64,000 nt of DNA, from NCBI GenBank assembly GCA_905182065.1, contig CAJIZN010000001.1, forward strand, positions 558,001 through 622,000. Direction: 5' to 3'. Position numbers and translations under genes: made by a program. Positions 1 to 64,000 of this stretch are shown here, piece after piece (the first letter of the stretch is position 1; each line of letters begins with the position of its first letter). Source of the stretch: Candidatus Marisimplicoccus framensis (GTDB taxonomy: Bacteria; Bacteroidota; Bacteroidia; Flavobacteriales; Flavobacteriaceae). The notes under the pieces were generated by a model, which ran no database searches, had not been told where the DNA came from, and saw only the letters and a list, made by a program, of their open reading frames with translations.

Positions 1-205
1 CACAAAATATTCACTATTAAAATTAATTAATAGACATTTTAAATTTGAAATTCAAGTTAAAAAAGACTTAAAAATTAAATCTAATAAAGTTTTAATTTCA
101 AAAAAAATTACTGAAATTACAGATATTGAAATTCCTACATGGGAAGATTTAATTTTAGAATTTAAAGAAGATTGTGTTAAATATTCTGAAATTTATAAAA
201 ATTAG
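1..205 (+). CDS. C-terminal end of a nucleotide-sugar reductase (SDR, RfbD/CapF-like), cut by the window edge
   Basis: An open frame enters at base 2 and stops with TAG at 203-205, giving about 67 residues. The segment TKYSLLKLI followed by a PTWEDLI motif near the end resembles the C-terminus of dTDP-4-dehydrorhamnose reductase-type SDR proteins, which end in a PPSWEEMI-like stretch. The next gene is a UDP-GlcNAc 2-epimerase of the UDP-L-FucNAc type, whose usual upstream partner is such a reductase (CapF/WbjC/FnlB). The role is inferred from this short end and the neighbour; most of the protein lies outside the window. Confidence 0.5.
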   Translation, partial: TKYSLLKLINRHFKFEIQVKKDLKIKSNKVLISKKITEITDIEIPTWEDLILEFKEDCVKYSEIYKN

Positions 206-208
206 ATT

Positions 209-1357
209 ATGAAAACTAAAATAATGACTATTGTTGGCACAAGACCTGAAATAATTAAACTTTCAAGAACTATTTCAGAGCTCGATAAATTTGCCGATCA
301 TACTCTTGTGCATACAGGCCAAAATTACGACTATGAGTTAAATCAAATTTTCTTTGAAGATTTAAAAATTAGAAAGCCTGACTTTTTTTTAAATTCAGTA
401 GGTGATACTACTGCTGAAACAATTTCAAAAATTATTTTTGATTCAGATGAAATTATGAAAAAAATAAAACCTGAAGCTGTTTTACTTTATGGTGACACCA
501 ATTCATGTCTATCAGTAATTTCAGCAAAAAGAAGACAGATTCCTATTTTTCATATGGAAGCTGGAAATAGATGTTTTGACCAAAGAGTTCCAGAAGAAAT
601 TAATAGAAAGATAGTTGATCACCTTAGTGATATAAATATGCCTTTAACCGAACATGCTAGAAATTATTTAATTGCAGAGGGCATACCAGCAGAAAGAGTT
701 ATAAAAATAGGCTCCTGTATGAAGGAAATTCTTGATTTTTATTCAAAAGAAATTACATCAAGTAAAATTTTAGAACAGCTTAACATTTCATCTGAAAAAT
801 ATTTTTTAGTTTCAGCTCATAGAGAAGAAAATGTTGATTATAAAAGCAATCTTAAAGATTTTCTAGACTCTTTAAATTTAATTTCTGAAAAATATAAAAA
901 ACCTATAATTGTATCAACTCATCCAAGAACAAAAGATAGGATTAATAAGTTAAATAAAAATGTTAAGTTAAATCCGCTGATTAAATTTTTACCCCCAATG
1001 GGATTTTTTGATTATATAAAACTTCAACAAGCCGCCTATTGTGTTATCTCGGATAGTGGAACAATAACTGAAGAATCCTCAATATTAAAGTTTCCTGCAA
1101 TAATGATTAGACAAGCTCATGAAAGACCAGAGGGGATGGATGAGGGAACGTTAATTATGTCTGGCTTAAATAAAGAAAGAATTATTGAGTCAATAGAAAT
1201 TGTAACAAAGCTTTACAAGGAGAAAAAAATCCCAAGTGTTGTCGATGATTATAATGTTGATAATGTTTCTCAAAAGGTTTTGAAGATTATTTTCTCTTAT
1301 ATTGATTTTATAAATAATAATGTTTGGAGAAAAGACAGAAATCAAAAATCAATCTAA
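209..1357 (+). CDS. UDP-N-acetylglucosamine 2-epimerase (WecB superfamily, FnlC/CapG/WbjD type)
   Basis: A 382-residue protein of normal length for non-hydrolysing UDP-GlcNAc 2-epimerases. It starts with the family signature GTRPE at residues 10-14, followed by HTGQNYDY at 35-42 and SAHREENVD in the middle. HTGQNYDYELN and the following FFEDLKIRKPD stretch are typical of the branch acting on 6-deoxy sugars in UDP-L-FucNAc synthesis rather than of plain WecB. The reaction would be cytoplasmic, the last step making the activated sugar for O-antigen or capsule. It follows the reductase end by 3 nt and overlaps the glycosyltransferase by 38 nt, so the genes form one operon. The frame is intact, unlike the next three genes. 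Confidence 0.88.
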   Translation: MKTKIMTIVGTRPEIIKLSRTISELDKFADHTLVHTGQNYDYELNQIFFEDLKIRKPDFFLNSVGDTTAETISKIIFDSDEIMKKIKPEAVLLYGDTNSCLSVISAKRRQIPIFHMEAGNRCFDQRVPEEINRKIVDHLSDINMPLTEHARNYLIAEGIPAERVIKIGSCMKEILDFYSKEITSSKILEQLNISSEKYFLVSAHREENVDYKSNLKDFLDSLNLISEKYKKPIIVSTHPRTKDRINKLNKNVKLNPLIKFLPPMGFFDYIKLQQAAYCVISDSGTITEESSILKFPAIMIRQAHERPEGMDEGTLIMSGLNKERIIESIEIVTKLYKEKKIPSVVDDYNVDNVSQKVLKIIFSYIDFINNNVWRKDRNQKSI

Positions 1358-2552
1358 AGAAAATAATTTGAGAATATTAGTAATATCTCAATACTTTTAT
1401 CCCGAAAATTTTCGAATTAATGACTTATGTTACGGGTTGTTAGAAAAAGGATGTAAAGTCACAGTATTTACAGGAAAACCTAATTATCCAAAAGGAAAAT
1501 TTTTCAAAGGATATGGTTATTTATCTAAAGGAGCTGAAGTCATAAATAATATTTCAGTTATAAGATCAAACCTTATACCTAGAGGTAAGGGAGGAGGTTT
1601 ATCTCTGTTTATAAACTATATTTCATTTGTAATTTTTGGAATATTTAAATTATTTTTATTGAAAGGTAAATTTGATAAAATTTTCGTATATGCTCCTTCC
1701 CCTATTACTGTTGGATTCTTAGGAATTTTAGCTTCAAAAATTTTTAAAGCTAAAACGTTATTTATGGGTTCATGATTTATGGCCAGAATCAGTTAAAGCT
1801 GCAGGAGGAGTAAATAATAAGATTATTCTTAACTAGATAAATATATGACAAATCTATTTATATTTTATGATAAAATATTAGTTCAATCTCCAAATTTCTA
1901 AGACTATTTGATTAATCAAGGGGTAGATAAAAAAAATAATTATTTTACCCTTATTATGCTGAAAGTTTTTATAAAGAAAAATAATTGATAAGTTAAAAAA
2001 AGCTTTTCTTCAGAAGTATTAAATATTTTATTTGCTGGAAATATTGGAGTAGCTCAAAGTTTTGATACAATAATTGAAGCTGTTAAAATTGATTAATAAA
2101 GAAATTAAAATTAAAATTACAGTTCTTGGAGATGGAAGAGATAAAAAGAGATATTAATAAAATAAAAGAAATTAATCTTAAATGAATATTTTACTTTCTA
2201 GGTTCATTTCCACCTGAAGATATGCCTGACTTTTTTTGCTTCTGCTGATGCTCTTCTTGTATCATTAAAAAAATCAGAAATCTTTTCAATGACAATACCT
2301 GGTAAAGTTCAATCATATCTTGCCTGTGGTAAACCTATTATAGCGTCTTTAGATGGAATTGGATCTGAAATAATTAAAGATGCTTCATGTGGGTTTTCTC
2401 AGATGCTGAATCTTCAATGGTCTTGCAGTAATAATTTTTAGTAAATTAAGATATAGATAAAAAAAATCTTGGTTAAATCAAGAAATTATTATGAAAAGGA
2501 ATTTGAAAGAAGAAAATTACTATCAAAATTAATTGATATTTTTGAGAAATGA
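1320..2552 (+). pseudogene. WbuB-like glycosyltransferase (GT4), broken by several frameshifts
   Basis: The first 151 residues are intact and read as a GT4 glycosyltransferase N-terminus (ILVISQYFYPENFRIND, then GKPNYPKG). Near 1766 the frame jumps: the next frame gives WVHDLWPESVKAAGG, then stops. Further pieces in changing frames include ILFAGNIGVAQSFDT (about 2024-2070), VLGDGRDKKR (about 2122) and IPGKVQSYLACGKPIIAS (about 2295-2350), all in family order, ending with a stop at 2550-2552 that overlaps the next ATG. WbuB-type enzymes transfer L-FucNAc during lipid-linked O-antigen assembly, which fits the preceding epimerase. The pieces are colinear and well conserved, so many small indels, probably sequencing errors, explain them better than old decay. 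A TTG at 1368 is an alternative start. Confidence 0.8.
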
Positions 2553-3393
2553 AAAAAGTCTTAGTTACTGGTGGAGCTGGGTTTATTGGCTACAAATCTT
2601 ATTAAAATCTTTTAGAAAGAGACATTAAAGTTGTATCTCTTGATAATTACTCGACAGGTTATAAGTTAAATGAAATGAAAGGTGTAAATATTACAATTTA
2701 GATATTGAAGAAATAGTAAAATTAATGAACAAGATTTTGATACTGTTTTCATCTTGCAGCTCAATCTAGAGTTCAACCTTCATTTGATAATCCCAGGAAT
2801 CTGTTAGAGTAAATGTTACAGGAACAACAAAGTTATGGAATGGGCAAAAAAATAATGTTAAAGTGATATATGCTGGTTCATCTTCAAAACATCATGAACC
2901 TTCAGACTCTCCCTATGCAATGACAAAATTTTTAGGTGAAGAAATATGTAAACTTGTATAAAAAATCATTTAATGTGAATGTTGAAATTGCTAGATTTTA
3001 TAATGTTTATGGCCATATGAACCATTAGATGAAAAGTTTGGTAATGTAATAGGTATTTGGCAAGTAAAGCTAAAAAGAATTTGCCACTACCAATTGTTGG
3101 AGATGGTAATCAAAAAAGAGACTTTACTCATGTTTTGATATTGTTGATGGCTTTTAAAATTGCAAATACAGAAATTAAACATAATGATGCATGGGAAATT
3201 GGAACAGGAGTTAACTATAGTATTAATGAACTTTATTCAAATGTTTAAAGAAAAATTTAATGTAGATTCATAATATTCCAGATCAAAGAGGAAACTTATA
3301 GAGAAACTTTAAGAGTTAATGATGACTTATTAATATTTAAACTGGAAACCAAAAGATAGATTAAAGAATATATAGCAAACTTAAATTCTAATA
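2549..3393 (+). pseudogene. NAD-dependent nucleotide-sugar epimerase (GalE-like SDR), broken by frameshifts
   Basis: The ATG at 2549 overlaps the preceding stop (ATGA). It opens with KKVLVTGGAGFIG, the Rossmann glycine motif of extended SDR epimerases. Later pieces in other frames give VVSLDNYSTGYK (about 2632), LAAQSRVQPS (about 2757), SPYAMTKFLGEEICKL (about 2912-2955, the YxxxK catalytic motif), VEIARFYNVYG and, in the intact part 3057-3248, LPIVGDGNQKRDFTHV and GTGVNYSINEL. All are in the right order for a UDP-sugar 4-epimerase of about 290 residues. At least five indels break the frame. No in-frame stop could be fixed before the next ATG, so the 3' boundary is approximate. Substrate unknown; the context is surface-polysaccharide synthesis. 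Confidence 0.72.
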
Positions 3394-4422
3394 ATGAAAA
3401 ATATTTTAATAACAGGTGGTGCAGGATTTATTTCTCATCATTTGATTTATTATTTAATAAAAAATACAAATTGGAATATTGTTCATTAGACAGTCTTGAT
3501 TATAGTGGAAACCTTAATCGCTTGATAATATTCTTTCTGAACTTTCTGCTAAAGAAAAATCAAGAGTTAAAGTTGTATTTCATGATTTAAAGTCTGAAAT
3601 AAATCCATGGATTAAAAAAGAGCTTGGAGAAATAGACATTATACTTCATTTAGCTGCAGGTTCTCATGTAGATAGAAGTATTGATTATCCAATGGAATTT
3701 GTTCTTGATAATGTTGTTGGAACTGCTAATATTCTTGAATATGCTAGTTTGTAAATGATAACAAAGGCTTGAAAGATTTATTTATTTCAGTACTGATGAG
3801 GTTTTTGGTCCAGCACCAAAGGAGTTGATTATAAAGAGAATGACAGATATAATTCAACAAATCCATATAGCGCTACAAAAGCTGGAGGTGAAGAACTTAG
3901 CTGTTGCATATGAGAACACATATGATCTTACCAGTCTATATTACTCATACTATGAATGTTTTTGGTGAAAGACAGCACCCTGAAAAATTTATTCCAATGT
4001 GTATAAAGAAAATTAGAGATGGAGAAACAATTACTATTCACTCTGATAAAACAAAAACAATTCCAGGAACTCGACATTATATTCATGCAGAAGATGTAGC
4101 TGAAGCAATTTACTTTTTACTTAAAAAAAATATAAAATCTGAAATAGACTTTGGAGGTGCTAAATGTCCAAAGTTTAATATTGTTGGTGCAGAAGAAATT
4201 AATAATCTAGAACTTGCACAAATTAATTGCAGATTCTCAAGGTAAAGACTTAAATATGAGATGGTAGATTTTCATTCTTCAAGGCCTGGCCATGATTTAA
4301 GATATTCTCTTTCTGGTGAAAAAATGAAAAAATTAGGCTGGACACCATCTATTAAATTAACACAAAGGATAAAACAGGTAGTGGAATGGTCATTAAAGAA
4401 TGAAAACTGGATTGAACTATAA
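3394..4422 (+). pseudogene. dTDP-glucose 4,6-dehydratase-like SDR (RfbB/RmlB family), broken by frameshifts
   Basis: It begins KNILITGGAGFIS and continues through colinear pieces: LDSLDYSGNL (about 3493), [16 protein letters not shown] (about 3646), FISTDEVFG with one disrupted codon (about 3780-3810), NPYSATKAGGEEL (about 3863-3900, YxxxK), MNVFGERQHPEKFIP (about 3954) and GTRHYIHAEDVAEAI (about 4069). It ends with KLGWTPSIKL and a stop at 4420-4422. These are hallmarks of nucleotide-sugar 4,6-dehydratases, which make 4-keto-6-deoxy sugars using tightly bound NAD. At least five indels break roughly 1 kb, while 3904-4210 is clean. The next gene, rplU, has its own promoter, so this looks like the last gene of the polysaccharide operon. 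Confidence 0.8.
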
Positions 4423-4434
4423 AGCCTAATAAAT

Positions 4435-4465
4435 ATTGTATATTTTAATAAATAGTTTAATTTTG
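4435..4465 (+). promoter_or_regulatory. Bacteroidota-type promoter for rplU-rpmA
   Basis: A TAATTTTG box at 4458-4465 fits the TAnnTTTG -7 consensus of Bacteroidota. An ATTG at 4435-4438 lies 19 nt upstream, the expected place for the -33 TTTG element. The rplU ATG follows 17 nt after the box. Seen by eye; not experimentally shown. Confidence 0.55.
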
Positions 4466-4482
4466 CAATTCAAAAATTAACA

Positions 4483-4958
4483 ATGTACGCAGTAGTTGAA
4501 ATACAAGGAAGTCAGTTTAAGGTTGAAAAAGATCAAAAACTTTTTGTAAATAGAATTGACGCAAAAGAAGGCTCAAAAGTTTCCTTTGATAATGTCTTAC
4601 TTACAGATGATGGAAATAAAGTACAGGTTGGTAAACCAAATATATCTGGCATATCAGTTGAAGCTAAAATTATTGCTCATAAAAAAGATGATAAAGTAAT
4701 TGTCTTTAAGAAAAAAAGAAGAAAAGGTTATAAAGTCAAGAATGGTCATAGACAACCAATCACTGAAATTATAATTCAAGGTATTAGTGAGAAAAAAGTT
4801 ACTCCTAAGAAAGAGGTTTCTTCTGAGAAAGCACCAGCTGCAAAGAAAGCCCAGCTGCAAAGAAAGCACCAGCTGCAAAGAAAGCACCAGCTGCAAAGAA
4901 AGCACCAGCTGCAAAGAAAGCACCAGCTGCAAAAAAATCAACAACTGCAAAAAAGTAA
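4483..4958 (+). CDS. rplU: 50S ribosomal protein L21 with an Ala-Pro-Lys repeat tail (one apparent 1-nt deletion)
   Basis: Residues 1-103 are a standard L21: MYAVVEIQGSQFKVE at the start and KKRRKGYKVKNGHRQ near the end of the core, which binds 23S rRNA. A lysine-rich tail follows, encoded by an 18-bp tandem repeat giving APAAKK. The second copy is 17 bp, so the literal frame switches to a QLQRKH repeat and stops at 4962. Restoring one A near 4851 keeps APAAKK through all copies, ends in STTAKK and stops at 4958 (158 residues). Basic Ala/Lys tails on L21 are usual in Flavobacteriia, so the restored frame is preferred. rpmA follows 6 nt later in the universal rplU-rpmA order. Confidence 0.93.
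4831..4955 (+). repeat. 18-bp tandem repeat in the rplU tail, seven copies
   Basis: The unit is gcaccagctgcaaagaaa. Copies start at 4831, 4849, 4866, 4884, 4902, 4920 and 4938. The copy at 4849 is 17 bp (an A missing after GC), the sixth has one changed base and the last is degenerate. Each unit encodes APAAKK. Copies 3 to 5 are identical, which suggests recent expansion by slippage. Confidence 0.92.
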
Positions 4959-4964
4959 TTAGTT

Positions 4965-5225
4965 ATGGCACATAAAAAAGGAGTTGGTAGTTCAAAAAAC
5001 GGAAGAGAATCAGAGTCGAAACGATTAGGTGTAAAAATCTTTGGTGGACAATTTGCTCAAGCCGGTAACATAATTGTAAGACAAAGAGGAACTGTTCACA
5101 ATCCTGGTGAAAATGTTTATCTAGGTAAAGATCATACTTTACACGCTAAAATTGACGGTCTTGTTTCTTTTAAAAAGAAATCCAACAATAAGTCTTTTGT
5201 TTCAATTGAGCCCTTAGAGGCTTAA
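4965..5225 (+). CDS. rpmA: 50S ribosomal protein L27
   Basis: An 86-residue protein beginning [19 protein letters not shown], the conserved L27 N-terminus that reaches the peptidyl-transferase centre, followed by [17 protein letters not shown]. Length and sequence are normal and there is no N-terminal extension of the kind cleaved in Firmicutes. It is cotranscribed with rplU. Its TAA at 5223-5225 overlaps the stop of the convergent ahcY gene by 3 nt within the shared sequence TTAA. Confidence 0.97.
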
Positions 5226-6545
5226 TACCTATAATATTCTGGTTTATATGGTCCATTTACTTGGACTCCTATATATTTTGCTTGTTCTTCAGATAATCCT
5301 TCTAGTTCAATACCAAGTTTATCAAGGTGAAGCTTTGCTACCATTTCATCAAGATTCTTAGGAAGCATATAAACTTTATTTTCATAGTTATCAGAATTAT
5401 TCCATAATTCAATTTGAGCTAAAACTTGATTAGTAAAAGAGTTGCTCATTACAAAACTTGGGTGTCCTGTTGCACATCCAAGATTTACAAGTCTTCCTTC
5501 AGCCAAAATAATTATTTCAGTGTCTTTGTTAATTCTGAATGAATCAACTTGAGGTTTGATAGTAGTTTTTTGATCTGAAAAATTAGATTCTAGCCATTCC
5601 ATATCTATTTCATTATCAAAATGACCAATATTACATACAATAGTTTTATCCTTCATCATCTTAAATTCCTTTGCGTTAACTATGTCTTTATTTCCGGTAG
5701 CAGTTACAACAATATCAGCATTAGAAACAACAGTTTCAAGTCTTTTAACTTCATATCCATCCATAGAAGCTTGTAATGCACATATAGGATCTATTTCTGT
5801 AACTGTAACAATTGATCCAGCTCCTCTAAAAGAAGCAGCGGTTCCTTTACCAACATCACCATATCCACAGACTACTACTCTTTTTCCTGCTAGCATAATA
5901 TCAGTTGCTCTTCTTACTGCATCAACTGCACTTTCCTTACAACCATATTTATTATCGAACTTAGACTTTGTTACAGAATCATTTACATTAATAGCAGGTA
6001 TTGGAAGTGTTCCATTCTTTACTCTGTCATATAACCTGTGAACACCAGTCGTAGTTTCTTCAGACAATCCCTTTATTCCATCAACTAGCTCAGGATAATC
6101 ATCAAGAACCAAATTAGTTAGATCACCACCATCATCCAGAATCATGTTTAGAGGCTTTTTTTCTTCTCCAAAAAATAAAGTTTGCTCAATACACCAATTA
6201 AATTCTTCTTCATTCATTCCTTTCCATGCATAAACAGGAATTCCATTAGCTGCAATTGCAGCAGCAGCATGATCTTGAGTTGAAAAAATATTACATGAAC
6301 TCCAAGTAACATCTGCACCCAGATCAACAAGAGTCTCGATTAAAACAGCTGTTTGTATTGTCATGTGAAGACAACCAGCAATCCTTGCATCTTTAAGAGG
6401 TTTTTCATTCTTATATCTTTCTCTTAGAGCCATTAAACCAGGCATTTCAGCCTCTGCTAAGGCTAATTTCTTTTCTTCCCCAATCTGCAAGCGAAATATC
6501 TTTTACTTTATAGGTAGTGAACTTATTATCTGTCTTATTTTTCAT
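5222..6545 (-). CDS. ahcY: Adenosylhomocysteinase (one apparent 1-nt insertion near the 5' end)
   Basis: This enzyme hydrolyses S-adenosylhomocysteine to adenosine and homocysteine in the methyl cycle, using bound NAD. The NAD motif GYGDVGKG is present, as are [17 protein letters not shown] and the C-terminus [10 protein letters not shown] with its NAD-contacting Lys and Tyr. The longest uninterrupted frame starts only at 6490, but upstream bases in another frame read [14 protein letters not shown] and then [13 protein letters not shown], the normal family start. Removing one base near 6461 joins the frames into [10 protein letters not shown] and gives a 440-residue protein starting at 6545. 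An essential-type enzyme broken by one base is best explained as a sequence error. It converges on rpmA with a shared TTAA double stop. Confidence 0.95.
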
Positions 6546-6592
6546 GCGTATATTTATACTCACAAAAATAGTTTAAAAAATAATTTAATCAA

Positions 6593-7217
6593 ATGCCATT
6601 TCTTAAAGAATTCATAATTAATGAAAAAACTAAAATTAAGCTATGGAAAGTAATGATAGGCGAGTTAAGTCCTAAGGAATTAAATAATGACGAGAAAAAA
6701 TTATTTAAACTAAAAAAGAGTAATGTTTTAAGAGAGCAATTCTTAGCAACTAGAAAAATCTTAGCACTTGAAAATTCTGATTATATAATTACATATGATC
6801 TTGATGGTAAGCCATCACTAAACTCTGAATTTAATATTTCAATATCACATTCACATGAAATTGCAGCTTTGTAATCTCTAATAATAGTAAAATTGGATTG
6901 GATGTCCAATTAAAAGAGAGTAAAATATTAAATATTCAAAATAAGTTTTTAAATAATTTTGAAAAATTAAATATTGGAGGTAATCCTAGTATCGATATTC
7001 TAACTATGATATGGACCTCTAAGGAATCTATATATAAAGCTATTGGTTAAAAGGTATTTCTTTTTCTGAAAATATTAAGATAGATAAAGTCACAGAAAAA
7101 GATAAAACTGGAAAAGGCTACTACATAAATGGAACAGAAAAAGTTAAATTTGACCTTAAATTCTTTTATCTGGATGAATATATTGTATGTTATGCATCTC
7201 AAAACCTGGAATCATGA
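6593..7217 (+). CDS. 4'-phosphopantetheinyl transferase superfamily protein (two apparent 1-nt deletions)
   Basis: Sfp/AcpT-type enzymes move phosphopantetheine from CoA onto carrier proteins. The signature is seen in three frames: GKPSLNSEFNISISHSHE in the first (to 6874), IGLDVQL and then WTSKESIYKAIG (the catalytic WxxKE motif) in the second, and LKGISFSENIKID to the stop at 7215-7217 in the third. Adding one base near 6872 and one near 7050 (a short T run) restores a 208-residue protein, a normal size. The stop overlaps the pnuC ATG at 7214 (ATGA). The carrier protein served is not visible here. Confidence 0.82.
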
Positions 7218-7840
7218 GTGAAATAATTGAATTTCTTTTTTCTCAGTATTCATCATACTCAGATTCGTTTATTTTTCTTGAACTTTTTGCTGTAACAATT
7301 AACATTATAAGTGTTATATATGCTAAACAGAATAATATTTTAGTTTACCCAACTGGACTTATTGGGACTGGAATTTTTGTTTACATTTTATTTAAATTTT
7401 CTCTTTTAGGAGATATGATAATAAATGTCTATTTCTTTATAATGTCAATTTACGGCTGGTATTATTGGACCAGAAAAAAAGATGATGTAATAATAAATAA
7501 TATTTCAAGACTTGAAAAGAAAGAGTATAAGTATCTAATCTTATTAGCTTTTTTAAGCCTTCTATTTATATATTTTGTTTACGATCAATTTGATATGTGG
7601 AATAGTTGGACAGCTTATATTGATAATATAACAACAGCTTTTTTCTTTGTAGCAATGTGGCTAATGGCTAGAAGAAAGATAGAGAGTTGGATATTCTGGA
7701 TTATAGGAGATTTAATAACTGTTCCTCTTTATTTTTATAAAGGATTAACGATTTCTTCAATTCAGTATCTTATTTTTACAGTGTTAGCTATATTAGGTTA
7801 CTTATCATGGAAGAAAACCTTACTCAAGAAGAGTCTTTAA
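7214..7840 (+). CDS. PnuC-family transporter (NMN/nicotinamide riboside or thiamine, PnuT-like)
   Basis: A 208-residue integral membrane protein with about seven hydrophobic segments and the PnuC-type motif IYGWYYW in the middle. The start at 7214 (MSEIIEFLF) is preferred to the upstream ATG at 7187 because it overlaps the previous stop as ATGA. PnuC proteins let vitamins through by facilitated diffusion, trapped afterwards by a kinase; the next gene encodes a NadR-like kinase and overlaps it by 34 nt. A TPP riboswitch and a TonB receptor follow, and Bacteroidota have a PnuC branch, PnuT, predicted to carry thiamine. Substrate is therefore open between nicotinamide riboside and thiamine; context favours thiamine. 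Confidence 0.85.
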   Translation: MSEIIEFLFSQYSSYSDSFIFLELFAVTINIISVIYAKQNNILVYPTGLIGTGIFVYILFKFSLLGDMIINVYFFIMSIYGWYYWTRKKDDVIINNISRLEKKEYKYLILLAFLSLLFIYFVYDQFDMWNSWTAYIDNITTAFFFVAMWLMARRKIESWIFWIIGDLITVPLYFYKGLTISSIQYLIFTVLAILGYLSWKKTLLKKSL

Positions 7841-8367
7841 TCAAAAGAATTGTCATATGTGGTCCTGAGTCAACAGGGAAAACAACTATGATAAATAATC
7901 TTTCAGTTTATTTTCAAACTAATTATGTTGATGAATTTGCTAGAGATTTTCTTCAAATAAAATGGGATAGTAAAAAAGAAATTTGCTCAAAAGAAGATCT
8001 CATTCAAATAGCTAAAGGACAAATAAAAGCTGAAAACACAAAGATTAAGAATTCAAATAAATTGATTTTTTGTGACACGAATATCTTAACAACTTTAGCA
8101 TGGTCTAGAACTCATTTTGATGAATTTTGTGATCCTTGGCTTGAGAAACAATCAAAACTCTTAACATATGATTACTACCTAATTTTAAATACAGATATTC
8201 CTTGGGTCAAGGATGATTTAAGAGATAGGCCAAAAGATCGTAAAAAAATGTTTTTAGCTCATAAAAAAGAGCTAGATAATCTTAATGTTGATTATGATAT
8301 AATTAATGGTTCAGATTTTGAAAAAAGATTTAATAAAGCTCTAGAATATATAAAAAATAAATATTAA
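7807..8367 (+). CDS. NadR-like P-loop ATPase/kinase
   Basis: A 186-residue protein with a Walker A motif GPESTGKTT at residues 19-27, followed by YVDEFARDFL and FCDTNILTT, as in the ribosylnicotinamide-kinase domain of NadR. It lacks the nucleotidyltransferase and DNA-binding parts of enterobacterial NadR. The usual role is to phosphorylate the vitamin entering through PnuC so that it stays in the cell. Its start lies inside the pnuC end, which indicates translational coupling. The downstream TPP riboswitch and receptor make a thiamine-kinase role possible, but nothing in the sequence proves the substrate. Confidence 0.75.
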   Translation: MEENLTQEESLIKRIVICGPESTGKTTMINNLSVYFQTNYVDEFARDFLQIKWDSKKEICSKEDLIQIAKGQIKAENTKIKNSNKLIFCDTNILTTLAWSRTHFDEFCDPWLEKQSKLLTYDYYLILNTDIPWVKDDLRDRPKDRKKMFLAHKKELDNLNVDYDIINGSDFEKRFNKALEYIKNKY

Positions 8368-8376
8368 TTTCGATTC

Positions 8377-8446
8377 ATATTGGGGTGCTTAAAATAAGCT
8401 GAGATTAAACCCATTGAACTTAGACAGGTAATACTGTGAAAGGAAA
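8377..8446 (+). promoter_or_regulatory. TPP riboswitch (THI element)
   Basis: The conserved THI-box blocks occur in order: GGGGTGC at 8382-8388, GCTGAGA at 8398-8404, AACCC at 8408-8412, TTGAACT at 8414-8420, CAGGTAATACTG at 8425-8436 and AAGGAA at 8440-8445. They form the two arms of the thiamine-pyrophosphate aptamer. The aptamer ends only 5 nt before the ATG at 8451, leaving no room for a separate terminator hairpin. Control is thus likely at translation initiation, with AGGAA at 8441-8445 as a ribosome-binding site within the aptamer end. Confidence 0.92.
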
Positions 8447-8450
8447 TTTT

Positions 8451-10616
8451 ATGAAAAAATATGTATTTTTTGTACTTATTAGTACAATAGTTTACTCCCA
8501 AGACATTCAAAAAAATCAAAAGTTAGATTCACTAGCTAATATCTTTAGCCTTGAAGAAGTTACTGTAAATGCACTTCGAGCAAAGGATAATACTCCTGTG
8601 CCATTTGTTAATGTTACAAAGAAGGATTTAGAAAAAATAAATTTAGCACAAGACATACCAACACTATTAAAAAACTTACCATCAGTGGTAACTACTTCTG
8701 ACTCAGGTTCAGGTATTGGATACTCCTCAATCATGATTAGAGGCTCTGATCAAACTAGGGTTAACGTTACAATAAATGGTGTTCCTTATAATGATTCTGA
8801 ATCAATGATGAGTTATTGGGTAAACTTACCTGATTTATCATCTTCAATTGAAAGTATTCAAGTCCAACGAGGTGTAGGAACCTCAACAAATGGTCCTGCT
8901 GCTTTTGGTGGAAGTATTAATATTTTAACAAATGCAGCATCTGATAAAGCTTCATTTGAAATTAATAATACATTAGGCAGCTTCAATACAGTTAAAAATT
9001 CAGTTGGATTTTCAACAGGATTTATTAATGATAAATTTGAGTTATCAGGAAGATTATCTAGAATTAAATCAGGTGGATATATTGATCGATCTGGATCAAA
9101 ATTACGTTCATATTTTTTACAAGGAATATATAAGGATGAAAATACCTTATTGAAGATATTAAACTTTGCAGGGCATGAAATTACTGACCAAGCTTGGTTT
9201 GGAATAGATTCATCTACTCTTGAAACAAATCGAAAATATAATCCTGCAGGGGAATACTATGATAAAATGGGTAATACGCTTTATTATAATAATCAAGATG
9301 ATAATTATAAACAAGATCATTATCAGTTTCATTGGAATCAATCGTATGAAAATGGATGGATATCAAATCTTGGCCTTCACTATACCTATGGAAGAGGATA
9401 TTTTGAAAACTATAATTTAGGATATGATGATGGTGTATCTGCTCCCTCAGATTATATTGACAGAAGGTGGTTAGAAAATGATTTCTATGGAATTATTTTT
9501 AGTGTAAATCAAAAGACAGATCTTTATAATGCAATAATTGGAGGCTCATTTAATATATATGATGGTCAACATTATGGAGAGTATATGTGGAGCTCTATGA
9601 ATAAAATATCATCTAATTTTAAAGAAAGATTTTATGATGATATTGGAGATAAACGTGAGTTTAATGTATATGCAAAACTTGATTATTATTTATCTGAAAA
9701 AATATCAGTTTATGGTGATTTACAGTTTAGAAATATCAACTATAATGCTAGCATCACTCCTTACTCAGTAGTATCTGGTTACGTTGAACAGGGATATGAG
9801 GAAATAGACAAAAACTTTAATTTTTTCAATCCTAAAATTGGGATTTTTTATAATCAAAATGACAGTAATAAGTACTACTTGTCATATGCAAGAGCTCAAA
9901 GAGAACCAACTAGAGCTGACTATGCTAGCGGAAGTCCAAATTCTGAAAAACTGGATGATTTTGAACTTGGATGGCAAGGCCAATTTAATAACTTCTCATT
10001 GAATTTAAACGCCTTCTATATGCTTTACGATGACCAACTAGTATTAACTGGCGAAAGAGATATTAATGGATATGAAATTAGAACAAATATTGGTGAATCT
10101 TATAGGTTGGGATTAGAGCTTGAGTCTAAGCTATATATAAATTCTAATCTTAATATTGAATCCAATATATCTTTAAGTGAAAATAAAAATAAAAATCTTT
10201 TCTATAGTTTTGATGGAGAACTTCAAAGCTTTGGGAATACAGATTTGGCATATTCACCAAGTTTTATAGCTAATAATATTATCAATTTTTCTCCTAATGA
10301 TAAAGTGTTAGTTTCTTTAAGATCAAACTATGTTAGTGAACAGTTCTTTGCTCAGACTAACTCACCCATTTCTAAGTTAGAATCTTACTTTATAAATGAT
10401 TTAAACTTTACTCATGAACTATCCCTGCCAAATTATGCAGATCAGTTAAAATTAAAAGTATTAGTAAATAATATTTTTGATCTTAAATATACAAGCTATG
10501 GTGGCTATTACACATATGACTTACCTGAAGATCAGGGTCTAAAGACTTATGAAGGGACATATTACTATCCACAATCAGGAATAAATATTCTGGTAGGATT
10601 AGATATTAAGTTTTAA
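8451..10616 (+). CDS. TonB-dependent outer-membrane receptor under TPP riboswitch control, probable thiamine importer
   Basis: A 721-residue protein with a signal peptide (MKKYVFFVLISTIVYSQ), a plug domain at roughly 35-150 (LPSVVTTSDSGSG, then MIRGSDQTRVNVTINGVPY and VQRGVGTSTNGPAAFGGS) and a beta-barrel ending in a terminal Phe (VGLDIKF). The N-terminal carboxypeptidase-like domain found in SusC-type receptors is missing, so this is a small-ligand receptor. A GTG at 8436 would place the start inside the riboswitch, so the ATG at 8451 is chosen. Riboswitch control strongly suggests that thiamine or its phosphates are taken up, energised by TonB-ExbBD encoded elsewhere. Confidence 0.92.
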   Translation: MKKYVFFVLISTIVYSQDIQKNQKLDSLANIFSLEEVTVNALRAKDNTPVPFVNVTKKDLEKINLAQDIPTLLKNLPSVVTTSDSGSGIGYSSIMIRGSDQTRVNVTINGVPYNDSESMMSYWVNLPDLSSSIESIQVQRGVGTSTNGPAAFGGSINILTNAASDKASFEINNTLGSFNTVKNSVGFSTGFINDKFELSGRLSRIKSGGYIDRSGSKLRSYFLQGIYKDENTLLKILNFAGHEITDQAWFGIDSSTLETNRKYNPAGEYYDKMGNTLYYNNQDDNYKQDHYQFHWNQSYENGWISNLGLHYTYGRGYFENYNLGYDDGVSAPSDYIDRRWLENDFYGIIFSVNQKTDLYNAIIGGSFNIYDGQHYGEYMWSSMNKISSNFKERFYDDIGDKREFNVYAKLDYYLSEKISVYGDLQFRNINYNASITPYSVVSGYVEQGYEEIDKNFNFFNPKIGIFYNQNDSNKYYLSYARAQREPTRADYASGSPNSEKLDDFELGWQGQFNNFSLNLNAFYMLYDDQLVLTGERDINGYEIRTNIGESYRLGLELESKLYINSNLNIESNISLSENKNKNLFYSFDGELQSFGNTDLAYSPSFIANNIINFSPNDKVLVSLRSNYVSEQFFAQTNSPISKLESYFINDLNFTHELSLPNYADQLKLKVLVNNIFDLKYTSYGGYYTYDLPEDQGLKTYEGTYYYPQSGINILVGLDIKF

Positions 10617-10645
10617 ATAAAATATTTCGTAAATTAGATGTAATT

Positions 10646-10669
10646 ATCCCCACTTATTAGGGGATTTTT
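10646..10669 (+). terminator. Intrinsic terminator after the TonB receptor
   Basis: ATCCCC at 10646-10651 and GGGGAT at 10660-10665 form a 6-bp stem with an 8-nt loop, followed at once by a run of T. It lies 30 nt after the receptor stop and only about 10 nt before the greA start, so greA would need a promoter within or before the hairpin, or read-through. Confidence 0.75.
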
Positions 10670-10678
10670 GCATTGAAT

Positions 10679-11153
10679 ATGAGTAAGATTTCGTACTATA
10701 CAGATAAAGGTCTTAAAGATCTTAGAAAGAAACTAGATCATCTTAAGGATATAGAGAGACCTAATGCTTCTAAAGCAATAGGAGAAGCGAGAGATAAGGG
10801 TGACTTAAGTGAAAATGCTGAATATGATGCTGCAAAAGAGGCACAGGGGATGCTTGAGATGGAAATTTCAAAACTTGAAGAAACACTTTCAAATGCAAGA
10901 ATTATTGATGAGTCTAAATTAGATTCATCAAAAATTTTAATTCATTCTACAGTGAAGATTAAAAACCTGACAAACTCTGCAACAATGGAAGTATAAGCTA
11001 GTTGCTCAGAGTGAAGCTAATCTAGCACAAGGTAAAATTTCAGTTGATTCACCTATAGGCAAAGGTCTACTAGGTAAGAAAAATGGAGATATTGCAGAAA
11101 TTGCTATACCAAACGGGAATGTAAAATTTGAAATTTTAGAAATTTCAAGATAA
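10679..11153 (+). CDS. greA: Transcription elongation factor GreA (one apparent frameshift)
   Basis: GreA binds the RNA polymerase secondary channel and stimulates cleavage of backtracked transcripts. The N-terminal coiled coil carries ARDKGDLSENAEYDAAKEAQ, with the acidic tip residues that act in the polymerase active site. The literal frame stops at 10996; the next frame continues as YKLVAQSEANL, SPIGKGLLGKK and FEILEISR to the TAA at 11151-11153. One indel near 10988 (one base too many, or two missing) separates the parts; repaired length is about 157 residues, as expected. The ATG at 10679 (MSKISYYT) is preferred to the TTG at 10673. The stop overlaps the HIT gene ATG (TAATG). Confidence 0.93.
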
Positions 11154-11542
11154 TGGCATCAATTTTTACAAAAATTATATCTGGAGAAATACCGTCATTC
11201 AAGATTTATGAGGATGATAAATATCTAGCTTTTCTTGACATAAATCCTAATGCTATAGGTCATACTTTATGTATTCCAAAAACAGAGGTTGATGAGATAT
11301 TTGATTTAGATGATGAGACTCTATCAGGATTGATTATTTTCTCAAAAAAAGTTGCTTGTGCAATAAAAAAAGCTGTAGTTTGTAAAAGGGTTGGAATAGG
11401 AGTAATCGGACTTGAGGTCCCTCATGTTCATGTCCATCTAATCCCAATTAACAAAATGGATGATATGTCATTTGATACAAAAGTTAAGCTGACAGAAAAT
11501 GAATTCATTGAAATTATGAAAAAAATAAAATCTTTTATATAA
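11153..11542 (+). CDS. HIT family protein (HINT-like nucleotide hydrolase)
   Basis: A 129-residue protein with the histidine triad HVHVH at residues 91-95 and the N-terminal block FTKIISGEIPSFKIYED typical of bacterial HIT proteins. Family members hydrolyse nucleoside phosphoramidates and similar AMP-linked compounds in the cytoplasm. It overlaps greA and the following DUF3127 gene by 1 nt each through TAATG, so the three form one unit. The physiological substrate is not known. Confidence 0.93.
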   Translation: MASIFTKIISGEIPSFKIYEDDKYLAFLDINPNAIGHTLCIPKTEVDEIFDLDDETLSGLIIFSKKVACAIKKAVVCKRVGIGVIGLEVPHVHVHLIPINKMDDMSFDTKVKLTENEFIEIMKKIKSFI

Positions 11543-11913
11543 TGGAATTACTTGGAAAAATTAAACTTATTGGAGATATTAAAACATTTGGAGACAATGG
11601 TTTTCGAAAGAGAGAATTAGTAATAACTACTGATGAACAATATCCTCAACATATACTGATTGAATTTGTTCAGAATAATTGTGAGTTACTAGATAACCAC
11701 TCTATTGGTCAAACTGTAAGGGTTGGAATAAATATAAGAGGTAGAGAATGGGAAAGTCCAGATCAAGGAGTAAAATACTTTAATGCAATACAAGGCTGGA
11801 GAATAGAATCACTAGATGATCAAGTTATGGATTCAGCACCTGCTGATTTACCAATGGAACCAGATCCAACTTCACCTGCTGATGATTTAACAGAGGATGA
11901 TTTACCGTTTTAA
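11542..11913 (+). CDS. DUF3127 domain-containing protein (OB-fold-like, SSB-like tail)
   Basis: A 123-residue protein whose first 90 residues match the Bacteroidota DUF3127 family (GKIKLIGDIKTFGDNGFRKR, then IRGREW). The C-terminal part is low-complexity, rich in Asp, Pro and Ala, and ends in DDLPF. An acidic tail ending in PF is how SSB proteins recruit partners, so a single-stranded DNA-binding role is a reasonable guess, not shown. It is the last gene of the greA-HIT unit and lies 17 nt from the convergent tsf stop. Confidence 0.85.
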   Translation: MELLGKIKLIGDIKTFGDNGFRKRELVITTDEQYPQHILIEFVQNNCELLDNHSIGQTVRVGINIRGREWESPDQGVKYFNAIQGWRIESLDDQVMDSAPADLPMEPDPTSPADDLTEDDLPF

Positions 11914-11930
11914 GTAAATAGATTTTTTAA

Positions 11931-12752
11931 TTAAACAAGACCTACTCTAGAGAATCCAGTCACTTTAACAGAATCTGAATGTGACTTTAAGTATTGAGAA
12001 ATACTTACCTTACTATCCTTTATAAATTGTTGGTTTACTAAAGTATTTTCTTTAAAAAACTTTTTTAGTTTTCCTTTAGCAATATTTTCTAACATTTCTT
12101 CAGGCTTACCCTCTTGTCTTAATTGATCTTTAGCAATTTCAATTTCTTTTTCAATAACATCTTGACTTACACCTGTTTCATCAATTGCTAAAGGATTCAT
12201 TGCAGCAATTTGCATTGATAAATCTTTACTTACATCTTTAGCACCTTCAAAATTTTCAGATAGCCCAACAATTGAAGCAATTTTATTTCCAGCGTGTATA
12301 TATGAACCTACAAAATCAGCAGATATATATTCAAAAGATCCAATCTCTATTTTCTCTCCAATGAGACCTGTCTGTTCTAAAAGTTTTTCAGATACCTTCA
12401 TTCCATCAAAGTCTGAATCTAAGAATGCATCTTTATCAGAAAAGTTTAAAGCTTGATCAGCCATTTTTTGTGCTAATTGGATGTAATCATCATTTTTAGC
12501 TACAAAGTCTGTCTCACAGTTAAGTGAAATAATAATTCCAGAAGTATTATCTGCATTAACTTTAGCTAAAACAACTCCTTCAGAGGAGTCTCTATCTGCT
12601 CTATTAGCAGCAACTTTTTGACCCTTTTTTCTAAGAACTTCAATTGCTTTATCAAAGTCACCCTGAGATTCTTCAAGTGCTTTTTTACAATCCATCATTC
12701 CAGCTCCTGTGGACTTTCTTAACTTATTAACGTCAGATGCAGTTATTTTCAA
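11931..12752 (-). CDS. tsf: Elongation factor Ts
   Basis: EF-Ts exchanges GDP for GTP on EF-Tu. The 273-residue protein has the N-terminal UBA-like domain with VNKLRKSTGAGMMDCKKALE and the core motif LNCETDFVAKNDDY, both diagnostic. It follows rpsB by 25 nt and ends the rplM-rpsI-rpsB-tsf operon, an order usual in Bacteroidota. No clear terminator hairpin was found in the 17 nt before the convergent DUF3127 gene. Confidence 0.97.
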   Translation of the reverse strand: MKITASDVNKLRKSTGAGMMDCKKALEESQGDFDKAIEVLRKKGQKVAANRADRDSSEGVVLAKVNADNTSGIIISLNCETDFVAKNDDYIQLAQKMADQALNFSDKDAFLDSDFDGMKVSEKLLEQTGLIGEKIEIGSFEYISADFVGSYIHAGNKIASIVGLSENFEGAKDVSKDLSMQIAAMNPLAIDETGVSQDVIEKEIEIAKDQLRQEGKPEEMLENIAKGKLKKFFKENTLVNQQFIKDSKVSISQYLKSHSDSVKVTGFSRVGLV

Positions 12753-12777
12753 TTTGGTAAAATTTAAATGTTATTTA

Positions 12778-13551
12778 TTATTCTTCAGAACTATCAGATT
12801 CTCCTGAATCTTTTGATGCTATAGCTTCTTCAAGCTTTTTTTGTTCAGCAATCTCTTTTTCCTTTTTTCTTTCTTCGAGAGATTCTTGAATTCCGTCACA
12901 TACAATTCCTAAGATTTTTTCAATTGATTTAGAAGCATCATCATTTGATGGAATTAAGAAATCAACCTCATTAGGATCACAGTTTGTATCAACCATCGCA
13001 AATATTGGAATATTTAATTTTTTTGCTTCTTGTACTGAAATTTTTTCATTCATAGTATCAACTACAAAAATTGCTCCAGGTAATCTTGTCATCTCAGAGA
13101 TAGAACCAAGGTTCTTTTCAAGTTTAGCTCTTTGTCTACTAACCTGAAGTTTTTCCTTCTTCGAAAGTGTTTCAAATGTACCATCAGTCTTCATTCTATC
13201 GATAGCATTCATTTTTTTTACTGCTTTTCTAATTGTCACAAAGTTTGTTAGCATTCCACCTGGCCATCTTTCGGTAATGTATGGCATATTAACAGAGTCT
13301 GCTTTCTGAGCAACGATATCTTTAGCTTGTTTTTTTGTTGCAACAAAAAGAATCTTTCTACCTGATAAAACAATTTTTTTAATTGCATTGACAGTTTCTT
13401 CGAGTTTAGCTGCAGTTTTATAAAGATTGATTATATGGATCCCATTTCTTTCCATATAAATGTATGGAGCCATATTAGGATTCCATTTTCTTGTCAAGTG
13501 TCCAAAGTGAACACCAGCATCCAATAATTCTTTAACGTCAGTCTTTGCCAT
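12778..13551 (-). CDS. rpsB: 30S ribosomal protein S2
   Basis: A 257-residue S2 with LLDAGVHFGHLTRKWNP at the start and AIFVVDTMNEKISVQEAKKL and FAMVDTNCDPNEVDF in the core. The acidic, Ser-rich C-terminus (SKDSGESDSSEE) is variable in the family. It is 3 nt from rpsI and precedes tsf, the conserved rpsB-tsf pair. Confidence 0.97.
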   Translation of the reverse strand: MAKTDVKELLDAGVHFGHLTRKWNPNMAPYIYMERNGIHIINLYKTAAKLEETVNAIKKIVLSGRKILFVATKKQAKDIVAQKADSVNMPYITERWPGGMLTNFVTIRKAVKKMNAIDRMKTDGTFETLSKKEKLQVSRQRAKLEKNLGSISEMTRLPGAIFVVDTMNEKISVQEAKKLNIPIFAMVDTNCDPNEVDFLIPSNDDASKSIEKILGIVCDGIQESLEERKKEKEIAEQKKLEEAIASKDSGESDSSEE

Positions 13552-13554
13552 AGT

Positions 13555-13941
13555 TTATCTTTTTGAGAATTGGAATTTCTTTCTAGCTTTCTTTTGACCA
13601 AATTTCTTTCTTTCAACCATTCTAGGATCTCTGGTCATTAATCCTTCAGATTTTAAAGCAGGCTTGAATTCGTCGTTGAATTCAACTAAAGCTCTTGAAA
13701 TAGCTAGTCTTATCGCCTCAGCTTGTCCGTTTACTCCACCACCTTTGACAGTTACTAAAAGATCAAATTTATCTTTAGTTTCGGTAAGATTAAAAGGTTG
13801 CTGGATTTTATATTGTAAAATTGCAGTATCAAAAAAATCAGAAAATGATTTTTTGTTTACTGTAATATTTCCTTTTCCCTCAGACATGAAAACTCTGGCA
13901 ACAGATTTTTTTCTTCTTCCTATTTTATGAATTACTTCCAT
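13555..13941 (-). CDS. rpsI: 30S ribosomal protein S9
   Basis: A 128-residue S9 beginning MEVIHKIGRRKKSVARVF and ending in the basic tail KKARKKFQFSKR, which reaches the P-site tRNA. Motif VKGGGVNGQAEAIRLAISRA is present. Its start overlaps the rplM stop by 1 nt, so translation is coupled. Confidence 0.97.
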   Translation of the reverse strand: MEVIHKIGRRKKSVARVFMSEGKGNITVNKKSFSDFFDTAILQYKIQQPFNLTETKDKFDLLVTVKGGGVNGQAEAIRLAISRALVEFNDEFKPALKSEGLMTRDPRMVERKKFGQKKARKKFQFSKR

Positions 13942-14396
13942 TATATTTTACTGTTAACGTCAATTAATTTTGGTTTTTGTGCTTCGTGATCATGTTTTGA
14001 ACCAGGAAAAACTTTTAGATTCCTGTATAGTTCAGCACCTAACTTGTTTTTTGGAAGCATTCCTTTAACTGCTTTCTCAACAAGTTTAATATTATTTTTC
14101 TTGTGGAGTTTATCGGCAGTTATGATTCTTTGACCTCCAGGGTATCCTGTATGACTTATATATTGCTTTTGATCCCACTTATCACCAGATAATTCAACCT
14201 TTTCAGCATTTATAACAATTACATTGTCACCACAATCTACATGAGGTGTAAAATTAGTCTTGTGTTTTCCTCTTAGAAGCGTTGCTACGATTGATGCAGT
14301 TCTACCAAGGGGTAGTTCAGCAGCATCAATAAGAACCCACTCTTTATTTACTGTTTTACTATTAGCTGAAATAGTTTTATAACTTGTTTTAGTCAT
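13941..14396 (-). CDS. rplM: 50S ribosomal protein L13
   Basis: A 151-residue L13 with WVLIDAAELPLGRTAS near the N-terminus, NAEKVELSGDKWDQK and the stretch KGMLPKNKLGAELYRNLKV. It is the first gene of rplM-rpsI-rpsB-tsf. A TACATTTG box lies just upstream, giving the operon a promoter separate from polA. Confidence 0.97.
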   Translation of the reverse strand: MTKTSYKTISANSKTVNKEWVLIDAAELPLGRTASIVATLLRGKHKTNFTPHVDCGDNVIVINAEKVELSGDKWDQKQYISHTGYPGGQRIITADKLHKKNNIKLVEKAVKGMLPKNKLGAELYRNLKVFPGSKHDHEAQKPKLIDVNSKI

Positions 14397-14416
14397 TTAG
14401 ATTAAATCTAGGCGTG

Positions 14417-14424
14417 CAAATGTA
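14417..14424 (-). promoter_or_regulatory. TAnnTTTG -7 box upstream of rplM
   Basis: On the minus strand bases 14424-14417 read TACATTTG, an exact match to the Bacteroidota -7 consensus, 20 nt upstream of the rplM ATG. No good -33 TTTG is seen at the usual spacing; the upstream sequence is T/A-rich. Confidence 0.5.
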
Positions 14425-14459
14425 CAATTATAAAAATTTTTAAAAAAACTTTTTTTTAA

Positions 14460-17237
14460 TTAATGTGCTTCTAGCCAGTTTTTTCCAAATTCTAAGTCAA
14501 TTCTTAAAGGGACATCTAGCTTAACTGCTGATTCCATTGTGTTTTTAACAATTTTTTTAACTAGTTCTTTTTCTGAATTATGTACATCAAAAACAAGCTC
14601 ATCATGAACTTGAAGCAACATTTTTGATTTTAAGGACTGTTTTTTGAATTCATCATGGATTCTAATCATCGCTATCTTAATTATATCTGCTGCACTTCCT
14701 TGAATAGGAGCATTTATTGCATTTCGTTCAGCGCCACTTCTTAACATACCATTTTGAGAATTAATATTTTGAAGATATCTTCTTCTTCCCATTATAGTTT
14801 CAACATACCCCTTATTTCTAGCATAATCAATTTGACTAGACATATATGTTTTTAATCCAGGGTAATTTTCAAAATAATTATCAATCATTAATTTAGACTC
14901 TGATCTAGTGAGATTTGTTTGTTGACTAAGCCCAAAAGCAGATACACCATAAATAATCCCAAAATTAACAGTCTTAGCATTTCCCCTTTGTTCTCTAGTA
15001 ACATCATCTGGGTTTATATTATAAATTTTTGACGCAGTCATGGTGTGTATATCCTGATTTTTAATAAATGCGTCAATCATATTCTCATCTTTACTAATTG
15101 ATGCTATAACCCTCAATTCAATTTGTGAGTAATCTGCAGCCATAAGTTCAAACTCATTATTTCTAGGAATAAATGCTTTTCTTATTTTTTGACCATTTTT
15201 TGTTCTTATTGGTATATTTTGAAGGTTAGGGTTGTTACTGCTTAAACGACCAGTTGTAGTTACAGTTTGATTAAATCTAGTATGAATTTTATTTGTTTTA
15301 TTACTTACTTCGTTAGGTAGCGACCTTACATATGTATTTTGAAGTTTATCTAAAGATCTCCATTCCAGAATACTTCTAATAATCTCATGATTATCTGCCA
15401 AACTAGACAATACTTCTTCTGAAGTTGAATATTGACCTGTTTTAGTTTTTTTAGGCTTAGATACAAGTTTAAGTTTATCAAATAAAATATTCCCTAGCTG
15501 TTTGGGGGAATTAAGATTAAACTCCTCACCTGATTGATTAAAAATTTCTTTCTTTAAAGTATTAAGTTCCTTTTCAAACTCAATGTCTAGTTTGTTTAAA
15601 TATGAACTATCTATAGAAATACCTTCCTTTTCCATATCTGATAAAACATTTATCATAGGGATTTCAATGTCATCAAAAATTTGTTTTACCCCATTTGATT
15701 CAAGTTCTTTATCAAAAATTTGTTTAAGCTGAAATGAAAGGTCAGCGTCTTCTGAAGCATAATTAGTTACCTCATCTACTGGAATATCTCTCATGGATTT
15801 TTGATTTTTCCCTTTTTTACCAATTAGTGATTCAATAGAAATTGGAGCATAGTTAAGATAAGATTCAGATAAAGTGTCAAGATTGTGTCTCATATCAGGA
15901 TTTATTAGATAGTGAGCAACCATTGTATCATATAATGGTGCAGCTACATAAATATCATATTTATATAAAACTTTAATATCAAATTTAAGGTTATGACCAA
16001 CTTTAATGATTTCTTTATCCTGGAAGAAGGGTTTTAAAATATTAAAATATTCTAATTGTGTAGCCTTATCTTTTTCAATTGGCAGATAAAAACCTTTATT
16101 GCTTTTCCAAGAAAATGAAATGCCAACAATTTCTGTTTCTAATGAATTTAGACCTTCTGTTTCTGTATCAAAAGCAACAATTTTTTGTTTAAGTAACTTT
16201 TTGGTAAAATATTTTAACTCTTCACTAGATTCAATCCTTTGGTAGAATGATTTAGTATTACTAAGATTTAATTTATTTTCATTTACTAAACTCTCTGTAA
16301 ATAAATCACCTTGAATATATTCTTGTTTGGACTCATTTTCTTGTAATTTTTTAACACCAAAAAGTTTAAAAAAAGTTTCTTTTATTCTTCTGAATTCAAG
16401 TTCGTCAAAAATTTTCAAAACCCCCACTTCGTCTGGTTTTGATAATTCAAAATCATCAAGATTATAATTAATTGGAACATCAAGAATTATTCTAGCCAAT
16501 TTTTTTGATAAAATACCAAGGTCTTTATTATTTGAAATTTTCTCTCCTAATTTTCCTGTAATTTCATGTGAATTTTCAAGTAAATTTTCAAGACTTCCAT
16601 ATTGTTTTAAAAATTTTTTAGCAGTCTTATCTCCAACACCGGGGAGCCCAGGTATATTATCAACAGCATCTCCCATCATTCCTAAATAATCAATTACTTG
16701 CTCAGGATCCTCAATTTCAAACCTGTCTTTAACCTCATCAACACCCCAAATTTCCATACTATTTCCCATTCTAGCAGGTTTACATAAAAAGACATTATCA
16801 GAGACTAATTGAGCAAAATCTTTATCTGGAGTTACCATAAATACTTTGAAATTATTATTTTCAGCATCTTTTGCAACCGTTCCTATAACATCATCTGCTT
16901 CATATCCTTCTTTCTCTAGAATTGGAATTTTCATAGCCGTAAGAATATCTTTAATGTATGGAATTGCAATAAGGATTGGCTCAGGAGTTTTATCTCTGTT
17001 ACTTTTATACTCAGTAAACATTTCAGATCTAGTAATAGAACCTCCTTTGTCAAATGCAACAGCTAAATAATCAGGATTTTGAGTTCGAATGATTTCTAAT
17101 AATGAATTCATAAACCCTAATATTGCTGATGTATCTGTTCCTTTTGAATTTATCCTAGGATTTTTTATGAATGCATAGTATCCCCTGTAAATTAAAGCGA
17201 ATGCGTCAAGAAGAAAAAGCTTTTTAGAATCTCCCAT
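14460..17237 (-). CDS. polA: DNA polymerase I with active proofreading domain
   Basis: A 925-residue protein with all three Pol I domains. The 5' nuclease (about 1-295) has KLFLLDAFALIYRGYYAF and GLPGVGDKTAKK. The 3'-5' exonuclease (about 330-510) keeps its acidic residues: AFDTETEGL, GHNLKFDIK and YASEDADLS, so proofreading should work. The polymerase has motif A (AADYSQIELR), motif B (RGNAKTVNFGIIYG) and motif C (QVHDELVFD). It repairs DNA and removes Okazaki RNA primers. Upstream of the ribosomal-protein operon and divergent from tadA. The frame is uninterrupted over 2.8 kb, in contrast to the frameshifts elsewhere. Confidence 0.97.
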   Translation of the reverse strand: MGDSKKLFLLDAFALIYRGYYAFIKNPRINSKGTDTSAILGFMNSLLEIIRTQNPDYLAVAFDKGGSITRSEMFTEYKSNRDKTPEPILIAIPYIKDILTAMKIPILEKEGYEADDVIGTVAKDAENNNFKVFMVTPDKDFAQLVSDNVFLCKPARMGNSMEIWGVDEVKDRFEIEDPEQVIDYLGMMGDAVDNIPGLPGVGDKTAKKFLKQYGSLENLLENSHEITGKLGEKISNNKDLGILSKKLARIILDVPINYNLDDFELSKPDEVGVLKIFDELEFRRIKETFFKLFGVKKLQENESKQEYIQGDLFTESLVNENKLNLSNTKSFYQRIESSEELKYFTKKLLKQKIVAFDTETEGLNSLETEIVGISFSWKSNKGFYLPIEKDKATQLEYFNILKPFFQDKEIIKVGHNLKFDIKVLYKYDIYVAAPLYDTMVAHYLINPDMRHNLDTLSESYLNYAPISIESLIGKKGKNQKSMRDIPVDEVTNYASEDADLSFQLKQIFDKELESNGVKQIFDDIEIPMINVLSDMEKEGISIDSSYLNKLDIEFEKELNTLKKEIFNQSGEEFNLNSPKQLGNILFDKLKLVSKPKKTKTGQYSTSEEVLSSLADNHEIIRSILEWRSLDKLQNTYVRSLPNEVSNKTNKIHTRFNQTVTTTGRLSSNNPNLQNIPIRTKNGQKIRKAFIPRNNEFELMAADYSQIELRVIASISKDENMIDAFIKNQDIHTMTASKIYNINPDDVTREQRGNAKTVNFGIIYGVSAFGLSQQTNLTRSESKLMIDNYFENYPGLKTYMSSQIDYARNKGYVETIMGRRRYLQNINSQNGMLRSGAERNAINAPIQGSAADIIKIAMIRIHDEFKKQSLKSKMLLQVHDELVFDVHNSEKELVKKIVKNTMESAVKLDVPLRIDLEFGKNWLEAH

Positions 17238-17319
17238 TAAATTTTTATGAAAAATTTATTTCAATATACGAAGATATATATTCGGTATTTGAAATCCACC
17301 TATTTTGTACTTTAGCAAG

Positions 17320-17757
17320 ATGGAAAAAGATCATATTCATTTTATGAGGAAAGCATTAGAAGAAGCAAAATATGCATTCTATAAAAATGAGGTGCCAGTT
17401 GGATGTGTAATAGTTAATGAAAATGAAATAATATCTAGATCGTCAAACATGGTCGAACTTCTAAATGATTCAACAGCTCATGCTGAATTAATAGCTATCA
17501 CATCTGCACAGAACTCTATAAATAATAAAAATCTTGACGGCTGTATATTATACACTACGCTAGAACCCTGTTTAATGTGTCATGGAGCAATTTATTGGTC
17601 AAAAATCAATACAATTGTTTATGGTGCTTCAGATGAAAAGAGAGGGTTTTCTAGACATAATTTAGAAATAGATCGAAAAATAAATATAGTAAAAGGGGTA
17701 ATGGAGGAAGAATCAAGAGAACTTTTAGAGAACTTTTTTAAAAAGATTAGAGGCTAA
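17320..17757 (+). CDS. tadA: tRNA-specific adenosine deaminase
   Basis: TadA converts A34 to inosine in tRNA-Arg(ACG). The 145-residue protein has the zinc and catalytic residues of the deaminase fold: H54-A-E56, then PCLMC with C84 and C87. The ATG at 17320 (MEKDHIHFM) is chosen over an in-frame TTG at 17305, because TadA proteins normally begin shortly before the FMRKAL helix. Divergent from polA with about 80 nt between. Its stop overlaps the convergent small membrane protein gene within CTAA. Confidence 0.93.
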   Translation: MEKDHIHFMRKALEEAKYAFYKNEVPVGCVIVNENEIISRSSNMVELLNDSTAHAELIAITSAQNSINNKNLDGCILYTTLEPCLMCHGAIYWSKINTIVYGASDEKRGFSRHNLEIDRKINIVKGVMEEESRELLENFFKKIRG

Positions 17758-17996
17758 TATTTTCCTGAATTTTCTTTCATTTTTTTTAAATTCTCATCGC
17801 TAAGGGTATAGTCTTTCAATTTTTTACCCTTCCATCTATGTGCTAAAAATAAAGGCATAAAAACAAATGTGCCAACAAGCACAGAAACTCCAATTATTAT
17901 ATCACCTAATCTATCATCAAGAAGTTCTTTTGAGAAAATCCCAAAAAACACTCCAATGAATACTAGATAGGATAATATTTTGACTAAAAGTTTCAA
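17754..17996 (-). CDS. Small membrane protein of unknown function
   Basis: An 80-residue protein with two hydrophobic segments, about residues 4-24 and 32-52, then a basic C-terminal tail (HRWKGKKLKDYTLSDENLKK). Similar small proteins sit near aspS in other Flavobacteriia as far as I recall, but I do not recognise a named family. It follows aspS by 5 nt, so it is probably cotranscribed. It overlaps tadA at the 3' end by 4 nt. Confidence 0.7.
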   Translation of the reverse strand: MKLLVKILSYLVFIGVFFGIFSKELLDDRLGDIIIGVSVLVGTFVFMPLFLAHRWKGKKLKDYTLSDENLKKMKENSGKY

Positions 17997-18001
17997 GCTA
18001 A

Positions 18002-19738
18002 TTATTTTGAAAGATCCTTTAACTGTTCTTTAGTTAATTTTGAAGGGGCATCAATCATAAGATCTTTACCGCTATTGTTCTTTGGAAAAGCTATAAAGTC
18101 TCTTATTACATCTTTCCCTTGTAATACAGCAGCAAGTCTATCTAGACCAAAGGCAATACCACCATGAGGAGGAGCTCCATATTTAAGAGCTTCTATTAAA
18201 AACCCAAATTGATCTGTATACTCTTCTTTATCCATGCCAAGTAATTCGAATACCTTCATTTGAGTATCAAAACTATGTATTCTGATTGACCCTCCGCCTA
18301 TTTCATTTCCATTTAGTACTAAGTCATATGCATTAGCTATAACCTTTCCAGGATTTGATTCTAGTTGATTAAGAAATTCCGGTTTTGGAGATGTAAAAGG
18401 ATGATGCATTGAAAAAAATCTTTTTTCATCTTCATCCCATTCAAAAAGAGGAAAATCAGTTACCCAAAGTGGACACATTTTATTATTATCAATAAGATCA
18501 AACCTTTTAGCTAATTCAACTCTTAATGAACCCATTTGTTCTAGTGTATTCTTTTTATCACCCGACATGATAAATAGTATATCTCCTGGCTTAGAGGATA
18601 CTTTGTTTAAGATCTGTTTTAAATCTTTTTCACTAAAAAATTTATCAAAAGATGATTTGATTGTTAAATCAGTATTATGCTTGATCCATAAAAGTCCAGT
18701 TGCTCCAATTTGAGGTCTTTTAACCCACTCGGTTAAATTATCTATTTCCTTTCTTGTTGTTTCAGATTTATCCTCAACTATTATAGAGGCTGTGAAATCA
18801 TTATTGTCAAAAATTTGAAATCCTTTGCCTTTCACCTCGTTAGATATTTCATTAATCTTCAATTCATATCTAAGATCTGGCTTATCAATTCCATAGTTTT
18901 CTATAGCTTCATTGTAAGTCATTCTCTCAAAGATAACATCGTTTTTATTTAAAAATTTTGAAAATAAATTTGACATTAAGCCTTCGAATTGTTTAAGTAT
19001 ATCTTCTTGATCAACAAAAGACATTTCACAATCTATTTGTGTAAACTCTGGTTGTCTATCTGCCCTTAAATCTTCATCTCTAAAACACTTAACAATTTGA
19101 TAGTATTTATCAATACCTCCCACCATTAATAATTGCTTAAAAATCTGAGGTGATTGAGGTAGAGCATAATAATGATCTGGGTTAAGCCTACTAGGAACTA
19201 TGAAATCTCTTGCACCTTCGGGTGTGGATTTAATTAAATAGGGAGTCTCAACATCAATAAAATTATTTTTAGAAAGGTAATTTCTCACTTCAAGTGATAG
19301 ATGATGTCTAAAAATCAAGTTTTCTTTAACAGGTTCTCTTCTGATATCAAGATATCTATATTTCATTCTTAATTCCTCTCCACCATCTGATTCATTTTCA
19401 ATTGTAAAGGGAGGGGTTAAAGATTTATTTAACACTTTAAGGCTTGAAACAAGAATTTCTATTTCACCAGTAGTAATTTTTTCATTAATACTTTTTCTTT
19501 CAATTACTTTGCCTTCGATTTCAATAACAAATTCTCTACCAAGATTTGAAGCCGCAGAAAAAACTTCCTCACTAGATCTATCTTTATCAAATACTAATTG
19601 CGTAATACCATATCTATCTCTTAAATCAATCCAAACAATAAAGCCTTTCTCTCGGATTTTATTAACCCACCCAGATAGTCTTACATCTTCATTTAAATTA
19701 GCTTTTGATAATTCGCCGCAATTATTAGTTCTGTTCAT
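18002..19738 (-). CDS. aspS: Aspartyl-tRNA synthetase
   Basis: A 578-residue class II synthetase of bacterial type. The anticodon-binding OB-fold is at the start (DVRLSGWVNKIREKGFIVW), motif 2 reads FRDEDLRADRQPEFTQ, the GAD insertion domain is in the middle and motif 3 is GIAFGLDRLAAVL. It charges tRNA-Asp. The gene lies 21 nt after the RND transporter stop on the same strand, so it may be reached by efflux-operon read-through. Confidence 0.97.
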   Translation of the reverse strand: MNRTNNCGELSKANLNEDVRLSGWVNKIREKGFIVWIDLRDRYGITQLVFDKDRSSEEVFSAASNLGREFVIEIEGKVIERKSINEKITTGEIEILVSSLKVLNKSLTPPFTIENESDGGEELRMKYRYLDIRREPVKENLIFRHHLSLEVRNYLSKNNFIDVETPYLIKSTPEGARDFIVPSRLNPDHYYALPQSPQIFKQLLMVGGIDKYYQIVKCFRDEDLRADRQPEFTQIDCEMSFVDQEDILKQFEGLMSNLFSKFLNKNDVIFERMTYNEAIENYGIDKPDLRYELKINEISNEVKGKGFQIFDNNDFTASIIVEDKSETTRKEIDNLTEWVKRPQIGATGLLWIKHNTDLTIKSSFDKFFSEKDLKQILNKVSSKPGDILFIMSGDKKNTLEQMGSLRVELAKRFDLIDNNKMCPLWVTDFPLFEWDEDEKRFFSMHHPFTSPKPEFLNQLESNPGKVIANAYDLVLNGNEIGGGSIRIHSFDTQMKVFELLGMDKEEYTDQFGFLIEALKYGAPPHGGIAFGLDRLAAVLQGKDVIRDFIAFPKNNSGKDLMIDAPSKLTKEQLKDLSK

Positions 19739-19759
19739 CTTATTAAAATGTAAATATAA

Positions 19760-22700
19760 CTAGATATTTTTTAGTTTTATTCTTCCTAAATGTATTATGT
19801 AATACATAGAGGGAACGATTATCAATGTTAAGAAAGTTGCAAACGTAATTCCAAAAATTACTGTCCAAGCAAGTGGCCCCCAAAAGACAACATTATCACC
19901 ACCTATATAAATATTTGCATTCCAATTAGCAAACAAAGAAAAGAAATCAATATTTAGACCTATTGCTAAAGGAATTAACCCAAATATTGTAGTGATTGCT
20001 GTCAGAAGAACAGGTTTAAGTCTTGCTTTACCAGCTGTTTTAATAAGACTTAATGCTGTGATTTTATCTATAATATCATCCTTAGAAAGATTTAAATCTA
20101 TTTTTTTTCTATCAAAGAGTAATTGAGTATAATCTATAAGTACAACTGCATTATTTACAATTATTCCAGTTAATGAAATTATCCCAAGCATAGTCATAAG
20201 TATGCTAAAGGTTAGATTGAAAATCACTATTCCAAGAAACACACCAGTGAAACTTAGGATAATTGAAGCTAGAACTATAAGTGGTTTAGAAATTGAATTA
20301 AACTGAAAAACAAGGATTAAAACAATCAAGGCAATCCCTGTTAAAAGAGCTCCAGATAAAAAAGATTGGTTCTCAGCTTGTTGTTTTATTTCCCCGGTAA
20401 ATTTAAAGTCGACCCCTTGAGGAGTTTCAAAACCAGAAAGAGAAATTTCAGCACTATTCACTATTTCATTAGCATTTGATCCAGCTAAAATTGATGAATA
20501 GAGTGTTACTGATCTTTGAAGTTCTTTATGTTTAATCGCGCTAAAGGAGGTAATGTTTTTTTCAGTTACAACTGACGCGATAGGAATTTCTTTTATCTTA
20601 CCATTTGATTGATCTCTAAAAACTATATTTTGATTGATGATAGCATTAATATTATTCTTGTAATCTTCATCTAGCCTCACATTAATTTGATAGTCATCGC
20701 CATTTATTTTGTATACTCCAGCTTTAGTACCGATTATAGAATTTCTAATTGTCTGACCAATAAGTCCGGTGGGGATACCTAATTCTCCAGCTTTTTCTCT
20801 ATCTACTTGAAACTCTAAACCAGGCTTACTTCTGCTTACATCAATTTTAAGCTGTTCAATGCCTTCTATATTTTCTTTATTAAGATAGTTTTTCATTGAA
20901 ATTGCAGTTTCAATTAATCTTTCATAATCATCACCATAAATTTCAATATTTACAGGATATCCACCTGGAGGTCCCTGAGTATCTTTTTCAACAGAAATAG
21001 CAATTCCAGGGAATCTATCTATAAGTTCTAATTGTACATCTTTTCTTAATTCTTCACTGGACATACCTCTTCTATATTTAAATTCTCTCATTGTCATTGT
21101 TATAAGAGCTTTGTGAGGAATTTCTCCAGTACCACCAGCATCTGTCTCTGGATTACCAGCTCCTTCTCCAACTTGAGAGATTGCGGACTCAACTAAAAAA
21201 TTATAATCACCGTCTAAATACTTTGGATTATTTACCAGCTCATAGATTTCAGACTCAATTTGTTTTAAAGTTTCATTAGTTTTTTCAATATCAGTTCCTT
21301 CAGGATACTCTAAATAAACAAGTATTTGCTGTGGTTCATTATCTGGAAAGAACTCAATTTTTGGAGGAAAAATACCCATAAGTACAATTGAAGTAATAAA
21401 GAGAAGAAAAGTTCCTGCTAAAAATAAAAATGGTCTAATTCCAGATAAAGCAAAAGATAAAAAGTCATTATATGTGTTTTCAAGCCTAACTAAAAAAGTA
21501 TTTTGAAATCTAATTGCTTGATTTTTTATAACATATTTATAAAACCAAAAAAGAAAGCAGATAAATGCTAAGAGTGATCCAATTGCTCTTGTATCTTGAA
21601 ACAACACAAAAACAACTGCAAGACCTCCAAGTATATATGTCATTCGCAATAAGTTTTTTCTACTTATCTCTTTTTCACTAAGGTCCATGAAGCTAGAAAC
21701 CAACATAGAGTTGAAAAATATAGCCACTATCAATGAGGAACCTAAAATTGCTGATAATGTAATTGGAAAGTATATCATAAACTCTCCTAAAGTTCCTGGC
21801 CATGTTCCAAGCGGAATAAAAGCAGCAATTGTAGTTGCAGTTGAAACAATTATGGGAAGAGCAACTTCTCCAATTCCAAGTTTTGCAGCTTGAATTCTTG
21901 GAACTCCTTCTTTTGACATTAATCTATAAATATTTTCTACAACAACAATCCCATTATCTACTAGCAGGCCAAGCCCCATTACTAGTCCAAATAATACCAT
22001 TCTATTAAGAGTAAGTCCAAATGAAGACAATATAACTAGAGACATAAACATTGACATTGGAATAGCAAATCCTACAAATAAAGCATTCCTCAGCCCAAGG
22101 AAAAAAGTTAAAACAGTTACAACTAATATTATACCAAAGATTAAATTATTCATTAAATCATTTACTGAATTAATAGTATACTCTGATTGATCATTCTGAA
22201 TTACAACCTCAAGATTAGAGGGTAAAAAATCTTTTTTAGCTTCTCGAATTATCTCTTGAATTGAGTTTGAAGCAAAAATTGCATTTTGACCTCCTCTTTT
22301 CACAACCTCAAGCATTACAGTTTTCTTATCAAAAGACCTTGTGTAAGAGGTGATTTCTTTTTCTTTGAATGAAACAGAAGCAACATCTTCAAGGTAAACA
22401 GGACCATTATCACGTTTAACTATAATTCTATTTAACTCTGATGGATCTGATACTTCCCCTATTATCTTGACATTCCTTCTTTGACCATCTGAAATTAAAC
22501 TTCCTGCTGAAATAGTAACATTTTCTTGTGCAATAGCATTTATAATATCACTATAACTTGTCTTTGTTGCCTTCATCATATATGGGTTTACAGCAACTTC
22601 AACCTCAAAATCTTGAATACCTCGAATCTCTACCGTTTTTACTTGAGATAACCTTTCAATCCTAGTTTCTAAATATTCAGCATATTCTTTAAGTTCTTCA

Positions 22701-23185
22701 ACTTTATAGTCTCCAACTAGACTTATATTTAAAACAGGAAACCTTTCTGCTATATCAAACTCAAAAATATTTGGATCTACTTTAGAATTATTAAATGTAG
22801 GCCAGTCATCACCTACAGTCACATTATCAACTAAATCTTTCACTCTCTGCCTTGCTAATGCTGTTGGAATTTCATCGTCAAACTCAATATTAATAATTGA
22901 TATACCTTCGCTAGAAGTTGACTCAATGTCAATTAAACCAATAACTCCTTTAATTTCTTGTTCAAGAGGATCAGTAATTAATTTTTCCATTTCCTCAGCA
23001 TTGTTTCCGGGAAAAATAGTTGTAACAAAAATATTTGATGAATTTATCTCAGGAAAAAGTTCTCTAGGCATCGTTTTATATGCCGTAATTCCAGAAATAA
23101 GGAATATTATCATTAGTACATAAATAATAGTCTTATTATTTATTGCCCAACTTGATAGGAAAAATTCTTTATTCTTTTTATCCAT
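19760..23185 (-). CDS. RND efflux pump inner-membrane subunit (AcrB/HAE1 family)
   Basis: A 1141-residue permease with the RND layout: an N-terminal transmembrane helix, a large periplasmic porter loop, a block of helices, and then the same again. SWAINNKTIIYVLMI and AYKTMPRELFPEI are typical family starts. The TM4 region reads GLLVDNGIVVVENI, where AcrB has two Asp (VDD); only one acidic residue is kept. Two extra hydrophobic stretches follow TM6 (about residues 515-550). It is driven by the proton gradient and works with the MFP and TolC genes upstream. Substrate unknown: drugs, lipids or metals are possible; the lack of metal-binding HME motifs favours an organic substrate. Confidence 0.93.
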   Translation of the reverse strand: MDKKNKEFFLSSWAINNKTIIYVLMIIFLISGITAYKTMPRELFPEINSSNIFVTTIFPGNNAEEMEKLITDPLEQEIKGVIGLIDIESTSSEGISIINIEFDDEIPTALARQRVKDLVDNVTVGDDWPTFNNSKVDPNIFEFDIAERFPVLNISLVGDYKVEELKEYAEYLETRIERLSQVKTVEIRGIQDFEVEVAVNPYMMKATKTSYSDIINAIAQENVTISAGSLISDGQRRNVKIIGEVSDPSELNRIIVKRDNGPVYLEDVASVSFKEKEITSYTRSFDKKTVMLEVVKRGGQNAIFASNSIQEIIREAKKDFLPSNLEVVIQNDQSEYTINSVNDLMNNLIFGIILVVTVLTFFLGLRNALFVGFAIPMSMFMSLVILSSFGLTLNRMVLFGLVMGLGLLVDNGIVVVENIYRLMSKEGVPRIQAAKLGIGEVALPIIVSTATTIAAFIPLGTWPGTLGEFMIYFPITLSAILGSSLIVAIFFNSMLVSSFMDLSEKEISRKNLLRMTYILGGLAVVFVLFQDTRAIGSLLAFICFLFWFYKYVIKNQAIRFQNTFLVRLENTYNDFLSFALSGIRPFLFLAGTFLLFITSIVLMGIFPPKIEFFPDNEPQQILVYLEYPEGTDIEKTNETLKQIESEIYELVNNPKYLDGDYNFLVESAISQVGEGAGNPETDAGGTGEIPHKALITMTMREFKYRRGMSSEELRKDVQLELIDRFPGIAISVEKDTQGPPGGYPVNIEIYGDDYERLIETAISMKNYLNKENIEGIEQLKIDVSRSKPGLEFQVDREKAGELGIPTGLIGQTIRNSIIGTKAGVYKINGDDYQINVRLDEDYKNNINAIINQNIVFRDQSNGKIKEIPIASVVTEKNITSFSAIKHKELQRSVTLYSSILAGSNANEIVNSAEISLSGFETPQGVDFKFTGEIKQQAENQSFLSGALLTGIALIVLILVFQFNSISKPLIVLASIILSFTGVFLGIVIFNLTFSILMTMLGIISLTGIIVNNAVVLIDYTQLLFDRKKIDLNLSKDDIIDKITALSLIKTAGKARLKPVLLTAITTIFGLIPLAIGLNIDFFSLFANWNANIYIGGDNVVFWGPLAWTVIFGITFATFLTLIIVPSMYYIIHLGRIKLKNI

Positions 23186-23186
23186 T

Positions 23187-24351
23187 TTAGTTTATAATTT
23201 TTACTCTTTGAGAATCTTCAACAATGTTTGCTCCTTCTAGAACTAGTTCATCACCTATCTTTAGTCCAACAGTGACTTCGACCTCATTGCTATTTTTATT
23301 TCCAAGGCTAATAAATGTTTTAGATGTAATGTATACTCCATCTTTAATATCCTCTGACATTACATATACAAAATTTTTACCCGTTGCATCCTCTCTTATA
23401 ATTCTAAGGGGTATTACAACAGCATCAGGTTTTGAGTAAATATTTATTTTAATTTTTGCATCTAAATTCTGTTTGATTTTATTATCAATATTTTTGACAG
23501 GAACTTCTACTCTAAATGTTCTATTGCTTGGATTTATAAAATTACCTGTTTGAATAATTTCAGAAACTATTTCTCTTCCCAATAAAGGAATTTGAACAAC
23601 AACCTTAGTTCCCTTGATCTATGTTTGCGATGTATTTTTCTGAAACAGAAGCCTCTGCGTATATTTCGTCAAGATTAACTAATCTTAAAATTTGAGAAAC
23701 ACCTGGAATTAAATTTGATCCTTGATTGGAAATAATTTCATCTATCTCTCCTTCAAATGGAGCGTAAATCTTTGTTTTAGCAAGCCTATCTTTCATTTGT
23801 TCAACCATTTTTTGACTTGATTCAAAATCTGATTTACTTTTTAGAAATTGAATTTCAGACCCAATACTATTATTCCATAGCCTCTCAGTTCTTTCAAAGT
23901 TCTCTTTTGCAAAATTTGCTTGGATAATTAATTGATCAACTTGCTCTTTTAGACCTGAATCATTTATCTCTGCAAGAAGTTGCCCTTTTTTTACTTTCTG
24001 CCCTTCAGAAACAAAAATTTGTTCTAATGTACCTTGAAACTCAGGGAGTATCAAAACATTCTTTCGTGTCTTAAGATTTGCTTGAGCTTCAATGTAGCTG
24101 TTAAATATCTTTTCTTTGATTTCGTATTTTGTAACAATTGTGAGCTTTTCATTTTCATCTAAAAAAGCTATCCCATCGTTAATTTTATTTAACTCAACTT
24201 GCATCGTATTCATTGTATCTACATATTCTTTTTTCCTTTTTTTAAGCCCATCTAGATCACCATCTTCAATAAGAGTGTTAATAGTAGAGTTCCCAGATGA
24301 ATTACAACTTATTATAATTAGGGTAATTATTGATATATAAAATTTCTTCAT
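23187..24351 (-). CDS. Efflux periplasmic adaptor (HlyD/MFP family) lipoprotein (one apparent 1-nt insertion)
   Basis: The first part has a lipoprotein signal ending in IIISC, a lipoyl-type half-motif (FVSEGQKVKKGQLLAEIND), a coiled-coil hairpin and the second lipoyl half (IYAPFEGEIDEI). The frame stops at 23605 after ANIDQGN. The next frame continues KVVVQIPLLGREI through the beta-barrel domain (NPSNRTFRVEVPV) to LEGANIVEDSQRVKI. Removing one G from a GGG near 23613 joins the two into 387 residues, a normal adaptor length. It bridges the RND pump and the TolC channel; its stop is 1 nt from the pump's start. Confidence 0.9.
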
Positions 24352-24353
24352 GA

Positions 24354-25685
24354 TTAATTTGTGTTATTATATAGAGTTTCTAATTCTGTTTTGATTGAGA
24401 TTAGTTCTAAAACAGAGTTTAAATATTTTTGTTGAGAATCAAGTAACTGAAGTTGAGCTTGACGAAATTCAAAAGAGGAAACAATTCCTTCAAAAAATTT
24501 AATCGAATTTTTCTCTTCAATGGATACTGAAAGTCTCATGTTTTGTTCGCTAACATTTAATGTTCTGATTGCAAGCTGATAGTCATTTAATTTTTCTTGA
24601 ACTTTTGCTTGAGTCTTTTCTTCTTGCTCTTCAAGATTTGTCATTGCTTGGTTCATTGCAATTTTTGCTTTTTGGGAAGAAACATTTAGTTTAAATGCAT
24701 TAAAAACAGGAATCTCTAAATTCACTCCAAGAACAGATGATCCAAACCAGTTTTGAGATTTATTTGTAAAATCAAATTCATTATTATATCCAGTGTAGGT
24801 ACCACTTAGAAATCCTGAAATTTTGGGCAGTTGTTTTGATTTTTCAAGTTTATATTCAATTCTTTTTGTATCAAAAATATTTTGAGAAATCTTTACATCA
24901 ATATTTTTATCTGTATTAAAATCTTCGAAAGAGTTTGAAAATATAATATTGTCAGCTATAAAATCATTAATTGATGTTGTTAGTATTAAATTATCCTCAA
25001 GATCAATACCAAGAACTAGTTTTAATAAGTTTGTCTGGTTTTCTCTTGTCTTTTTTGCCTGAAGTAATGAGAGTTCTGCTTGAGCTAATGTGATCTTTAT
25101 TTGCTCAACATTTTCTATTTCTTCAAATCCATTTTTATATAGTTCTGTAACTTCAAATAGGTCCTTTCTAAAATTTTCAAGATTGTTCTCTAACAGTAAA
25201 ATCCCTTCGTTAAAAGTAACTACTAAACTATAAAGCTTAACAATAGACTCTCTAACTTCAAGAAAAGTTTTTTCATAAAAATTTTCAGATGCTGCTAGGT
25301 ATATCTTGCTGTATTCTAGACCCACAAGCCAAGATCCATCAAACAATAGCTGTTCCATTCTAACCGATCCAATAGCAGTTTGCTCAGTTCCAAATTGAAT
25401 TTCTGAAAACTCACCCTTTTGTCCTCCAAAAAATTCTGCAGGAATTAATGAAGTTGGGAGTTCAAGATAATTAAGATAGTTAAGATCAAGAGTCACATTT
25501 GGCAATCCTATTGCTATAGTTTTCCATCTTTCTTTGTAAGCCATTTTAATTTCTCTTTCAGCATTCACTAGATTCCTATTATTTTCAATACCATATTCAA
25601 CAGCGTCTGATAAACTAAGACTAGTTACTTCACCTTGAGAAAAACTATAACTTGTAAATACTAAAAGCAATATTATCTTTTTCAT
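24354..25685 (-). CDS. TolC family outer-membrane efflux protein
   Basis: A 443-residue secreted protein with signal peptide KKIILLLVFTSYSFSQ and two outer-membrane efflux repeats, rich in coiled-coil heptads (AVEYGIENNRNLVNAEREIK near the start; QQKYLNSVLELISIKTELE at the end). The start at 25685 is chosen because it gives a proper signal peptide and overlaps the TetR stop as ATGA; the longer frame from 25709 adds only charged residues. It forms the exit duct of the tripartite pump encoded by the next two genes. Confidence 0.92.
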   Translation of the reverse strand: MKKIILLLVFTSYSFSQGEVTSLSLSDAVEYGIENNRNLVNAEREIKMAYKERWKTIAIGLPNVTLDLNYLNYLELPTSLIPAEFFGGQKGEFSEIQFGTEQTAIGSVRMEQLLFDGSWLVGLEYSKIYLAASENFYEKTFLEVRESIVKLYSLVVTFNEGILLLENNLENFRKDLFEVTELYKNGFEEIENVEQIKITLAQAELSLLQAKKTRENQTNLLKLVLGIDLEDNLILTTSINDFIADNIIFSNSFEDFNTDKNIDVKISQNIFDTKRIEYKLEKSKQLPKISGFLSGTYTGYNNEFDFTNKSQNWFGSSVLGVNLEIPVFNAFKLNVSSQKAKIAMNQAMTNLEEQEEKTQAKVQEKLNDYQLAIRTLNVSEQNMRLSVSIEEKNSIKFFEGIVSSFEFRQAQLQLLDSQQKYLNSVLELISIKTELETLYNNTN

Positions 25686-26291
25686 TTTTTTATCATTTGA
25701 ATTATCCATTCTGGGATTAATTTTTTTCTCTGATTCATCATTTTATTAAAATCTTTTTTATTTAATTTTTCCATTTTCATTATAATAGGACTGCATATAA
25801 ATGGAAACACAATCAGACTTAGGATATTAGTTATAAAATGGATTGGATCTACTTTTTTATAAATTCCTTTTTTAACTCCATCCTTATATTGAGAAATAAG
25901 TTGAGACTTCATAATCACTTTTGCCGTAGGCATTTTTAAAAAATTGGTTGGATTATTTTTCAATTCATTTAGAATAAATGTTGGAAGTAGGGGTTCAGCA
26001 ATAATCATATCAATATATTTAGAACTAGCTAATTCTATCTTTTCTCTAATTGTTGTTTCTTTCATCATTATAAACCTCGACCATTTTGTTTAAAAAATCA
26101 TATAACGTTTCAAACATTATAATCTCAAACAATCTTCTTTTACTTGTGAAGTAATAATTAAGTAATGCAAGATTTATCTTTGATTCTTGAGCTATATCCC
26201 TTGTTGTAGTTGCACTATATCCTTTTTTTAAAAAAAGTGATTTAGCAGCATCTCTGATTTTTAGTTCAGTATTTGAATATTGTGTTTCCAA
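25682..26291 (-). CDS. TetR family transcriptional regulator of the efflux operon (one apparent frameshift)
   Basis: The N-terminal helix-turn-helix is clear: KIRDAAKSLFLKKGYSATTT, then RDIAQESKINLALLNYYFTS. The frame stops at 26046 after NDERNNN. An overlapping frame continues ETTIREKIELASSKYIDMI and runs to a TGA overlapping the TolC gene ATG. One indel near 26060 (one extra base or two missing in an A-rich stretch) joins them to about 202 residues, the usual TetR length. As first gene of TetR-TolC-MFP-RND it likely represses its own operon until a ligand, perhaps the pump substrate, binds. The operator is probably in the 100 nt before 26392. Confidence 0.88.
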
Positions 26292-26378
26292 TTTGAAAAT
26301 TAGAGTACAAATTAAATTTAAACAATTGAATTAAACAAATGATTAAATAAAAATTAACAATAAATTAAATGGTATATT

Positions 26379-26386
26379 TAATTTTG
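26379..26386 (+). promoter_or_regulatory. TAnnTTTG -7 box before the polyprenyl synthase gene
   Basis: TAATTTTG is an exact match to the -7 consensus. It ends only 5 nt before the ATG at 26392 and 11 nt before the second ATG at 26398, so the transcript would be leaderless or nearly so. Confidence 0.45.
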
Positions 26387-26391
26387 ATTTA

Positions 26392-27363
26392 ATGATAATG
26401 AAAGACTATATCCAAATCTTTGAAGATTTTCTAAAAAAAGAAATAGACCATAATAATCCAAAAAACCTATATGATCCAGTAAAATATATATTGGATTCTG
26501 GAGGGAAGAGGTTAAGACCTTTGATAACATTATTTATTACAGATCTCTTTACAGGAAATATAAAGAATGCTCTTCCTGCCTCTGCAGCCCTTGAAATTTT
26601 TCACAATTTTACTCTAGCTCATGATGATATAATGGATAATTCATTAATGAGAAGAGGAAAGAAAACCATAAATTCTAAATGGGATAATAATACTGGAATA
26701 CTATCAGGGGATGTAATGCTGATAATCTCTTATGAAATTTTAAATAAATATGATGATTCAAAGTATGTGCTTTTATCTAAAAAATTAACAGAAACATCAA
26801 GGTTAGTCTGTGAAGGTCAGCAAAATGATATGGACTTTTCACTTGTAAAAGAAGTTTCGGAAGAGGATTACTTTAATATGATTGAAAACAAAACAGCTGT
26901 CTTAATTGGCTGTTCTTATATGTTTGGTGGAATTATTTCAGACTTAAATACTAACGATATCAATGTTTTATATGAAGTAGGTAAAAATCTAGGAATAGCT
27001 TTTCAACTAGAAGATGACTTGCTAGACTCTTTTGGAGATGAAGCTAAGTTTGGAAAAAAAATTGGAGGAGATATAATAGAACAAAAGAAAACACTGCTCT
27101 TTATTTTTACTCAAGCTAAATTAAATGGTGATCAAAGGTTAGAATTTGAAAATGTATTTTTTTCAGATAAAATTGATGATTTAGAAAAAATAAATTCAAT
27201 AAAAACATTTTATGAGAGTTCAGGTGCTGTTAATTATCTTAAAAATAAAGTTGAGAAATATTCAGCAAATGCAAAGAACTTAATTAATGATTTACAAATA
27301 GATTCTGGTTCAAAGCTTAAGTTAAATACCTTTTCGGAGAAACTTTTAAATAGAGAAATTTAA
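26392..27363 (+). CDS. Polyprenyl (geranylgeranyl-type) diphosphate synthase
   Basis: A 323-residue trans-prenyltransferase. GGKRLRP near residue 38, the first Asp-rich motif LAHDDIMDNS with the following RRGKKT, and the second one FQLEDDLLDSFGD are all present, so it should be active in chain elongation from IPP. In Bacteroidota this single-copy type supplies GGPP for carotenoids or longer chains for menaquinone; the sequence alone does not fix chain length. The convergent neighbour is a lycopene cyclase gene, and the two overlap by 18 nt at the 3' end. Start codon is uncertain between ATGs at 26392 and 26398. Confidence 0.92.
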   Translation: MIMKDYIQIFEDFLKKEIDHNNPKNLYDPVKYILDSGGKRLRPLITLFITDLFTGNIKNALPASAALEIFHNFTLAHDDIMDNSLMRRGKKTINSKWDNNTGILSGDVMLIISYEILNKYDDSKYVLLSKKLTETSRLVCEGQQNDMDFSLVKEVSEEDYFNMIENKTAVLIGCSYMFGGIISDLNTNDINVLYEVGKNLGIAFQLEDDLLDSFGDEAKFGKKIGGDIIEQKKTLLFIFTQAKLNGDQRLEFENVFFSDKIDDLEKINSIKTFYESSGAVNYLKNKVEKYSANAKNLINDLQIDSGSKLKLNTFSEKLLNREI

Positions 27364-28498
27364 AATTCTTTTAAATAAAGACCTAACAAAGGTCATTACA
27401 TTCACAGATAAAAATATAGATAACTCTTCTCGAAATGAAGTTTTTTCATCAAGAAATTTAAAGATTTTAATTGGGTCATTATTTCTAAATAGATCTGAAA
27501 AAACTTTGGATCCATTACCTTTAGATTCAATTAAAACATCTAAAAACAACAAATCGTAGTACCAAAATCTATTTTTAAAGCTAATTTTTGAAAGAGGTTT
27601 ATCTTTTTTTAAATAATTAAGAATTAAATCAATTTTCTCTAATGAATTTTTTACGGTATAACCAGTACTTGGTTTACTCCAGCCCCCGGCAGTTCCAATT
27701 TTAAAATAACTATCTGTATTTTTTTCAAAGAAAGGATAACATGTCATAGGGATTAAGCCTTTTTCTTTATCAAGAATAGTATAATCAATAATATGATTTT
27801 CTTTTAAATAATTCTTTATTTCAGATTCATACTCATTCATCATCAATTACAGAACTTGAAAAAAGAGTGTATTCTACTAAAGCTTTATTTTTTGAAAAAG
27901 GTAATATATACATGAATCTAATCTCATTTTTTTGATCAACACTAAAATCCATAAACGTAATTTTATTATCATCAAAAGATTGATCTTTGGTTTCAATTGT
28001 CCATCCAATAAAGTGTTGTTTTAGTAACGGATATTTATTAAATTTTATCTCTTTATCATCATAAATACTTGAAAAGATTATTGATGATTGAAACTCTCCA
28101 TTATCTGTTTTAACAATCTTATTTTCTTGATCAATATTCTCAATATTTGCATTTAAATATGTAAAATTATCAGCATCTGAAATCTTTTCTCCCAGATGAG
28201 AGTAAAATTTGCTAGACTTTATCATTTTATACTTAAAAGGGTTTAAAAGAAAAGAATTATGAAATTCAGAATCTTTAAATTCTGCATATTCCCATTCTTT
28301 AAAAACTACTTCATCTAATATGGTTTCCTTACTATCCCAAAATCCAAGGGTTTTATCGTTATCAACCTTTGCTTCCTTTTCAATTATTAAAATTTTTTTA
28401 TCATCAAAGAAGCTGTCTGAGATTAATGCACTTGAAAGTAATAATCCTGACGCACCACCACCACAAATTATATAATCATATTTATTATTTGAAATCAT
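27346..28498 (-). CDS. crtY: Lycopene beta-cyclase, CrtY type (one apparent frameshift)
   Basis: CrtY cyclises the ends of lycopene to beta-carotene, a precursor of zeaxanthin and of retinal. The N-terminus has the dinucleotide-binding motif YIICGGGASGLLLSSAL; QHFIGWTIET follows. The frame stops at 27833 after SSVIDDE, and the next frame resumes YESEIKNYL and contains KIGTAGGWSKPSTGYT, the cyclase signature. One indel in GATGATGAATGAG near 27835 restores about 383 residues, normal for the flavobacterial enzyme. Other carotenoid genes (crtB, crtI, crtZ) are not in the window. Confidence 0.9.
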
Positions 28499-28558
28499 TA
28501 AATTTTAAAGGGCTTTTGAGTATTTTCGCAAAGTGATTAGATAGTTCAATATACAAAT

Positions 28559-29374
28559 ATGGATACAATTATTGAATATTTTTCTGGACTTAATCCAGTA
28601 CAAGGTGCTCTTTATGCAACTTTGTTTACTTGGGGGGTTACAGCTCTTGGAGCATCAACTGTCTTCTTGTTTAAAACAATGAGTAGAATGGCGTTAGATG
28701 GTATGTTAGGATTTACTGGTGGAGTTATGGTAGCTGCAAGTTTTTGGAGTTTATTATCTCCAGCAATAGAAATGAGTGCTGGAGAAGGTTTTGTTAAAGT
28801 AATGCCTGCGGCAATTGGTTTTGGATTGGGTGCATTATTTATTTTTGGAATTGATAAAGTCTTACCTCACCTTCATATAAATTTTAAAGAAGCTGAGGGT
28901 ATAAAAACCCCTTGGAGAAGAACAACACTTTTAACTTTAGCTATAACTCTTCATAATATACCTGAAGGACTTGCTGTTGGAGTTTTATTTGGTGGAGTAG
29001 CAGCTGGAATACCAGAGGCTTCAATTGCTGGAGCTGTTGTTTTAGCTTTTGGAATTGGACTTCAAAATTTTCCAGAAGGAATTGCGGTTTCTATGCCTTT
29101 GAGAAGGTCTGGTGTTAGTAAATTTAAGAGTTTTTGGTATGGACAATTATCTGCAATAGTTGAGCCTATAGCAGGGGTCATAGGAGCTCTAGCGGTGACA
29201 TTTTTCACACCTTTATTACCATATGCACTTGCATTTGCTGCTGGAGCAATGATATTTGTTGTTGTCGAGGAGGTGATACCTGAAACACAGCAAGATAAAT
29301 ATACTGATATAGCTACATTAGGATTTATAGGAGGATTTATAATTATGATGATGCTAGATGTTGCTCTAGGTTAA
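28559..29374 (+). CDS. ZIP family metal transporter
   Basis: A 271-residue membrane protein with about eight helices. The metal path motifs are visible: HNIPEGLAVG in TM4 and NFPEGIAVS in TM5, with a His-rich spot (HLHINFKE) in the loop before TM4. ZIP proteins of this GufA/ZupT-like type import zinc and other divalent metals across the inner membrane. The gene stands alone on its strand, divergent from crtY and convergent with thiL, with which it shares a TTAA double stop. Confidence 0.92.
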   Translation: MDTIIEYFSGLNPVQGALYATLFTWGVTALGASTVFLFKTMSRMALDGMLGFTGGVMVAASFWSLLSPAIEMSAGEGFVKVMPAAIGFGLGALFIFGIDKVLPHLHINFKEAEGIKTPWRRTTLLTLAITLHNIPEGLAVGVLFGGVAAGIPEASIAGAVVLAFGIGLQNFPEGIAVSMPLRRSGVSKFKSFWYGQLSAIVEPIAGVIGALAVTFFTPLLPYALAFAAGAMIFVVVEEVIPETQQDKYTDIATLGFIGGFIIMMMLDVALG

Positions 29375-30411
29375 TCTTTTTTATTAAAGGAATCCCAGCC
29401 AGAACTATTAATATTTATCTTTTGACCTAGACTAGTTATCATACAATTATCATCTTTTTTTTTCACACATGAGCCAATAATTGTTAAATGTTCAGAATCA
29501 TTAATTTTCTTTTCATGCTTCTTGGAAACAGTAAACAAAAGTTCATAGTCTTCTCCTCCGTTAAGATATGCAACAGAATGACTTAATTTAAACTCATCAC
29601 AAACTTTTTTTGCCTCTTCTGAAATAGGAACACTATCTTCATTTATATGAAAAGATAATCCTGAAGAATTGGATAAATGATTTATTTCAGTTGATAATCC
29701 ATCACTAATATCTATCATTGATGTAGGTGTGATCTTAAGTTCTTCAAGACGATTAATAACATCAACTCTAGCCTCTGGCTTCAGTTGTCTCTGAATACAA
29801 TAGGTATAGTTACTTAAATCAGGTTGTGAATTAGGGTTGACCTCAAATACCTTTTTTTCTCTTTCAAGAACTTGAAGCCCCATATATGCAGATCCTAAAT
29901 TTCCTGAAACAACAAGAAGATCATTTGGCATTGCTCCTTTTCTTTCTGTTATTTTTTTATTTTCAGTATTTCCAATACAAGTAACAGAAATCATTAATCC
30001 TGTTTTTGAGGATGTAGTATCACCACCTATCAAATCAATATTGTAATATGAACATGCTAATTTAATACCCTCATATAGCTCTTCAAGGGCTTTAATTTTA
30101 AATCTGTTAGATACCGCTATTGAGACAAGGACATGAGATGGTTTAACATTCATGGAAATTATATCTGAAATGTTAACCACAACACTTTTGTAGCCTAGAT
30201 GTTTTAGTGGAACATAGGATAGATCAAAATGAACTCCTTCAACCAGTATATCTTGAGAGATAGCAAGATTAGTTTTATCAAATTTTAAAATAGCTGCATC
30301 ATCTCCAATATCAATAACCGTGGAGTTGTTTTTACTCTTAAAAGATTTTGTTATTCTCTTAATTAAATCTGTCTCACTTAAGCTTTGAAGATCGTTTTCA
30401 TTCTCATCCAT
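29371..30411 (-). CDS. thiL: Thiamine-monophosphate kinase
   Basis: ThiL phosphorylates thiamine monophosphate to TPP, the final step of TPP synthesis. The 346-residue protein has the PurM/ThiL-fold motifs VIDIGDDAAIL, GGDTTSSKTG, VSGNLGSAYMGLQVLE and NGGEDYELLFTV. It is monocistronic, divergent from sufB. The ligand of the TPP riboswitch at 8.4 kb is the product of this enzyme, but the genes are not linked. Confidence 0.95.
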   Translation of the reverse strand: MDENENDLQSLSETDLIKRITKSFKSKNNSTVIDIGDDAAILKFDKTNLAISQDILVEGVHFDLSYVPLKHLGYKSVVVNISDIISMNVKPSHVLVSIAVSNRFKIKALEELYEGIKLACSYYNIDLIGGDTTSSKTGLMISVTCIGNTENKKITERKGAMPNDLLVVSGNLGSAYMGLQVLEREKKVFEVNPNSQPDLSNYTYCIQRQLKPEARVDVINRLEELKITPTSMIDISDGLSTEINHLSNSSGLSFHINEDSVPISEEAKKVCDEFKLSHSVAYLNGGEDYELLFTVSKKHEKKINDSEHLTIIGSCVKKKDDNCMITSLGQKININSSGWDSFNKKD

Positions 30412-30516
30412 ATATTCAAAATTAATCTAATTGAACTATTAATTTAGATAATAGATCATAACATAATTATAGATTTATTAACATGTATTATTACCAAAAA
30501 AAGCCCGATTTATATG

Positions 30517-30524
30517 TATATTTG
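30517..30524 (+). promoter_or_regulatory. TAnnTTTG -7 box upstream of the suf operon
   Basis: TATATTTG at 30517-30524 is an exact -7 consensus, 26 nt before the sufB ATG. It lies in the 139-nt divergent region between thiL and sufB. No clear regulator site such as an IscR- or Fur-type palindrome was recognised. Confidence 0.55.
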
Positions 30525-30550
30525 CAAAAAGTTATTAAGGGTTAATTCTT

Positions 30551-31996
30551 ATGGCATATACTGAAGACGAGTTAAAAAAAGAGCTAGAAACCAAAGAGTA
30601 TGAGTATGGTTTTTACACAGATATAGATTCTGAAACATTTCCTGTTGGTTTAAATGAAGATATAGTTAAAGCAATTTCTAAGAAAAAAAATGAGCCTAAA
30701 TGGATGACGGACTGGAGATTAGATGCCTTTAAGACTTGGAAGACTATGAAAGAGCCTGAGTGGTCCAATTTAAAATATAATAAACCAAACTTTCAAGATA
30801 TTTCTTATTACTCAGCTCCAAAGAAAAAGCCTGATTTAAATTCTCTTGACGAAGTTGATCCCGAATTATTAAAGACATTTGATAAATTAGGAATATCCTT
30901 AGATGAGCAAAAAAAATTAAGTGGAGTAGCTATGGATGTAGTAGTAGATTCAGTATCTGTTGCTACTACTTTTAAAGATACCCTAGAGGAAAAAGGAATT
31001 ATTTTTTGTTCTATTTCAGATGCTATTCAAAACCATCCTGAACTCGTTAGGAAACATTTAGGAACTGTCATACCAAAAAAAGATAATTATTATGCAGCTT
31101 TAAATTCTGCAGTTTTCTCTGATGGATCTTTTTGTTATATACCCAAAGGAGTTAGATGTCCAATGGAACTGTCAACTTATTTTAGAATAAATCAGGCAGG
31201 CACCGGTCAGTTTGAAAGAACACTAGTAATAGCCGATGAGTCCAGTTATGTTAGTTATTTGGAGGGTTGTACAGCTCCATCTAGAGACGAAAATCAATTA
31301 CATGCTGCTGTCGTTGAGTTAATTGCCCATGATGATGCTGAAATTAAGTATTCAACAGTTCAAAATTGGTTTCCTGGAGATAAAAATGGAAAAGGAGGTG
31401 TTTTTAATTTTGTTACTAAAAGAGGAATTTGTCATAATAGATCTAAAATATCATGGACTCAAGTTGAAACAGGGTCTGCTGTAACATGGAAATATCCATC
31501 ATGTATTTTAAAAGGAAATAATTCAATCGGTGAGTTTTACTCAATAGCTGTTACAAATAATTTTCAGCAAGCCGACACTGGAACCAAAATGATTCATTTA
31601 GGAAAAAACACAAAAAGCACTATTATTTCAAAGGGAGTTTCTGCTGGTAAATCTCAAAATAGTTATAGAGGTCTTGTACAGGTTTCACCATTTGCAGAAA
31701 ATGCTAGAAACTTTTCTCAGTGTGATTCTTTATTAATGGGGAATGATTGCGGAGCACACACATTTCCTTATATAGAAGTGCAAAATAAAACTGCTCAAAT
31801 TGAGCATGAAGCATCAACTAGTAAGATTGGGGAAGACCAAATATTTTATTGTAATCAAAGAGGTATCGATACAGAAAAGGCAATTGCTCTAATTGTAAAT
31901 GGGTTTAGTAAAGAAGTGCTTAATAAGTTGCCTATGGAATTTGCAGTTGAAGCTCAAAAATTACTTGAAATTTCTCTCGAAGGATCAGTTGGATAA
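30551..31996 (+). CDS. sufB: Fe-S cluster assembly scaffold SufB
   Basis: SufB is the scaffold of the SufBCD complex, on which sulfide from SufS/SufE and iron form clusters. The 481-residue protein carries [40 protein letters not shown] and the conserved C-terminal stretch [19 protein letters not shown] with the cluster-related Cys. Length and motifs are normal. It is first in sufB-C-D-S-E and has its own promoter box. Confidence 0.97.
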
Positions 31997-32006
31997 ATTT
32001 ATAAAT

Positions 32007-32756
32007 ATGTTAGAAATCAATAATTTACATTGTAAAATAGAAGGCAAACCCATATTAAAGGGTGTAAACCTAAAAATTAATAAAGGTGAAATTCATGCTA
32101 TTATGGGGCCTAATGGCTCAGGTAAAAGCACATTAGCTAACGTTATATCTGGACATGAAGATTATGAGATCACAAAAGGAAACATATATTTTAAAGGGCA
32201 AGAAATAAATGAATTAAGTCCTGAAGATAGGGCTCATGAAGGTGTGTTTTTATCATTTCAATATCCAGTTGAAATACCGGGGGTTACTGTAACGAATTTT
32301 ATCAAAACAGCAATAAATGAATCAAGAAAAGCCAAAGGAATAGATGAAATGCCGTCAAGTGAAATGTTAAAAAAAATAAGAGCAAAAGCTTCACTTCTTG
32401 AAATAGATTCTAATTTTTTATCTAGATCATTAAATCAGGGGTTTTCTGGAGGTGAAAAGAAAAGAAATGAGATATTTCAAATGGCAATGATGGAACCTGA
32501 ACTTGCAGTTTTAGATGAAACAGATTCTGGACTAGATATAGATGCTCTAAAAATTGTAGCTAACGGAGTAGTTAAATGTAGTCATGAAGACAATTCTGTT
32601 ATAGTAATAACTCATTACCAAAGGTTACTTGATTATATAGTTCCAGACTTTGTTCATATTATAATGGATGGAAAAGTAGTTAAGTCCGGAGATAAAAATC
32701 TTGCAAAAAAAATTGAGGAAGTAGGATATGATTGGTTAAAAAAAGAAAAGTCTTAG
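32007..32756 (+). CDS. sufC: Fe-S assembly ATPase SufC
   Basis: SufC is the ABC-type ATPase of the SufBCD complex. The ATG at 32007 (MLEINNLHCKIEGKPIL) gives 249 residues, the family's usual length; a longer frame from 31899 would overlap sufB by about 100 nt and is rejected. Walker A is GPNGSGKST (34-42), the signature is SGGEKKR and Walker B reads LAVLDETDSGLD. The stop is 1 nt before sufD. Confidence 0.97.
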   Translation: MLEINNLHCKIEGKPILKGVNLKINKGEIHAIMGPNGSGKSTLANVISGHEDYEITKGNIYFKGQEINELSPEDRAHEGVFLSFQYPVEIPGVTVTNFIKTAINESRKAKGIDEMPSSEMLKKIRAKASLLEIDSNFLSRSLNQGFSGGEKKRNEIFQMAMMEPELAVLDETDSGLDIDALKIVANGVVKCSHEDNSVIVITHYQRLLDYIVPDFVHIIMDGKVVKSGDKNLAKKIEEVGYDWLKKEKS

Positions 32757-32757
32757 T

Positions 32758-34074
32758 ATGAATTTTCAAGAAAAATTATTGGATTCTTTTATTGCTTTTG
32801 AACAGGATGTTGACTTATTAAACCCTATTCATTCAGACAGAAAAGAGGCCTTAAAGCGTTTTGAGAAACAGGGGTTTCCATCAAAGAAAGATGAATCCTG
32901 GAAGTATACCTCATTGAAATCAATTATTCAAAAAGATTATAGTCTTTCTTCAAAACCGAATAAATCTGTAGAATTAAGAGATGTAAAAGAGTTTTTTCTT
33001 AATGATCTAGATTCTTTTAAAATTGTATTTATTGATGGAGTTTATAGTCCTTTTTTATCAAAAACTACACATGATGGAATGGACATATGCGTTCTCTCTG
33101 CAGCTCTTTCTAAAGGTAAGTATGATAGTACAATAAAGAATTATTTTAATCGAACTGTGCCAAAGGATGAAAGTTTAGCATCATTAAATACCTCATACAC
33201 AAAAGAAGGTGCCTACATATATATTCCTAAGGGAGTATGTCCTGAAGATCCAGTTCAGATAATGCATTTTTCAACAGGGAATCAAAAATCAATCTGGCTT
33301 CAACCTAGAAATCTTATAATAGCAGATAAAAATGCTAAAGTTGAAATTATTGAAAGACATCAAAGTTTAAAAGAGCATGCAGTTGTAACAAATAGCTTAA
33401 CTGAAATTTATGCTGAAAAAAATTCATTTATAGATTATTATAAAATTCAAAATGATCTAGACTCATCAACTCTAATTGATAACACTTTTATAAGTCAAGA
33501 AAGAGACAGTAATGTTAGTGTTCACACTTTTTCTTTTGGAGGAAAACTAATAAGGAATAACTTGAATTTCTATCATAAGGGAGAAAATATACAATCAACA
33601 CTTAAGGGGATTACAATTCTTGAGTCAAATCAACATGTAGATCATAATACTTTAGTCAATCATGCTCAACCAAATTGTGAAAGTCATCAAGATTATAAAG
33701 GAATTTTCTCAGATAGATCTGTTGGAGTGTTTAATGGTAAAATAATGGTTGATAAGATTGCTCAAAAAACAAATGCTTTTCAGCAGAATAATAATATTTT
33801 GATTGATAATAAAGCAAAAGTAAATTCTAAACCTCAACTCGAAATTTTTGCTGATGACGTGAAATGTTCACATGGTTGCACTATAGGACAGCTTGACAAG
33901 GAAGCATTATTTTATTTAAAAACAAGAGGTATTCCGGAAAAAGAGGCTAAAGCACTTTTGACTTATGCTTTTGCAAATAATATTTTAGAGAGTGTTAAGA
34001 CACCTAATCTAAAAAGAAGAATTAACTCATTAATCGCAAGTAAACTTGGAGTAAATCTAGGTTTTGATCTTTAG
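32758..34074 (+). CDS. sufD: Fe-S assembly protein SufD
   Basis: A 438-residue paralogue of SufB, which partners it in the complex and takes part in iron entry. Seen: DESWKYTSLKSI near the N-terminus, YIYIPKGVCPEDPVQIMHF, VDHNTLVNHAQPNCESHQDY with the conserved His, and DDVKCSHGCTIGQLD. It is directly followed by sufS with no gap. Confidence 0.97.
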   Translation: MNFQEKLLDSFIAFEQDVDLLNPIHSDRKEALKRFEKQGFPSKKDESWKYTSLKSIIQKDYSLSSKPNKSVELRDVKEFFLNDLDSFKIVFIDGVYSPFLSKTTHDGMDICVLSAALSKGKYDSTIKNYFNRTVPKDESLASLNTSYTKEGAYIYIPKGVCPEDPVQIMHFSTGNQKSIWLQPRNLIIADKNAKVEIIERHQSLKEHAVVTNSLTEIYAEKNSFIDYYKIQNDLDSSTLIDNTFISQERDSNVSVHTFSFGGKLIRNNLNFYHKGENIQSTLKGITILESNQHVDHNTLVNHAQPNCESHQDYKGIFSDRSVGVFNGKIMVDKIAQKTNAFQQNNNILIDNKAKVNSKPQLEIFADDVKCSHGCTIGQLDKEALFYLKTRGIPEKEAKALLTYAFANNILESVKTPNLKRRINSLIASKLGVNLGFDL

Positions 34075-35289
34075 ATGATAGATGTATATAAAATAAGAGA
34101 AGATTTTCCAATACTAAGTAAGAAAATAAACAATACTGATTTAATTTACTTAGATAATGCTGCTACATCTCAAACTCCTATTCAAGTAATTGATGCTATT
34201 TCTGATTATTATAAAAATTACAACTCTAATATTCATAGAGGACTTCATTCACTAAGTGTTGATGCTACAAATAAATTTGAAGAAACTAGATTAAAAGTCA
34301 AAGAACATTTTGGAATAGCTCATACTCATGAAATAATATTCACATCTGGAACTACTCATGGAATTAATATCATTTCATCAGGACTAGAGAAAATGATTTC
34401 TTCTAAAGATGAGTTAATTGTTTCTGAGATGGAACATCACTCAAATATTGTTCCTTGGCAAATGCTATGCGAGAAGACAGGATCTAAACTTAAGGTTATA
34501 CCAATAAAAGATGATGGCACACTAAATATTGATGAATATAAATCACTGCTTACTCCTAATGTGAAATTTGTTTTTATAAACCATGTCTCTAATACTCTTG
34601 GAATAGTTAATCCAATAAAAGAAATAATTGATCTTGCACATGCTAATAAAAGCCAAGTTTTAGTTGATGGAGCTCAAGGAGCAGCTCACTTCAAAATTAA
34701 TTTATCTGAATTAGATGTCGATTACTATGTAGCATCTGCCCATAAATTATGTGGGCCAACAGGTGTAGGTTTTCTTTATGGTAAATCAGATTTACTTAAT
34801 TCCCTTCCACCTTATCAAGGAGGAGGTGAGATGATATCAAATGTAACATTCAATAAAACAGAATATGCTGATCTTCCTCATAAATTTGAAGCAGGTACAC
34901 CAAATATTGCAGGAGTGATTGCATTTGGATCTGCTCTAGATTACATGAATTCTATCGGGTTTGATAATATTGAATCTTATGAAAAAACCCTTTTAGATTA
35001 TGCGACTGAAAGTTTAAAAAAAATCACTAATCTTAAAATTTATGGTGATATAGAAGAAAAGATATCAGTAATATCATTTAATGTTGGTAATCATCATCCA
35101 TCTGATATAGGATCAATTTTAGATCAATTTGGTATAGCTGTAAGAACGGGACAGCATTGTACTCAACCAATAATGGATCGCTTTAACATACCGGGAACAG
35201 TTAGGGCATCTTTTTCATTTTATAATACTAAAAGTGAAATAGACTTATTTGTTGATGCAGTTAAAAAGGCTTCAAAAATGTTAGGATAA
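34075..35289 (+). CDS. sufS: Cysteine desulfurase SufS (group II)
   Basis: SufS uses PLP to take sulfur from cysteine and hand it to SufE. In the 404-residue protein the PLP lysine is K224 in ASAHKLCGPTG and the persulfide cysteine is C362 in RTGQHCTQP, in the short-loop setting of group II enzymes. The N-terminus YLDNAATSQTP is typical. The ATG follows directly on the sufD stop. Confidence 0.97.
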   Translation: MIDVYKIREDFPILSKKINNTDLIYLDNAATSQTPIQVIDAISDYYKNYNSNIHRGLHSLSVDATNKFEETRLKVKEHFGIAHTHEIIFTSGTTHGINIISSGLEKMISSKDELIVSEMEHHSNIVPWQMLCEKTGSKLKVIPIKDDGTLNIDEYKSLLTPNVKFVFINHVSNTLGIVNPIKEIIDLAHANKSQVLVDGAQGAAHFKINLSELDVDYYVASAHKLCGPTGVGFLYGKSDLLNSLPPYQGGGEMISNVTFNKTEYADLPHKFEAGTPNIAGVIAFGSALDYMNSIGFDNIESYEKTLLDYATESLKKITNLKIYGDIEEKISVISFNVGNHHPSDIGSILDQFGIAVRTGQHCTQPIMDRFNIPGTVRASFSFYNTKSEIDLFVDAVKKASKMLG

Positions 35290-35305
35290 TTGTTTAATTT
35301 TAAGT

Positions 35306-35728
35306 GTGGAAAGTATTCAACAAAAACAAGATCAAATAATAGAAGAATTTAATTTCTTTCAAGATTGGTCAGAAAAATATCAGTATTTAATTGATTTAGG
35401 TAAAACTCTTCCAGAGTTTGCTGAAAACAATAAAATAGATTCTAATCTTATTAAAGGATGTCAAAGTAAAGTTTGGCTTAATTCATCATTTAACGATAAC
35501 ATAATTATATTTGAGGCTGATAGTGATGCAATAATCTCTAAAGGTATTATATCTCTATTAGTAAAGGTTTTTTCTGGTCATAAACCAGAAGAAATTTTAG
35601 AAGCTAATATTAATTTTATTGAGAAGATAGGGTTAGATAGTCACTTATCTCAAACAAGAGCTAATGGATTACTTTCAATGGTAAAACAAATAAAAATTTA
35701 TGCTATAGCATATCAAGCAAAACAGTAA
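35306..35728 (+). CDS. sufE: Sulfur acceptor SufE (GTG start)
   Basis: A 140-residue SufE that carries persulfide sulfur from SufS to SufB. The acceptor cysteine is C52 in LIKGCQSKVW, and the N-terminal block FQDWSEKYQYLIDLGKTLPE is diagnostic. No ATG precedes this block in frame; GTG at 35306 gives the expected length. It lies 16 nt after sufS. Confidence 0.93.
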   Translation: MESIQQKQDQIIEEFNFFQDWSEKYQYLIDLGKTLPEFAENNKIDSNLIKGCQSKVWLNSSFNDNIIIFEADSDAIISKGIISLLVKVFSGHKPEEILEANINFIEKIGLDSHLSQTRANGLLSMVKQIKIYAIAYQAKQ

Positions 35729-35730
35729 AA

Positions 35731-36057
35731 ATGACAAATAATAAAAATAACACAGAAAATCTTGGAGAAAAGATTGTTACAGAATTGAAATCAATTTTTG
35801 ATCCTGAAATACCTGTAGACATTTATGAATTAGGCTTGATTTATGATGTTTTTGTAAATGAAGATAATGAAGTAAAAATCATGATGACTCTAACATCACC
35901 AAATTGTCCTGTTGCTGAGTCTCTACCTCAAGAAGTAGAGGAAAAAATTAAATCAATAGACGAGGTTAAAACTGCTGAAGTTGAAATTACATTTGATCCA
36001 CCATGGACAAAAGATCTTATGAGTGAAGAAGCTAAACTTGAATTAGGTTTTTTGTAA
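35731..36057 (+). CDS. SUF-associated MIP18/DUF59 family protein (SufT-like)
   Basis: A 108-residue protein with FDPEIPVDIYELGLIYDV and TSPNCPVAES, where C59 is the conserved cysteine of the family. Relatives help deliver Fe-S clusters to target proteins. The position right after sufE (2 nt) is the usual one in Bacteroidota, which supports the role. Confidence 0.92.
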   Translation: MTNNKNNTENLGEKIVTELKSIFDPEIPVDIYELGLIYDVFVNEDNEVKIMMTLTSPNCPVAESLPQEVEEKIKSIDEVKTAEVEITFDPPWTKDLMSEEAKLELGFL

Positions 36058-36064
36058 TCATTTC

Positions 36065-36937
36065 ATGAGATACTTAATAATTATTCTCATTTTTTCTGTA
36101 AACATCTATTCTCAGGAAATAGTTGAAAAAGATTCTCTTTGGACAAAAAGAGGAAATGTTACTGTCTTACTTAATCAAACTGGATTTAGTGATTGGGTTG
36201 GAGGTGGCACTAACAATTTCTCAGCTACAATAAAATTTGATTATGAATGGGAATATAAGGATAAGGGTTGGGACTGGTTATCAAATGTTGAATCAGCTTT
36301 TGGAATAGCTAAATATAAGAATGCTCCATTTGCAAGAAAGATTGATGATAGAATCCTCATTCAGTCAATTGTTGGTAAAGAATTTACTAGAAATTTATCT
36401 TTTTCAGCCTTTTTCAACTTTACTTCACAAATTGGTAATGGATATAAGTATAAAAAAGATTCTGAGAATAATGAAATAAGAGAATTAACAACTAGAATTT
36501 TTTCCCCAGCATATTTTCAGATAGGTTCTGGTTTTTTATGGAAGAAAGACGAAAAAATTTGGGTAAACTATTCTCCTATTGCTTCAAGATTAATTTTAGT
36601 AAGTAAGAAATTTACTGATGATTTATTAGAGAATGAAACATATTTTGGTGTATCCCAAAATAAATCTTCCAGATATGAGCTTGGTGCAAATTTAACTTTT
36701 CACTCCGAAGGGAAATTACTGGAAAATGTCAACTACAAGCAAGACTTAAAACTTTTTTCTAATTACATTGAAGAAGCATCTAATATTGATCTTGATTATT
36801 TAGCGCAGATAGAAATTAATGTTAATCCACTTCTAACTACTCAATTAATATTTCAACTAATATATGATGATAATGCCGTTTCAAGATTACAAGTCAGAGA
36901 GGTGTTTGGTGTAGGAGTTCAACTAAAACTTAATTAG
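36065..36937 (+). CDS. DUF3078 domain-containing secreted protein
   Basis: A 290-residue protein with a short signal peptide (MRYLIIILIFSVNIYSQ) and the DUF3078 pattern: LNQTGFSDWVGGGTNNFSA near the start and many alternating beta strands, ending ...FGVGVQLKLN. The strand pattern suggests an outer-membrane or periplasmic beta-structure. Function is unknown. It sits 7 nt after the SufT-like gene, so it is likely cotranscribed with suf. Confidence 0.85.
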   Translation: MRYLIIILIFSVNIYSQEIVEKDSLWTKRGNVTVLLNQTGFSDWVGGGTNNFSATIKFDYEWEYKDKGWDWLSNVESAFGIAKYKNAPFARKIDDRILIQSIVGKEFTRNLSFSAFFNFTSQIGNGYKYKKDSENNEIRELTTRIFSPAYFQIGSGFLWKKDEKIWVNYSPIASRLILVSKKFTDDLLENETYFGVSQNKSSRYELGANLTFHSEGKLLENVNYKQDLKLFSNYIEEASNIDLDYLAQIEINVNPLLTTQLIFQLIYDDNAVSRLQVREVFGVGVQLKLN

Positions 36938-36938
36938 T

Positions 36939-38231
36939 TTGGCTAAGTTAAACATATTAATTATTACATATTACTGGCCACCATCTGGGGGATCAGGAGT
37001 TCAAAGATGGATGTATTTTGCTAAATATTTAAAGAAGTTAGGTTGTAATCCTATTGTTCTTACTGTAGACCCAAAATATGCTTCATATAATTTAAAAGAT
37101 TTATCACTTAACAGCCATATTAAAGATATTGAAACTCATAAAACATTTAGTTTAGAAATTCTAAGCCTATATTCTTTTTTTAAATCAGGAAATAAAACTA
37201 AGGGTATACCGCAATCTTATATTCCGAATAAATCAATTTTTGATAAGATTACATCTTTTATTAGGCTTAATCTTTTTATACCAGACTCAAGAATAGGTTG
37301 GAATTTCTTTGCTTTTAAAAAAGCTAAAAAAATTATTTCAAATAATAAAATTGATTATGTAATTACAACTGGTCCACCTCATTCTTCTCACTTGATTGGA
37401 GAAAAAATTTACAAAAAGTATAAGCTAAAATGGATTGTTGATTTAAGAGACCCCTGGTCTGAACTTTTTTATTTAAAAGATAGATTTAGATTTAACTTTT
37501 CTAAAAAATTAAATGCAAAACTAGAGACAAACGTTATCGAAAAAGCAGATGCAATAATTACAACTGTAGGAGATAGATATCATAAAATTCTTAAGGCTAA
37601 GATTACTAATCCTGAGAAAATTCATCAGGTTTATAATGGTTATGATAAATTAAATTATGACAAAATTGAGGAGATAAAACCAAAGAAGTTTAATATTGTT
37701 TTTACAGGAATGCTTACTCAAAATCATAATTATGAAACTTTTTATGAAGTATTAAAAATTCTTAATCCAAAGCAAAATAATTTAAATCTTATTTTAACTT
37801 TTGCTGGGAGAATTGATAAAAAAATCATTAAAATTTATTCAAATAAAATTGAATTGCTTAATAAAGGATATATAGATCATAATAATGCAATAGGTACAAT
37901 TAAATCATCTCATTTATTAATTAATTTCAATTACAAAAATACTGAAGAAACTGACATGATATCTGGAAAACTTATTGAGTATTTAGCGTCTGGCTCACCT
38001 ATTATAAATTTTTCAAATTCTGCTAAAGAATCTGAGGTTGTATTAAAAACATCTCCAAAGTCATTTAATGCAAATGATAATAACATTAATCAAGTTGTCA
38101 CTTTCATTAAAAGTGAATACAATGAATGGCTGGAAGGTAGATATAAGAAACAGAACCTAACAAATATTAGCTCTCTTTCCAGAGAAAATTTAACTAAAAA
38201 GCTATTTGATATAATTACAACGCTTAAGTAA
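36939..38231 (+). CDS. GT4-like glycosyltransferase (probable TTG start)
   Basis: A 430-residue protein beginning with ILIITYYWPPSGGSGVQRW, the start of a large Bacteroidota glycosyltransferase group. Later blocks are VDLRDPWSELFY, FTGMLTQNHNYETF and SGKLIEYLASGSPIINF (sugar-nucleotide side). The frame has no ATG before the first block; TTG at 36939, 1 nt after the DUF3078 stop, is the likely start. Acceptor and donor sugar are unknown. It overlaps nadD by 8 nt at the 3' end. Confidence 0.85.
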   Translation: MAKLNILIITYYWPPSGGSGVQRWMYFAKYLKKLGCNPIVLTVDPKYASYNLKDLSLNSHIKDIETHKTFSLEILSLYSFFKSGNKTKGIPQSYIPNKSIFDKITSFIRLNLFIPDSRIGWNFFAFKKAKKIISNNKIDYVITTGPPHSSHLIGEKIYKKYKLKWIVDLRDPWSELFYLKDRFRFNFSKKLNAKLETNVIEKADAIITTVGDRYHKILKAKITNPEKIHQVYNGYDKLNYDKIEEIKPKKFNIVFTGMLTQNHNYETFYEVLKILNPKQNNLNLILTFAGRIDKKIIKIYSNKIELLNKGYIDHNNAIGTIKSSHLLINFNYKNTEETDMISGKLIEYLASGSPIINFSNSAKESEVVLKTSPKSFNANDNNINQVVTFIKSEYNEWLEGRYKKQNLTNISSLSRENLTKKLFDIITTLK

Positions 38232-38796
38232 TAGACTTAAAAAAGCTTAGAACTTCTTTTGGAACTAAGTCATCAATTTTTTGATTAGATTTTATTAGCT
38301 CTCTAATATGACTGCTTGAGATTTTTATTTTAGGAGCATCAACTAATTTTATATTATTGTTTGATAAAATATCATCAGGTATTTTGTGATTTGTATCTCT
38401 TGGATAGACATATACTTCTGCAATTTCAATAATTTTTTTATAGTCTTTCCAATTATTAAATCCAGCTAGATTATCCTCCCCAATTAATAGAATTAACTTA
38501 TTGTATTTGTGTCTCCTTTTGAACTCTTTTAAAGTATCAATTGTAAAATTTGGTCTAGACATTTTAAACTCAATATCGGATACACGAACATTATCAAATT
38601 TTTTAAAAACTGTTTCGGCCATTTCAAGCCTTTCATAGTCACTAATTAACCCTTCTTCATTTTTAAAAGGGCTCTGTGGACTAATAACAACTAATACTTC
38701 ATCTAATTCAGGTAATGAAGAAAAATATTTAGTTAAAGTAACATGACCATTATGGATAGGGTTAAATGTCCCGAGATACAAACCTACATTACTCAT
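38224..38796 (-). CDS. nadD: Nicotinate-nucleotide adenylyltransferase
   Basis: NadD adenylates nicotinate mononucleotide in NAD synthesis. The 190-residue protein has GLYLGTFNPIHNGHV at the N-terminus with the HxGH motif and the C-terminal ISSSHIREL motif. It overlaps the gmk stop by 8 nt, the last gene of yicC-gmk-nadD. Confidence 0.96.
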   Translation of the reverse strand: MSNVGLYLGTFNPIHNGHVTLTKYFSSLPELDEVLVVISPQSPFKNEEGLISDYERLEMAETVFKKFDNVRVSDIEFKMSRPNFTIDTLKEFKRRHKYNKLILLIGEDNLAGFNNWKDYKKIIEIAEVYVYPRDTNHKIPDDILSNNNIKLVDAPKIKISSSHIRELIKSNQKIDDLVPKEVLSFFKSIT

Positions 38797-39361
38797 TTTC
38801 TATAAATTCTTTGATTAGTTTAAAAGCAATTTTTTTTGATTCGTTAAGATCACTATTTATTATAATATTATCAAATTTTGATGCAAAATCTAACTCATTT
38901 TCTGCCTTTTTTAGTCTAGTTTCAATTTCATCATTTGAAATATCACCTCTATCAATTAATCTTTTCTTTAATATTTTTAGACTTGGTGGCATAACGAAAA
39001 CTGAAAGAGTTTCCAAAGGAAACATCTCCTTTATATTGACTCCCCCTTCAACATCTATATCAAAAATTACAATTTTATTATCATCCCAGATTCTATTTAA
39101 TTCAGATTTAAGTGTGCCATAAAAAACTCCACCATAAACTTCTTCATACTCTACAAATTTTTGAGTATTAATTTTCTCTTTGAACTCTAAATCACTTAAA
39201 AAATAATAATCTTCACCATTTTTCTCCTTACCTCGAGGTTTTCTTGAAGTAGCAGAAATAGAAAATTCAATTTTATTGAACATAGAAAGTAAATACTTGA
39301 CTAAAGTTGTCTTACCTGCTCCAGAGGGTGCTGAAAAAACAATAAGTTTTTTACTATTCAT
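38789..39361 (-). CDS. gmk: Guanylate kinase
   Basis: A 190-residue kinase turning GMP into GDP. The P-loop reads FSAPSGAGKTTL, followed by SATSRKPRGKEKNGEDYYF, the GMP-binding block, and VIFDIDVEGG. Overlaps yicC by 1 nt and nadD by 8 nt. Confidence 0.97.
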   Translation of the reverse strand: MNSKKLIVFSAPSGAGKTTLVKYLLSMFNKIEFSISATSRKPRGKEKNGEDYYFLSDLEFKEKINTQKFVEYEEVYGGVFYGTLKSELNRIWDDNKIVIFDIDVEGGVNIKEMFPLETLSVFVMPPSLKILKKRLIDRGDISNDEIETRLKKAENELDFASKFDNIIINSDLNESKKIAFKLIKEFIENE

Positions 39362-40215
39362 TATAATATATTTAGAACATTTTCTTTAATCTTTTCAAGT
39401 TCTTCTTTCATATTAACCACCATACTTTGAATCTCAAAATTATTAGCTTTTGAGCCGATAGTATTAATCTCTCTGCCGATTTCTTGAGAAATAAATGAAA
39501 GTTTCTTTCCTTTAATTTCTTTGTTTTTCATTTCTGAAGAAAAAAACTTTAAATGATGTTGCAATCTTACGATTTCTTCATTTATATCCAATTTTTCAAT
39601 ATAATATATTATTTCCTGCTCTAATCTAGATTTATCATACTTATCATTAAGTTCATTAAAATAAGACTTGAATTTTTTTTTCTTATCCTTAATTCTATTT
39701 GATTCAACAGAAACTACTTTGTTTATATAGTTATTTATCTTGGAGATACTTTTTTTTAAATCCTTACCTATAGCTTCACCTTCAGTCCTTCTGTATTTTA
39801 TTTGTTTTTGAATAACCTTATCTAAAAGTATTTTAATCTTTTTTTCTTCACTTTTATTAAAAGTAATATTTGAGTTTATATAACTATTTCCTATTAATAA
39901 ATTAGAAATAATCTGAGATTCATCAATTTTAAAATCTTTTCTGAGTTCCTTTATATATGCCTTAATTTTTGATTTATTAAAAGGGATTAAAAGATCTTCA
40001 TTAGTATCTTCTATATCAAGAATTACATCAACCTTACCCTTGATTAGTTTTTCTTTAACAGACTTTCTTAAATATTCTCCAATAAAAGAAAATGATTCAT
40101 GAACTTTGAGATTGATATCAAGTCCTTTTGAATTAAGTGTTCGAATTTCAATGACTATTTTATTACTATTTATAAGCTTCTCTTCTCGTCCGAAGCCAGT
40201 CATTGAATGTATCAT
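39361..40215 (-). CDS. YicC family endoribonuclease-like protein
   Basis: A 284-residue protein with the YicC N-terminus MIHSMTGFGREEKL and the C-terminal DUF1732 block FISQEIGREINTIGSKAN. E. coli YicC (YicC/YloC family) is reported to act in RNA cleavage. The order yicC-gmk-nadD is usual in Bacteroidota. A long lysine-rich central part is typical of AT-rich genomes. Confidence 0.93.
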   Translation of the reverse strand: MIHSMTGFGREEKLINSNKIVIEIRTLNSKGLDINLKVHESFSFIGEYLRKSVKEKLIKGKVDVILDIEDTNEDLLIPFNKSKIKAYIKELRKDFKIDESQIISNLLIGNSYINSNITFNKSEEKKIKILLDKVIQKQIKYRRTEGEAIGKDLKKSISKINNYINKVVSVESNRIKDKKKKFKSYFNELNDKYDKSRLEQEIIYYIEKLDINEEIVRLQHHLKFFSSEMKNKEIKGKKLSFISQEIGREINTIGSKANNFEIQSMVVNMKEELEKIKENVLNIL

Positions 40216-40224
40216 ATTAAAGTT

Positions 40225-40976
40225 TTAAAATTCCCTGATTTTTATATTTCTAAATTTAACATTATTTCCATGATCTTGAAGAGAAATTTTACCAGTTTTA
40301 TATGTCCCAAATGTTGGAGCATAGGTAGCATCAGGTCTTGTAGTTTGGGGGTTAAATTTAGATTTAGATACTAATTCATCCCATTCATTGCCTGATAAAG
40401 GATACGTATATGCTATTTCACCATTCATTTTTATTATTCCAAGATTATTAGAATGATCAATTTTTATTAAAACATGATTCCAATTACCATGATTTTTTAC
40501 CTCTAAGTTTTTGTTGTCTGAACTAACTAGATCAAAGAGTGAGGGAGCCATGTGCAGTTCTGTTGAGGTATAATAATTTTCATTATCCAAAATTTGAATT
40601 TCAGGTCCAGTTTTAAATGGTGCATCAAATTCATCAAGTTCTTTAACCCCATATAATATTCCGCTATTTCCATTTTTGGAAATATTCCATTCAATTGAAA
40701 GTTCAAAATTAGTATACTCTTTATCTGTAACTAGGTCTTGTCCAAATTCTTCGTTGTTAGTAAATATTAACTCACCATTATTAATTGACCATTCACTTCC
40801 AATTGATTCAGCTTTATAAACATGCCATCCATTAAAAGTTTCACCATCAAATATGTATTCCCATTTTGGAGATGTTTCAGTATTACAACTGATTAATAGG
40901 GTCAATAGAATTAAGAGAGATAGACTGAGTACTAAATGCTTTAACTGTTCTTAGGTAAATTATGTTTTTCTTTCAT
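40225..40976 (-). CDS. 3-keto-disaccharide hydrolase-like lipoprotein (DUF1080), copy 1 (one apparent 1-nt deletion near the start)
   Basis: A LamG-like sandwich protein with the DUF1080 start WEYIFDGETFNGWHVYKAE, then NGNSGILYGVKE and the end LQDHGNNVKFRNIKIREF. Proteins of this family hydrolyse 3-keto-glycosides. In the literal frame only a TTG (40905) is available, inside the signal peptide. Reading upstream, ATG at 40976 begins MKEKHNLPKNS in another frame, and one missing T near 40945 would join it to LKHLVLSLSLLILL and the lipobox LLISC, giving 250 residues. It lies downstream of the second DUF1080 gene on the same strand, about 80 nt away. Confidence 0.85.
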
Positions 40977-41056
40977 GACAATATATATTTGAAGTTAAAT
41001 TATCAATTTAAATAATTAGTAAGAAAATTATCGCACTGCATTATCACTGCTTGTTA

Positions 41057-41782
41057 CTATAATTCTTTGATTTTAATATTTCTATACCTAACTGTATGAC
41101 CATGATCCTGCAAACCAATACTTCCTGTTTTAAATTTACCGAAAAACGGGGCATATGTAAAAAATGAATGTTCAGGCCTTAAATTTTCATAGTAATTATC
41201 ATCACTAAATTTTGATCTTGAAACCATTTTATCCCACTCCTCACCATATAATGGAAAAGAGTATACTTTCTCACCGTTAAATGTAATTGAGCCAATATTT
41301 TTCTCATGATCAACTTTTAAAAGAAGGTGATTCCATTCACCATATTTATTGTATTTAATCTTACCAATTGGTTTAAGATCATAAAGAGCTGGAGCCTTAT
41401 GATATCTGTTAGCTGAAAAGTTATCATTATCAAGCACCTGAATCTCTGGTCCAGTTTTCCATGGTTGATTAACTTCAGGAATCTCAACAACTTTGAAAAA
41501 CACTCCACTATTACCACCCTTTACTATATTCCATTCAAGTGATAGTTCAAAATTCGTAAATTTTTTATCTGTAATTATATCATTACCTCTACTTAAATTA
41601 TCATTTTTAGAAGATAAAATTAACTCACCATTTTTTACTGACCATGAATCTCCAACTTCTCCACCATTATATTCATGCCAACCATTTAATGTCTCTCCGT
41701 CAAAAAGATAAGTCCATTCTGAATCCTGGGAAAATCCAATACTTGTTGTTAAAATTAAAAATGTTATTAATGTTTTTTTCAT
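41057..41782 (-). CDS. 3-keto-disaccharide hydrolase-like secreted protein (DUF1080), copy 2
   Basis: A 241-residue secreted protein: signal peptide KKTLITFLILTTSIGFSQ, then WTYLFDGETLNGWHEYNG, GGNSGVFFKVVEI, TGPEIQVLDND and the end LQDHGHTVRYRNIKIKEL. It is a clear paralogue of copy 1 but with a free, not lipid-anchored, N-terminus. The expected action is cleavage of 3-oxidised glycosides outside the cytoplasm. It follows the TIM-barrel gene by 2 nt. Confidence 0.9.
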   Translation of the reverse strand: MKKTLITFLILTTSIGFSQDSEWTYLFDGETLNGWHEYNGGEVGDSWSVKNGELILSSKNDNLSRGNDIITDKKFTNFELSLEWNIVKGGNSGVFFKVVEIPEVNQPWKTGPEIQVLDNDNFSANRYHKAPALYDLKPIGKIKYNKYGEWNHLLLKVDHEKNIGSITFNGEKVYSFPLYGEEWDKMVSRSKFSDDNYYENLRPEHSFFTYAPFFGKFKTGSIGLQDHGHTVRYRNIKIKEL

Positions 41783-41784
41783 AT

Positions 41785-42838
41785 TTAAATATTTAAAATG
41801 TTTCTTAAATCTTCATTATTTGTGTTTCCTCCTGCAAAGTCATCAAATTTTTTATCGGTACAATTAATAATTAAATCCTGAATTATTTTTGCACCTTCAG
41901 TTGCTCCTTGTTCAGGACTTTTAATACAACATTCCCATTCTAAAACTGCCCAAACATCACAACCGTATTGAGTTAGTTTAGAAAAAATAGTTTTAAAATC
42001 AATCTGACCATCCCCAAGTGATCTATATCTTCCAGCTCTATCAGCCCAATCTAGATATCCTCCAAAGGCTCCCTTTTTTACCAGTAGGATTAAATTCAGC
42101 ATCTTTTACATGAAAAGATTTTATAAACTCGTGATAATGATCAATATATGTTATATAGTCAAGCTGTTGAAGAATAAAATGACTAGGATCATAAAGTATA
42201 TTTACTCTTTTATGATTATTTGTAGCTTTCAGAAATCTTTCAAAGGTTATTCCATCATGAAGGTCTTCACCAGGATGAATTTCATAACATACATCAACCC
42301 CATTTTCATCAAATACATTTAAAATGGGTAGCCATCTTTTAGCTAATTCTTGAAAACCCATTTCAACAAGACCTTTGGGAGCTTGTGGCCATGGATGCCA
42401 TGTGTGCCATAAAAGTGCTCCTGAAAAAGTCGCATGAGTTTTAAGCCCTAGTCTTCTACTAGCAATTGCTGCTTTTTTAACTGTTTCAATAGCCCACTTC
42501 GTTCTCTCTTTGGGATTCTTTTTTAGGTTATCAGGGGCAAAATTATCAAACATTAAGTCATATGCTGGAGAAACTGCAACAAGTTGACCTTGAAGATGAG
42601 TTGATAATTCTGTTATTTCTAGTCCATAAGATTTTACTTTTCCTAAAAGTTCATCACAGTAGTCTTGACTATCAGATGCCTTATCTAAATCAATAAGTGA
42701 GGTTTCCCAAGTTGGAATTTGAATTCCTTTATAACCTAATTCAGATGCCCACTTACAAATCCCATCTAATGAATTAAATGGAGCAGTTTTATCTACAAAT
42801 TGGGCAAGAAATACTGCAGGTCCTTTTATTGTTTTCAT
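41785..42838 (-). CDS. Sugar phosphate isomerase/epimerase-like TIM-barrel protein (one apparent 1-nt insertion)
   Basis: A xylose-isomerase-like TIM barrel. The first part has YKGIQIPTWE, TELSTHLQGQL, CYEIHPGEDLHDG and FHVKDAEF, which place Glu/His/Asp metal ligands at strand ends. The literal frame runs on to 42041 after GKKGSLWRI; the true continuation is AFGGYLDWADRAGRYRSLGDG in the next frame, and removing one base at the AAAAAAGGG run near 42070 joins them to 350 residues. No signal peptide, so cytoplasmic. Members act as isomerases, epimerases or 3-keto-glycoside lyases; with its neighbours the last is plausible. Confidence 0.88.
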
Positions 42839-42839
42839 T

Positions 42840-43982
42840 TTAATTTCTATTTAATTTGACCCAAGTATTTCCATTATTATGAGATTCAACAGCTTTTTCA
42901 ATAAAAAGCATTCCTCTTAAACCATCATTTAAATTTGGGTACTCTCCTTCAAATTCTTTTTCACCTCTTATTTCCCTTCCAACACCATTATAGATATTTG
43001 CCATAGAGTCAAACACACCTTCTGGATGTCCAGGTGGAAGTTTAGTGGAAACTTTTGAAAAATTAGAATTATAATCATGACCAGGCTTTAAAACCTTAAG
43101 AGGTTCAGAGTCACTTAAGTGATGAAGATAATTAGGGTTTTCTTGTTGCCATTTTAGCCCTCCTTTACGTCCATATATTGCTACTGTAAAACAATTCTCT
43201 TCACCAGTTGCAATTTGACTAGCTCTAATGACTCCTTTAATATTATCAGAGAATCTGATTAAAATAGTACCATCAACATCCATTGGGTTATCGTCATATA
43301 CATAGTTTAGATCAGAAAGAAGTTCTTTTACTTCCATCCCTGTTACGTATTCTAGCATATTAAAGGCATGCGTTCCAATATCACCAATACAGCAACTAAT
43401 TCCAGATTTATCAGGTTGAAGTCTCCAAGTTTCAGATCGTTTTGTTTTATCATGGATTATTGGATTTATCCATCCTTGATAATATTGAAGATCTACACGT
43501 TGAACTTCGCCTATAACACCCTCTTTAATCATTTCTTTCATCTGTCTTATCATGGGATATCCAGTATAAGTATATGTTACAGCAAATGTTAATTTTTTTG
43601 ATTTATATATTCGCTCTAAGTCTTGAGCCTCTTCAAAAGTTGTAGTCATAGGTTTTTCACAAATGACACTAAAGTTATTTTCTAAAAGCTTTTTAGCCAT
43701 TGGATAATGAAGAAAATTAGGAGTCAGTATGGATACAACCTCAATCCTCTCACTTTCATCCTGCTTTAACTCTTCTTCAATCATCTTTTCATAGTCTTCG
43801 TAAATTCTATTTTCACTAAGACCTATTTCTTTTGCAAACTTTACATTTTCTGAAAAGTTCGGATTAAATACACCTCCAATAATTTCATAGCTATCATGCA
43901 TTGAAGAGGCTATTCTATGAACAATTCCAATTAATGAGTCTCCTCCTCCACCTAAAATACCTAACCTAATTTTATTTTTCAA
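42840..43982 (-). CDS. Gfo/Idh/MocA family oxidoreductase
   Basis: A 380-residue NAD(P)-dependent sugar dehydrogenase. N-terminal Rossmann motif RLGILGGGGDSLIG, then ILTPNFLHYPMAKKLL and CEKPMTTTFEEAQDLE (the EKP motif with the catalytic Lys), followed by the C-terminal substrate domain with CCIGDIGTHAFNMLEYVTG. Such enzymes oxidise or reduce sugar carbons, often C3. The gene overlaps the permease gene by 11 nt and is 1 nt from the TIM-barrel gene. No signal peptide. Confidence 0.92.
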   Translation of the reverse strand: MKNKIRLGILGGGGDSLIGIVHRIASSMHDSYEIIGGVFNPNFSENVKFAKEIGLSENRIYEDYEKMIEEELKQDESERIEVVSILTPNFLHYPMAKKLLENNFSVICEKPMTTTFEEAQDLERIYKSKKLTFAVTYTYTGYPMIRQMKEMIKEGVIGEVQRVDLQYYQGWINPIIHDKTKRSETWRLQPDKSGISCCIGDIGTHAFNMLEYVTGMEVKELLSDLNYVYDDNPMDVDGTILIRFSDNIKGVIRASQIATGEENCFTVAIYGRKGGLKWQQENPNYLHHLSDSEPLKVLKPGHDYNSNFSKVSTKLPPGHPEGVFDSMANIYNGVGREIRGEKEFEGEYPNLNDGLRGMLFIEKAVESHNNGNTWVKLNRN

Positions 43983-45180
43983 TTTCTATTTTTTCGTTTT
44001 TAAAAGTTAGAATAAAAAGAACTAAAACAACTGCCGCAAATATTGCTGGGTAAGTCCAGATTTGTGACCAGTCATGTCCTCCATCAATTACAAATTTATC
44101 AGTAATTCTTCCAGCCAATCTAAAACCAATTAACATACCAATGCCGTATGTAGCAAGTGCAATTAAACCTTGAGCAGCACTTTTGTATTTTTCGCCTGCT
44201 TTATAATCTGTATAAATTTGACCAGAAACAAAGAAAAAATCATAACATATTCCATGAAGAACAATTCCGAAAATTAACATCCACATGTTTGATCCAGTAT
44301 CTCCAAATGCAAACAGTACATATCTTAAACTCCAAGCTAACATACCTACAATTAAGGTTTTCTTTATTCCATATTTATTTAAAAACAGAGGTAGTAGTAG
44401 AATAAACAATGCCTCTGAAATTTGACCTAATGTCATAACTCCTGCAGCATTTTCAACTCCAAGCTCATTTAAAAACAGATTTGCATCTTGGTAGTAAAAT
44501 GCGAGAGGAATACATATTAGAATAGATGAGATAAAGAACACAAGATATCTTGTATCCTTAAGAAGTTTTAGTGCATCAAGACCAAGAATTTCTCTAAGAC
44601 TTGGACTTTCATTTGTTGCTTGAGGTGGAGTTTTAGGTAAAGAAAAACTAAACAAACCAAGAGTAACAGAAACAATAGCTGCCAGGTAAAATGTATATTC
44701 TAATTTTTGGCTTGACTCCCATCCAACTCCATAGCTAATAACAAGACCTGCAACAATCCAACCTATAGTCCCCCAAACTCTAATTTTTGGAAACTCTTTT
44801 GATGGGTTTTTCATTTGTCTAAATGCAATAGAATTAACCAAAGCTAAAGTGGGCATATAAAGAATCATGTAAATTAGAATATATGGGTAGAACTTATCAA
44901 ATCCAAGAGCTACAGAACACATAAATAAAAGCCCACCACCTAAAATATGAATTAGTGCAAGAATTTTTTCTGCATCAAAATATCGGTCTGCGATAAGTCC
45001 AATTATAAATGGAGCAACTATAGCTCCCCATGATTGAGTTTCATATGCTAAGGCAATATCTCCACCTGAAGCACTGAATGCTTGTGATAAAAATGTACCC
45101 ATTGTTACAAACCAACACCCCCAGATAAAAAACTCAAGGAACATCATTACACTTAATTTAAAGCTTGTTGTCTTATTCAT
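43972..45180 (-). CDS. MFS permease, nucleoside:H+ symporter (NupG)-like
   Basis: A 402-residue protein with about twelve transmembrane segments. It begins KLSVMMFLEFFIWGCWFVTM and carries AFRQMKNPSKEFPKIRVWG in the central loop, typical of the NHS branch of MFS. In Bacteroidota this branch is often found with sugar oxidoreductases and TIM-barrel isomerases, so the cargo here is more likely a (keto-)sugar than a nucleoside. That is inference from context. Confidence 0.88.
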   Translation of the reverse strand: MNKTTSFKLSVMMFLEFFIWGCWFVTMGTFLSQAFSASGGDIALAYETQSWGAIVAPFIIGLIADRYFDAEKILALIHILGGGLLFMCSVALGFDKFYPYILIYMILYMPTLALVNSIAFRQMKNPSKEFPKIRVWGTIGWIVAGLVISYGVGWESSQKLEYTFYLAAIVSVTLGLFSFSLPKTPPQATNESPSLREILGLDALKLLKDTRYLVFFISSILICIPLAFYYQDANLFLNELGVENAAGVMTLGQISEALFILLLPLFLNKYGIKKTLIVGMLAWSLRYVLFAFGDTGSNMWMLIFGIVLHGICYDFFFVSGQIYTDYKAGEKYKSAAQGLIALATYGIGMLIGFRLAGRITDKFVIDGGHDWSQIWTYPAIFAAVVLVLFILTFKNEKIEIEK

Positions 45181-45186
45181 ATTATT

Positions 45187-46137
45187 TTAAATTGATTGAC
45201 CAACCTTGATTAATAAATCTCTAGTTGCTTTAATTCCTTCAACTTCAGATAATCTTTCACCTTCATATTCAACTCCAATATACCCTGTATATCCAAAGCT
45301 TTTAACAATCTTCAACATCTTCATGTAATCAATAGTTTTTTCATCACCATTTTCATCAAAGTCATTTGATTTTGCACTTACAGCAAATGCCTTAGGCATC
45401 ATTTCTTCAACTCCTTTATAGAAGTCATATACTGTTTCACAAGTTCCGTCAAAAACAGAACCATATCCTTCGTCTGCCATACAAAAATTTCCAAAGTCAG
45501 GAAGTGTGCCTACATTATCCATGTTCACACCATTAATTGCATTCATTAGTTCAGGTATATTGGATGTAATTCTTCCATGATTTTCGACAATTACATTTAA
45601 CCCAGTTCCTTTTGCATGTTCTCCAAGTTTAGTTAGACTTTCTATTGAAAGAGCCTTCCAAGTTTCAATATCTTTTGATCCATATAAATTAAGTCTAACT
45701 GAAGAGCAATTCATTTCAGCTGCTGTATCTATCCAGAGCTTATGATTATCTATAGATATTAATCTTTGATCTTTATCTTCTCCTGCTAAATCTCCTTCTT
45801 CATCAATCATTATTAATACATTATCCATTCCATTATCAGATGCAAGTTGATTATTCTTTAAAATAAAGTTTTTAATACTAGAAGATTTGTCCTCACTTTT
45901 CATTACATCATCATAAAGTTGATTTACATATTCTAATCCAGTAAATCCTAGATCTTTAGATTTTTCTGCAAAAAGATAAGGAGACATTTCACCTCCTCTT
46001 ATAGCCTTGTTAAGTGACCATTGAGCAAGAGATAACTTAAAAAATATTTCTTTTTGACTCTCGCAGGATAAATATCCTAGGGATGATATTCCAAAAGCTC
46101 CTGTTGAAGCTAGTTTTATAAATTCTTTTCTTTTCAT
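45187..46137 (-). CDS. Exported sugar phosphate isomerase/epimerase-like TIM-barrel protein
   Basis: A 316-residue protein with an export signal: KRKEFIKLASTGAFG resembles a Tat motif with Lys-Arg in place of Arg-Arg, followed by a lipobox-like GYLSC. The rest is a xylose-isomerase-like barrel (SVRLNLYG, VIVENHGRI, LPDFGNFCM, YIGVEYEGE) with the usual Glu/His/Asp ligands. It should act in the periplasm, as folded protein. First gene of the leftward set, 6 nt before the permease, divergent from the GMC dehydrogenase by 99 nt. Activity unknown; 3-keto-glycoside elimination or isomerisation is a candidate. Confidence 0.88.
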   Translation of the reverse strand: MKRKEFIKLASTGAFGISSLGYLSCESQKEIFFKLSLAQWSLNKAIRGGEMSPYLFAEKSKDLGFTGLEYVNQLYDDVMKSEDKSSSIKNFILKNNQLASDNGMDNVLIMIDEEGDLAGEDKDQRLISIDNHKLWIDTAAEMNCSSVRLNLYGSKDIETWKALSIESLTKLGEHAKGTGLNVIVENHGRITSNIPELMNAINGVNMDNVGTLPDFGNFCMADEGYGSVFDGTCETVYDFYKGVEEMMPKAFAVSAKSNDFDENGDEKTIDYMKMLKIVKSFGYTGYIGVEYEGERLSEVEGIKATRDLLIKVGQSI

Positions 46138-46236
46138 TTCAGTGGGTTTTTTAGTCTACTATAAATATAAATTTAAATAATTAATTATTATTTAATTATT
46201 TAATGTTTAAATTGGAATTGATTTCTAATTAAAATT

Positions 46237-47944
46237 ATGGATAATAAATTTGACGCAATTGTTGTTGGTACCGGTATAAGTGGTGGATGGGCTGCAAAAG
46301 AATTGACAGAAAAAGGTTTAAAAACTCTTGTTCTTGAGAGAGGAAGGATGATTACACATGTAGACGATTATCATACTGCAAACATGGATCCATGGGATTT
46401 TGAAGGAGGTGACACGATAACTCGAGATGCATATAAAAGACAACCTAAACAGAGTAGAACTGGATATGTAAATAGAGAATCTTCAAGACATCTTTTTGTT
46501 GATGATTTGAAACACCCTTATAATGACGATAAAAATAAATTCAATTGGATTAGAGGATATCATTTAGGTGGAAGATCACTTACTTGGGGTAGACACACAT
46601 ACAGATTAAGCGAATTTGATTTTGAAGCGAATTTGAAAGATGGAATTGGTGTTGATTGGCCAATTAGATATAAAGATATAGCACCTTGGTATGATTATGT
46701 CGAAGAATACATTGGAGTTCAAGGAAGACCAGAAGGACTCCCTCAATTTCCAGATGGAAAATTCTTAAAGCCATTCGACCTAAATGTTTTAGAAAATCAT
46801 ATGAGAAACAGTATAGCTAAAAACTTCAATGATGGAAGAATACTTTCAAATGCTAGAACTGCTCATATTACTGAAGGAACAAAGCCTGGTCTTGGAAGAG
46901 TTACCTGCCAATATAGAAACAGATGTATGAGAGGATGTCCTTATGGAGCTTACTTTAGTAGTAATTCATCAACCTTACCTGCTGCAGAGGCAACCGGAAA
47001 CATGACATTGATGCCAAATTCAATTGTCCATGAAATTATTTATGATGAAGAAAATAAAAAAGCTAAAGGTGTTAGGGTCATAGATGCAGAAAATAATCAA
47101 TCATATGAGTATTATGCTAAAGTAATTTTCTTGTGTTCTTCTACAGTTCCAACGACATCAATTTTGATGCAATCAAAATCAAATAGATTTCCAAATGGAA
47201 TGGGGAATGACTCTGGAGAATTAGGCCACAACATAATGGACCATCATTTTCAGGTTGGAGCTTCAGGAACATTTGATGGTTTTAAAAATAAAACAACATA
47301 TGGAAGAAAACCTGCAGGATTCTTTATTCCTAGATTTAGAAATATTGGTGGAAGTACTAATAGGAAAGATTTTATTAGAGGTTATGGTTATCAAGGAGGA
47401 GCAAATAGAGGGTTTATGAGCATAGCAGACAGCAAAGAAGAACTTGTTTCTTATGGCCCAAGATTTAAAGAAAATATTGTTAAGCAGAGATGAATGGACA
47501 GCAAGCATGAATGGTTTTGGTGAGATCCTTCCATATCATGATAATAAAATGACTCTGAATTATGAAAAAAAGGATCAGTGGGGATTACCTACTGTAACAT
47601 TTGATGCAAAAATTAGAGAAAATGAAATGACAATGAGAAAAGACATGAAGATTCAAGCACAAGAAATGCTTGAAAGATCTGGATTTAAAAATGTGTCTGG
47701 ATATGAAAGTAAATATGTTTTTGGTAATGGAATTCATGAGATGGGAACTGCCAGAATGGGAAATGATCCAAAGACATCTGTGCTTAACGGTAACAATCAA
47801 ATTCATGATGTTAAAAATGTCTATGTTACTGATGGAGCATGTATGACTTCAGCAGGAAATCAAAATCCATCAATAACTTATATGGCATTAACAGCAAGAG
47901 CAGTAAATCATGCAGTGGAGGAATTAAACAAACAAAATATATAG
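46237..47944 (+). CDS. GMC oxidoreductase, FAD-dependent sugar dehydrogenase large subunit with Fe-S type Cys motif (one apparent frameshift)
   Basis: The FAD motif is DAIVVGTGISGGWAAKEL at residues 6-23. The C-terminal part has IHEMGTARMG and the GMC end signature CMTSAGNQNPSITYMAL. Cys224, Cys230 and Cys234 are spaced C-x5-C-x3-C (CQYRNRC and CMRGCPYGA), the spacing of the [3Fe-4S] ligands in bacterial FAD glucose dehydrogenase alpha subunits. The literal frame stops at 47493 after KENIVKQR; the next frame resumes DEWTASMNGFGEILPYHD, so one base too many near 47485 is inferred; repaired length is 568 residues. No signal peptide: export would be with the small subunit encoded next. Confidence 0.92.
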
Positions 47945-47946
47945 AA

Positions 47947-48484
47947 ATGGATAGAAGAACAGCATTAAAAAATATGGAGTTTCATTTGGATCAATTACTT
48001 TATCAACAGGAGTCTTATCTATTATTCAATCATGTCAAACAAATGATCTAAATTGGACACCTAAATTTTTTACAGCAAATAGAATTGGTTTTATGGACAG
48101 GATGCTTGAAATTATTATTCCTGAAACTGATACTCCTGGAGCTATATCTCTAAATCTTTCAAAATTTATAGATGCACATGTACAAAGAATATTTCATTAA
48201 AAAATCAAAATGATTTAAATCAAGAATTGATGAATTCATGAATTTCATTCTCAAAATGAAAATAAAAACACAATAGATGAATAGAATGATGAAATTAGAA
48301 AAGTACTTATCAAATCATCTAGATCAGATGAGTTTACTGAATCAATGGAAAAAATTATTCTGAAATATGTTCTTTTCTAAGACAGATGGGTGTTAATGCC
48401 TATAAGCTAACAGAATACGTTATGACTAACAAACTTGGCTACGTTCCAATTCCTGGATATTATGATGGAAATGTTGATGTCTAG
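47947..48484 (+). pseudogene. Gluconate 2-dehydrogenase subunit 3-like Tat-type small subunit, broken by several frameshifts
   Basis: The ATG at 47947 gives MDRRTALKNM, with a twin-arginine start. One G lost after ATGG at about 47978 moves the rest to another frame: GVSFGSITLSTGVLSIIQSC, then LNWTPKFFTANRIGFMDRML and IPETDTPGAISLNLSKFID, a block typical of gluconate 2-dehydrogenase subunit 3. More indels follow between 48200 and 48420; the last part reads YKLTEYVMTNKLGYVPIPG and stops at 48482-48484. In known FAD dehydrogenases this subunit carries the Tat signal for the whole complex. It is 2 nt behind the GMC gene. The colinear, conserved pieces suggest sequence error rather than decay. Confidence 0.8.
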
Positions 48485-48975
48485 CTAACTATAAATTCAC
48501 CCATCATAAGTTGATAGTGACCTGGGAATGAACATATAAAAATATAAGTTCCTGGCTCTGGTGCATCAAAAGTAATTGTATCTGATTCTCCACCTCCTAA
48601 CATCTTTGTATATGCTAATTCATCTCCTCCTTCAGGAATATACTCTGAATTTCTAGCACCTGCAGCTTTAAGTGCATAGGCATTTACATCAACATCAGTT
48701 TTTAGTAGAACAAAATTATGACCCATTGAACTTGCAGGGAACCTACCGTTATGGTTTAATGTTAATGTGACCTTCTGATTAGAATTAACTTTAATAATCT
48801 TTTTATCAAACTTCATTTGATCATTCGAGTTAATAGTTACAGTGTTTGAAACCATACTGCTTTGAACCATAGTAGGTTCCTCTTTAACTCTCTCATATTG
48901 AAATTTTTCCTTAGTGTTATTTGTATTATTACACGATAGTATAAATAATGATAATAGTAAGAGTCTAATTTTCAT
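48481..48975 (-). CDS. Azurin-like blue copper lipoprotein
   Basis: A 164-residue protein: signal MKIRLLLLSLFILSC with lipidation at C15, a linker, then a cupredoxin domain. The type 1 copper ligands fit azurin exactly: H86 in SMGHNF, C148 and H153 in CSFPGHYQLM and M157, with spacings of 5 and 4. ATG at 48975 gives the proper signal; the longer frame from 48996 adds seven residues. Azurins carry electrons in the periplasm to oxidases or reductases. It faces the dehydrogenase genes, sharing the stop CTAG with the small subunit gene, and is a candidate electron acceptor for them. Confidence 0.93.
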   Translation of the reverse strand: MKIRLLLLSLFILSCNNTNNTKEKFQYERVKEEPTMVQSSMVSNTVTINSNDQMKFDKKIIKVNSNQKVTLTLNHNGRFPASSMGHNFVLLKTDVDVNAYALKAAGARNSEYIPEGGDELAYTKMLGGGESDTITFDAPEPGTYIFICSFPGHYQLMMGEFIVS

Positions 48976-49065
48976 ATAAATAAGATTAAGTGACAAATTT
49001 ATTACAGAAAATTTAAAATCACTATTATTAATGATTAATATTTATTATTAAATAATTAATTATTT

Positions 49066-49947
49066 CTATTTTTTAAAAGACACAAGGTATACTCCAATGA
49101 ATACGAGGATACACGATAATATTTTTGTTGTATCTAAGGTGTCATTTGCAGTAATTAGAGCAAACAGAATTGTTATTATAGGCTGAAGATAAATAAATGA
49201 ACCAACTGTAGTTGGTGATAATTTTTTCAATGCATAAATATTAAATAAATATGTCAAAAAAGTTGTGCCTATTACTACATACCCCATTCTCCATATAGCA
49301 AACCATGGAAGTTCAGTCCATTTGACTTCAATAAACTGATTAAATGTGATAGGCGCAGAAAGAATTAATCCAATTAAGAATAGCCATTTCATTAAAGTAA
49401 AAATATTATACTTACGTGTTAATGGTTTAACAATAATTAAATAGCCAGCATAAGCCGAGGCATTAAGTAAAAAAAATGAATTACCAAGTGGAATATTTGG
49501 TGCATTAATTCCAGTTTTACTACTATTTAGTATTAAGAAAACTGCACCTGAAAATCCAATTAAAATTCCAAGAATTTTTTTAATAGTTATTTTTTCTTTT
49601 AAAAAAAAGTATGATAAAATTAAGACCAAAACTGGGGATAAAGTAATTATTACTCCACTATTGATTGGTGTTGATAATTCAAGACCTCTAAAAAAGGCAA
49701 GCATATTTATACACATTCCTAATATTGAAGCAAAAATTATTTTTAAAAAATCTCCTCTTTCAATTTTCTCTTTTGGTGCAAATAGGCTAATAAGCCAAAA
49801 GATTGAAGTAGCACCAAGTAATCTTAACATTATAAAACCAGATGATCCAATATAGATCGGCATAACCTCTTTTGCTATAGTATGGTTAATACCATATATA
49901 CTAGTAGCTAAAAAAGCAGCTATTAATGCAAGATTTCTTTTGTTCAT
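49066..49947 (-). CDS. EamA/DMT family transporter
   Basis: A 293-residue protein with ten predicted membrane segments in two EamA halves. The first half starts AAFLATSIYGINHTIAKEVM; the second contains SFIYLQPIITILFALI, the typical EamA block. Substrate unknown; relatives export amino acids or other metabolites. The gene stands alone, 90 nt behind the azurin gene start and divergent from the trans-sulfuration gene. Confidence 0.88.
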   Translation of the reverse strand: MNKRNLALIAAFLATSIYGINHTIAKEVMPIYIGSSGFIMLRLLGATSIFWLISLFAPKEKIERGDFLKIIFASILGMCINMLAFFRGLELSTPINSGVIITLSPVLVLILSYFFLKEKITIKKILGILIGFSGAVFLILNSSKTGINAPNIPLGNSFFLLNASAYAGYLIIVKPLTRKYNIFTLMKWLFLIGLILSAPITFNQFIEVKWTELPWFAIWRMGYVVIGTTFLTYLFNIYALKKLSPTTVGSFIYLQPIITILFALITANDTLDTTKILSCILVFIGVYLVSFKK

Positions 49948-50011
49948 TGTTAAATTTGTGAAACAAAGAAAATCAATTTAGTAGAATCCTACACCTAATT
50001 TCGAATATCTT

Positions 50012-50019
50012 TATCTTTG
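50012..50019 (+). promoter_or_regulatory. TAnnTTTG -7 box before the trans-sulfuration gene
   Basis: TATCTTTG is an exact -7 consensus. It ends 5 nt before the ATG at 50025 and 17 nt before an in-frame ATG at 50037. Either the mRNA is leaderless or the second ATG is the real start. Confidence 0.5.
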
Positions 50020-50024
50020 TAACT

Positions 50025-51176
50025 ATGAAGAAAAAAATGAAGTTTAATACAAAGGCAATACACGGAGGTCAAATTCTTGATCCTGCATATGGTTCAGTAA
50101 TGACTCCGATATATCAAACATCAACTTATGCTCAGACTTCTCCTGGAAAACATAAAGGATATGAGTATAGTAGAACCCACAATCCTACAAGAACAAATTT
50201 TGAAAGATCTATAGCTTCATTAGAAAATGGAAATCATGGACTTGCTTTTGCTTCTGGATTAGCAGCAATTGATGCAATTATAAAAACTTTAAATCCTGGA
50301 GATGAGATTATTTCCACTAATGATTTATATGGGGGAAGCTATAGACTATTTACAAAAATATTTGAGAAATATGATTTGAAATTCCATTTTGTAAATATGG
50401 AAGATCCAAAATATGTTGAAGCAAAAATAAATTCAAAGACAAAATTAATTTGGGCAGAAACCCCTACTAACCCAATGATGAATGTTGTTGACATTAGATC
50501 AATGTCACAATTAGCAAAACATAATAAAATTCTGTTATGCGTTGATAATACATTTGCAACACCATATATTCAAAGACCTTTAGATTTAGGAGCAGATATT
50601 GTTATGCATTCAGCAACAAAATATATTGCTGGTCATAGTGATGTTGTAATTGGAGCAATTGTTGTCAACGATTCAATTCTTCATGAAAAATTATCATTTA
50701 TTCAGAATGCATCTGGAGCTACACCTGGACCAATGGATTGTTTTTTGACATTAAGGGGAATTAAAACACTTCATTTAAGGATGCAAAGACATTCTGAAAA
50801 TGCAGAGAAAGTTGCTATGTATTTAAAAGAGCATAAAAAAATTCAAAATGTTTATTGGGCAGGCTTTAAGGATCATAAAAATTATAAAATTGCAAAAAGC
50901 CAAATGGATGCTTTTGGAGGAATGGTTTCATTTATTCCAGTTGACAAAACCTTTGAAACAGCAAAAAAAATTGCAGAAAGTCTTAAATTATTTACACTAG
51001 CAGAGTCATTAGGGGGAGTTGAGAGTTTATGTTGTCATCCAGCAAGCATGACTCATGCATCCATACCTGTTGAAGAGAGAGAAAAATCAGGATTAGTAGA
51101 ATCATTATTAAGACTAAGTGTAGGTATTGAAGATGTAGATGATTTAATAGATGATTTAAATCATGCTATAGGATAA
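50025..51176 (+). CDS. Trans-sulfuration PLP enzyme (cystathionine gamma-synthase/gamma-lyase)
   Basis: A 383-residue Cys/Met-metabolism PLP enzyme. Motifs: NTKAIHGGQILDPAYGSV, YEYSRTHNPTR (phosphate contact), VDNTFATPYIQRPL and the PLP lysine in HSATKYIAGHSDV. C-terminal ESLGGVESLCCHPASMTH is general to the family. It handles cystathionine or homocysteine in the cytoplasm; synthase and lyase cannot be told apart by eye. A start at 50037 (MKFNTKAIHGG) is equally likely. Confidence 0.92.
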   Translation: MKKKMKFNTKAIHGGQILDPAYGSVMTPIYQTSTYAQTSPGKHKGYEYSRTHNPTRTNFERSIASLENGNHGLAFASGLAAIDAIIKTLNPGDEIISTNDLYGGSYRLFTKIFEKYDLKFHFVNMEDPKYVEAKINSKTKLIWAETPTNPMMNVVDIRSMSQLAKHNKILLCVDNTFATPYIQRPLDLGADIVMHSATKYIAGHSDVVIGAIVVNDSILHEKLSFIQNASGATPGPMDCFLTLRGIKTLHLRMQRHSENAEKVAMYLKEHKKIQNVYWAGFKDHKNYKIAKSQMDAFGGMVSFIPVDKTFETAKKIAESLKLFTLAESLGGVESLCCHPASMTHASIPVEEREKSGLVESLLRLSVGIEDVDDLIDDLNHAIG

Positions 51177-51181
51177 TATTT

Positions 51182-51949
51182 ATGGAAATCTCAAAAGACA
51201 AGAAAATATATTTTAGTTCAGATAATCATCTTGGTTCTCCTTCAACAGAAGAGAGTCAAGAAAGAGAAAAAATATTTGTTTCATGGCTAGAATCTATAAA
51301 ACATGATGCAGATATAATATTTCTGCTAGGGGATCTATTTGACTTTTGGTTTGAATATAAAGAAGCTGTTCCAAGAGGATTTACTAGAGTTCTAGGAAAG
51401 CTTGCAGAATTATCAGATTCAGGAATAAAAATTTACTTTTTCATTGGAAATCATGATTACTGGATGACAGACTATTTTGAAAAGGAGCTTAATATTAAAG
51501 TTTTTAGATCACCTGAGTTGTTTATTTTTAATTCTAAATCGTTTTTAATAGGCCATGGAGATGGACTAGGCCCTGGAGATTATGGATATAAAAGAATGAA
51601 ATTAATTCTCTCTAATCCTTTTTTTATATGGTTATTCAGATTATTACATCCAGATATTGGAATAAAACTTGGTAAATATTTATCACAACGCAATAAACTT
51701 ATTTCTGGTACTGAGGATATTAAATTTAAAGGAGAGAAGAAAGAATGGTTAATACAATATTGTTTAAAAAAACTATCTAAAGAACATATTGATTATTTTG
51801 TTTTTGGTCATAGACATTTACCAATTGTTCATCAGCTTAAACCTAAATCTAAGTATATAAACCTTGGTGATTGGATCACCCACTATACATTTGGTGTTTT
51901 TGATGGAAAGACATTTAATTTAAGAAATTATCTAAAGAACAATGATTGA
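51182..51949 (+). CDS. UDP-2,3-diacylglucosamine hydrolase (LpxH-like)
   Basis: A 255-residue calcineurin-type phosphoesterase for lipid A synthesis, cleaving UDP-2,3-diacylglucosamine to lipid X. The metal motifs are YFSSDNHLG, LLGDLFDFWFEY, FIGNHDYWM, IGHGDGLG and FGHRHLP. Motif 1 reads DNH where DxH is expected, so it is intact. The start is 5 nt after the previous gene and the end overlaps hflX by 8 nt. Confidence 0.93.
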   Translation: MEISKDKKIYFSSDNHLGSPSTEESQEREKIFVSWLESIKHDADIIFLLGDLFDFWFEYKEAVPRGFTRVLGKLAELSDSGIKIYFFIGNHDYWMTDYFEKELNIKVFRSPELFIFNSKSFLIGHGDGLGPGDYGYKRMKLILSNPFFIWLFRLLHPDIGIKLGKYLSQRNKLISGTEDIKFKGEKKEWLIQYCLKKLSKEHIDYFVFGHRHLPIVHQLKPKSKYINLGDWITHYTFGVFDGKTFNLRNYLKNND

Positions 51950-53141
51950 ATCAAAAAAGTCAAATTTTGAAAGAAGTGTTCTGGTTGGCGTAGTTAATAG
52001 CTCGCAAAATGAAGAAAAGTTAAATGAATTTCTTGAAGAATTAGAATTCCTTTCAGTTACAGCTGGAGGTAAAGTAATTAGAAAATTTAAACAAAAAATT
52101 AATACTCCTAATCCAAAGACATTCATAGGGAAGGGAAAAATTGAAGAAATTCAAGAATATATCAAAAAAAATGATGTTTCAATTGTTATTTTTGATGATG
52201 AACTATCTCCTACTCAACAAGCTAATATTGAAAAATTTTTAAAGTGTAAAATATTAGATAGAACAGCTTTAATACTTGATATTTTTGCTCAAAGAGCAAA
52301 AACAAGCTACGCTAAAACACAGGTTGAACTAGCTCAGTATGAATATTTACTTCCCAGATTAAAGGGTCTTTGGACTCACTTAGAACGACAAAAAGGGGGG
52401 ATTGGTATGAGAGGTCCCGGAGAAACAGAAATTGAAACTGATAGAAGGATTGTTAGAGATAAAATATCATTATTAAAAAAGAAAATCTCCATTATTGATA
52501 AACAAATGAAAGTTCAAAGAGGTAATCGAGGTTCGTTGGTTAGAGTTGCACTGGTTGGATATACAAATGTTGGTAAATCAACTATAATGAATTTACTCTC
52601 AAAGAGTAAAGTTTTTGCTGAAGATAAATTGTTTGCCACTCTGGATACAACAGTTAGAAAAGTCGTTATTAATACTTTACCATTTCTTTTAACTGACACA
52701 GTAGGGTTTATTAGAAAACTACCAACTCAGTTAATAGAGTCATTTAAAAGTACTCTGGAGGAAGTAAAAGATGCAGATATTCTTCTACACATTGTAGATA
52801 TATCTCATCCAAGTTTTGAAGATCATATAATCTCAGTTGACAAAATTCTGAGTGAAATAAATTCTCATAACAAGTTTAACCTTATGATTTTTAATAAAAT
52901 AGATAATTATAAACAGGTTGATTTTAATGATTCTGATTCTAAAAATAATAGTCATTACTCATTAATGCAGTGGAGAAATACATGGATGAACAAAACAAAT
53001 GGAAAAGCATTATTTATATCTGCAAAAAATAAAATTAACTTTGATAATCTTAGGAAAGAGATATATGAAATAGTTAAGAATGTTGATATGAGTCATTATC
53101 CAAAAAACGATTATTTATACCCCGAATATTTTTCTAAGTAA
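51942..53141 (+). CDS. hflX: GTPase HflX
   Basis: HflX binds the 50S ribosome and rescues stalled or hibernating ribosomes. The 399-residue protein has the HflX N-terminal domain (FIGKGKIEEI, DDELSPTQQANIE), the family signature GIGMRGPGETEIETDRR, and the G domain: GYTNVGKST (G1), DTVGFIRKLP (G3) and NKID (G4). Length is normal. Confidence 0.96.
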   Translation: MIESKKSNFERSVLVGVVNSSQNEEKLNEFLEELEFLSVTAGGKVIRKFKQKINTPNPKTFIGKGKIEEIQEYIKKNDVSIVIFDDELSPTQQANIEKFLKCKILDRTALILDIFAQRAKTSYAKTQVELAQYEYLLPRLKGLWTHLERQKGGIGMRGPGETEIETDRRIVRDKISLLKKKISIIDKQMKVQRGNRGSLVRVALVGYTNVGKSTIMNLLSKSKVFAEDKLFATLDTTVRKVVINTLPFLLTDTVGFIRKLPTQLIESFKSTLEEVKDADILLHIVDISHPSFEDHIISVDKILSEINSHNKFNLMIFNKIDNYKQVDFNDSDSKNNSHYSLMQWRNTWMNKTNGKALFISAKNKINFDNLRKEIYEIVKNVDMSHYPKNDYLYPEYFSK

Positions 53142-53145
53142 ATTT

Positions 53146-53169
53146 TTGGTAAATATTCAATTTAACCAA
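53146..53169 (+). terminator. Weak hairpin after hflX
   Basis: TTGGTAAAT at 53146-53154 can pair with ATTTAACCAA at 53160-53169 around a short loop, with one bulge. It is not followed by a clear T run, so it may be a poor terminator or chance in AT-rich DNA. It lies in the 86-nt gap between hflX and moxR. Confidence 0.25.
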
Positions 53170-53227
53170 TTATTAACAGGGATTTTACTAATAATTTTTG
53201 AAATTTGAATAAATAAATTCAGTAGAT

Positions 53228-54232
53228 ATGAGTGATACTAAAACGAATATAGATTTAAATAAGAAAGATGAATTAATTAAGCAGGAAAGTGCTTTTGTTG
53301 ATCTTCTTTCAATGGAAATAAATAAAAAGATAATAGGTCAAAAAAAAATGATCGAAAGACTAATGATAGGACTCCTTGGTAAAGGACATATTTTACTTGA
53401 AGGTGTTCCAGGTCTAGCAAAAACACTTGCTATAAATAGCTTAAGTAGCGCAGTTAAAGGATCATTTAGTAGAATTCAATTTACTCCTGATTTGCTTCCA
53501 GCAGATGTAACAGGTACTATGATCTACAACATGAAAGAAGGTGACTTCTCAATAAAACAAGGACCAGTCTTTGCAAATTTTGTTTTGGCAGATGAGATTA
53601 ATAGAGCACCAGCCAAAGTTCAATCAGCATTACTTGAAGCAATGCAAGAAAAGCAAGTTACTATTGGAGATAAAACTTTTAAACTTTCTGACCCTTTTCT
53701 TGTAATGGCTACTCAAAATCCTATTGAGCAGGAGGGTACTTACCCCTTACCTGAAGCACAAGTAGATAGATTTATGTTAAAAGTTGTTATCGATTACCCT
53801 GAAATAGAAGATGAACAAAAAATCATAAACATGAATCTTTCTTCATCTCAAGAAAAGATTAAACCAGTTGTAACAACAAAACAAATTACAACAGCTCAGG
53901 GAATTGTGAATGATGTATATATGGATGAAAAAATTGAAAAATATATACTTGATTTAATTTTTTGCACGAGATATCCGGAAAGATATAACCTCAAAAATCT
54001 ATCTCCACTTATCTCGTTTGGAGCATCTCCACGTGGAAGTATAAACCTTGCATTAGCATCTAAATGCTATGCTTTTATTAAACATAGAGGGTTTGTTATA
54101 CCAGAGGATGTAAGGGAAGTTGTTACAGATGTATTAAGACATAGGATTGGTCTAACTTATGAAGCTGAAGCAGAGAGTGTAACCACTGAAGATATAATTA
54201 AACAAATTGTCAATACAGTTGAAGTACCATAA
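53228..54232 (+). CDS. MoxR family AAA+ ATPase
   Basis: A 334-residue ATPase with Walker A in LLEGVPGLAKTLAI, Walker B in VLADEINRAPAKVQ (sensor region ATQNPIEQEGTYPLPEAQ) and SPRGSINLA. MoxR proteins act as chaperones for partners with von Willebrand A domains, encoded directly downstream here. First gene of the Bat operon, 3 nt before the DUF58 gene. Confidence 0.95.
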   Translation: MSDTKTNIDLNKKDELIKQESAFVDLLSMEINKKIIGQKKMIERLMIGLLGKGHILLEGVPGLAKTLAINSLSSAVKGSFSRIQFTPDLLPADVTGTMIYNMKEGDFSIKQGPVFANFVLADEINRAPAKVQSALLEAMQEKQVTIGDKTFKLSDPFLVMATQNPIEQEGTYPLPEAQVDRFMLKVVIDYPEIEDEQKIINMNLSSSQEKIKPVVTTKQITTAQGIVNDVYMDEKIEKYILDLIFCTRYPERYNLKNLSPLISFGASPRGSINLALASKCYAFIKHRGFVIPEDVREVVTDVLRHRIGLTYEAEAESVTTEDIIKQIVNTVEVP

Positions 54233-54235
54233 TTA

Positions 54236-55102
54236 ATGGATTCTAAAGAATTACTTAAGAAAGTAAGACAAATTGAAATTAAAAGTAGAAGATTAAGTGA
54301 TAACCTATTTGGTGGAGAATACTTAAGTACCTTCAAAGGGAGAGGTATGACTTTTAGTGAAGTGAGAAAATATGAATTTGGAGATGATATTAGATCTATT
54401 GATTGGAATGTTACCGCCAGATATAATGAGCCTTTTATAAAAATATTTGAAGAGGAAAGAGAATTAACATTAATGTTGCTAATAGATGTTAGTGGTTCAA
54501 AAAACTTTGCAACAAGAAATAAATTAAAAAAAGAAATTGTTACAGAAATAGCTGCTACACTTGCATTTTCTGCTTTAAAAAATAATGATAAAGTTGGGGC
54601 TATACTTTTTACTGATAATATTGAATTATTTATTCCACCAAATAAGGGTAAAAAACATATTTTAAGGATTATCAGAGAGCTACTTGAATTTAAACCAAAA
54701 AGTTCAAAAACTAATATAGACTCATCCCTTAAATTCTTATTAAGTGTCATTCAAAAAAAAGCTATAGTTTTTGTTCTATCTGATTTTATAGATAATAATT
54801 ATGATAAATCTCTGAAGTTAGCAGCCAAAAAATTTGATTTAACAGGAATTAGAATATTTGATCAAATGGAAACTGAAATTCCTAGGCTTGGATTTGTTCC
54901 AATGATTGATGCAGAGTCAAATGAATTAGTTTGGGTAGACACGTCATCAAAAAAGATTAGGGAAAACTATTCTACCAACTATAATTTATCAATAAAACAG
55001 TTTGAAAGCTTATTCAATAAAAATGGAGCTGGAGTGATTAATTGTATGGTACATGAAAGTTATGTTAAAAAACTCTTAGGTTATTTTAAACATAGAGCAT
55101 AA
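54236..55102 (+). CDS. DUF58 domain-containing protein
   Basis: A 288-residue cytoplasmic protein with LFGGEYLSTFKGRGMTFSEV, then VRKYEFGDDIRSIDWNVTAR, the DUF58 signature, followed by a von Willebrand A-like region with an intact MIDAS motif (LLIDVSGS). It works with MoxR, by analogy with other MoxR/DUF58/VWA operons. Its stop overlaps the next ATG (TAATG). Confidence 0.93.
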   Translation: MDSKELLKKVRQIEIKSRRLSDNLFGGEYLSTFKGRGMTFSEVRKYEFGDDIRSIDWNVTARYNEPFIKIFEEERELTLMLLIDVSGSKNFATRNKLKKEIVTEIAATLAFSALKNNDKVGAILFTDNIELFIPPNKGKKHILRIIRELLEFKPKSSKTNIDSSLKFLLSVIQKKAIVFVLSDFIDNNYDKSLKLAAKKFDLTGIRIFDQMETEIPRLGFVPMIDAESNELVWVDTSSKKIRENYSTNYNLSIKQFESLFNKNGAGVINCMVHESYVKKLLGYFKHRA

Positions 55103-56673
55103 TGAATAAAAGGATATTATTTTTTTGGATTTTATCTACAAGCTTTCTAATAGGCCAGTCTGCTAATTTTGATTCTAATATTGATATTACAACTTCAATT
55201 GATACTACTCAAGTAAAAATTGGAGAAGAAATTAATTATAAAATTAATATTTACTCCAAGAATAAATACAATATTCGGCTTGATGAGAACCCAAATTTCA
55301 TGCCTTTTGAGATTTTAAAATCGTATCCGTTTGATACAATAATTGAATCATCAACTATATCAAAAGAATATTCATTAATTAACTTTGAGCCTGGTGAATA
55401 TTGGATTCCCCGTCAAAAAATATATTTTAATCAATCTCTTAAATTTAGTGATTCATTACTGGTAATAATAAACGATGTAGTAATTGATACTACCAAACAA
55501 AAATTATTTGATATAAAACCAATAATTCCTGTTAACAGAAATTATCAAAAATTAATTACAAACTTACTTATTTGGCTATTGGTTTTAATTCTGATTTTTA
55601 TAACCTACAGATTTAAACTGTTTAATAAAAAACAAAACTCATTAGATGATATTAGATCTCTTTATCAAATTGCAGTTGATAAATTGAGTGATTTAGACAA
55701 TATAGATCCTAATTCTCAAATTGAATTTAAAGAGTATTACACTATTTTGATTGACATATTCAGAGAATATTTAGAGTCTCAAGTTAAAATTCCTGCAATG
55801 GAGAGCACCTCAAGAGAGCTTATCATCAGAATAAATATGCTTAAAGATGGGGACAACTATAACTTTGAGAAAAAACAGATTGACATACTTGAAAAACTTT
55901 TCACAAAATCTGATTTAATAAAGTTTGCAAAATCATTGCCTACAAAAACAGATATCAAGAGTGATCTTTCCACAATTAAAGATTTTATTGACTCAACTGA
56001 AAAGATTTATAACGAAAAATATAATATTACTGAAGAAGAAGAAACTCCAGTTGAGCAAAGCTCTCTTATAGATAATATTAAGATATTTTTAAAATATTCA
56101 TTTTTAATAATAGCTTCGTCACTAATTATTTGTGTTTTAATATTTGGATACTATCCTGTAAGAGATACAATATTATTAAACCCAACTAAAAAACTTCTTT
56201 CAAAGGACTGGTATACTAGTCAATATGGATCACCTCCAGTAGAACTAAGTACACCTCAAATTCTATCAAGAATAAATGATAGTATAGATAAAAGTAAATT
56301 TGAAATGGGAATCTTTAATGATCCCTTTTATTTGTCTCTAGATTTTAAGGATGTTAACCAGAGTGATAATCCTACAAATATTGAATTATTAAAAAATGAA
56401 CTCATCAAAAAATTTCAAAACACAGGCTCTAAAAATATTCTAGTTAAAGATGATCAGTTTAGTATAAAATCTGGAGATATTGGATTACGACTTTATGGTA
56501 GTTTAGATGTAGAAATTAGTAATAGTCTGTATAGATCAAATTTTACATCAATTATCTTACCATACGATAAAAAAACAATTACTCTTATAATTGTATATAG
56601 AGATGATGATAGATATGCAAATAAGATAGAATCAAGAATTTTAGAAAGTTTTGATATAATAAAAGAACTATAA
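55102..56673 (+). CDS. Bat-operon membrane protein with two TM helices and an unrecognised C-terminal domain
   Basis: A 523-residue protein: signal peptide at 1-18 (ending IGQS), a beta-rich extracytoplasmic domain at about 24-145 similar in pattern to BatD, TM helix at about 151-170, a helical cytoplasmic part (about 175-325, including the DUF4381-like FKEYYTILIDIFREYLES), a second TM helix at about 329-350, and then a further domain of about 170 residues outside the membrane. I do not recognise the last domain; DWYTSQYGSPPVEL opens it and the end is beta-rich. It sits between DUF58 and batA with TAATG overlaps at both ends, so it is part of the Bat machinery. Confidence 0.8.
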   Translation: MNKRILFFWILSTSFLIGQSANFDSNIDITTSIDTTQVKIGEEINYKINIYSKNKYNIRLDENPNFMPFEILKSYPFDTIIESSTISKEYSLINFEPGEYWIPRQKIYFNQSLKFSDSLLVIINDVVIDTTKQKLFDIKPIIPVNRNYQKLITNLLIWLLVLILIFITYRFKLFNKKQNSLDDIRSLYQIAVDKLSDLDNIDPNSQIEFKEYYTILIDIFREYLESQVKIPAMESTSRELIIRINMLKDGDNYNFEKKQIDILEKLFTKSDLIKFAKSLPTKTDIKSDLSTIKDFIDSTEKIYNEKYNITEEEETPVEQSSLIDNIKIFLKYSFLIIASSLIICVLIFGYYPVRDTILLNPTKKLLSKDWYTSQYGSPPVELSTPQILSRINDSIDKSKFEMGIFNDPFYLSLDFKDVNQSDNPTNIELLKNELIKKFQNTGSKNILVKDDQFSIKSGDIGLRLYGSLDVEISNSLYRSNFTSIILPYDKKTITLIIVYRDDDRYANKIESRILESFDIIKEL

Positions 56674-57677
56674 TGCTTAAAGATATTTATTTTGCGGATC
56701 CAGAATTTCTTTTAATACTTATAGTAGTTCCATTGGCTATTTACTTTTGGTTTAAATTTGGAAAGTTAACCCAAGCTACTTTAAAATATTCTTCATTATC
56801 ACTTCTTAAGCTCAACTATTCATTCATATCAAAACTAAGACCTCTCTTGAAAATTCTTAGAATAATAGTGATATTATTTTTAGTAGTAGCTGTTTCTAGA
56901 CCACAATCAAAATCTACATCTAAAAGAATTAAAACATCTAGAGGTATTGATATTGTCATGGTCATAGATATTTCATCAAGCATGTTGTCTAAAGATCTTA
57001 AACCGGATCGATTAACAGCTTTAAAGAATGTTGCTTCTAATTTTATAGATGATAGACCAAATGACAGAATAGGTCTTGTTGTATATGCAGCTGAGAGTTA
57101 TACTAAAACCCCAGTAACTACAGATAAATTGATCTTAAAGCAATCCCTATCTGAGATAAACTATGAGTCACTTCTTGAAGATGGAACTGCTATAGGTATG
57201 GGTTTATCTACTGCTGTAAATAGACTAAAGGAAAGTACAGCTAAGAGTAAAGTTATAATTCTTCTAACAGATGGAGTTAATAACTCAGGATTTATTGATC
57301 CGAGAATTGCAGCAGAATTAGCTGCTGAGTATGAAATAAAGACATATACAATTGGTCTTGGAACAAATGGAATGGCATTAGCTCCAGTATCTATTCTGCC
57401 TAATGGTAATTTTCAATTTAGCCAAACAAAAGTTGAAATTGATGAAGATCTTCTTAGATACATTTCTGAAAAGACTTCAGGAAGATATTTTAGAGCAACT
57501 GATAATCTTGAGCTACAAAATATTTATGATGAAATTAACAAATTAGAGAAGACTGAAATAACAGAAACAATTTTTACAAATGTCTCTGAGAAATATAGAT
57601 CCTTTGTCTTAATTGGGCTAATCTTTTTTATTATTGAAATAATTGCAAGAAAAACAATCTTTAAGAGCTTTGTGTAA
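56673..57677 (+). CDS. batA: Von Willebrand A domain protein BatA
   Basis: A 334-residue membrane protein: two N-terminal TM helices, a VWA domain with intact MIDAS (VMVIDISSSML, TDGVNN) and a C-terminal TM helix (VLIGLIFFIIEIIA). Bat proteins were first linked to aerotolerance in Bacteroides fragilis; a general envelope-stress role is likely. Overlaps its neighbours by 1 nt through TAATG. Confidence 0.93.
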   Translation: MLKDIYFADPEFLLILIVVPLAIYFWFKFGKLTQATLKYSSLSLLKLNYSFISKLRPLLKILRIIVILFLVVAVSRPQSKSTSKRIKTSRGIDIVMVIDISSSMLSKDLKPDRLTALKNVASNFIDDRPNDRIGLVVYAAESYTKTPVTTDKLILKQSLSEINYESLLEDGTAIGMGLSTAVNRLKESTAKSKVIILLTDGVNNSGFIDPRIAAELAAEYEIKTYTIGLGTNGMALAPVSILPNGNFQFSQTKVEIDEDLLRYISEKTSGRYFRATDNLELQNIYDEINKLEKTEITETIFTNVSEKYRSFVLIGLIFFIIEIIARKTIFKSFV

Positions 57678-58717
57678 TGTATCAATTTGATAATCCATAT
57701 TTTCTATATATATCACTAATAATCCCAATAGTGATTATGATTAACTTTTTTTATATGTCATGGAGAAAAAAGATTCAAAAGTCATTTTCAAATAAAGAGT
57801 TGCTAGATTATATAAGTCCTAATAGGTCAAATTTTAAACTAAATTTAAAGCTGACATTAGAATCATTAGTAATATTATTTCTTAGCATTGCCTTAGCAAA
57901 CCCAAAAATTGGAACAGAATTAAAATCAATAAACCGAGAAGGAGTTGATATTGTTTTTGCAATTGATGTCTCTAAAAGTATGTTAGCTGAAGACACAGCT
58001 CCAAACAGATTGATGAGATCAAAAAGAATCATTTCTGAAATTATTAATTCTTTAAGTAGTGATAGGGTGGGAATTGTTGCTTATGCTGCACAGGCTATCC
58101 CTCAAGTTCCTCTTACCACTGATTTTGCATCAGTTAAGAATTTTTTACAAATAATAGATACAGATATGCTTTCATCTCAAGGCACTTCTATTGATGCAGC
58201 ATTAAACTTATCAGTAAACTTCTTTGATCAAAATTCCGAGACTAATAGGGTTTTAGTTCTTATATCTGATGGAGAAGATCATGATGATATTCCAAATAGC
58301 TTGATTAATTCAATTTCAGAAAACAATATAAATCTTATTACAATTGGTGTAGGTCAAGAGTCAGGGACAACTATTCCAATTAAAATAGATGGAATTGTTG
58401 ACTCTTATAAAAAAGACAATAACGGTGATGTAGTAATTACTAAACGAAATAGTGATATTTTACTTAAAATAGCTAGTTCATCAGGAGGAGAGTATGTTGA
58501 CGGAAATAGCACAGAAGATGCATTAGAGATGGTTAAGTTAAAACTAGAGAAAATAGATAAATCAGAATTTGAGTCATCTCAGTTTGTTGAATATAAACAG
58601 CAATTTCAAATTTTTATATTATTATCATTGTTGTTTATAATTTCGGATATTTTTATATTTCAAACTAAAACAAAATGGATACAAAATTTAAATCTTTTTA
58701 ATGAAAATAAAGAATAG
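57677..58717 (+). CDS. batB: Von Willebrand A domain protein BatB
   Basis: A 346-residue paralogue of BatA with the same layout: N-terminal TM helices, a VWA domain with intact MIDAS (VFAIDVSKSML, SDGEDHDD) and a C-terminal TM helix. In B. fragilis BatA and BatB form complexes with BatC. Overlaps batC by 17 nt. Confidence 0.93.
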   Translation: MYQFDNPYFLYISLIIPIVIMINFFYMSWRKKIQKSFSNKELLDYISPNRSNFKLNLKLTLESLVILFLSIALANPKIGTELKSINREGVDIVFAIDVSKSMLAEDTAPNRLMRSKRIISEIINSLSSDRVGIVAYAAQAIPQVPLTTDFASVKNFLQIIDTDMLSSQGTSIDAALNLSVNFFDQNSETNRVLVLISDGEDHDDIPNSLINSISENNINLITIGVGQESGTTIPIKIDGIVDSYKKDNNGDVVITKRNSDILLKIASSSGGEYVDGNSTEDALEMVKLKLEKIDKSEFESSQFVEYKQQFQIFILLSLLFIISDIFIFQTKTKWIQNLNLFNENKE

Positions 58718-59438
58718 GTATTTTTTACGGTTACTTTTTTTGATAGTTGCTTTTTCTTCCTACAGTCAAAGTGATCCAAATAACCTTGTCTTTAATGGAA
58801 ATAAAGAATCTATTAAAAAAAATTATACTAGAGCAGAAGTAGAATATCGAAAAGCAATATCAGACAAAAAAGGTCAATCTAAAGCTGCTCATAATTTAGG
58901 AAATATACTTTTTGAAAATGAAAATTATGATGAGGCAATTCAAGAATATTTTAAGACTCAAAAAAACTCTGAATTAGATCTTGAAAGACATTCTGCTTTT
59001 CATAATCTAGGTAATACTTACATGAAGAAGAAAGATTATGCACAAGCTGTTGAAGCATACAAAAATGCACTTAGAAGTAACTCAGAAGATGATGAGACTA
59101 GATATAATTATGCATTAGCAAAAGAATTTTTAGAAGGAGATAAACGTCAAAACTCACAAGATAATAGTAAATCTGAAGATGAAAAGAAAGATAAATCTGA
59201 AGATAAAAAAGAAAATAAAGACGAAAAACAAAATAGTGATCAAAATTCTGACTCTAATAAAGAAAAGCCTAATGAAAAGGATAAAGATAAAGAGAAAGAT
59301 GAAGGAGCTGGTTTGTCAAAACAACAGATGGAAAATCTTCTAGAAGCCGTAAACAATATTGAAAAAGATTTAAATCAAAAGTTAAAATCTGGAAAAAAGA
59401 AAGTTCAAACAACAAAAAAAGCTGAGAAAGATTGGTGA
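58701..59438 (+). CDS. batC: TPR-repeat protein BatC
   Basis: A 245-residue secreted protein: signal peptide FLRLLFLIVAFSSYSQ, three TPR-like repeats at about 25-145 (HNLGNILFENENYDEAIQEY, HNLGNTYMKKKDYAQAVEAY), then a charged Lys/Asp/Glu/Asn-rich region at about 150-200 and a basic end. TPRs likely hold BatA and BatB together. Its TGA overlaps the batD GTG. Confidence 0.92.
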   Translation: MKIKNRYFLRLLFLIVAFSSYSQSDPNNLVFNGNKESIKKNYTRAEVEYRKAISDKKGQSKAAHNLGNILFENENYDEAIQEYFKTQKNSELDLERHSAFHNLGNTYMKKKDYAQAVEAYKNALRSNSEDDETRYNYALAKEFLEGDKRQNSQDNSKSEDEKKDKSEDKKENKDEKQNSDQNSDSNKEKPNEKDKDKEKDEGAGLSKQQMENLLEAVNNIEKDLNQKLKSGKKKVQTTKKAEKDW

Positions 59439-61174
59439 AAAAACTTTTAATATTACTCCTTACTTTTAATACGTTAATTTTATCTTCTCAGGTAAAGTTT
59501 GATGTATCAGTTAGTAAGTCTAAACTAGGACTAAATGAAAGGTTTAGAGTTGACTTTGTAATGAATCAAAATGGAGATAATTTTTCTCCACCAAAATTTG
59601 AAAACTTTCAAATAATAGGAGGGCCTAATCAATCAATAAAAACTTCATATGTCAATGGAGAAAGAAATTTTTCAAAGACATACTCTTATTTCTTAAAACC
59701 TCTAAAAAAAGGAAGATTAAAAATAAGCCAAGCCTCAATTGAAATTGATAACGAAATCTACAAATCACTTCCAATTGAAGTTTTAATTACGGATTCTGTA
59801 AAGCAGCCTTCTGATGCTGTAACGCAGTATTATAACGATGATGATATTGAGTTACGTGCTTTAATTTCAAAAGGATCACCTTTTTTGAATGAACCAATAA
59901 CGGTGGTATATAAACTTTATTATAAAGCTCCAATTAATATTTCAGATGCACGGGAGACAGAGACTCCTAAATTCAAAGATTTTTGGAGTCAAACCATCAA
60001 AATACCTCAATTAAAAGTACAAAGAGAAGTATACAAAGGGCAAAATTATAATGTAGTGGAATGGAGAAAAGTAGTTCTTTATCCCCAAAGGGTTGGAGAG
60101 TTAGAAATTTCGCCACTATCATTAAATTTAGTTCTTGATGTCCCGACTGATAAACGTGATTTTTTTGGTAATGTTATTTACGATCAAACCTCTCAACTAA
60201 TCTCAACTGGGATGAGAAGGATTAATGTTAAAAATCTACCTACCCAAGGAAAACCTGATAGTTTTTCTGGAGCAGTTGGTGAATTTGAGTTTGATGTAAT
60301 ATTAAATAAAAACTCATTAAGAGCAACTGAGTCTTTTCAGGCTGAACTTAAAGTTAAGGGAAGTGGAAACCTTAAATTATTTGATTTACCAAATATTTTA
60401 GTACCTAACTCTATGGAACTATTTGACCCAGAAAGAGAAGAACTTATAAATACTAATCTATCAGGTATGAGTGGTTCTATTTCAAAACTCTTTACTATAA
60501 TTCCTAGATTCCAGGGTAATTTCCCAATTGAAGAAGTTGAATTTTCATATTTTAATCCAGAGACAGAAAAATATAAGATATTAAAATCACCAAGACTTAC
60601 AATTGACGTTTATGACGGACCAGCTTTAAGCAATACAATTACTAATGATAATTCAAATATTATAACATCAGATGACTCATTTAGATTTATTAAAATAAAA
60701 GGAAATCTCAGAGAAATTAAAAATGACATCTTTTTTGAATCTAAATTATTTTATGCTCTAGTAACTTCACCATTTGCTTTACTTTTATCCTTACTTGCAT
60801 TAACAATATATAGAAGAAATAGAAAGGAATCTTCTGATGAATTAATCAGAATTGAGGAAAGACAGATAAATAAAATGATTGAATCAGCTAAAGATTCAAT
60901 CGGTGATAAGATTTTATTTTATGACAAAATTGAAAAGGCAATAATTAAGAGTCTAATCGTTAAATTTTCAATTAGAATGGAAAGTCTTAATAAGGATAAA
61001 ATTGAACAAATAGGAGAAGAAAAGGGGCTTTCAAGAAATGATATAACCTTAATAATAAGATTAATTGAAAATTGTGAAAAGGCTAGGTATTCTCAATCTT
61101 CAGATAGCATCATGAATAAAGATCTAGAATATGCAAGAAAATCTATATACGCAATTTTAAAAGTTAAATCATGA
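59435..61174 (+). CDS. batD: BatD, oxygen-tolerance family membrane protein (GTG start)
   Basis: A 579-residue protein: signal peptide KKLLILLLTFNTLILSSQ, a beta-rich region with KLGLNERFRVDFVMNQNG and YSYFLKPLKKGRLKI, and a TM helix near residues 450-470, with a helical cytoplasmic tail. GTG at 59435 overlaps the batC stop as GTGA and is preferred to TTG at 59432. The BatD family is diagnostic for this operon type. Overlaps batE by 4 nt. Confidence 0.92.
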   Translation: MKKLLILLLTFNTLILSSQVKFDVSVSKSKLGLNERFRVDFVMNQNGDNFSPPKFENFQIIGGPNQSIKTSYVNGERNFSKTYSYFLKPLKKGRLKISQASIEIDNEIYKSLPIEVLITDSVKQPSDAVTQYYNDDDIELRALISKGSPFLNEPITVVYKLYYKAPINISDARETETPKFKDFWSQTIKIPQLKVQREVYKGQNYNVVEWRKVVLYPQRVGELEISPLSLNLVLDVPTDKRDFFGNVIYDQTSQLISTGMRRINVKNLPTQGKPDSFSGAVGEFEFDVILNKNSLRATESFQAELKVKGSGNLKLFDLPNILVPNSMELFDPEREELINTNLSGMSGSISKLFTIIPRFQGNFPIEEVEFSYFNPETEKYKILKSPRLTIDVYDGPALSNTITNDNSNIITSDDSFRFIKIKGNLREIKNDIFFESKLFYALVTSPFALLLSLLALTIYRRNRKESSDELIRIEERQINKMIESAKDSIGDKILFYDKIEKAIIKSLIVKFSIRMESLNKDKIEQIGEEKGLSRNDITLIIRLIENCEKARYSQSSDSIMNKDLEYARKSIYAILKVKS

Positions 61175-61911
61175 GGATATTTTTTATTATTTTTTTAGTT
61201 TTTACAAGCAATCAGGTTATCGATGATTTATTTCAAAAGTCAAATGATTACTATACAAACGGAGATTATCAAAATGCAGTTAATGGATATCTTGATGTAT
61301 TAGATTCTGGATTTGAAAGTGCCGAGCTATACTTTAATCTCGGAAACTCATTTTATAAATTAAATAATATCCCAGATAGTAATTTCTATTATGAAAAAGC
61401 AAAATCAATTTCCCCAAATGATGATGATATATTGACAAACTTAATTTTCGCTAAAAACTTACGGATTGATAAGATTGAAATATTACCAATAACTCAAATG
61501 CAAAATTTTAAATTATCAATTTTAAATCTGTTCTCTGAAAAAGGCTGGTCAATATCTTTAATTAGTCTAATCTGGTTTATGAGTCTTGCGTTTATTTTTT
61601 ATATAATTTCAAAAGATTCAAAATTTAAAAGACTATACTTTACAATATCAATAGTGTTTATAATTTTATCTTCATTAACATTATTTATAAACTTTGAAAA
61701 GAAAAAGTTAAGTGAAATTAAATACGCTATTGTATATGATAAAGAAATTGAAGTTTGGTCTGAGCCGAATAATATTTCTGAATTAAAGTTTTTACTTCAT
61801 GAAGGAACAAAAGTCAAACAGTTAGATGTCATTGAGGACTGGGTAAACATTCAACTTGAGAATGGAACGCTTGGATGGATTCAATCATCAAGTTTAAGAG
61901 TTCTAGATTAA
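61171..61911 (+). CDS. batE: BatE, TPR and SH3-like protein
   Basis: A 246-residue protein: N-terminal hydrophobic signal, TPR repeats (YYTNGDYQNAVNGYLDVLDS, YFNLGNSFYKLNNIPDSN), two TM helices at about 125-170, and a C-terminal SH3b-like domain with WSEPNNISELKFLLHEGT and WVNIQLENGTLGWIQ. It closes the Bat operon. Its stop overlaps the convergent cvpA end by 9 nt. Confidence 0.9.
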   Translation: MRIFFIIFLVFTSNQVIDDLFQKSNDYYTNGDYQNAVNGYLDVLDSGFESAELYFNLGNSFYKLNNIPDSNFYYEKAKSISPNDDDILTNLIFAKNLRIDKIEILPITQMQNFKLSILNLFSEKGWSISLISLIWFMSLAFIFYIISKDSKFKRLYFTISIVFIILSSLTLFINFEKKKLSEIKYAIVYDKEIEVWSEPNNISELKFLLHEGTKVKQLDVIEDWVNIQLENGTLGWIQSSSLRVLD

Positions 61912-62400
61912 ACTATCTTGATAAATCTCTCTGCTTATTTCAAAAGAATCAAAAAGTATTTCAGATAGTATATGTAATTGAATCATTAGTGATGACTCAC
62001 TAACAATAGTAAATGATAAAAGATTAATAGAAAAGATAACTTTTGTTACTATCAATAGTATTAATAATAGTTTTAATCCTCCAAAAACACTTCCCATTAA
62101 ACTATTCAAAAGACCTAGATATATAATCTTGGCTAGTTTAGTGAACCCCTTTGCGAAAAAAATAATTAGTGAGTAACTCAGTCCAAATATTATTATAAAA
62201 GAGATTATGTTGACTATGTCTATATTTAAATTTACGTACTTAACTATCTGTTGAGACAAAAGATTATCAATATTTCCAGCGATAAAAAAGGATATAAAAA
62301 TCCCAAAGAAGCTTGATAATTCAACAATTAATCCTTTTGAATAACCTCTAATAATTCCAAAACTTATTATTGCAATTATTATTAAATCAATAAAATTCAT
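61903..62400 (-). CDS. CvpA family membrane protein
   Basis: A 165-residue protein with four TM helices and the CvpA start NFIDLIIIAIISFGIIRGYS, followed by KGLIVELSSFFG. E. coli CvpA is tied to colicin V production and envelope stress; the role here is unknown. Divergent from pheS with 70 nt between. Confidence 0.9.
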   Translation of the reverse strand: MNFIDLIIIAIISFGIIRGYSKGLIVELSSFFGIFISFFIAGNIDNLLSQQIVKYVNLNIDIVNIISFIIIFGLSYSLIIFFAKGFTKLAKIIYLGLLNSLMGSVFGGLKLLLILLIVTKVIFSINLLSFTIVSESSLMIQLHILSEILFDSFEISREIYQDSLI

Positions 62401-62411
62401 AAAACTTAATT

Positions 62412-62419
62412 TATATTTG
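62412..62419 (+). promoter_or_regulatory. TAnnTTTG -7 box upstream of pheS
   Basis: TATATTTG is an exact -7 consensus, 51 nt before the pheS ATG, in the divergent cvpA/pheS region. No clear -33 TTTG at the usual distance. Confidence 0.45.
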
Positions 62420-62470
62420 CAATATACATAAGGATAATTACAGACTTTTAATTTTATTAAAAAAATTAAG

Positions 62471-63475
62471 ATGATAGAAAAACTAAAAAATCATATCTCA
62501 GACTTAAAAAAATTTGATTCACAAGATTTAAATGAGATAGAATCATTAAAAATTAAGTTTCTTGGAAGAAAGGGTATAATTAATGACCTTTTTTCAGGTT
62601 TCAAAGATGTACCACCAGATCAAAAAAAAGAATTTGGTCAAAAAATAAATGAATTAAAAATTCTAGCACAAAAAAAATATGATGACTTAAAGTCAAATAT
62701 TAAAATATCAAGTAAAACATTTTCAGAAGATTTTACAAAACCAGGATTTCCAATTACTTCAGGATCTCTTCATCCAATTACTTTAATTAAAAACAGGATT
62801 ATTGATATATTCTCTAAAGTTGGATTTGAACTCTCTGAAGGTCCTGAAATTGAAGATGATTGGCATAACTTCACTGCACTTAACCTTCCTAAACATCATC
62901 CTGCGAGAGACATGCAAGATACTTTTTTCATTCAACAAGATCCTGATATACTTTTAAGAACTCATACCTCATCAGTCCAAGTAAGATATCTTGAAGATAA
63001 TCCACCTCCACTTAAAATAATATCTCCTGGAAGAGTATATAGGAATGAGGCAATATCATCGAGGTCTCACTGTATTTTCCATCAAATTGAGGGAATTTAT
63101 GTTGATGAAAATGTTTCGTTTGCAGATTTAAAACAAATGATACTTTATTTCACAAAATCTATGTTTGGAAAATCAAAGTTAAGGTTTAGGCCTTCATTCT
63201 TTCCCTTTACTGAGCCAAGTGCTGAAGTAGATATCTATTGGGGTCTGGAGACTGAAACTGATTATAGAATTACAAAAGGGACAGGATGGCTAGAAATTAT
63301 GGGTTGCGGGATGGTAGACCCAAATGTTTTAGAAAACTGTAATATTGATTCTGAAAAATATACTGGTTATGCTTTTGGTTTAGGACTTGAAAGAATAGCT
63401 ATGCTTATATATCAAATCCCAGATATTAGACTCTTTTTTGAAAACGACATAAGATTCTTAAATCAGTTCAAATAA
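62471..63475 (+). CDS. pheS: Phenylalanyl-tRNA synthetase alpha subunit
   Basis: A 334-residue class II synthetase subunit: coiled-coil N-terminus for tRNA binding, then [43 protein letters not shown] and the motif 3 block [14 protein letters not shown]. It forms an alpha2-beta2 enzyme with PheT, whose gene is not in the window; pheS and pheT are often apart in Bacteroidota. Confidence 0.97.
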
Positions 63476-63482
63476 ATTACTT

Positions 63483-64000
63483 CTAACCTATATCAAATTT
63501 TATTCCTTGAGCTAACGGTAATCCAGATGAGAAGTTGATAGTATTAGTTTGTCTTCTCATGTATACTTTCCATGCATCAGATCCACTTTCTCTTCCTCCG
63601 CCAGTATCTTTTTCTCCACCAAATGCACCTCCAATTTCCGCACCAGATGTTCCAATATTGACGTTAGCAATTCCACAGTCACTTCCCCATGGTGATAGGA
63701 ATGTTTCAGCTTCCATTAAATTATTAGTCATTATTGCTGAAGAAAGCCCTTGATCTACTTCATTTTGAATTTCAATAGCATTTTGAACCTCTCCTGAATA
63801 CTTTATTAAATATAAAATAGGAGCAAATGTTTCTTGATGAACAATTTCTAAGGAATGATCTACTTCAGCAATTGCTGGTTTTACATAGCAACCACTTTTG
63901 TATTGTTCTCCAGAAAGAACCTCACCTTCTACTAACCAATGACCACCTTGTTTATCTACTAGAGATATCGCTTTCTGATATGATTCTACAGCTAGTTTAT
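63483..64000 (-). CDS. C-terminal part of an aldehyde dehydrogenase (ALDH7, aminoadipate-semialdehyde dehydrogenase-like), cut by the window edge
   Basis: Reading leftward from 64000 the frame is open to the TAG at 63485-63483, about 171 residues. It holds the ALDH7-type end block: [19 protein letters not shown], then [19 protein letters not shown]. This family oxidises aminoadipate semialdehyde in lysine breakdown or related aldehydes with NAD. The catalytic Cys lies outside the window. It converges on pheS with a 7-nt gap. Confidence 0.92.

Follow-up and report, generated by a model that had tools for sequence, protein, structure and literature searches.

The window analysed here, a stretch of 64,000 nucleotides from Candidatus Marisimplicoccus framensis (Flavobacteriaceae), harbors the genes for an FAD-dependent dehydrogenase of the GMC family and its small subunit, faced by the gene for an azurin lipoprotein (Table 1), and raises the question of which carrier takes up the electrons that this enzyme withdraws from its substrate. 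The first-pass annotation had proposed a path from FAD through an iron-sulfur cluster to azurin and on to an oxidase, and comparative inference, drawn from gene linkage, replacement of the azurin by a cytochrome and mutual exclusion of the two carriers, lends support to this path. With moderate confidence, we favor a periplasmic FAD/[3Fe-4S] glycoside dehydrogenase that would be exported in folded form by the Tat system and would pass its electrons to azurin and then to an oxidase, a cytochrome c being an exchangeable equivalent of the azurin. The two-subunit enzyme, probably a glycoside 3-dehydrogenase acting on a putative sugar substrate in the periplasm, would transfer electrons from FAD to a predicted [3Fe-4S] cluster and thence, possibly directly, to the azurin lipoprotein, which may hand them over to a haem-copper oxidase. 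Related genera would use a monohaem cytochrome c lipoprotein for the task of the azurin, such that two exchangeable heads would occupy one carrier slot.

Table 1. Features of the dehydrogenase cluster and the adjacent genes; positions refer to the window.
Feature	Position	Strand	Family match or remark
3-keto-disaccharide hydrolase family protein, second copy	40225..40905	-	PF06439
3-keto-disaccharide hydrolase family protein	41057..41782	-	PF06439
Second TIM-barrel protein, in two frames	41785..42838	-	
Gfo/Idh/MocA oxidoreductase	42840..43982	-	PF01408
NupG/LacY-like transporter	43972..45180	-	PF03825
Xylose-isomerase-like TIM-barrel protein, divergent neighbor	45187..46137	-	PF01261
GMC dehydrogenase, N-terminal fragment (FAD domain, 418 aa open frame)	46237..47493	+	PF00732, E 1.3e-13
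C224-x5-C230-x3-C234, probable [3Fe-4S] ligands of GMC	46906..46938	+	
GMC dehydrogenase, C-terminal fragment, other frame	47444..47944	+	PF05199
Tat-type small subunit (gluconate 2-dehydrogenase subunit 3 family), frame broken	47947..48482	+	intact in close relative L035
Azurin lipoprotein, facing the enzyme genes	48481..48975	-	PF00127
Tether behind the azurin lipobox Cys (CNNSNNSKEKFQYER)	48889..48933	-	

The GMC gene extends from 46237 to 47944 overall and is read in two frames; the breaks in this gene and in that of the small subunit had escaped the first-pass annotation. The cysteines C224, C230 and C234, which had been reported in a C-x5-C-x3-C arrangement, are indeed present, and the pattern recurs in all 115 distinct related enzymes. 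Their spacing is that of Cys212, Cys218 and Cys222, described as the residues binding the 3Fe-4S cluster in the glucose dehydrogenase of Burkholderia cepacia (BcGDH; PMC6719666), while a profile match (E 5.4e-45) aligns them with the cysteines of fructose dehydrogenase. The catalytic histidine and asparagine of the solved enzymes are likewise aligned with GMC in a profile alignment incorporating 12 relatives, both residues being located in the C-terminal fragment. Cys213 of BcGDH, which according to the same source (PMC6719666) forms a disulphide with the small subunit, is replaced by a glutamine in the GMC protein of the window. An intact second pair of GMC and small-subunit genes, encoding products of 571 and 238 aa, was also identified elsewhere in this genome (L034:6572-9003; G000:C1, approximately 981.6 to 984.0 kb). 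Its GMC shares around 32% identity with the first and contains the same C-x5-C-x3-C pattern, and neither an azurin nor a CxxCH protein was detected within the 17 kb read at this locus.

The GMC protein had been described as devoid of a signal peptide, and none is visible, given that the FAD-binding motif begins at approximately residue 5. The small subunit had been taken to start with MDRRTALK; this start stands, at position 47947, but the frame is lost within some ten codons and no continuous open reading frame follows, the match to PF13618 being obtained only with internal stops. Small subunits of the relatives carry an RR pair within the first 12 residues in 98/109 cases and a lipobox-like cysteine in 98/109, suggesting that this subunit is likely a lipid-anchored Tat substrate, with which the enzyme would be exported in folded form. 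The facing azurin contains all four of the copper ligands ascribed to it (H86, C148, H153 and a methionine at 157 or 158), together with a lipobox-like Cys15. It scores 56 bits against PF00127 (cut-off: 21.2) and matches the solved azurins (E 1.1e-22), with a score slightly below the cut-off of NCBIfam TIGR02695 (100.3 versus 105.1 bits), and the His, Cys, His and Met ligands are conserved in 28/28 distinct azurin relatives. Upstream of the GMC gene, and divergent from it, lies a block of six genes, of which the two PF06439 members suggest, as a hint only, that the cluster may be concerned with 3-keto-glycoside chemistry. A further open reading frame of 284 aa (39361-40215), which we take to be YicC-like, is missing from the corresponding site in a genome of the same genus (G187).

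Two partially overlapping sets of related loci were compared, the first comprising the 40 best-matching enzyme loci from 40 Flavobacteriaceae genomes and the second 80 loci from named organisms, some belonging to other phyla. In the first set, an azurin gene is found near the enzyme in 18/40 loci, a protein of about 160 aa with a single CxxCH motif in 9/40 and neither in 13/40; the single-CxxCH proteins of L041 and L092 were assigned to the Pfam family Cytochrom_C. Among the 115 distinct loci of both sets, considered within 9 kb of the enzyme and including some contigs that end early, 22 harbor an azurin, 18 a cytochrome, one both and 74 neither. A multihaem subunit had been considered as the alternative partner of the enzyme, and in this branch a single-haem lipoprotein is found instead. 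The azurin gene is located downstream of the enzyme genes and faces them in 22/22 loci, as does the cytochrome gene in 15/18, the remaining three being Aquimarina loci in which a cytochrome gene of the same orientation precedes the enzyme by 22-30 bp. With carrier and enzyme genes facing each other in 37 of the 40 single-carrier loci, the carrier appears for the most part not to be co-transcribed with the enzyme, and in many loci further genes intervene between enzyme and carrier. A tree of the 41 carrier-bearing enzymes requires, on its well-supported branches, a minimum of four switches between azurin and cytochrome. Both carriers occur in tandem in the single-cell genome AG-916-L03 (L077), which lies outside the genome sample described below and whose GMC shares 92% identity with that of G187. 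The cytochrome is divergent and its state unsure, since a common start codon is missing ahead of the lipobox. A gene encoding an EamA protein, with no obvious function, also neighbors 7/22 azurin loci and 13/18 cytochrome loci, and a MetB gene five and ten of these loci, respectively.

Co-occurrence was assessed across 199 Flavobacteriaceae genomes representing 198 genera. The enzyme is matched at E <= 0.001 in 120 of these and strongly in 107 (103 among the matches listed and four from the results table), while azurin is present in 69 and the group-1 cytochrome, the kind found in the enzyme slot, in at least 43, a lower bound as the cytochrome matches of azurin-free genomes were placed in part. 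Group-1 membership was set by trees, with G168, whose cytochrome is linked to nosZ (the nitrous oxide reductase gene), excluded and G050 and G166 included. The 24 weakest azurin matches, with E above 1e-25, were dropped; nearly all are domains of open reading frames of 650-1190 aa, and the two free-standing ones belong to G022, which was already counted, and G129. Conservation of the azurin linkage in relatives had been proposed as a check on the electron path, and a distance of no more than 10 kb separates azurin and enzyme in at least 33 of the 48 genomes with both an azurin and a listed enzyme match, in all 33 downstream of the enzyme and facing it. The group-1 cytochrome is found within the same distance of the listed enzyme matches in at least nine genomes, again always downstream and facing. 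At the level of whole genomes, azurin and the group-1 cytochrome never coincide, against 14.9 coincidences expected by chance (P 6e-10, a value that ignores shared ancestry). The group-1 genome G129 carries a weaker-scoring azurin-like cupredoxin with azurin-like ligands and no tether, and counting this protein as an azurin gives an overlap of one genome against 15.1 expected. One or other carrier is present in 93 of the 107 enzyme genomes versus 19 of the 92 others (P 3e-22, likewise ignoring shared ancestry). Conversely, the enzyme is found in 42/43 group-1 cytochrome genomes and 51/69 azurin genomes, the remaining 18 of the latter showing no strong match. Neither carrier is present in 14/107 enzyme genomes, eight of which have a nosZ-side cytochrome.

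Group-1 cytochromes that might lie hidden in the azurin genomes were sought among 41 of the stronger cytochrome-like loci of these genomes, picked by eye. All 39 that could be placed fall outside the group-1 clade (support 100/98), the other two (L197 and L204) having no scorable cytochrome open reading frame, and a nosZ gene adjoins 35 of the 39. In a second tree, to which another 39 cytochromes were added and from which four long-branch entries were left aside, all group-1 genomes are contained in one clade (SH-aLRT 100). The cytochromes c located beside nosZ (L167-L174 and L178-L212) constitute the clade sister to the enzyme-linked cytochromes. Enzyme-type cytochromes unlinked to the enzyme were also observed (L157-L166, L175 and L176); in L157 the neighboring genes encode an alpha/beta hydrolase, a bestrophin and a nitronate-monooxygenase-like protein, and open reading frames of similar size occur at several of the other loci. 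That a monohaem cytochrome c takes the place of azurin in relatives, and that no genome among the 199 contains both, makes a role of azurin as electron acceptor more likely.

The assembly of the genome under study comprises 1.23 Mb in two contigs and is 87.6% complete. As had been observed, no gene for a multihaem cytochrome c subunit is present in the cluster. A cytochrome c partner encoded elsewhere, which the first-pass annotation had named as evidence that would speak against azurin, was not found in the 87.6%-complete genome: searches for the slot cytochrome, PF13442 and PF00034 yielded two proteins only, both in the cluster encoding the alternative complex III (ACIII) and oxidase. The genome contains one COX1, one azurin and one ACIII-like cluster, the latter with the only two Cytochrom_C proteins of the genome at this completeness, its subunits having been named by size, haem number and gene order. 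In the genome at this level of completeness, azurin is the sole free carrier found besides the ACIII subunits.

This last observation speaks for the chief rival of the favored reading, with which that rival partly overlaps, namely that azurin and cytochrome are general periplasmic carriers serving ACIII, nitrous oxide reductase or the oxidase, and that the dehydrogenase is one donor among several or feeds the quinone pool. The 18 azurin genomes in which the enzyme is not strongly matched point in this direction, as does the ability of nosZ-side cytochromes to bear the same tether as the enzyme-linked carriers, and in R. castenholzii ACIII has been described as donating electrons to a blue copper protein (PMC8552683). 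According to the same source, direct transfer from ACIII to the oxidase may occur in F. johnsoniae (PMC8552683). The facing orientation, the intervening genes, the 18 azurin genomes and 14 enzyme genomes that form exceptions, the paired carriers of L077 and the EamA neighbor are compatible with a carrier whose partners include this enzyme as well as others. A purely general role is, however, at odds with the near confinement of the group-1 cytochrome to enzyme genomes, the far greater frequency of a carrier where the enzyme is present and the retention of the slot beside the enzyme through the exchange of its occupant. We judge it rather unlikely, albeit the most serious of the alternatives.

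A second alternative concerns the broken frames: the pathway may be truly decaying in this strain, with the GMC, small-subunit and TIM-barrel genes reduced to pseudogenes and azurin kept for other work. Three genes of the cluster have lost their frame, that of the small subunit at more than one point. Intact copies are nevertheless present in two close relatives (L035 and L077). In G187, the GMC of which shares 92% identity over residues 3-417, the same genes are found intact and in the same order, encoding a GMC of 568 aa, a small subunit of 181 aa and an azurin of 165 aa. Sixty-eight G187 genes were mapped onto the window and the next 20 kb (L222) and scored for split frames; 15 were flagged, two of them as artefacts of the PF06439 paralogs, leaving 13. 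Ten of these lie outside the dehydrogenase cluster, seven in the window and three on the following stretch, such that the same type of break is seen in other genes as well. Folding of the RNA at the point where the GMC frame is lost gave no signal (z 0.11). The assembly of the region looks unpolished, and with split frames spread across it and intact copies in G187, assembly error is the simplest account of the broken enzyme frames and likelier than decay. Genuine damage, above all to the small subunit, is possible, while decay of the pathway as a whole is improbable. The third alternative, that azurin or cytochrome stands beside the enzyme by descent alone without any function in the pathway, gains something from the conserved EamA and MetB neighbors and the shared ancestry of the sample, but is highly improbable, as inherited position does not explain the swapping of an unrelated redox protein into the same slot and leaves unexplained both the exclusion across whole genomes and the unlinked carriers that co-occur with the enzyme.

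The favored path to azurin, with the cytochrome as its equivalent, also has a structural aspect in the N-terminal region of the two carriers, many of which possess, behind the lipobox cysteine, a stretch rich in K and E followed by F-x-Y-x-R. A model built from 36 cytochrome tethers, four carriers without a detected lipobox being left out, scores above 10 bits in 14/22 azurins and in none of 331 other lipobox open reading frames of the same loci (best: 8.5 bits), while matches to F-x-[YMVI]-x-[RK] occur in 30/36 cytochromes, 13/22 azurins and 0/331 of the others. The eight azurins not scoring above 10 bits lack a clear tether, suggesting that the tether is dispensable for azurin. A profile of leader plus tether, constructed from 12 stretches (five azurins and seven cytochromes) and run over 41 whole genomes, produced 32 matches at E <= 3e-8 in 21 genomes, consisting of seven azurins and 25 cytochromes c, of which 24 belong to the slot family and one is another c-type cytochrome open reading frame. 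One of the 32 is itself a training protein (G006), and the training set also holds a near relative of the azurin in the window; weaker matches mostly involve the leader part alone. This lipoprotein tether is also present in the nosZ-side cytochromes of L167-L174, and a c-type cytochrome of another kind, encoded at L258:2061-2516 in a Flavobacteriaceae genome, bears it as well. Since relatives hold a similarly tethered haem protein in place of the azurin, the copper and iron carriers look exchangeable. Tentatively, and with slightly less than even confidence, we suggest a plug-in system of the Flavobacteriaceae in which one kind of tether would bear swappable azurin or cytochrome c heads serving several periplasmic enzymes, including the GMC glycoside dehydrogenase and nitrous oxide reductase, with repeated haem-to-copper swaps at the same locus, and in which the copper head would be the sole free carrier available to the streamlined genome of the window.

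A survey of azurins, whose operon test included ten Bacteroidetes genomes, reports no clear pattern of gene organization, with the exception of an operon of two genes including a regulator that was seen in two Flavobacteriaceae; nor does it report an N-terminal domain common to the azurins of all phyla (PMC8779525). Neither the pairing of GMC and azurin nor the exchange of azurin and cytochrome in this family was found in the full-text literature searched, in which few subscription journals are covered. The path outlined here would provide a physiological acceptor for a common sugar-dehydrogenase family of the Bacteroidota, strongly matched in 107/199 Flavobacteriaceae genomes, and a parallel beyond photosynthesis to the exchange of plastocyanin and cytochrome c6. 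If the tether acts as a docking piece, it may constitute a ready-made module for wiring dehydrogenases.

Copper and haem carriers are known to replace each other in photosynthesis, where plastocyanin and cytochrome c6 are often switched by copper supply within one organism. The present case is alike in that the two types of carrier appear to interchange in one role, but differs in that the exchange takes place between genomes and in that many azurins and many cytochromes bear a related lipoprotein tether. Azurin also serves as the electron acceptor of aromatic amine dehydrogenase, and has been described in the same capacity for PQQ alcohol dehydrogenase IIB (PMC8348568). The system considered here shares with both enzymes a blue copper acceptor of a periplasmic dehydrogenase, whereas the predicted donor belongs to another enzyme class, an Fe-S GMC protein, and the azurin is a lipoprotein. 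The complexes of BcGDH and the Gluconobacter fructose dehydrogenase (PDB 6a2u and 7w2j) resemble the predicted enzyme in the three [3Fe-4S] cysteines of the GMC subunit and in the presence of a small hitchhiker subunit, putative in the present case, while the cluster in the window has no multihaem c subunit. Another close parallel is the glucoside 3-dehydrogenase of Rhizobium radiobacter, for which a monohaem cytochrome c has been given as the acceptor (Miyazaki et al. 2018, as cited in PMC9915066). It is likewise described as an FAD glycoside dehydrogenase, and the slot of the relatives is correspondingly filled by a separate monohaem cytochrome c. In the window, where the glycoside substrate is putative, the slot is filled with copper rather than haem, and with the known glucoside 3-dehydrogenase using a monohaem cytochrome c, the azurin has the appearance of a copper replacement.
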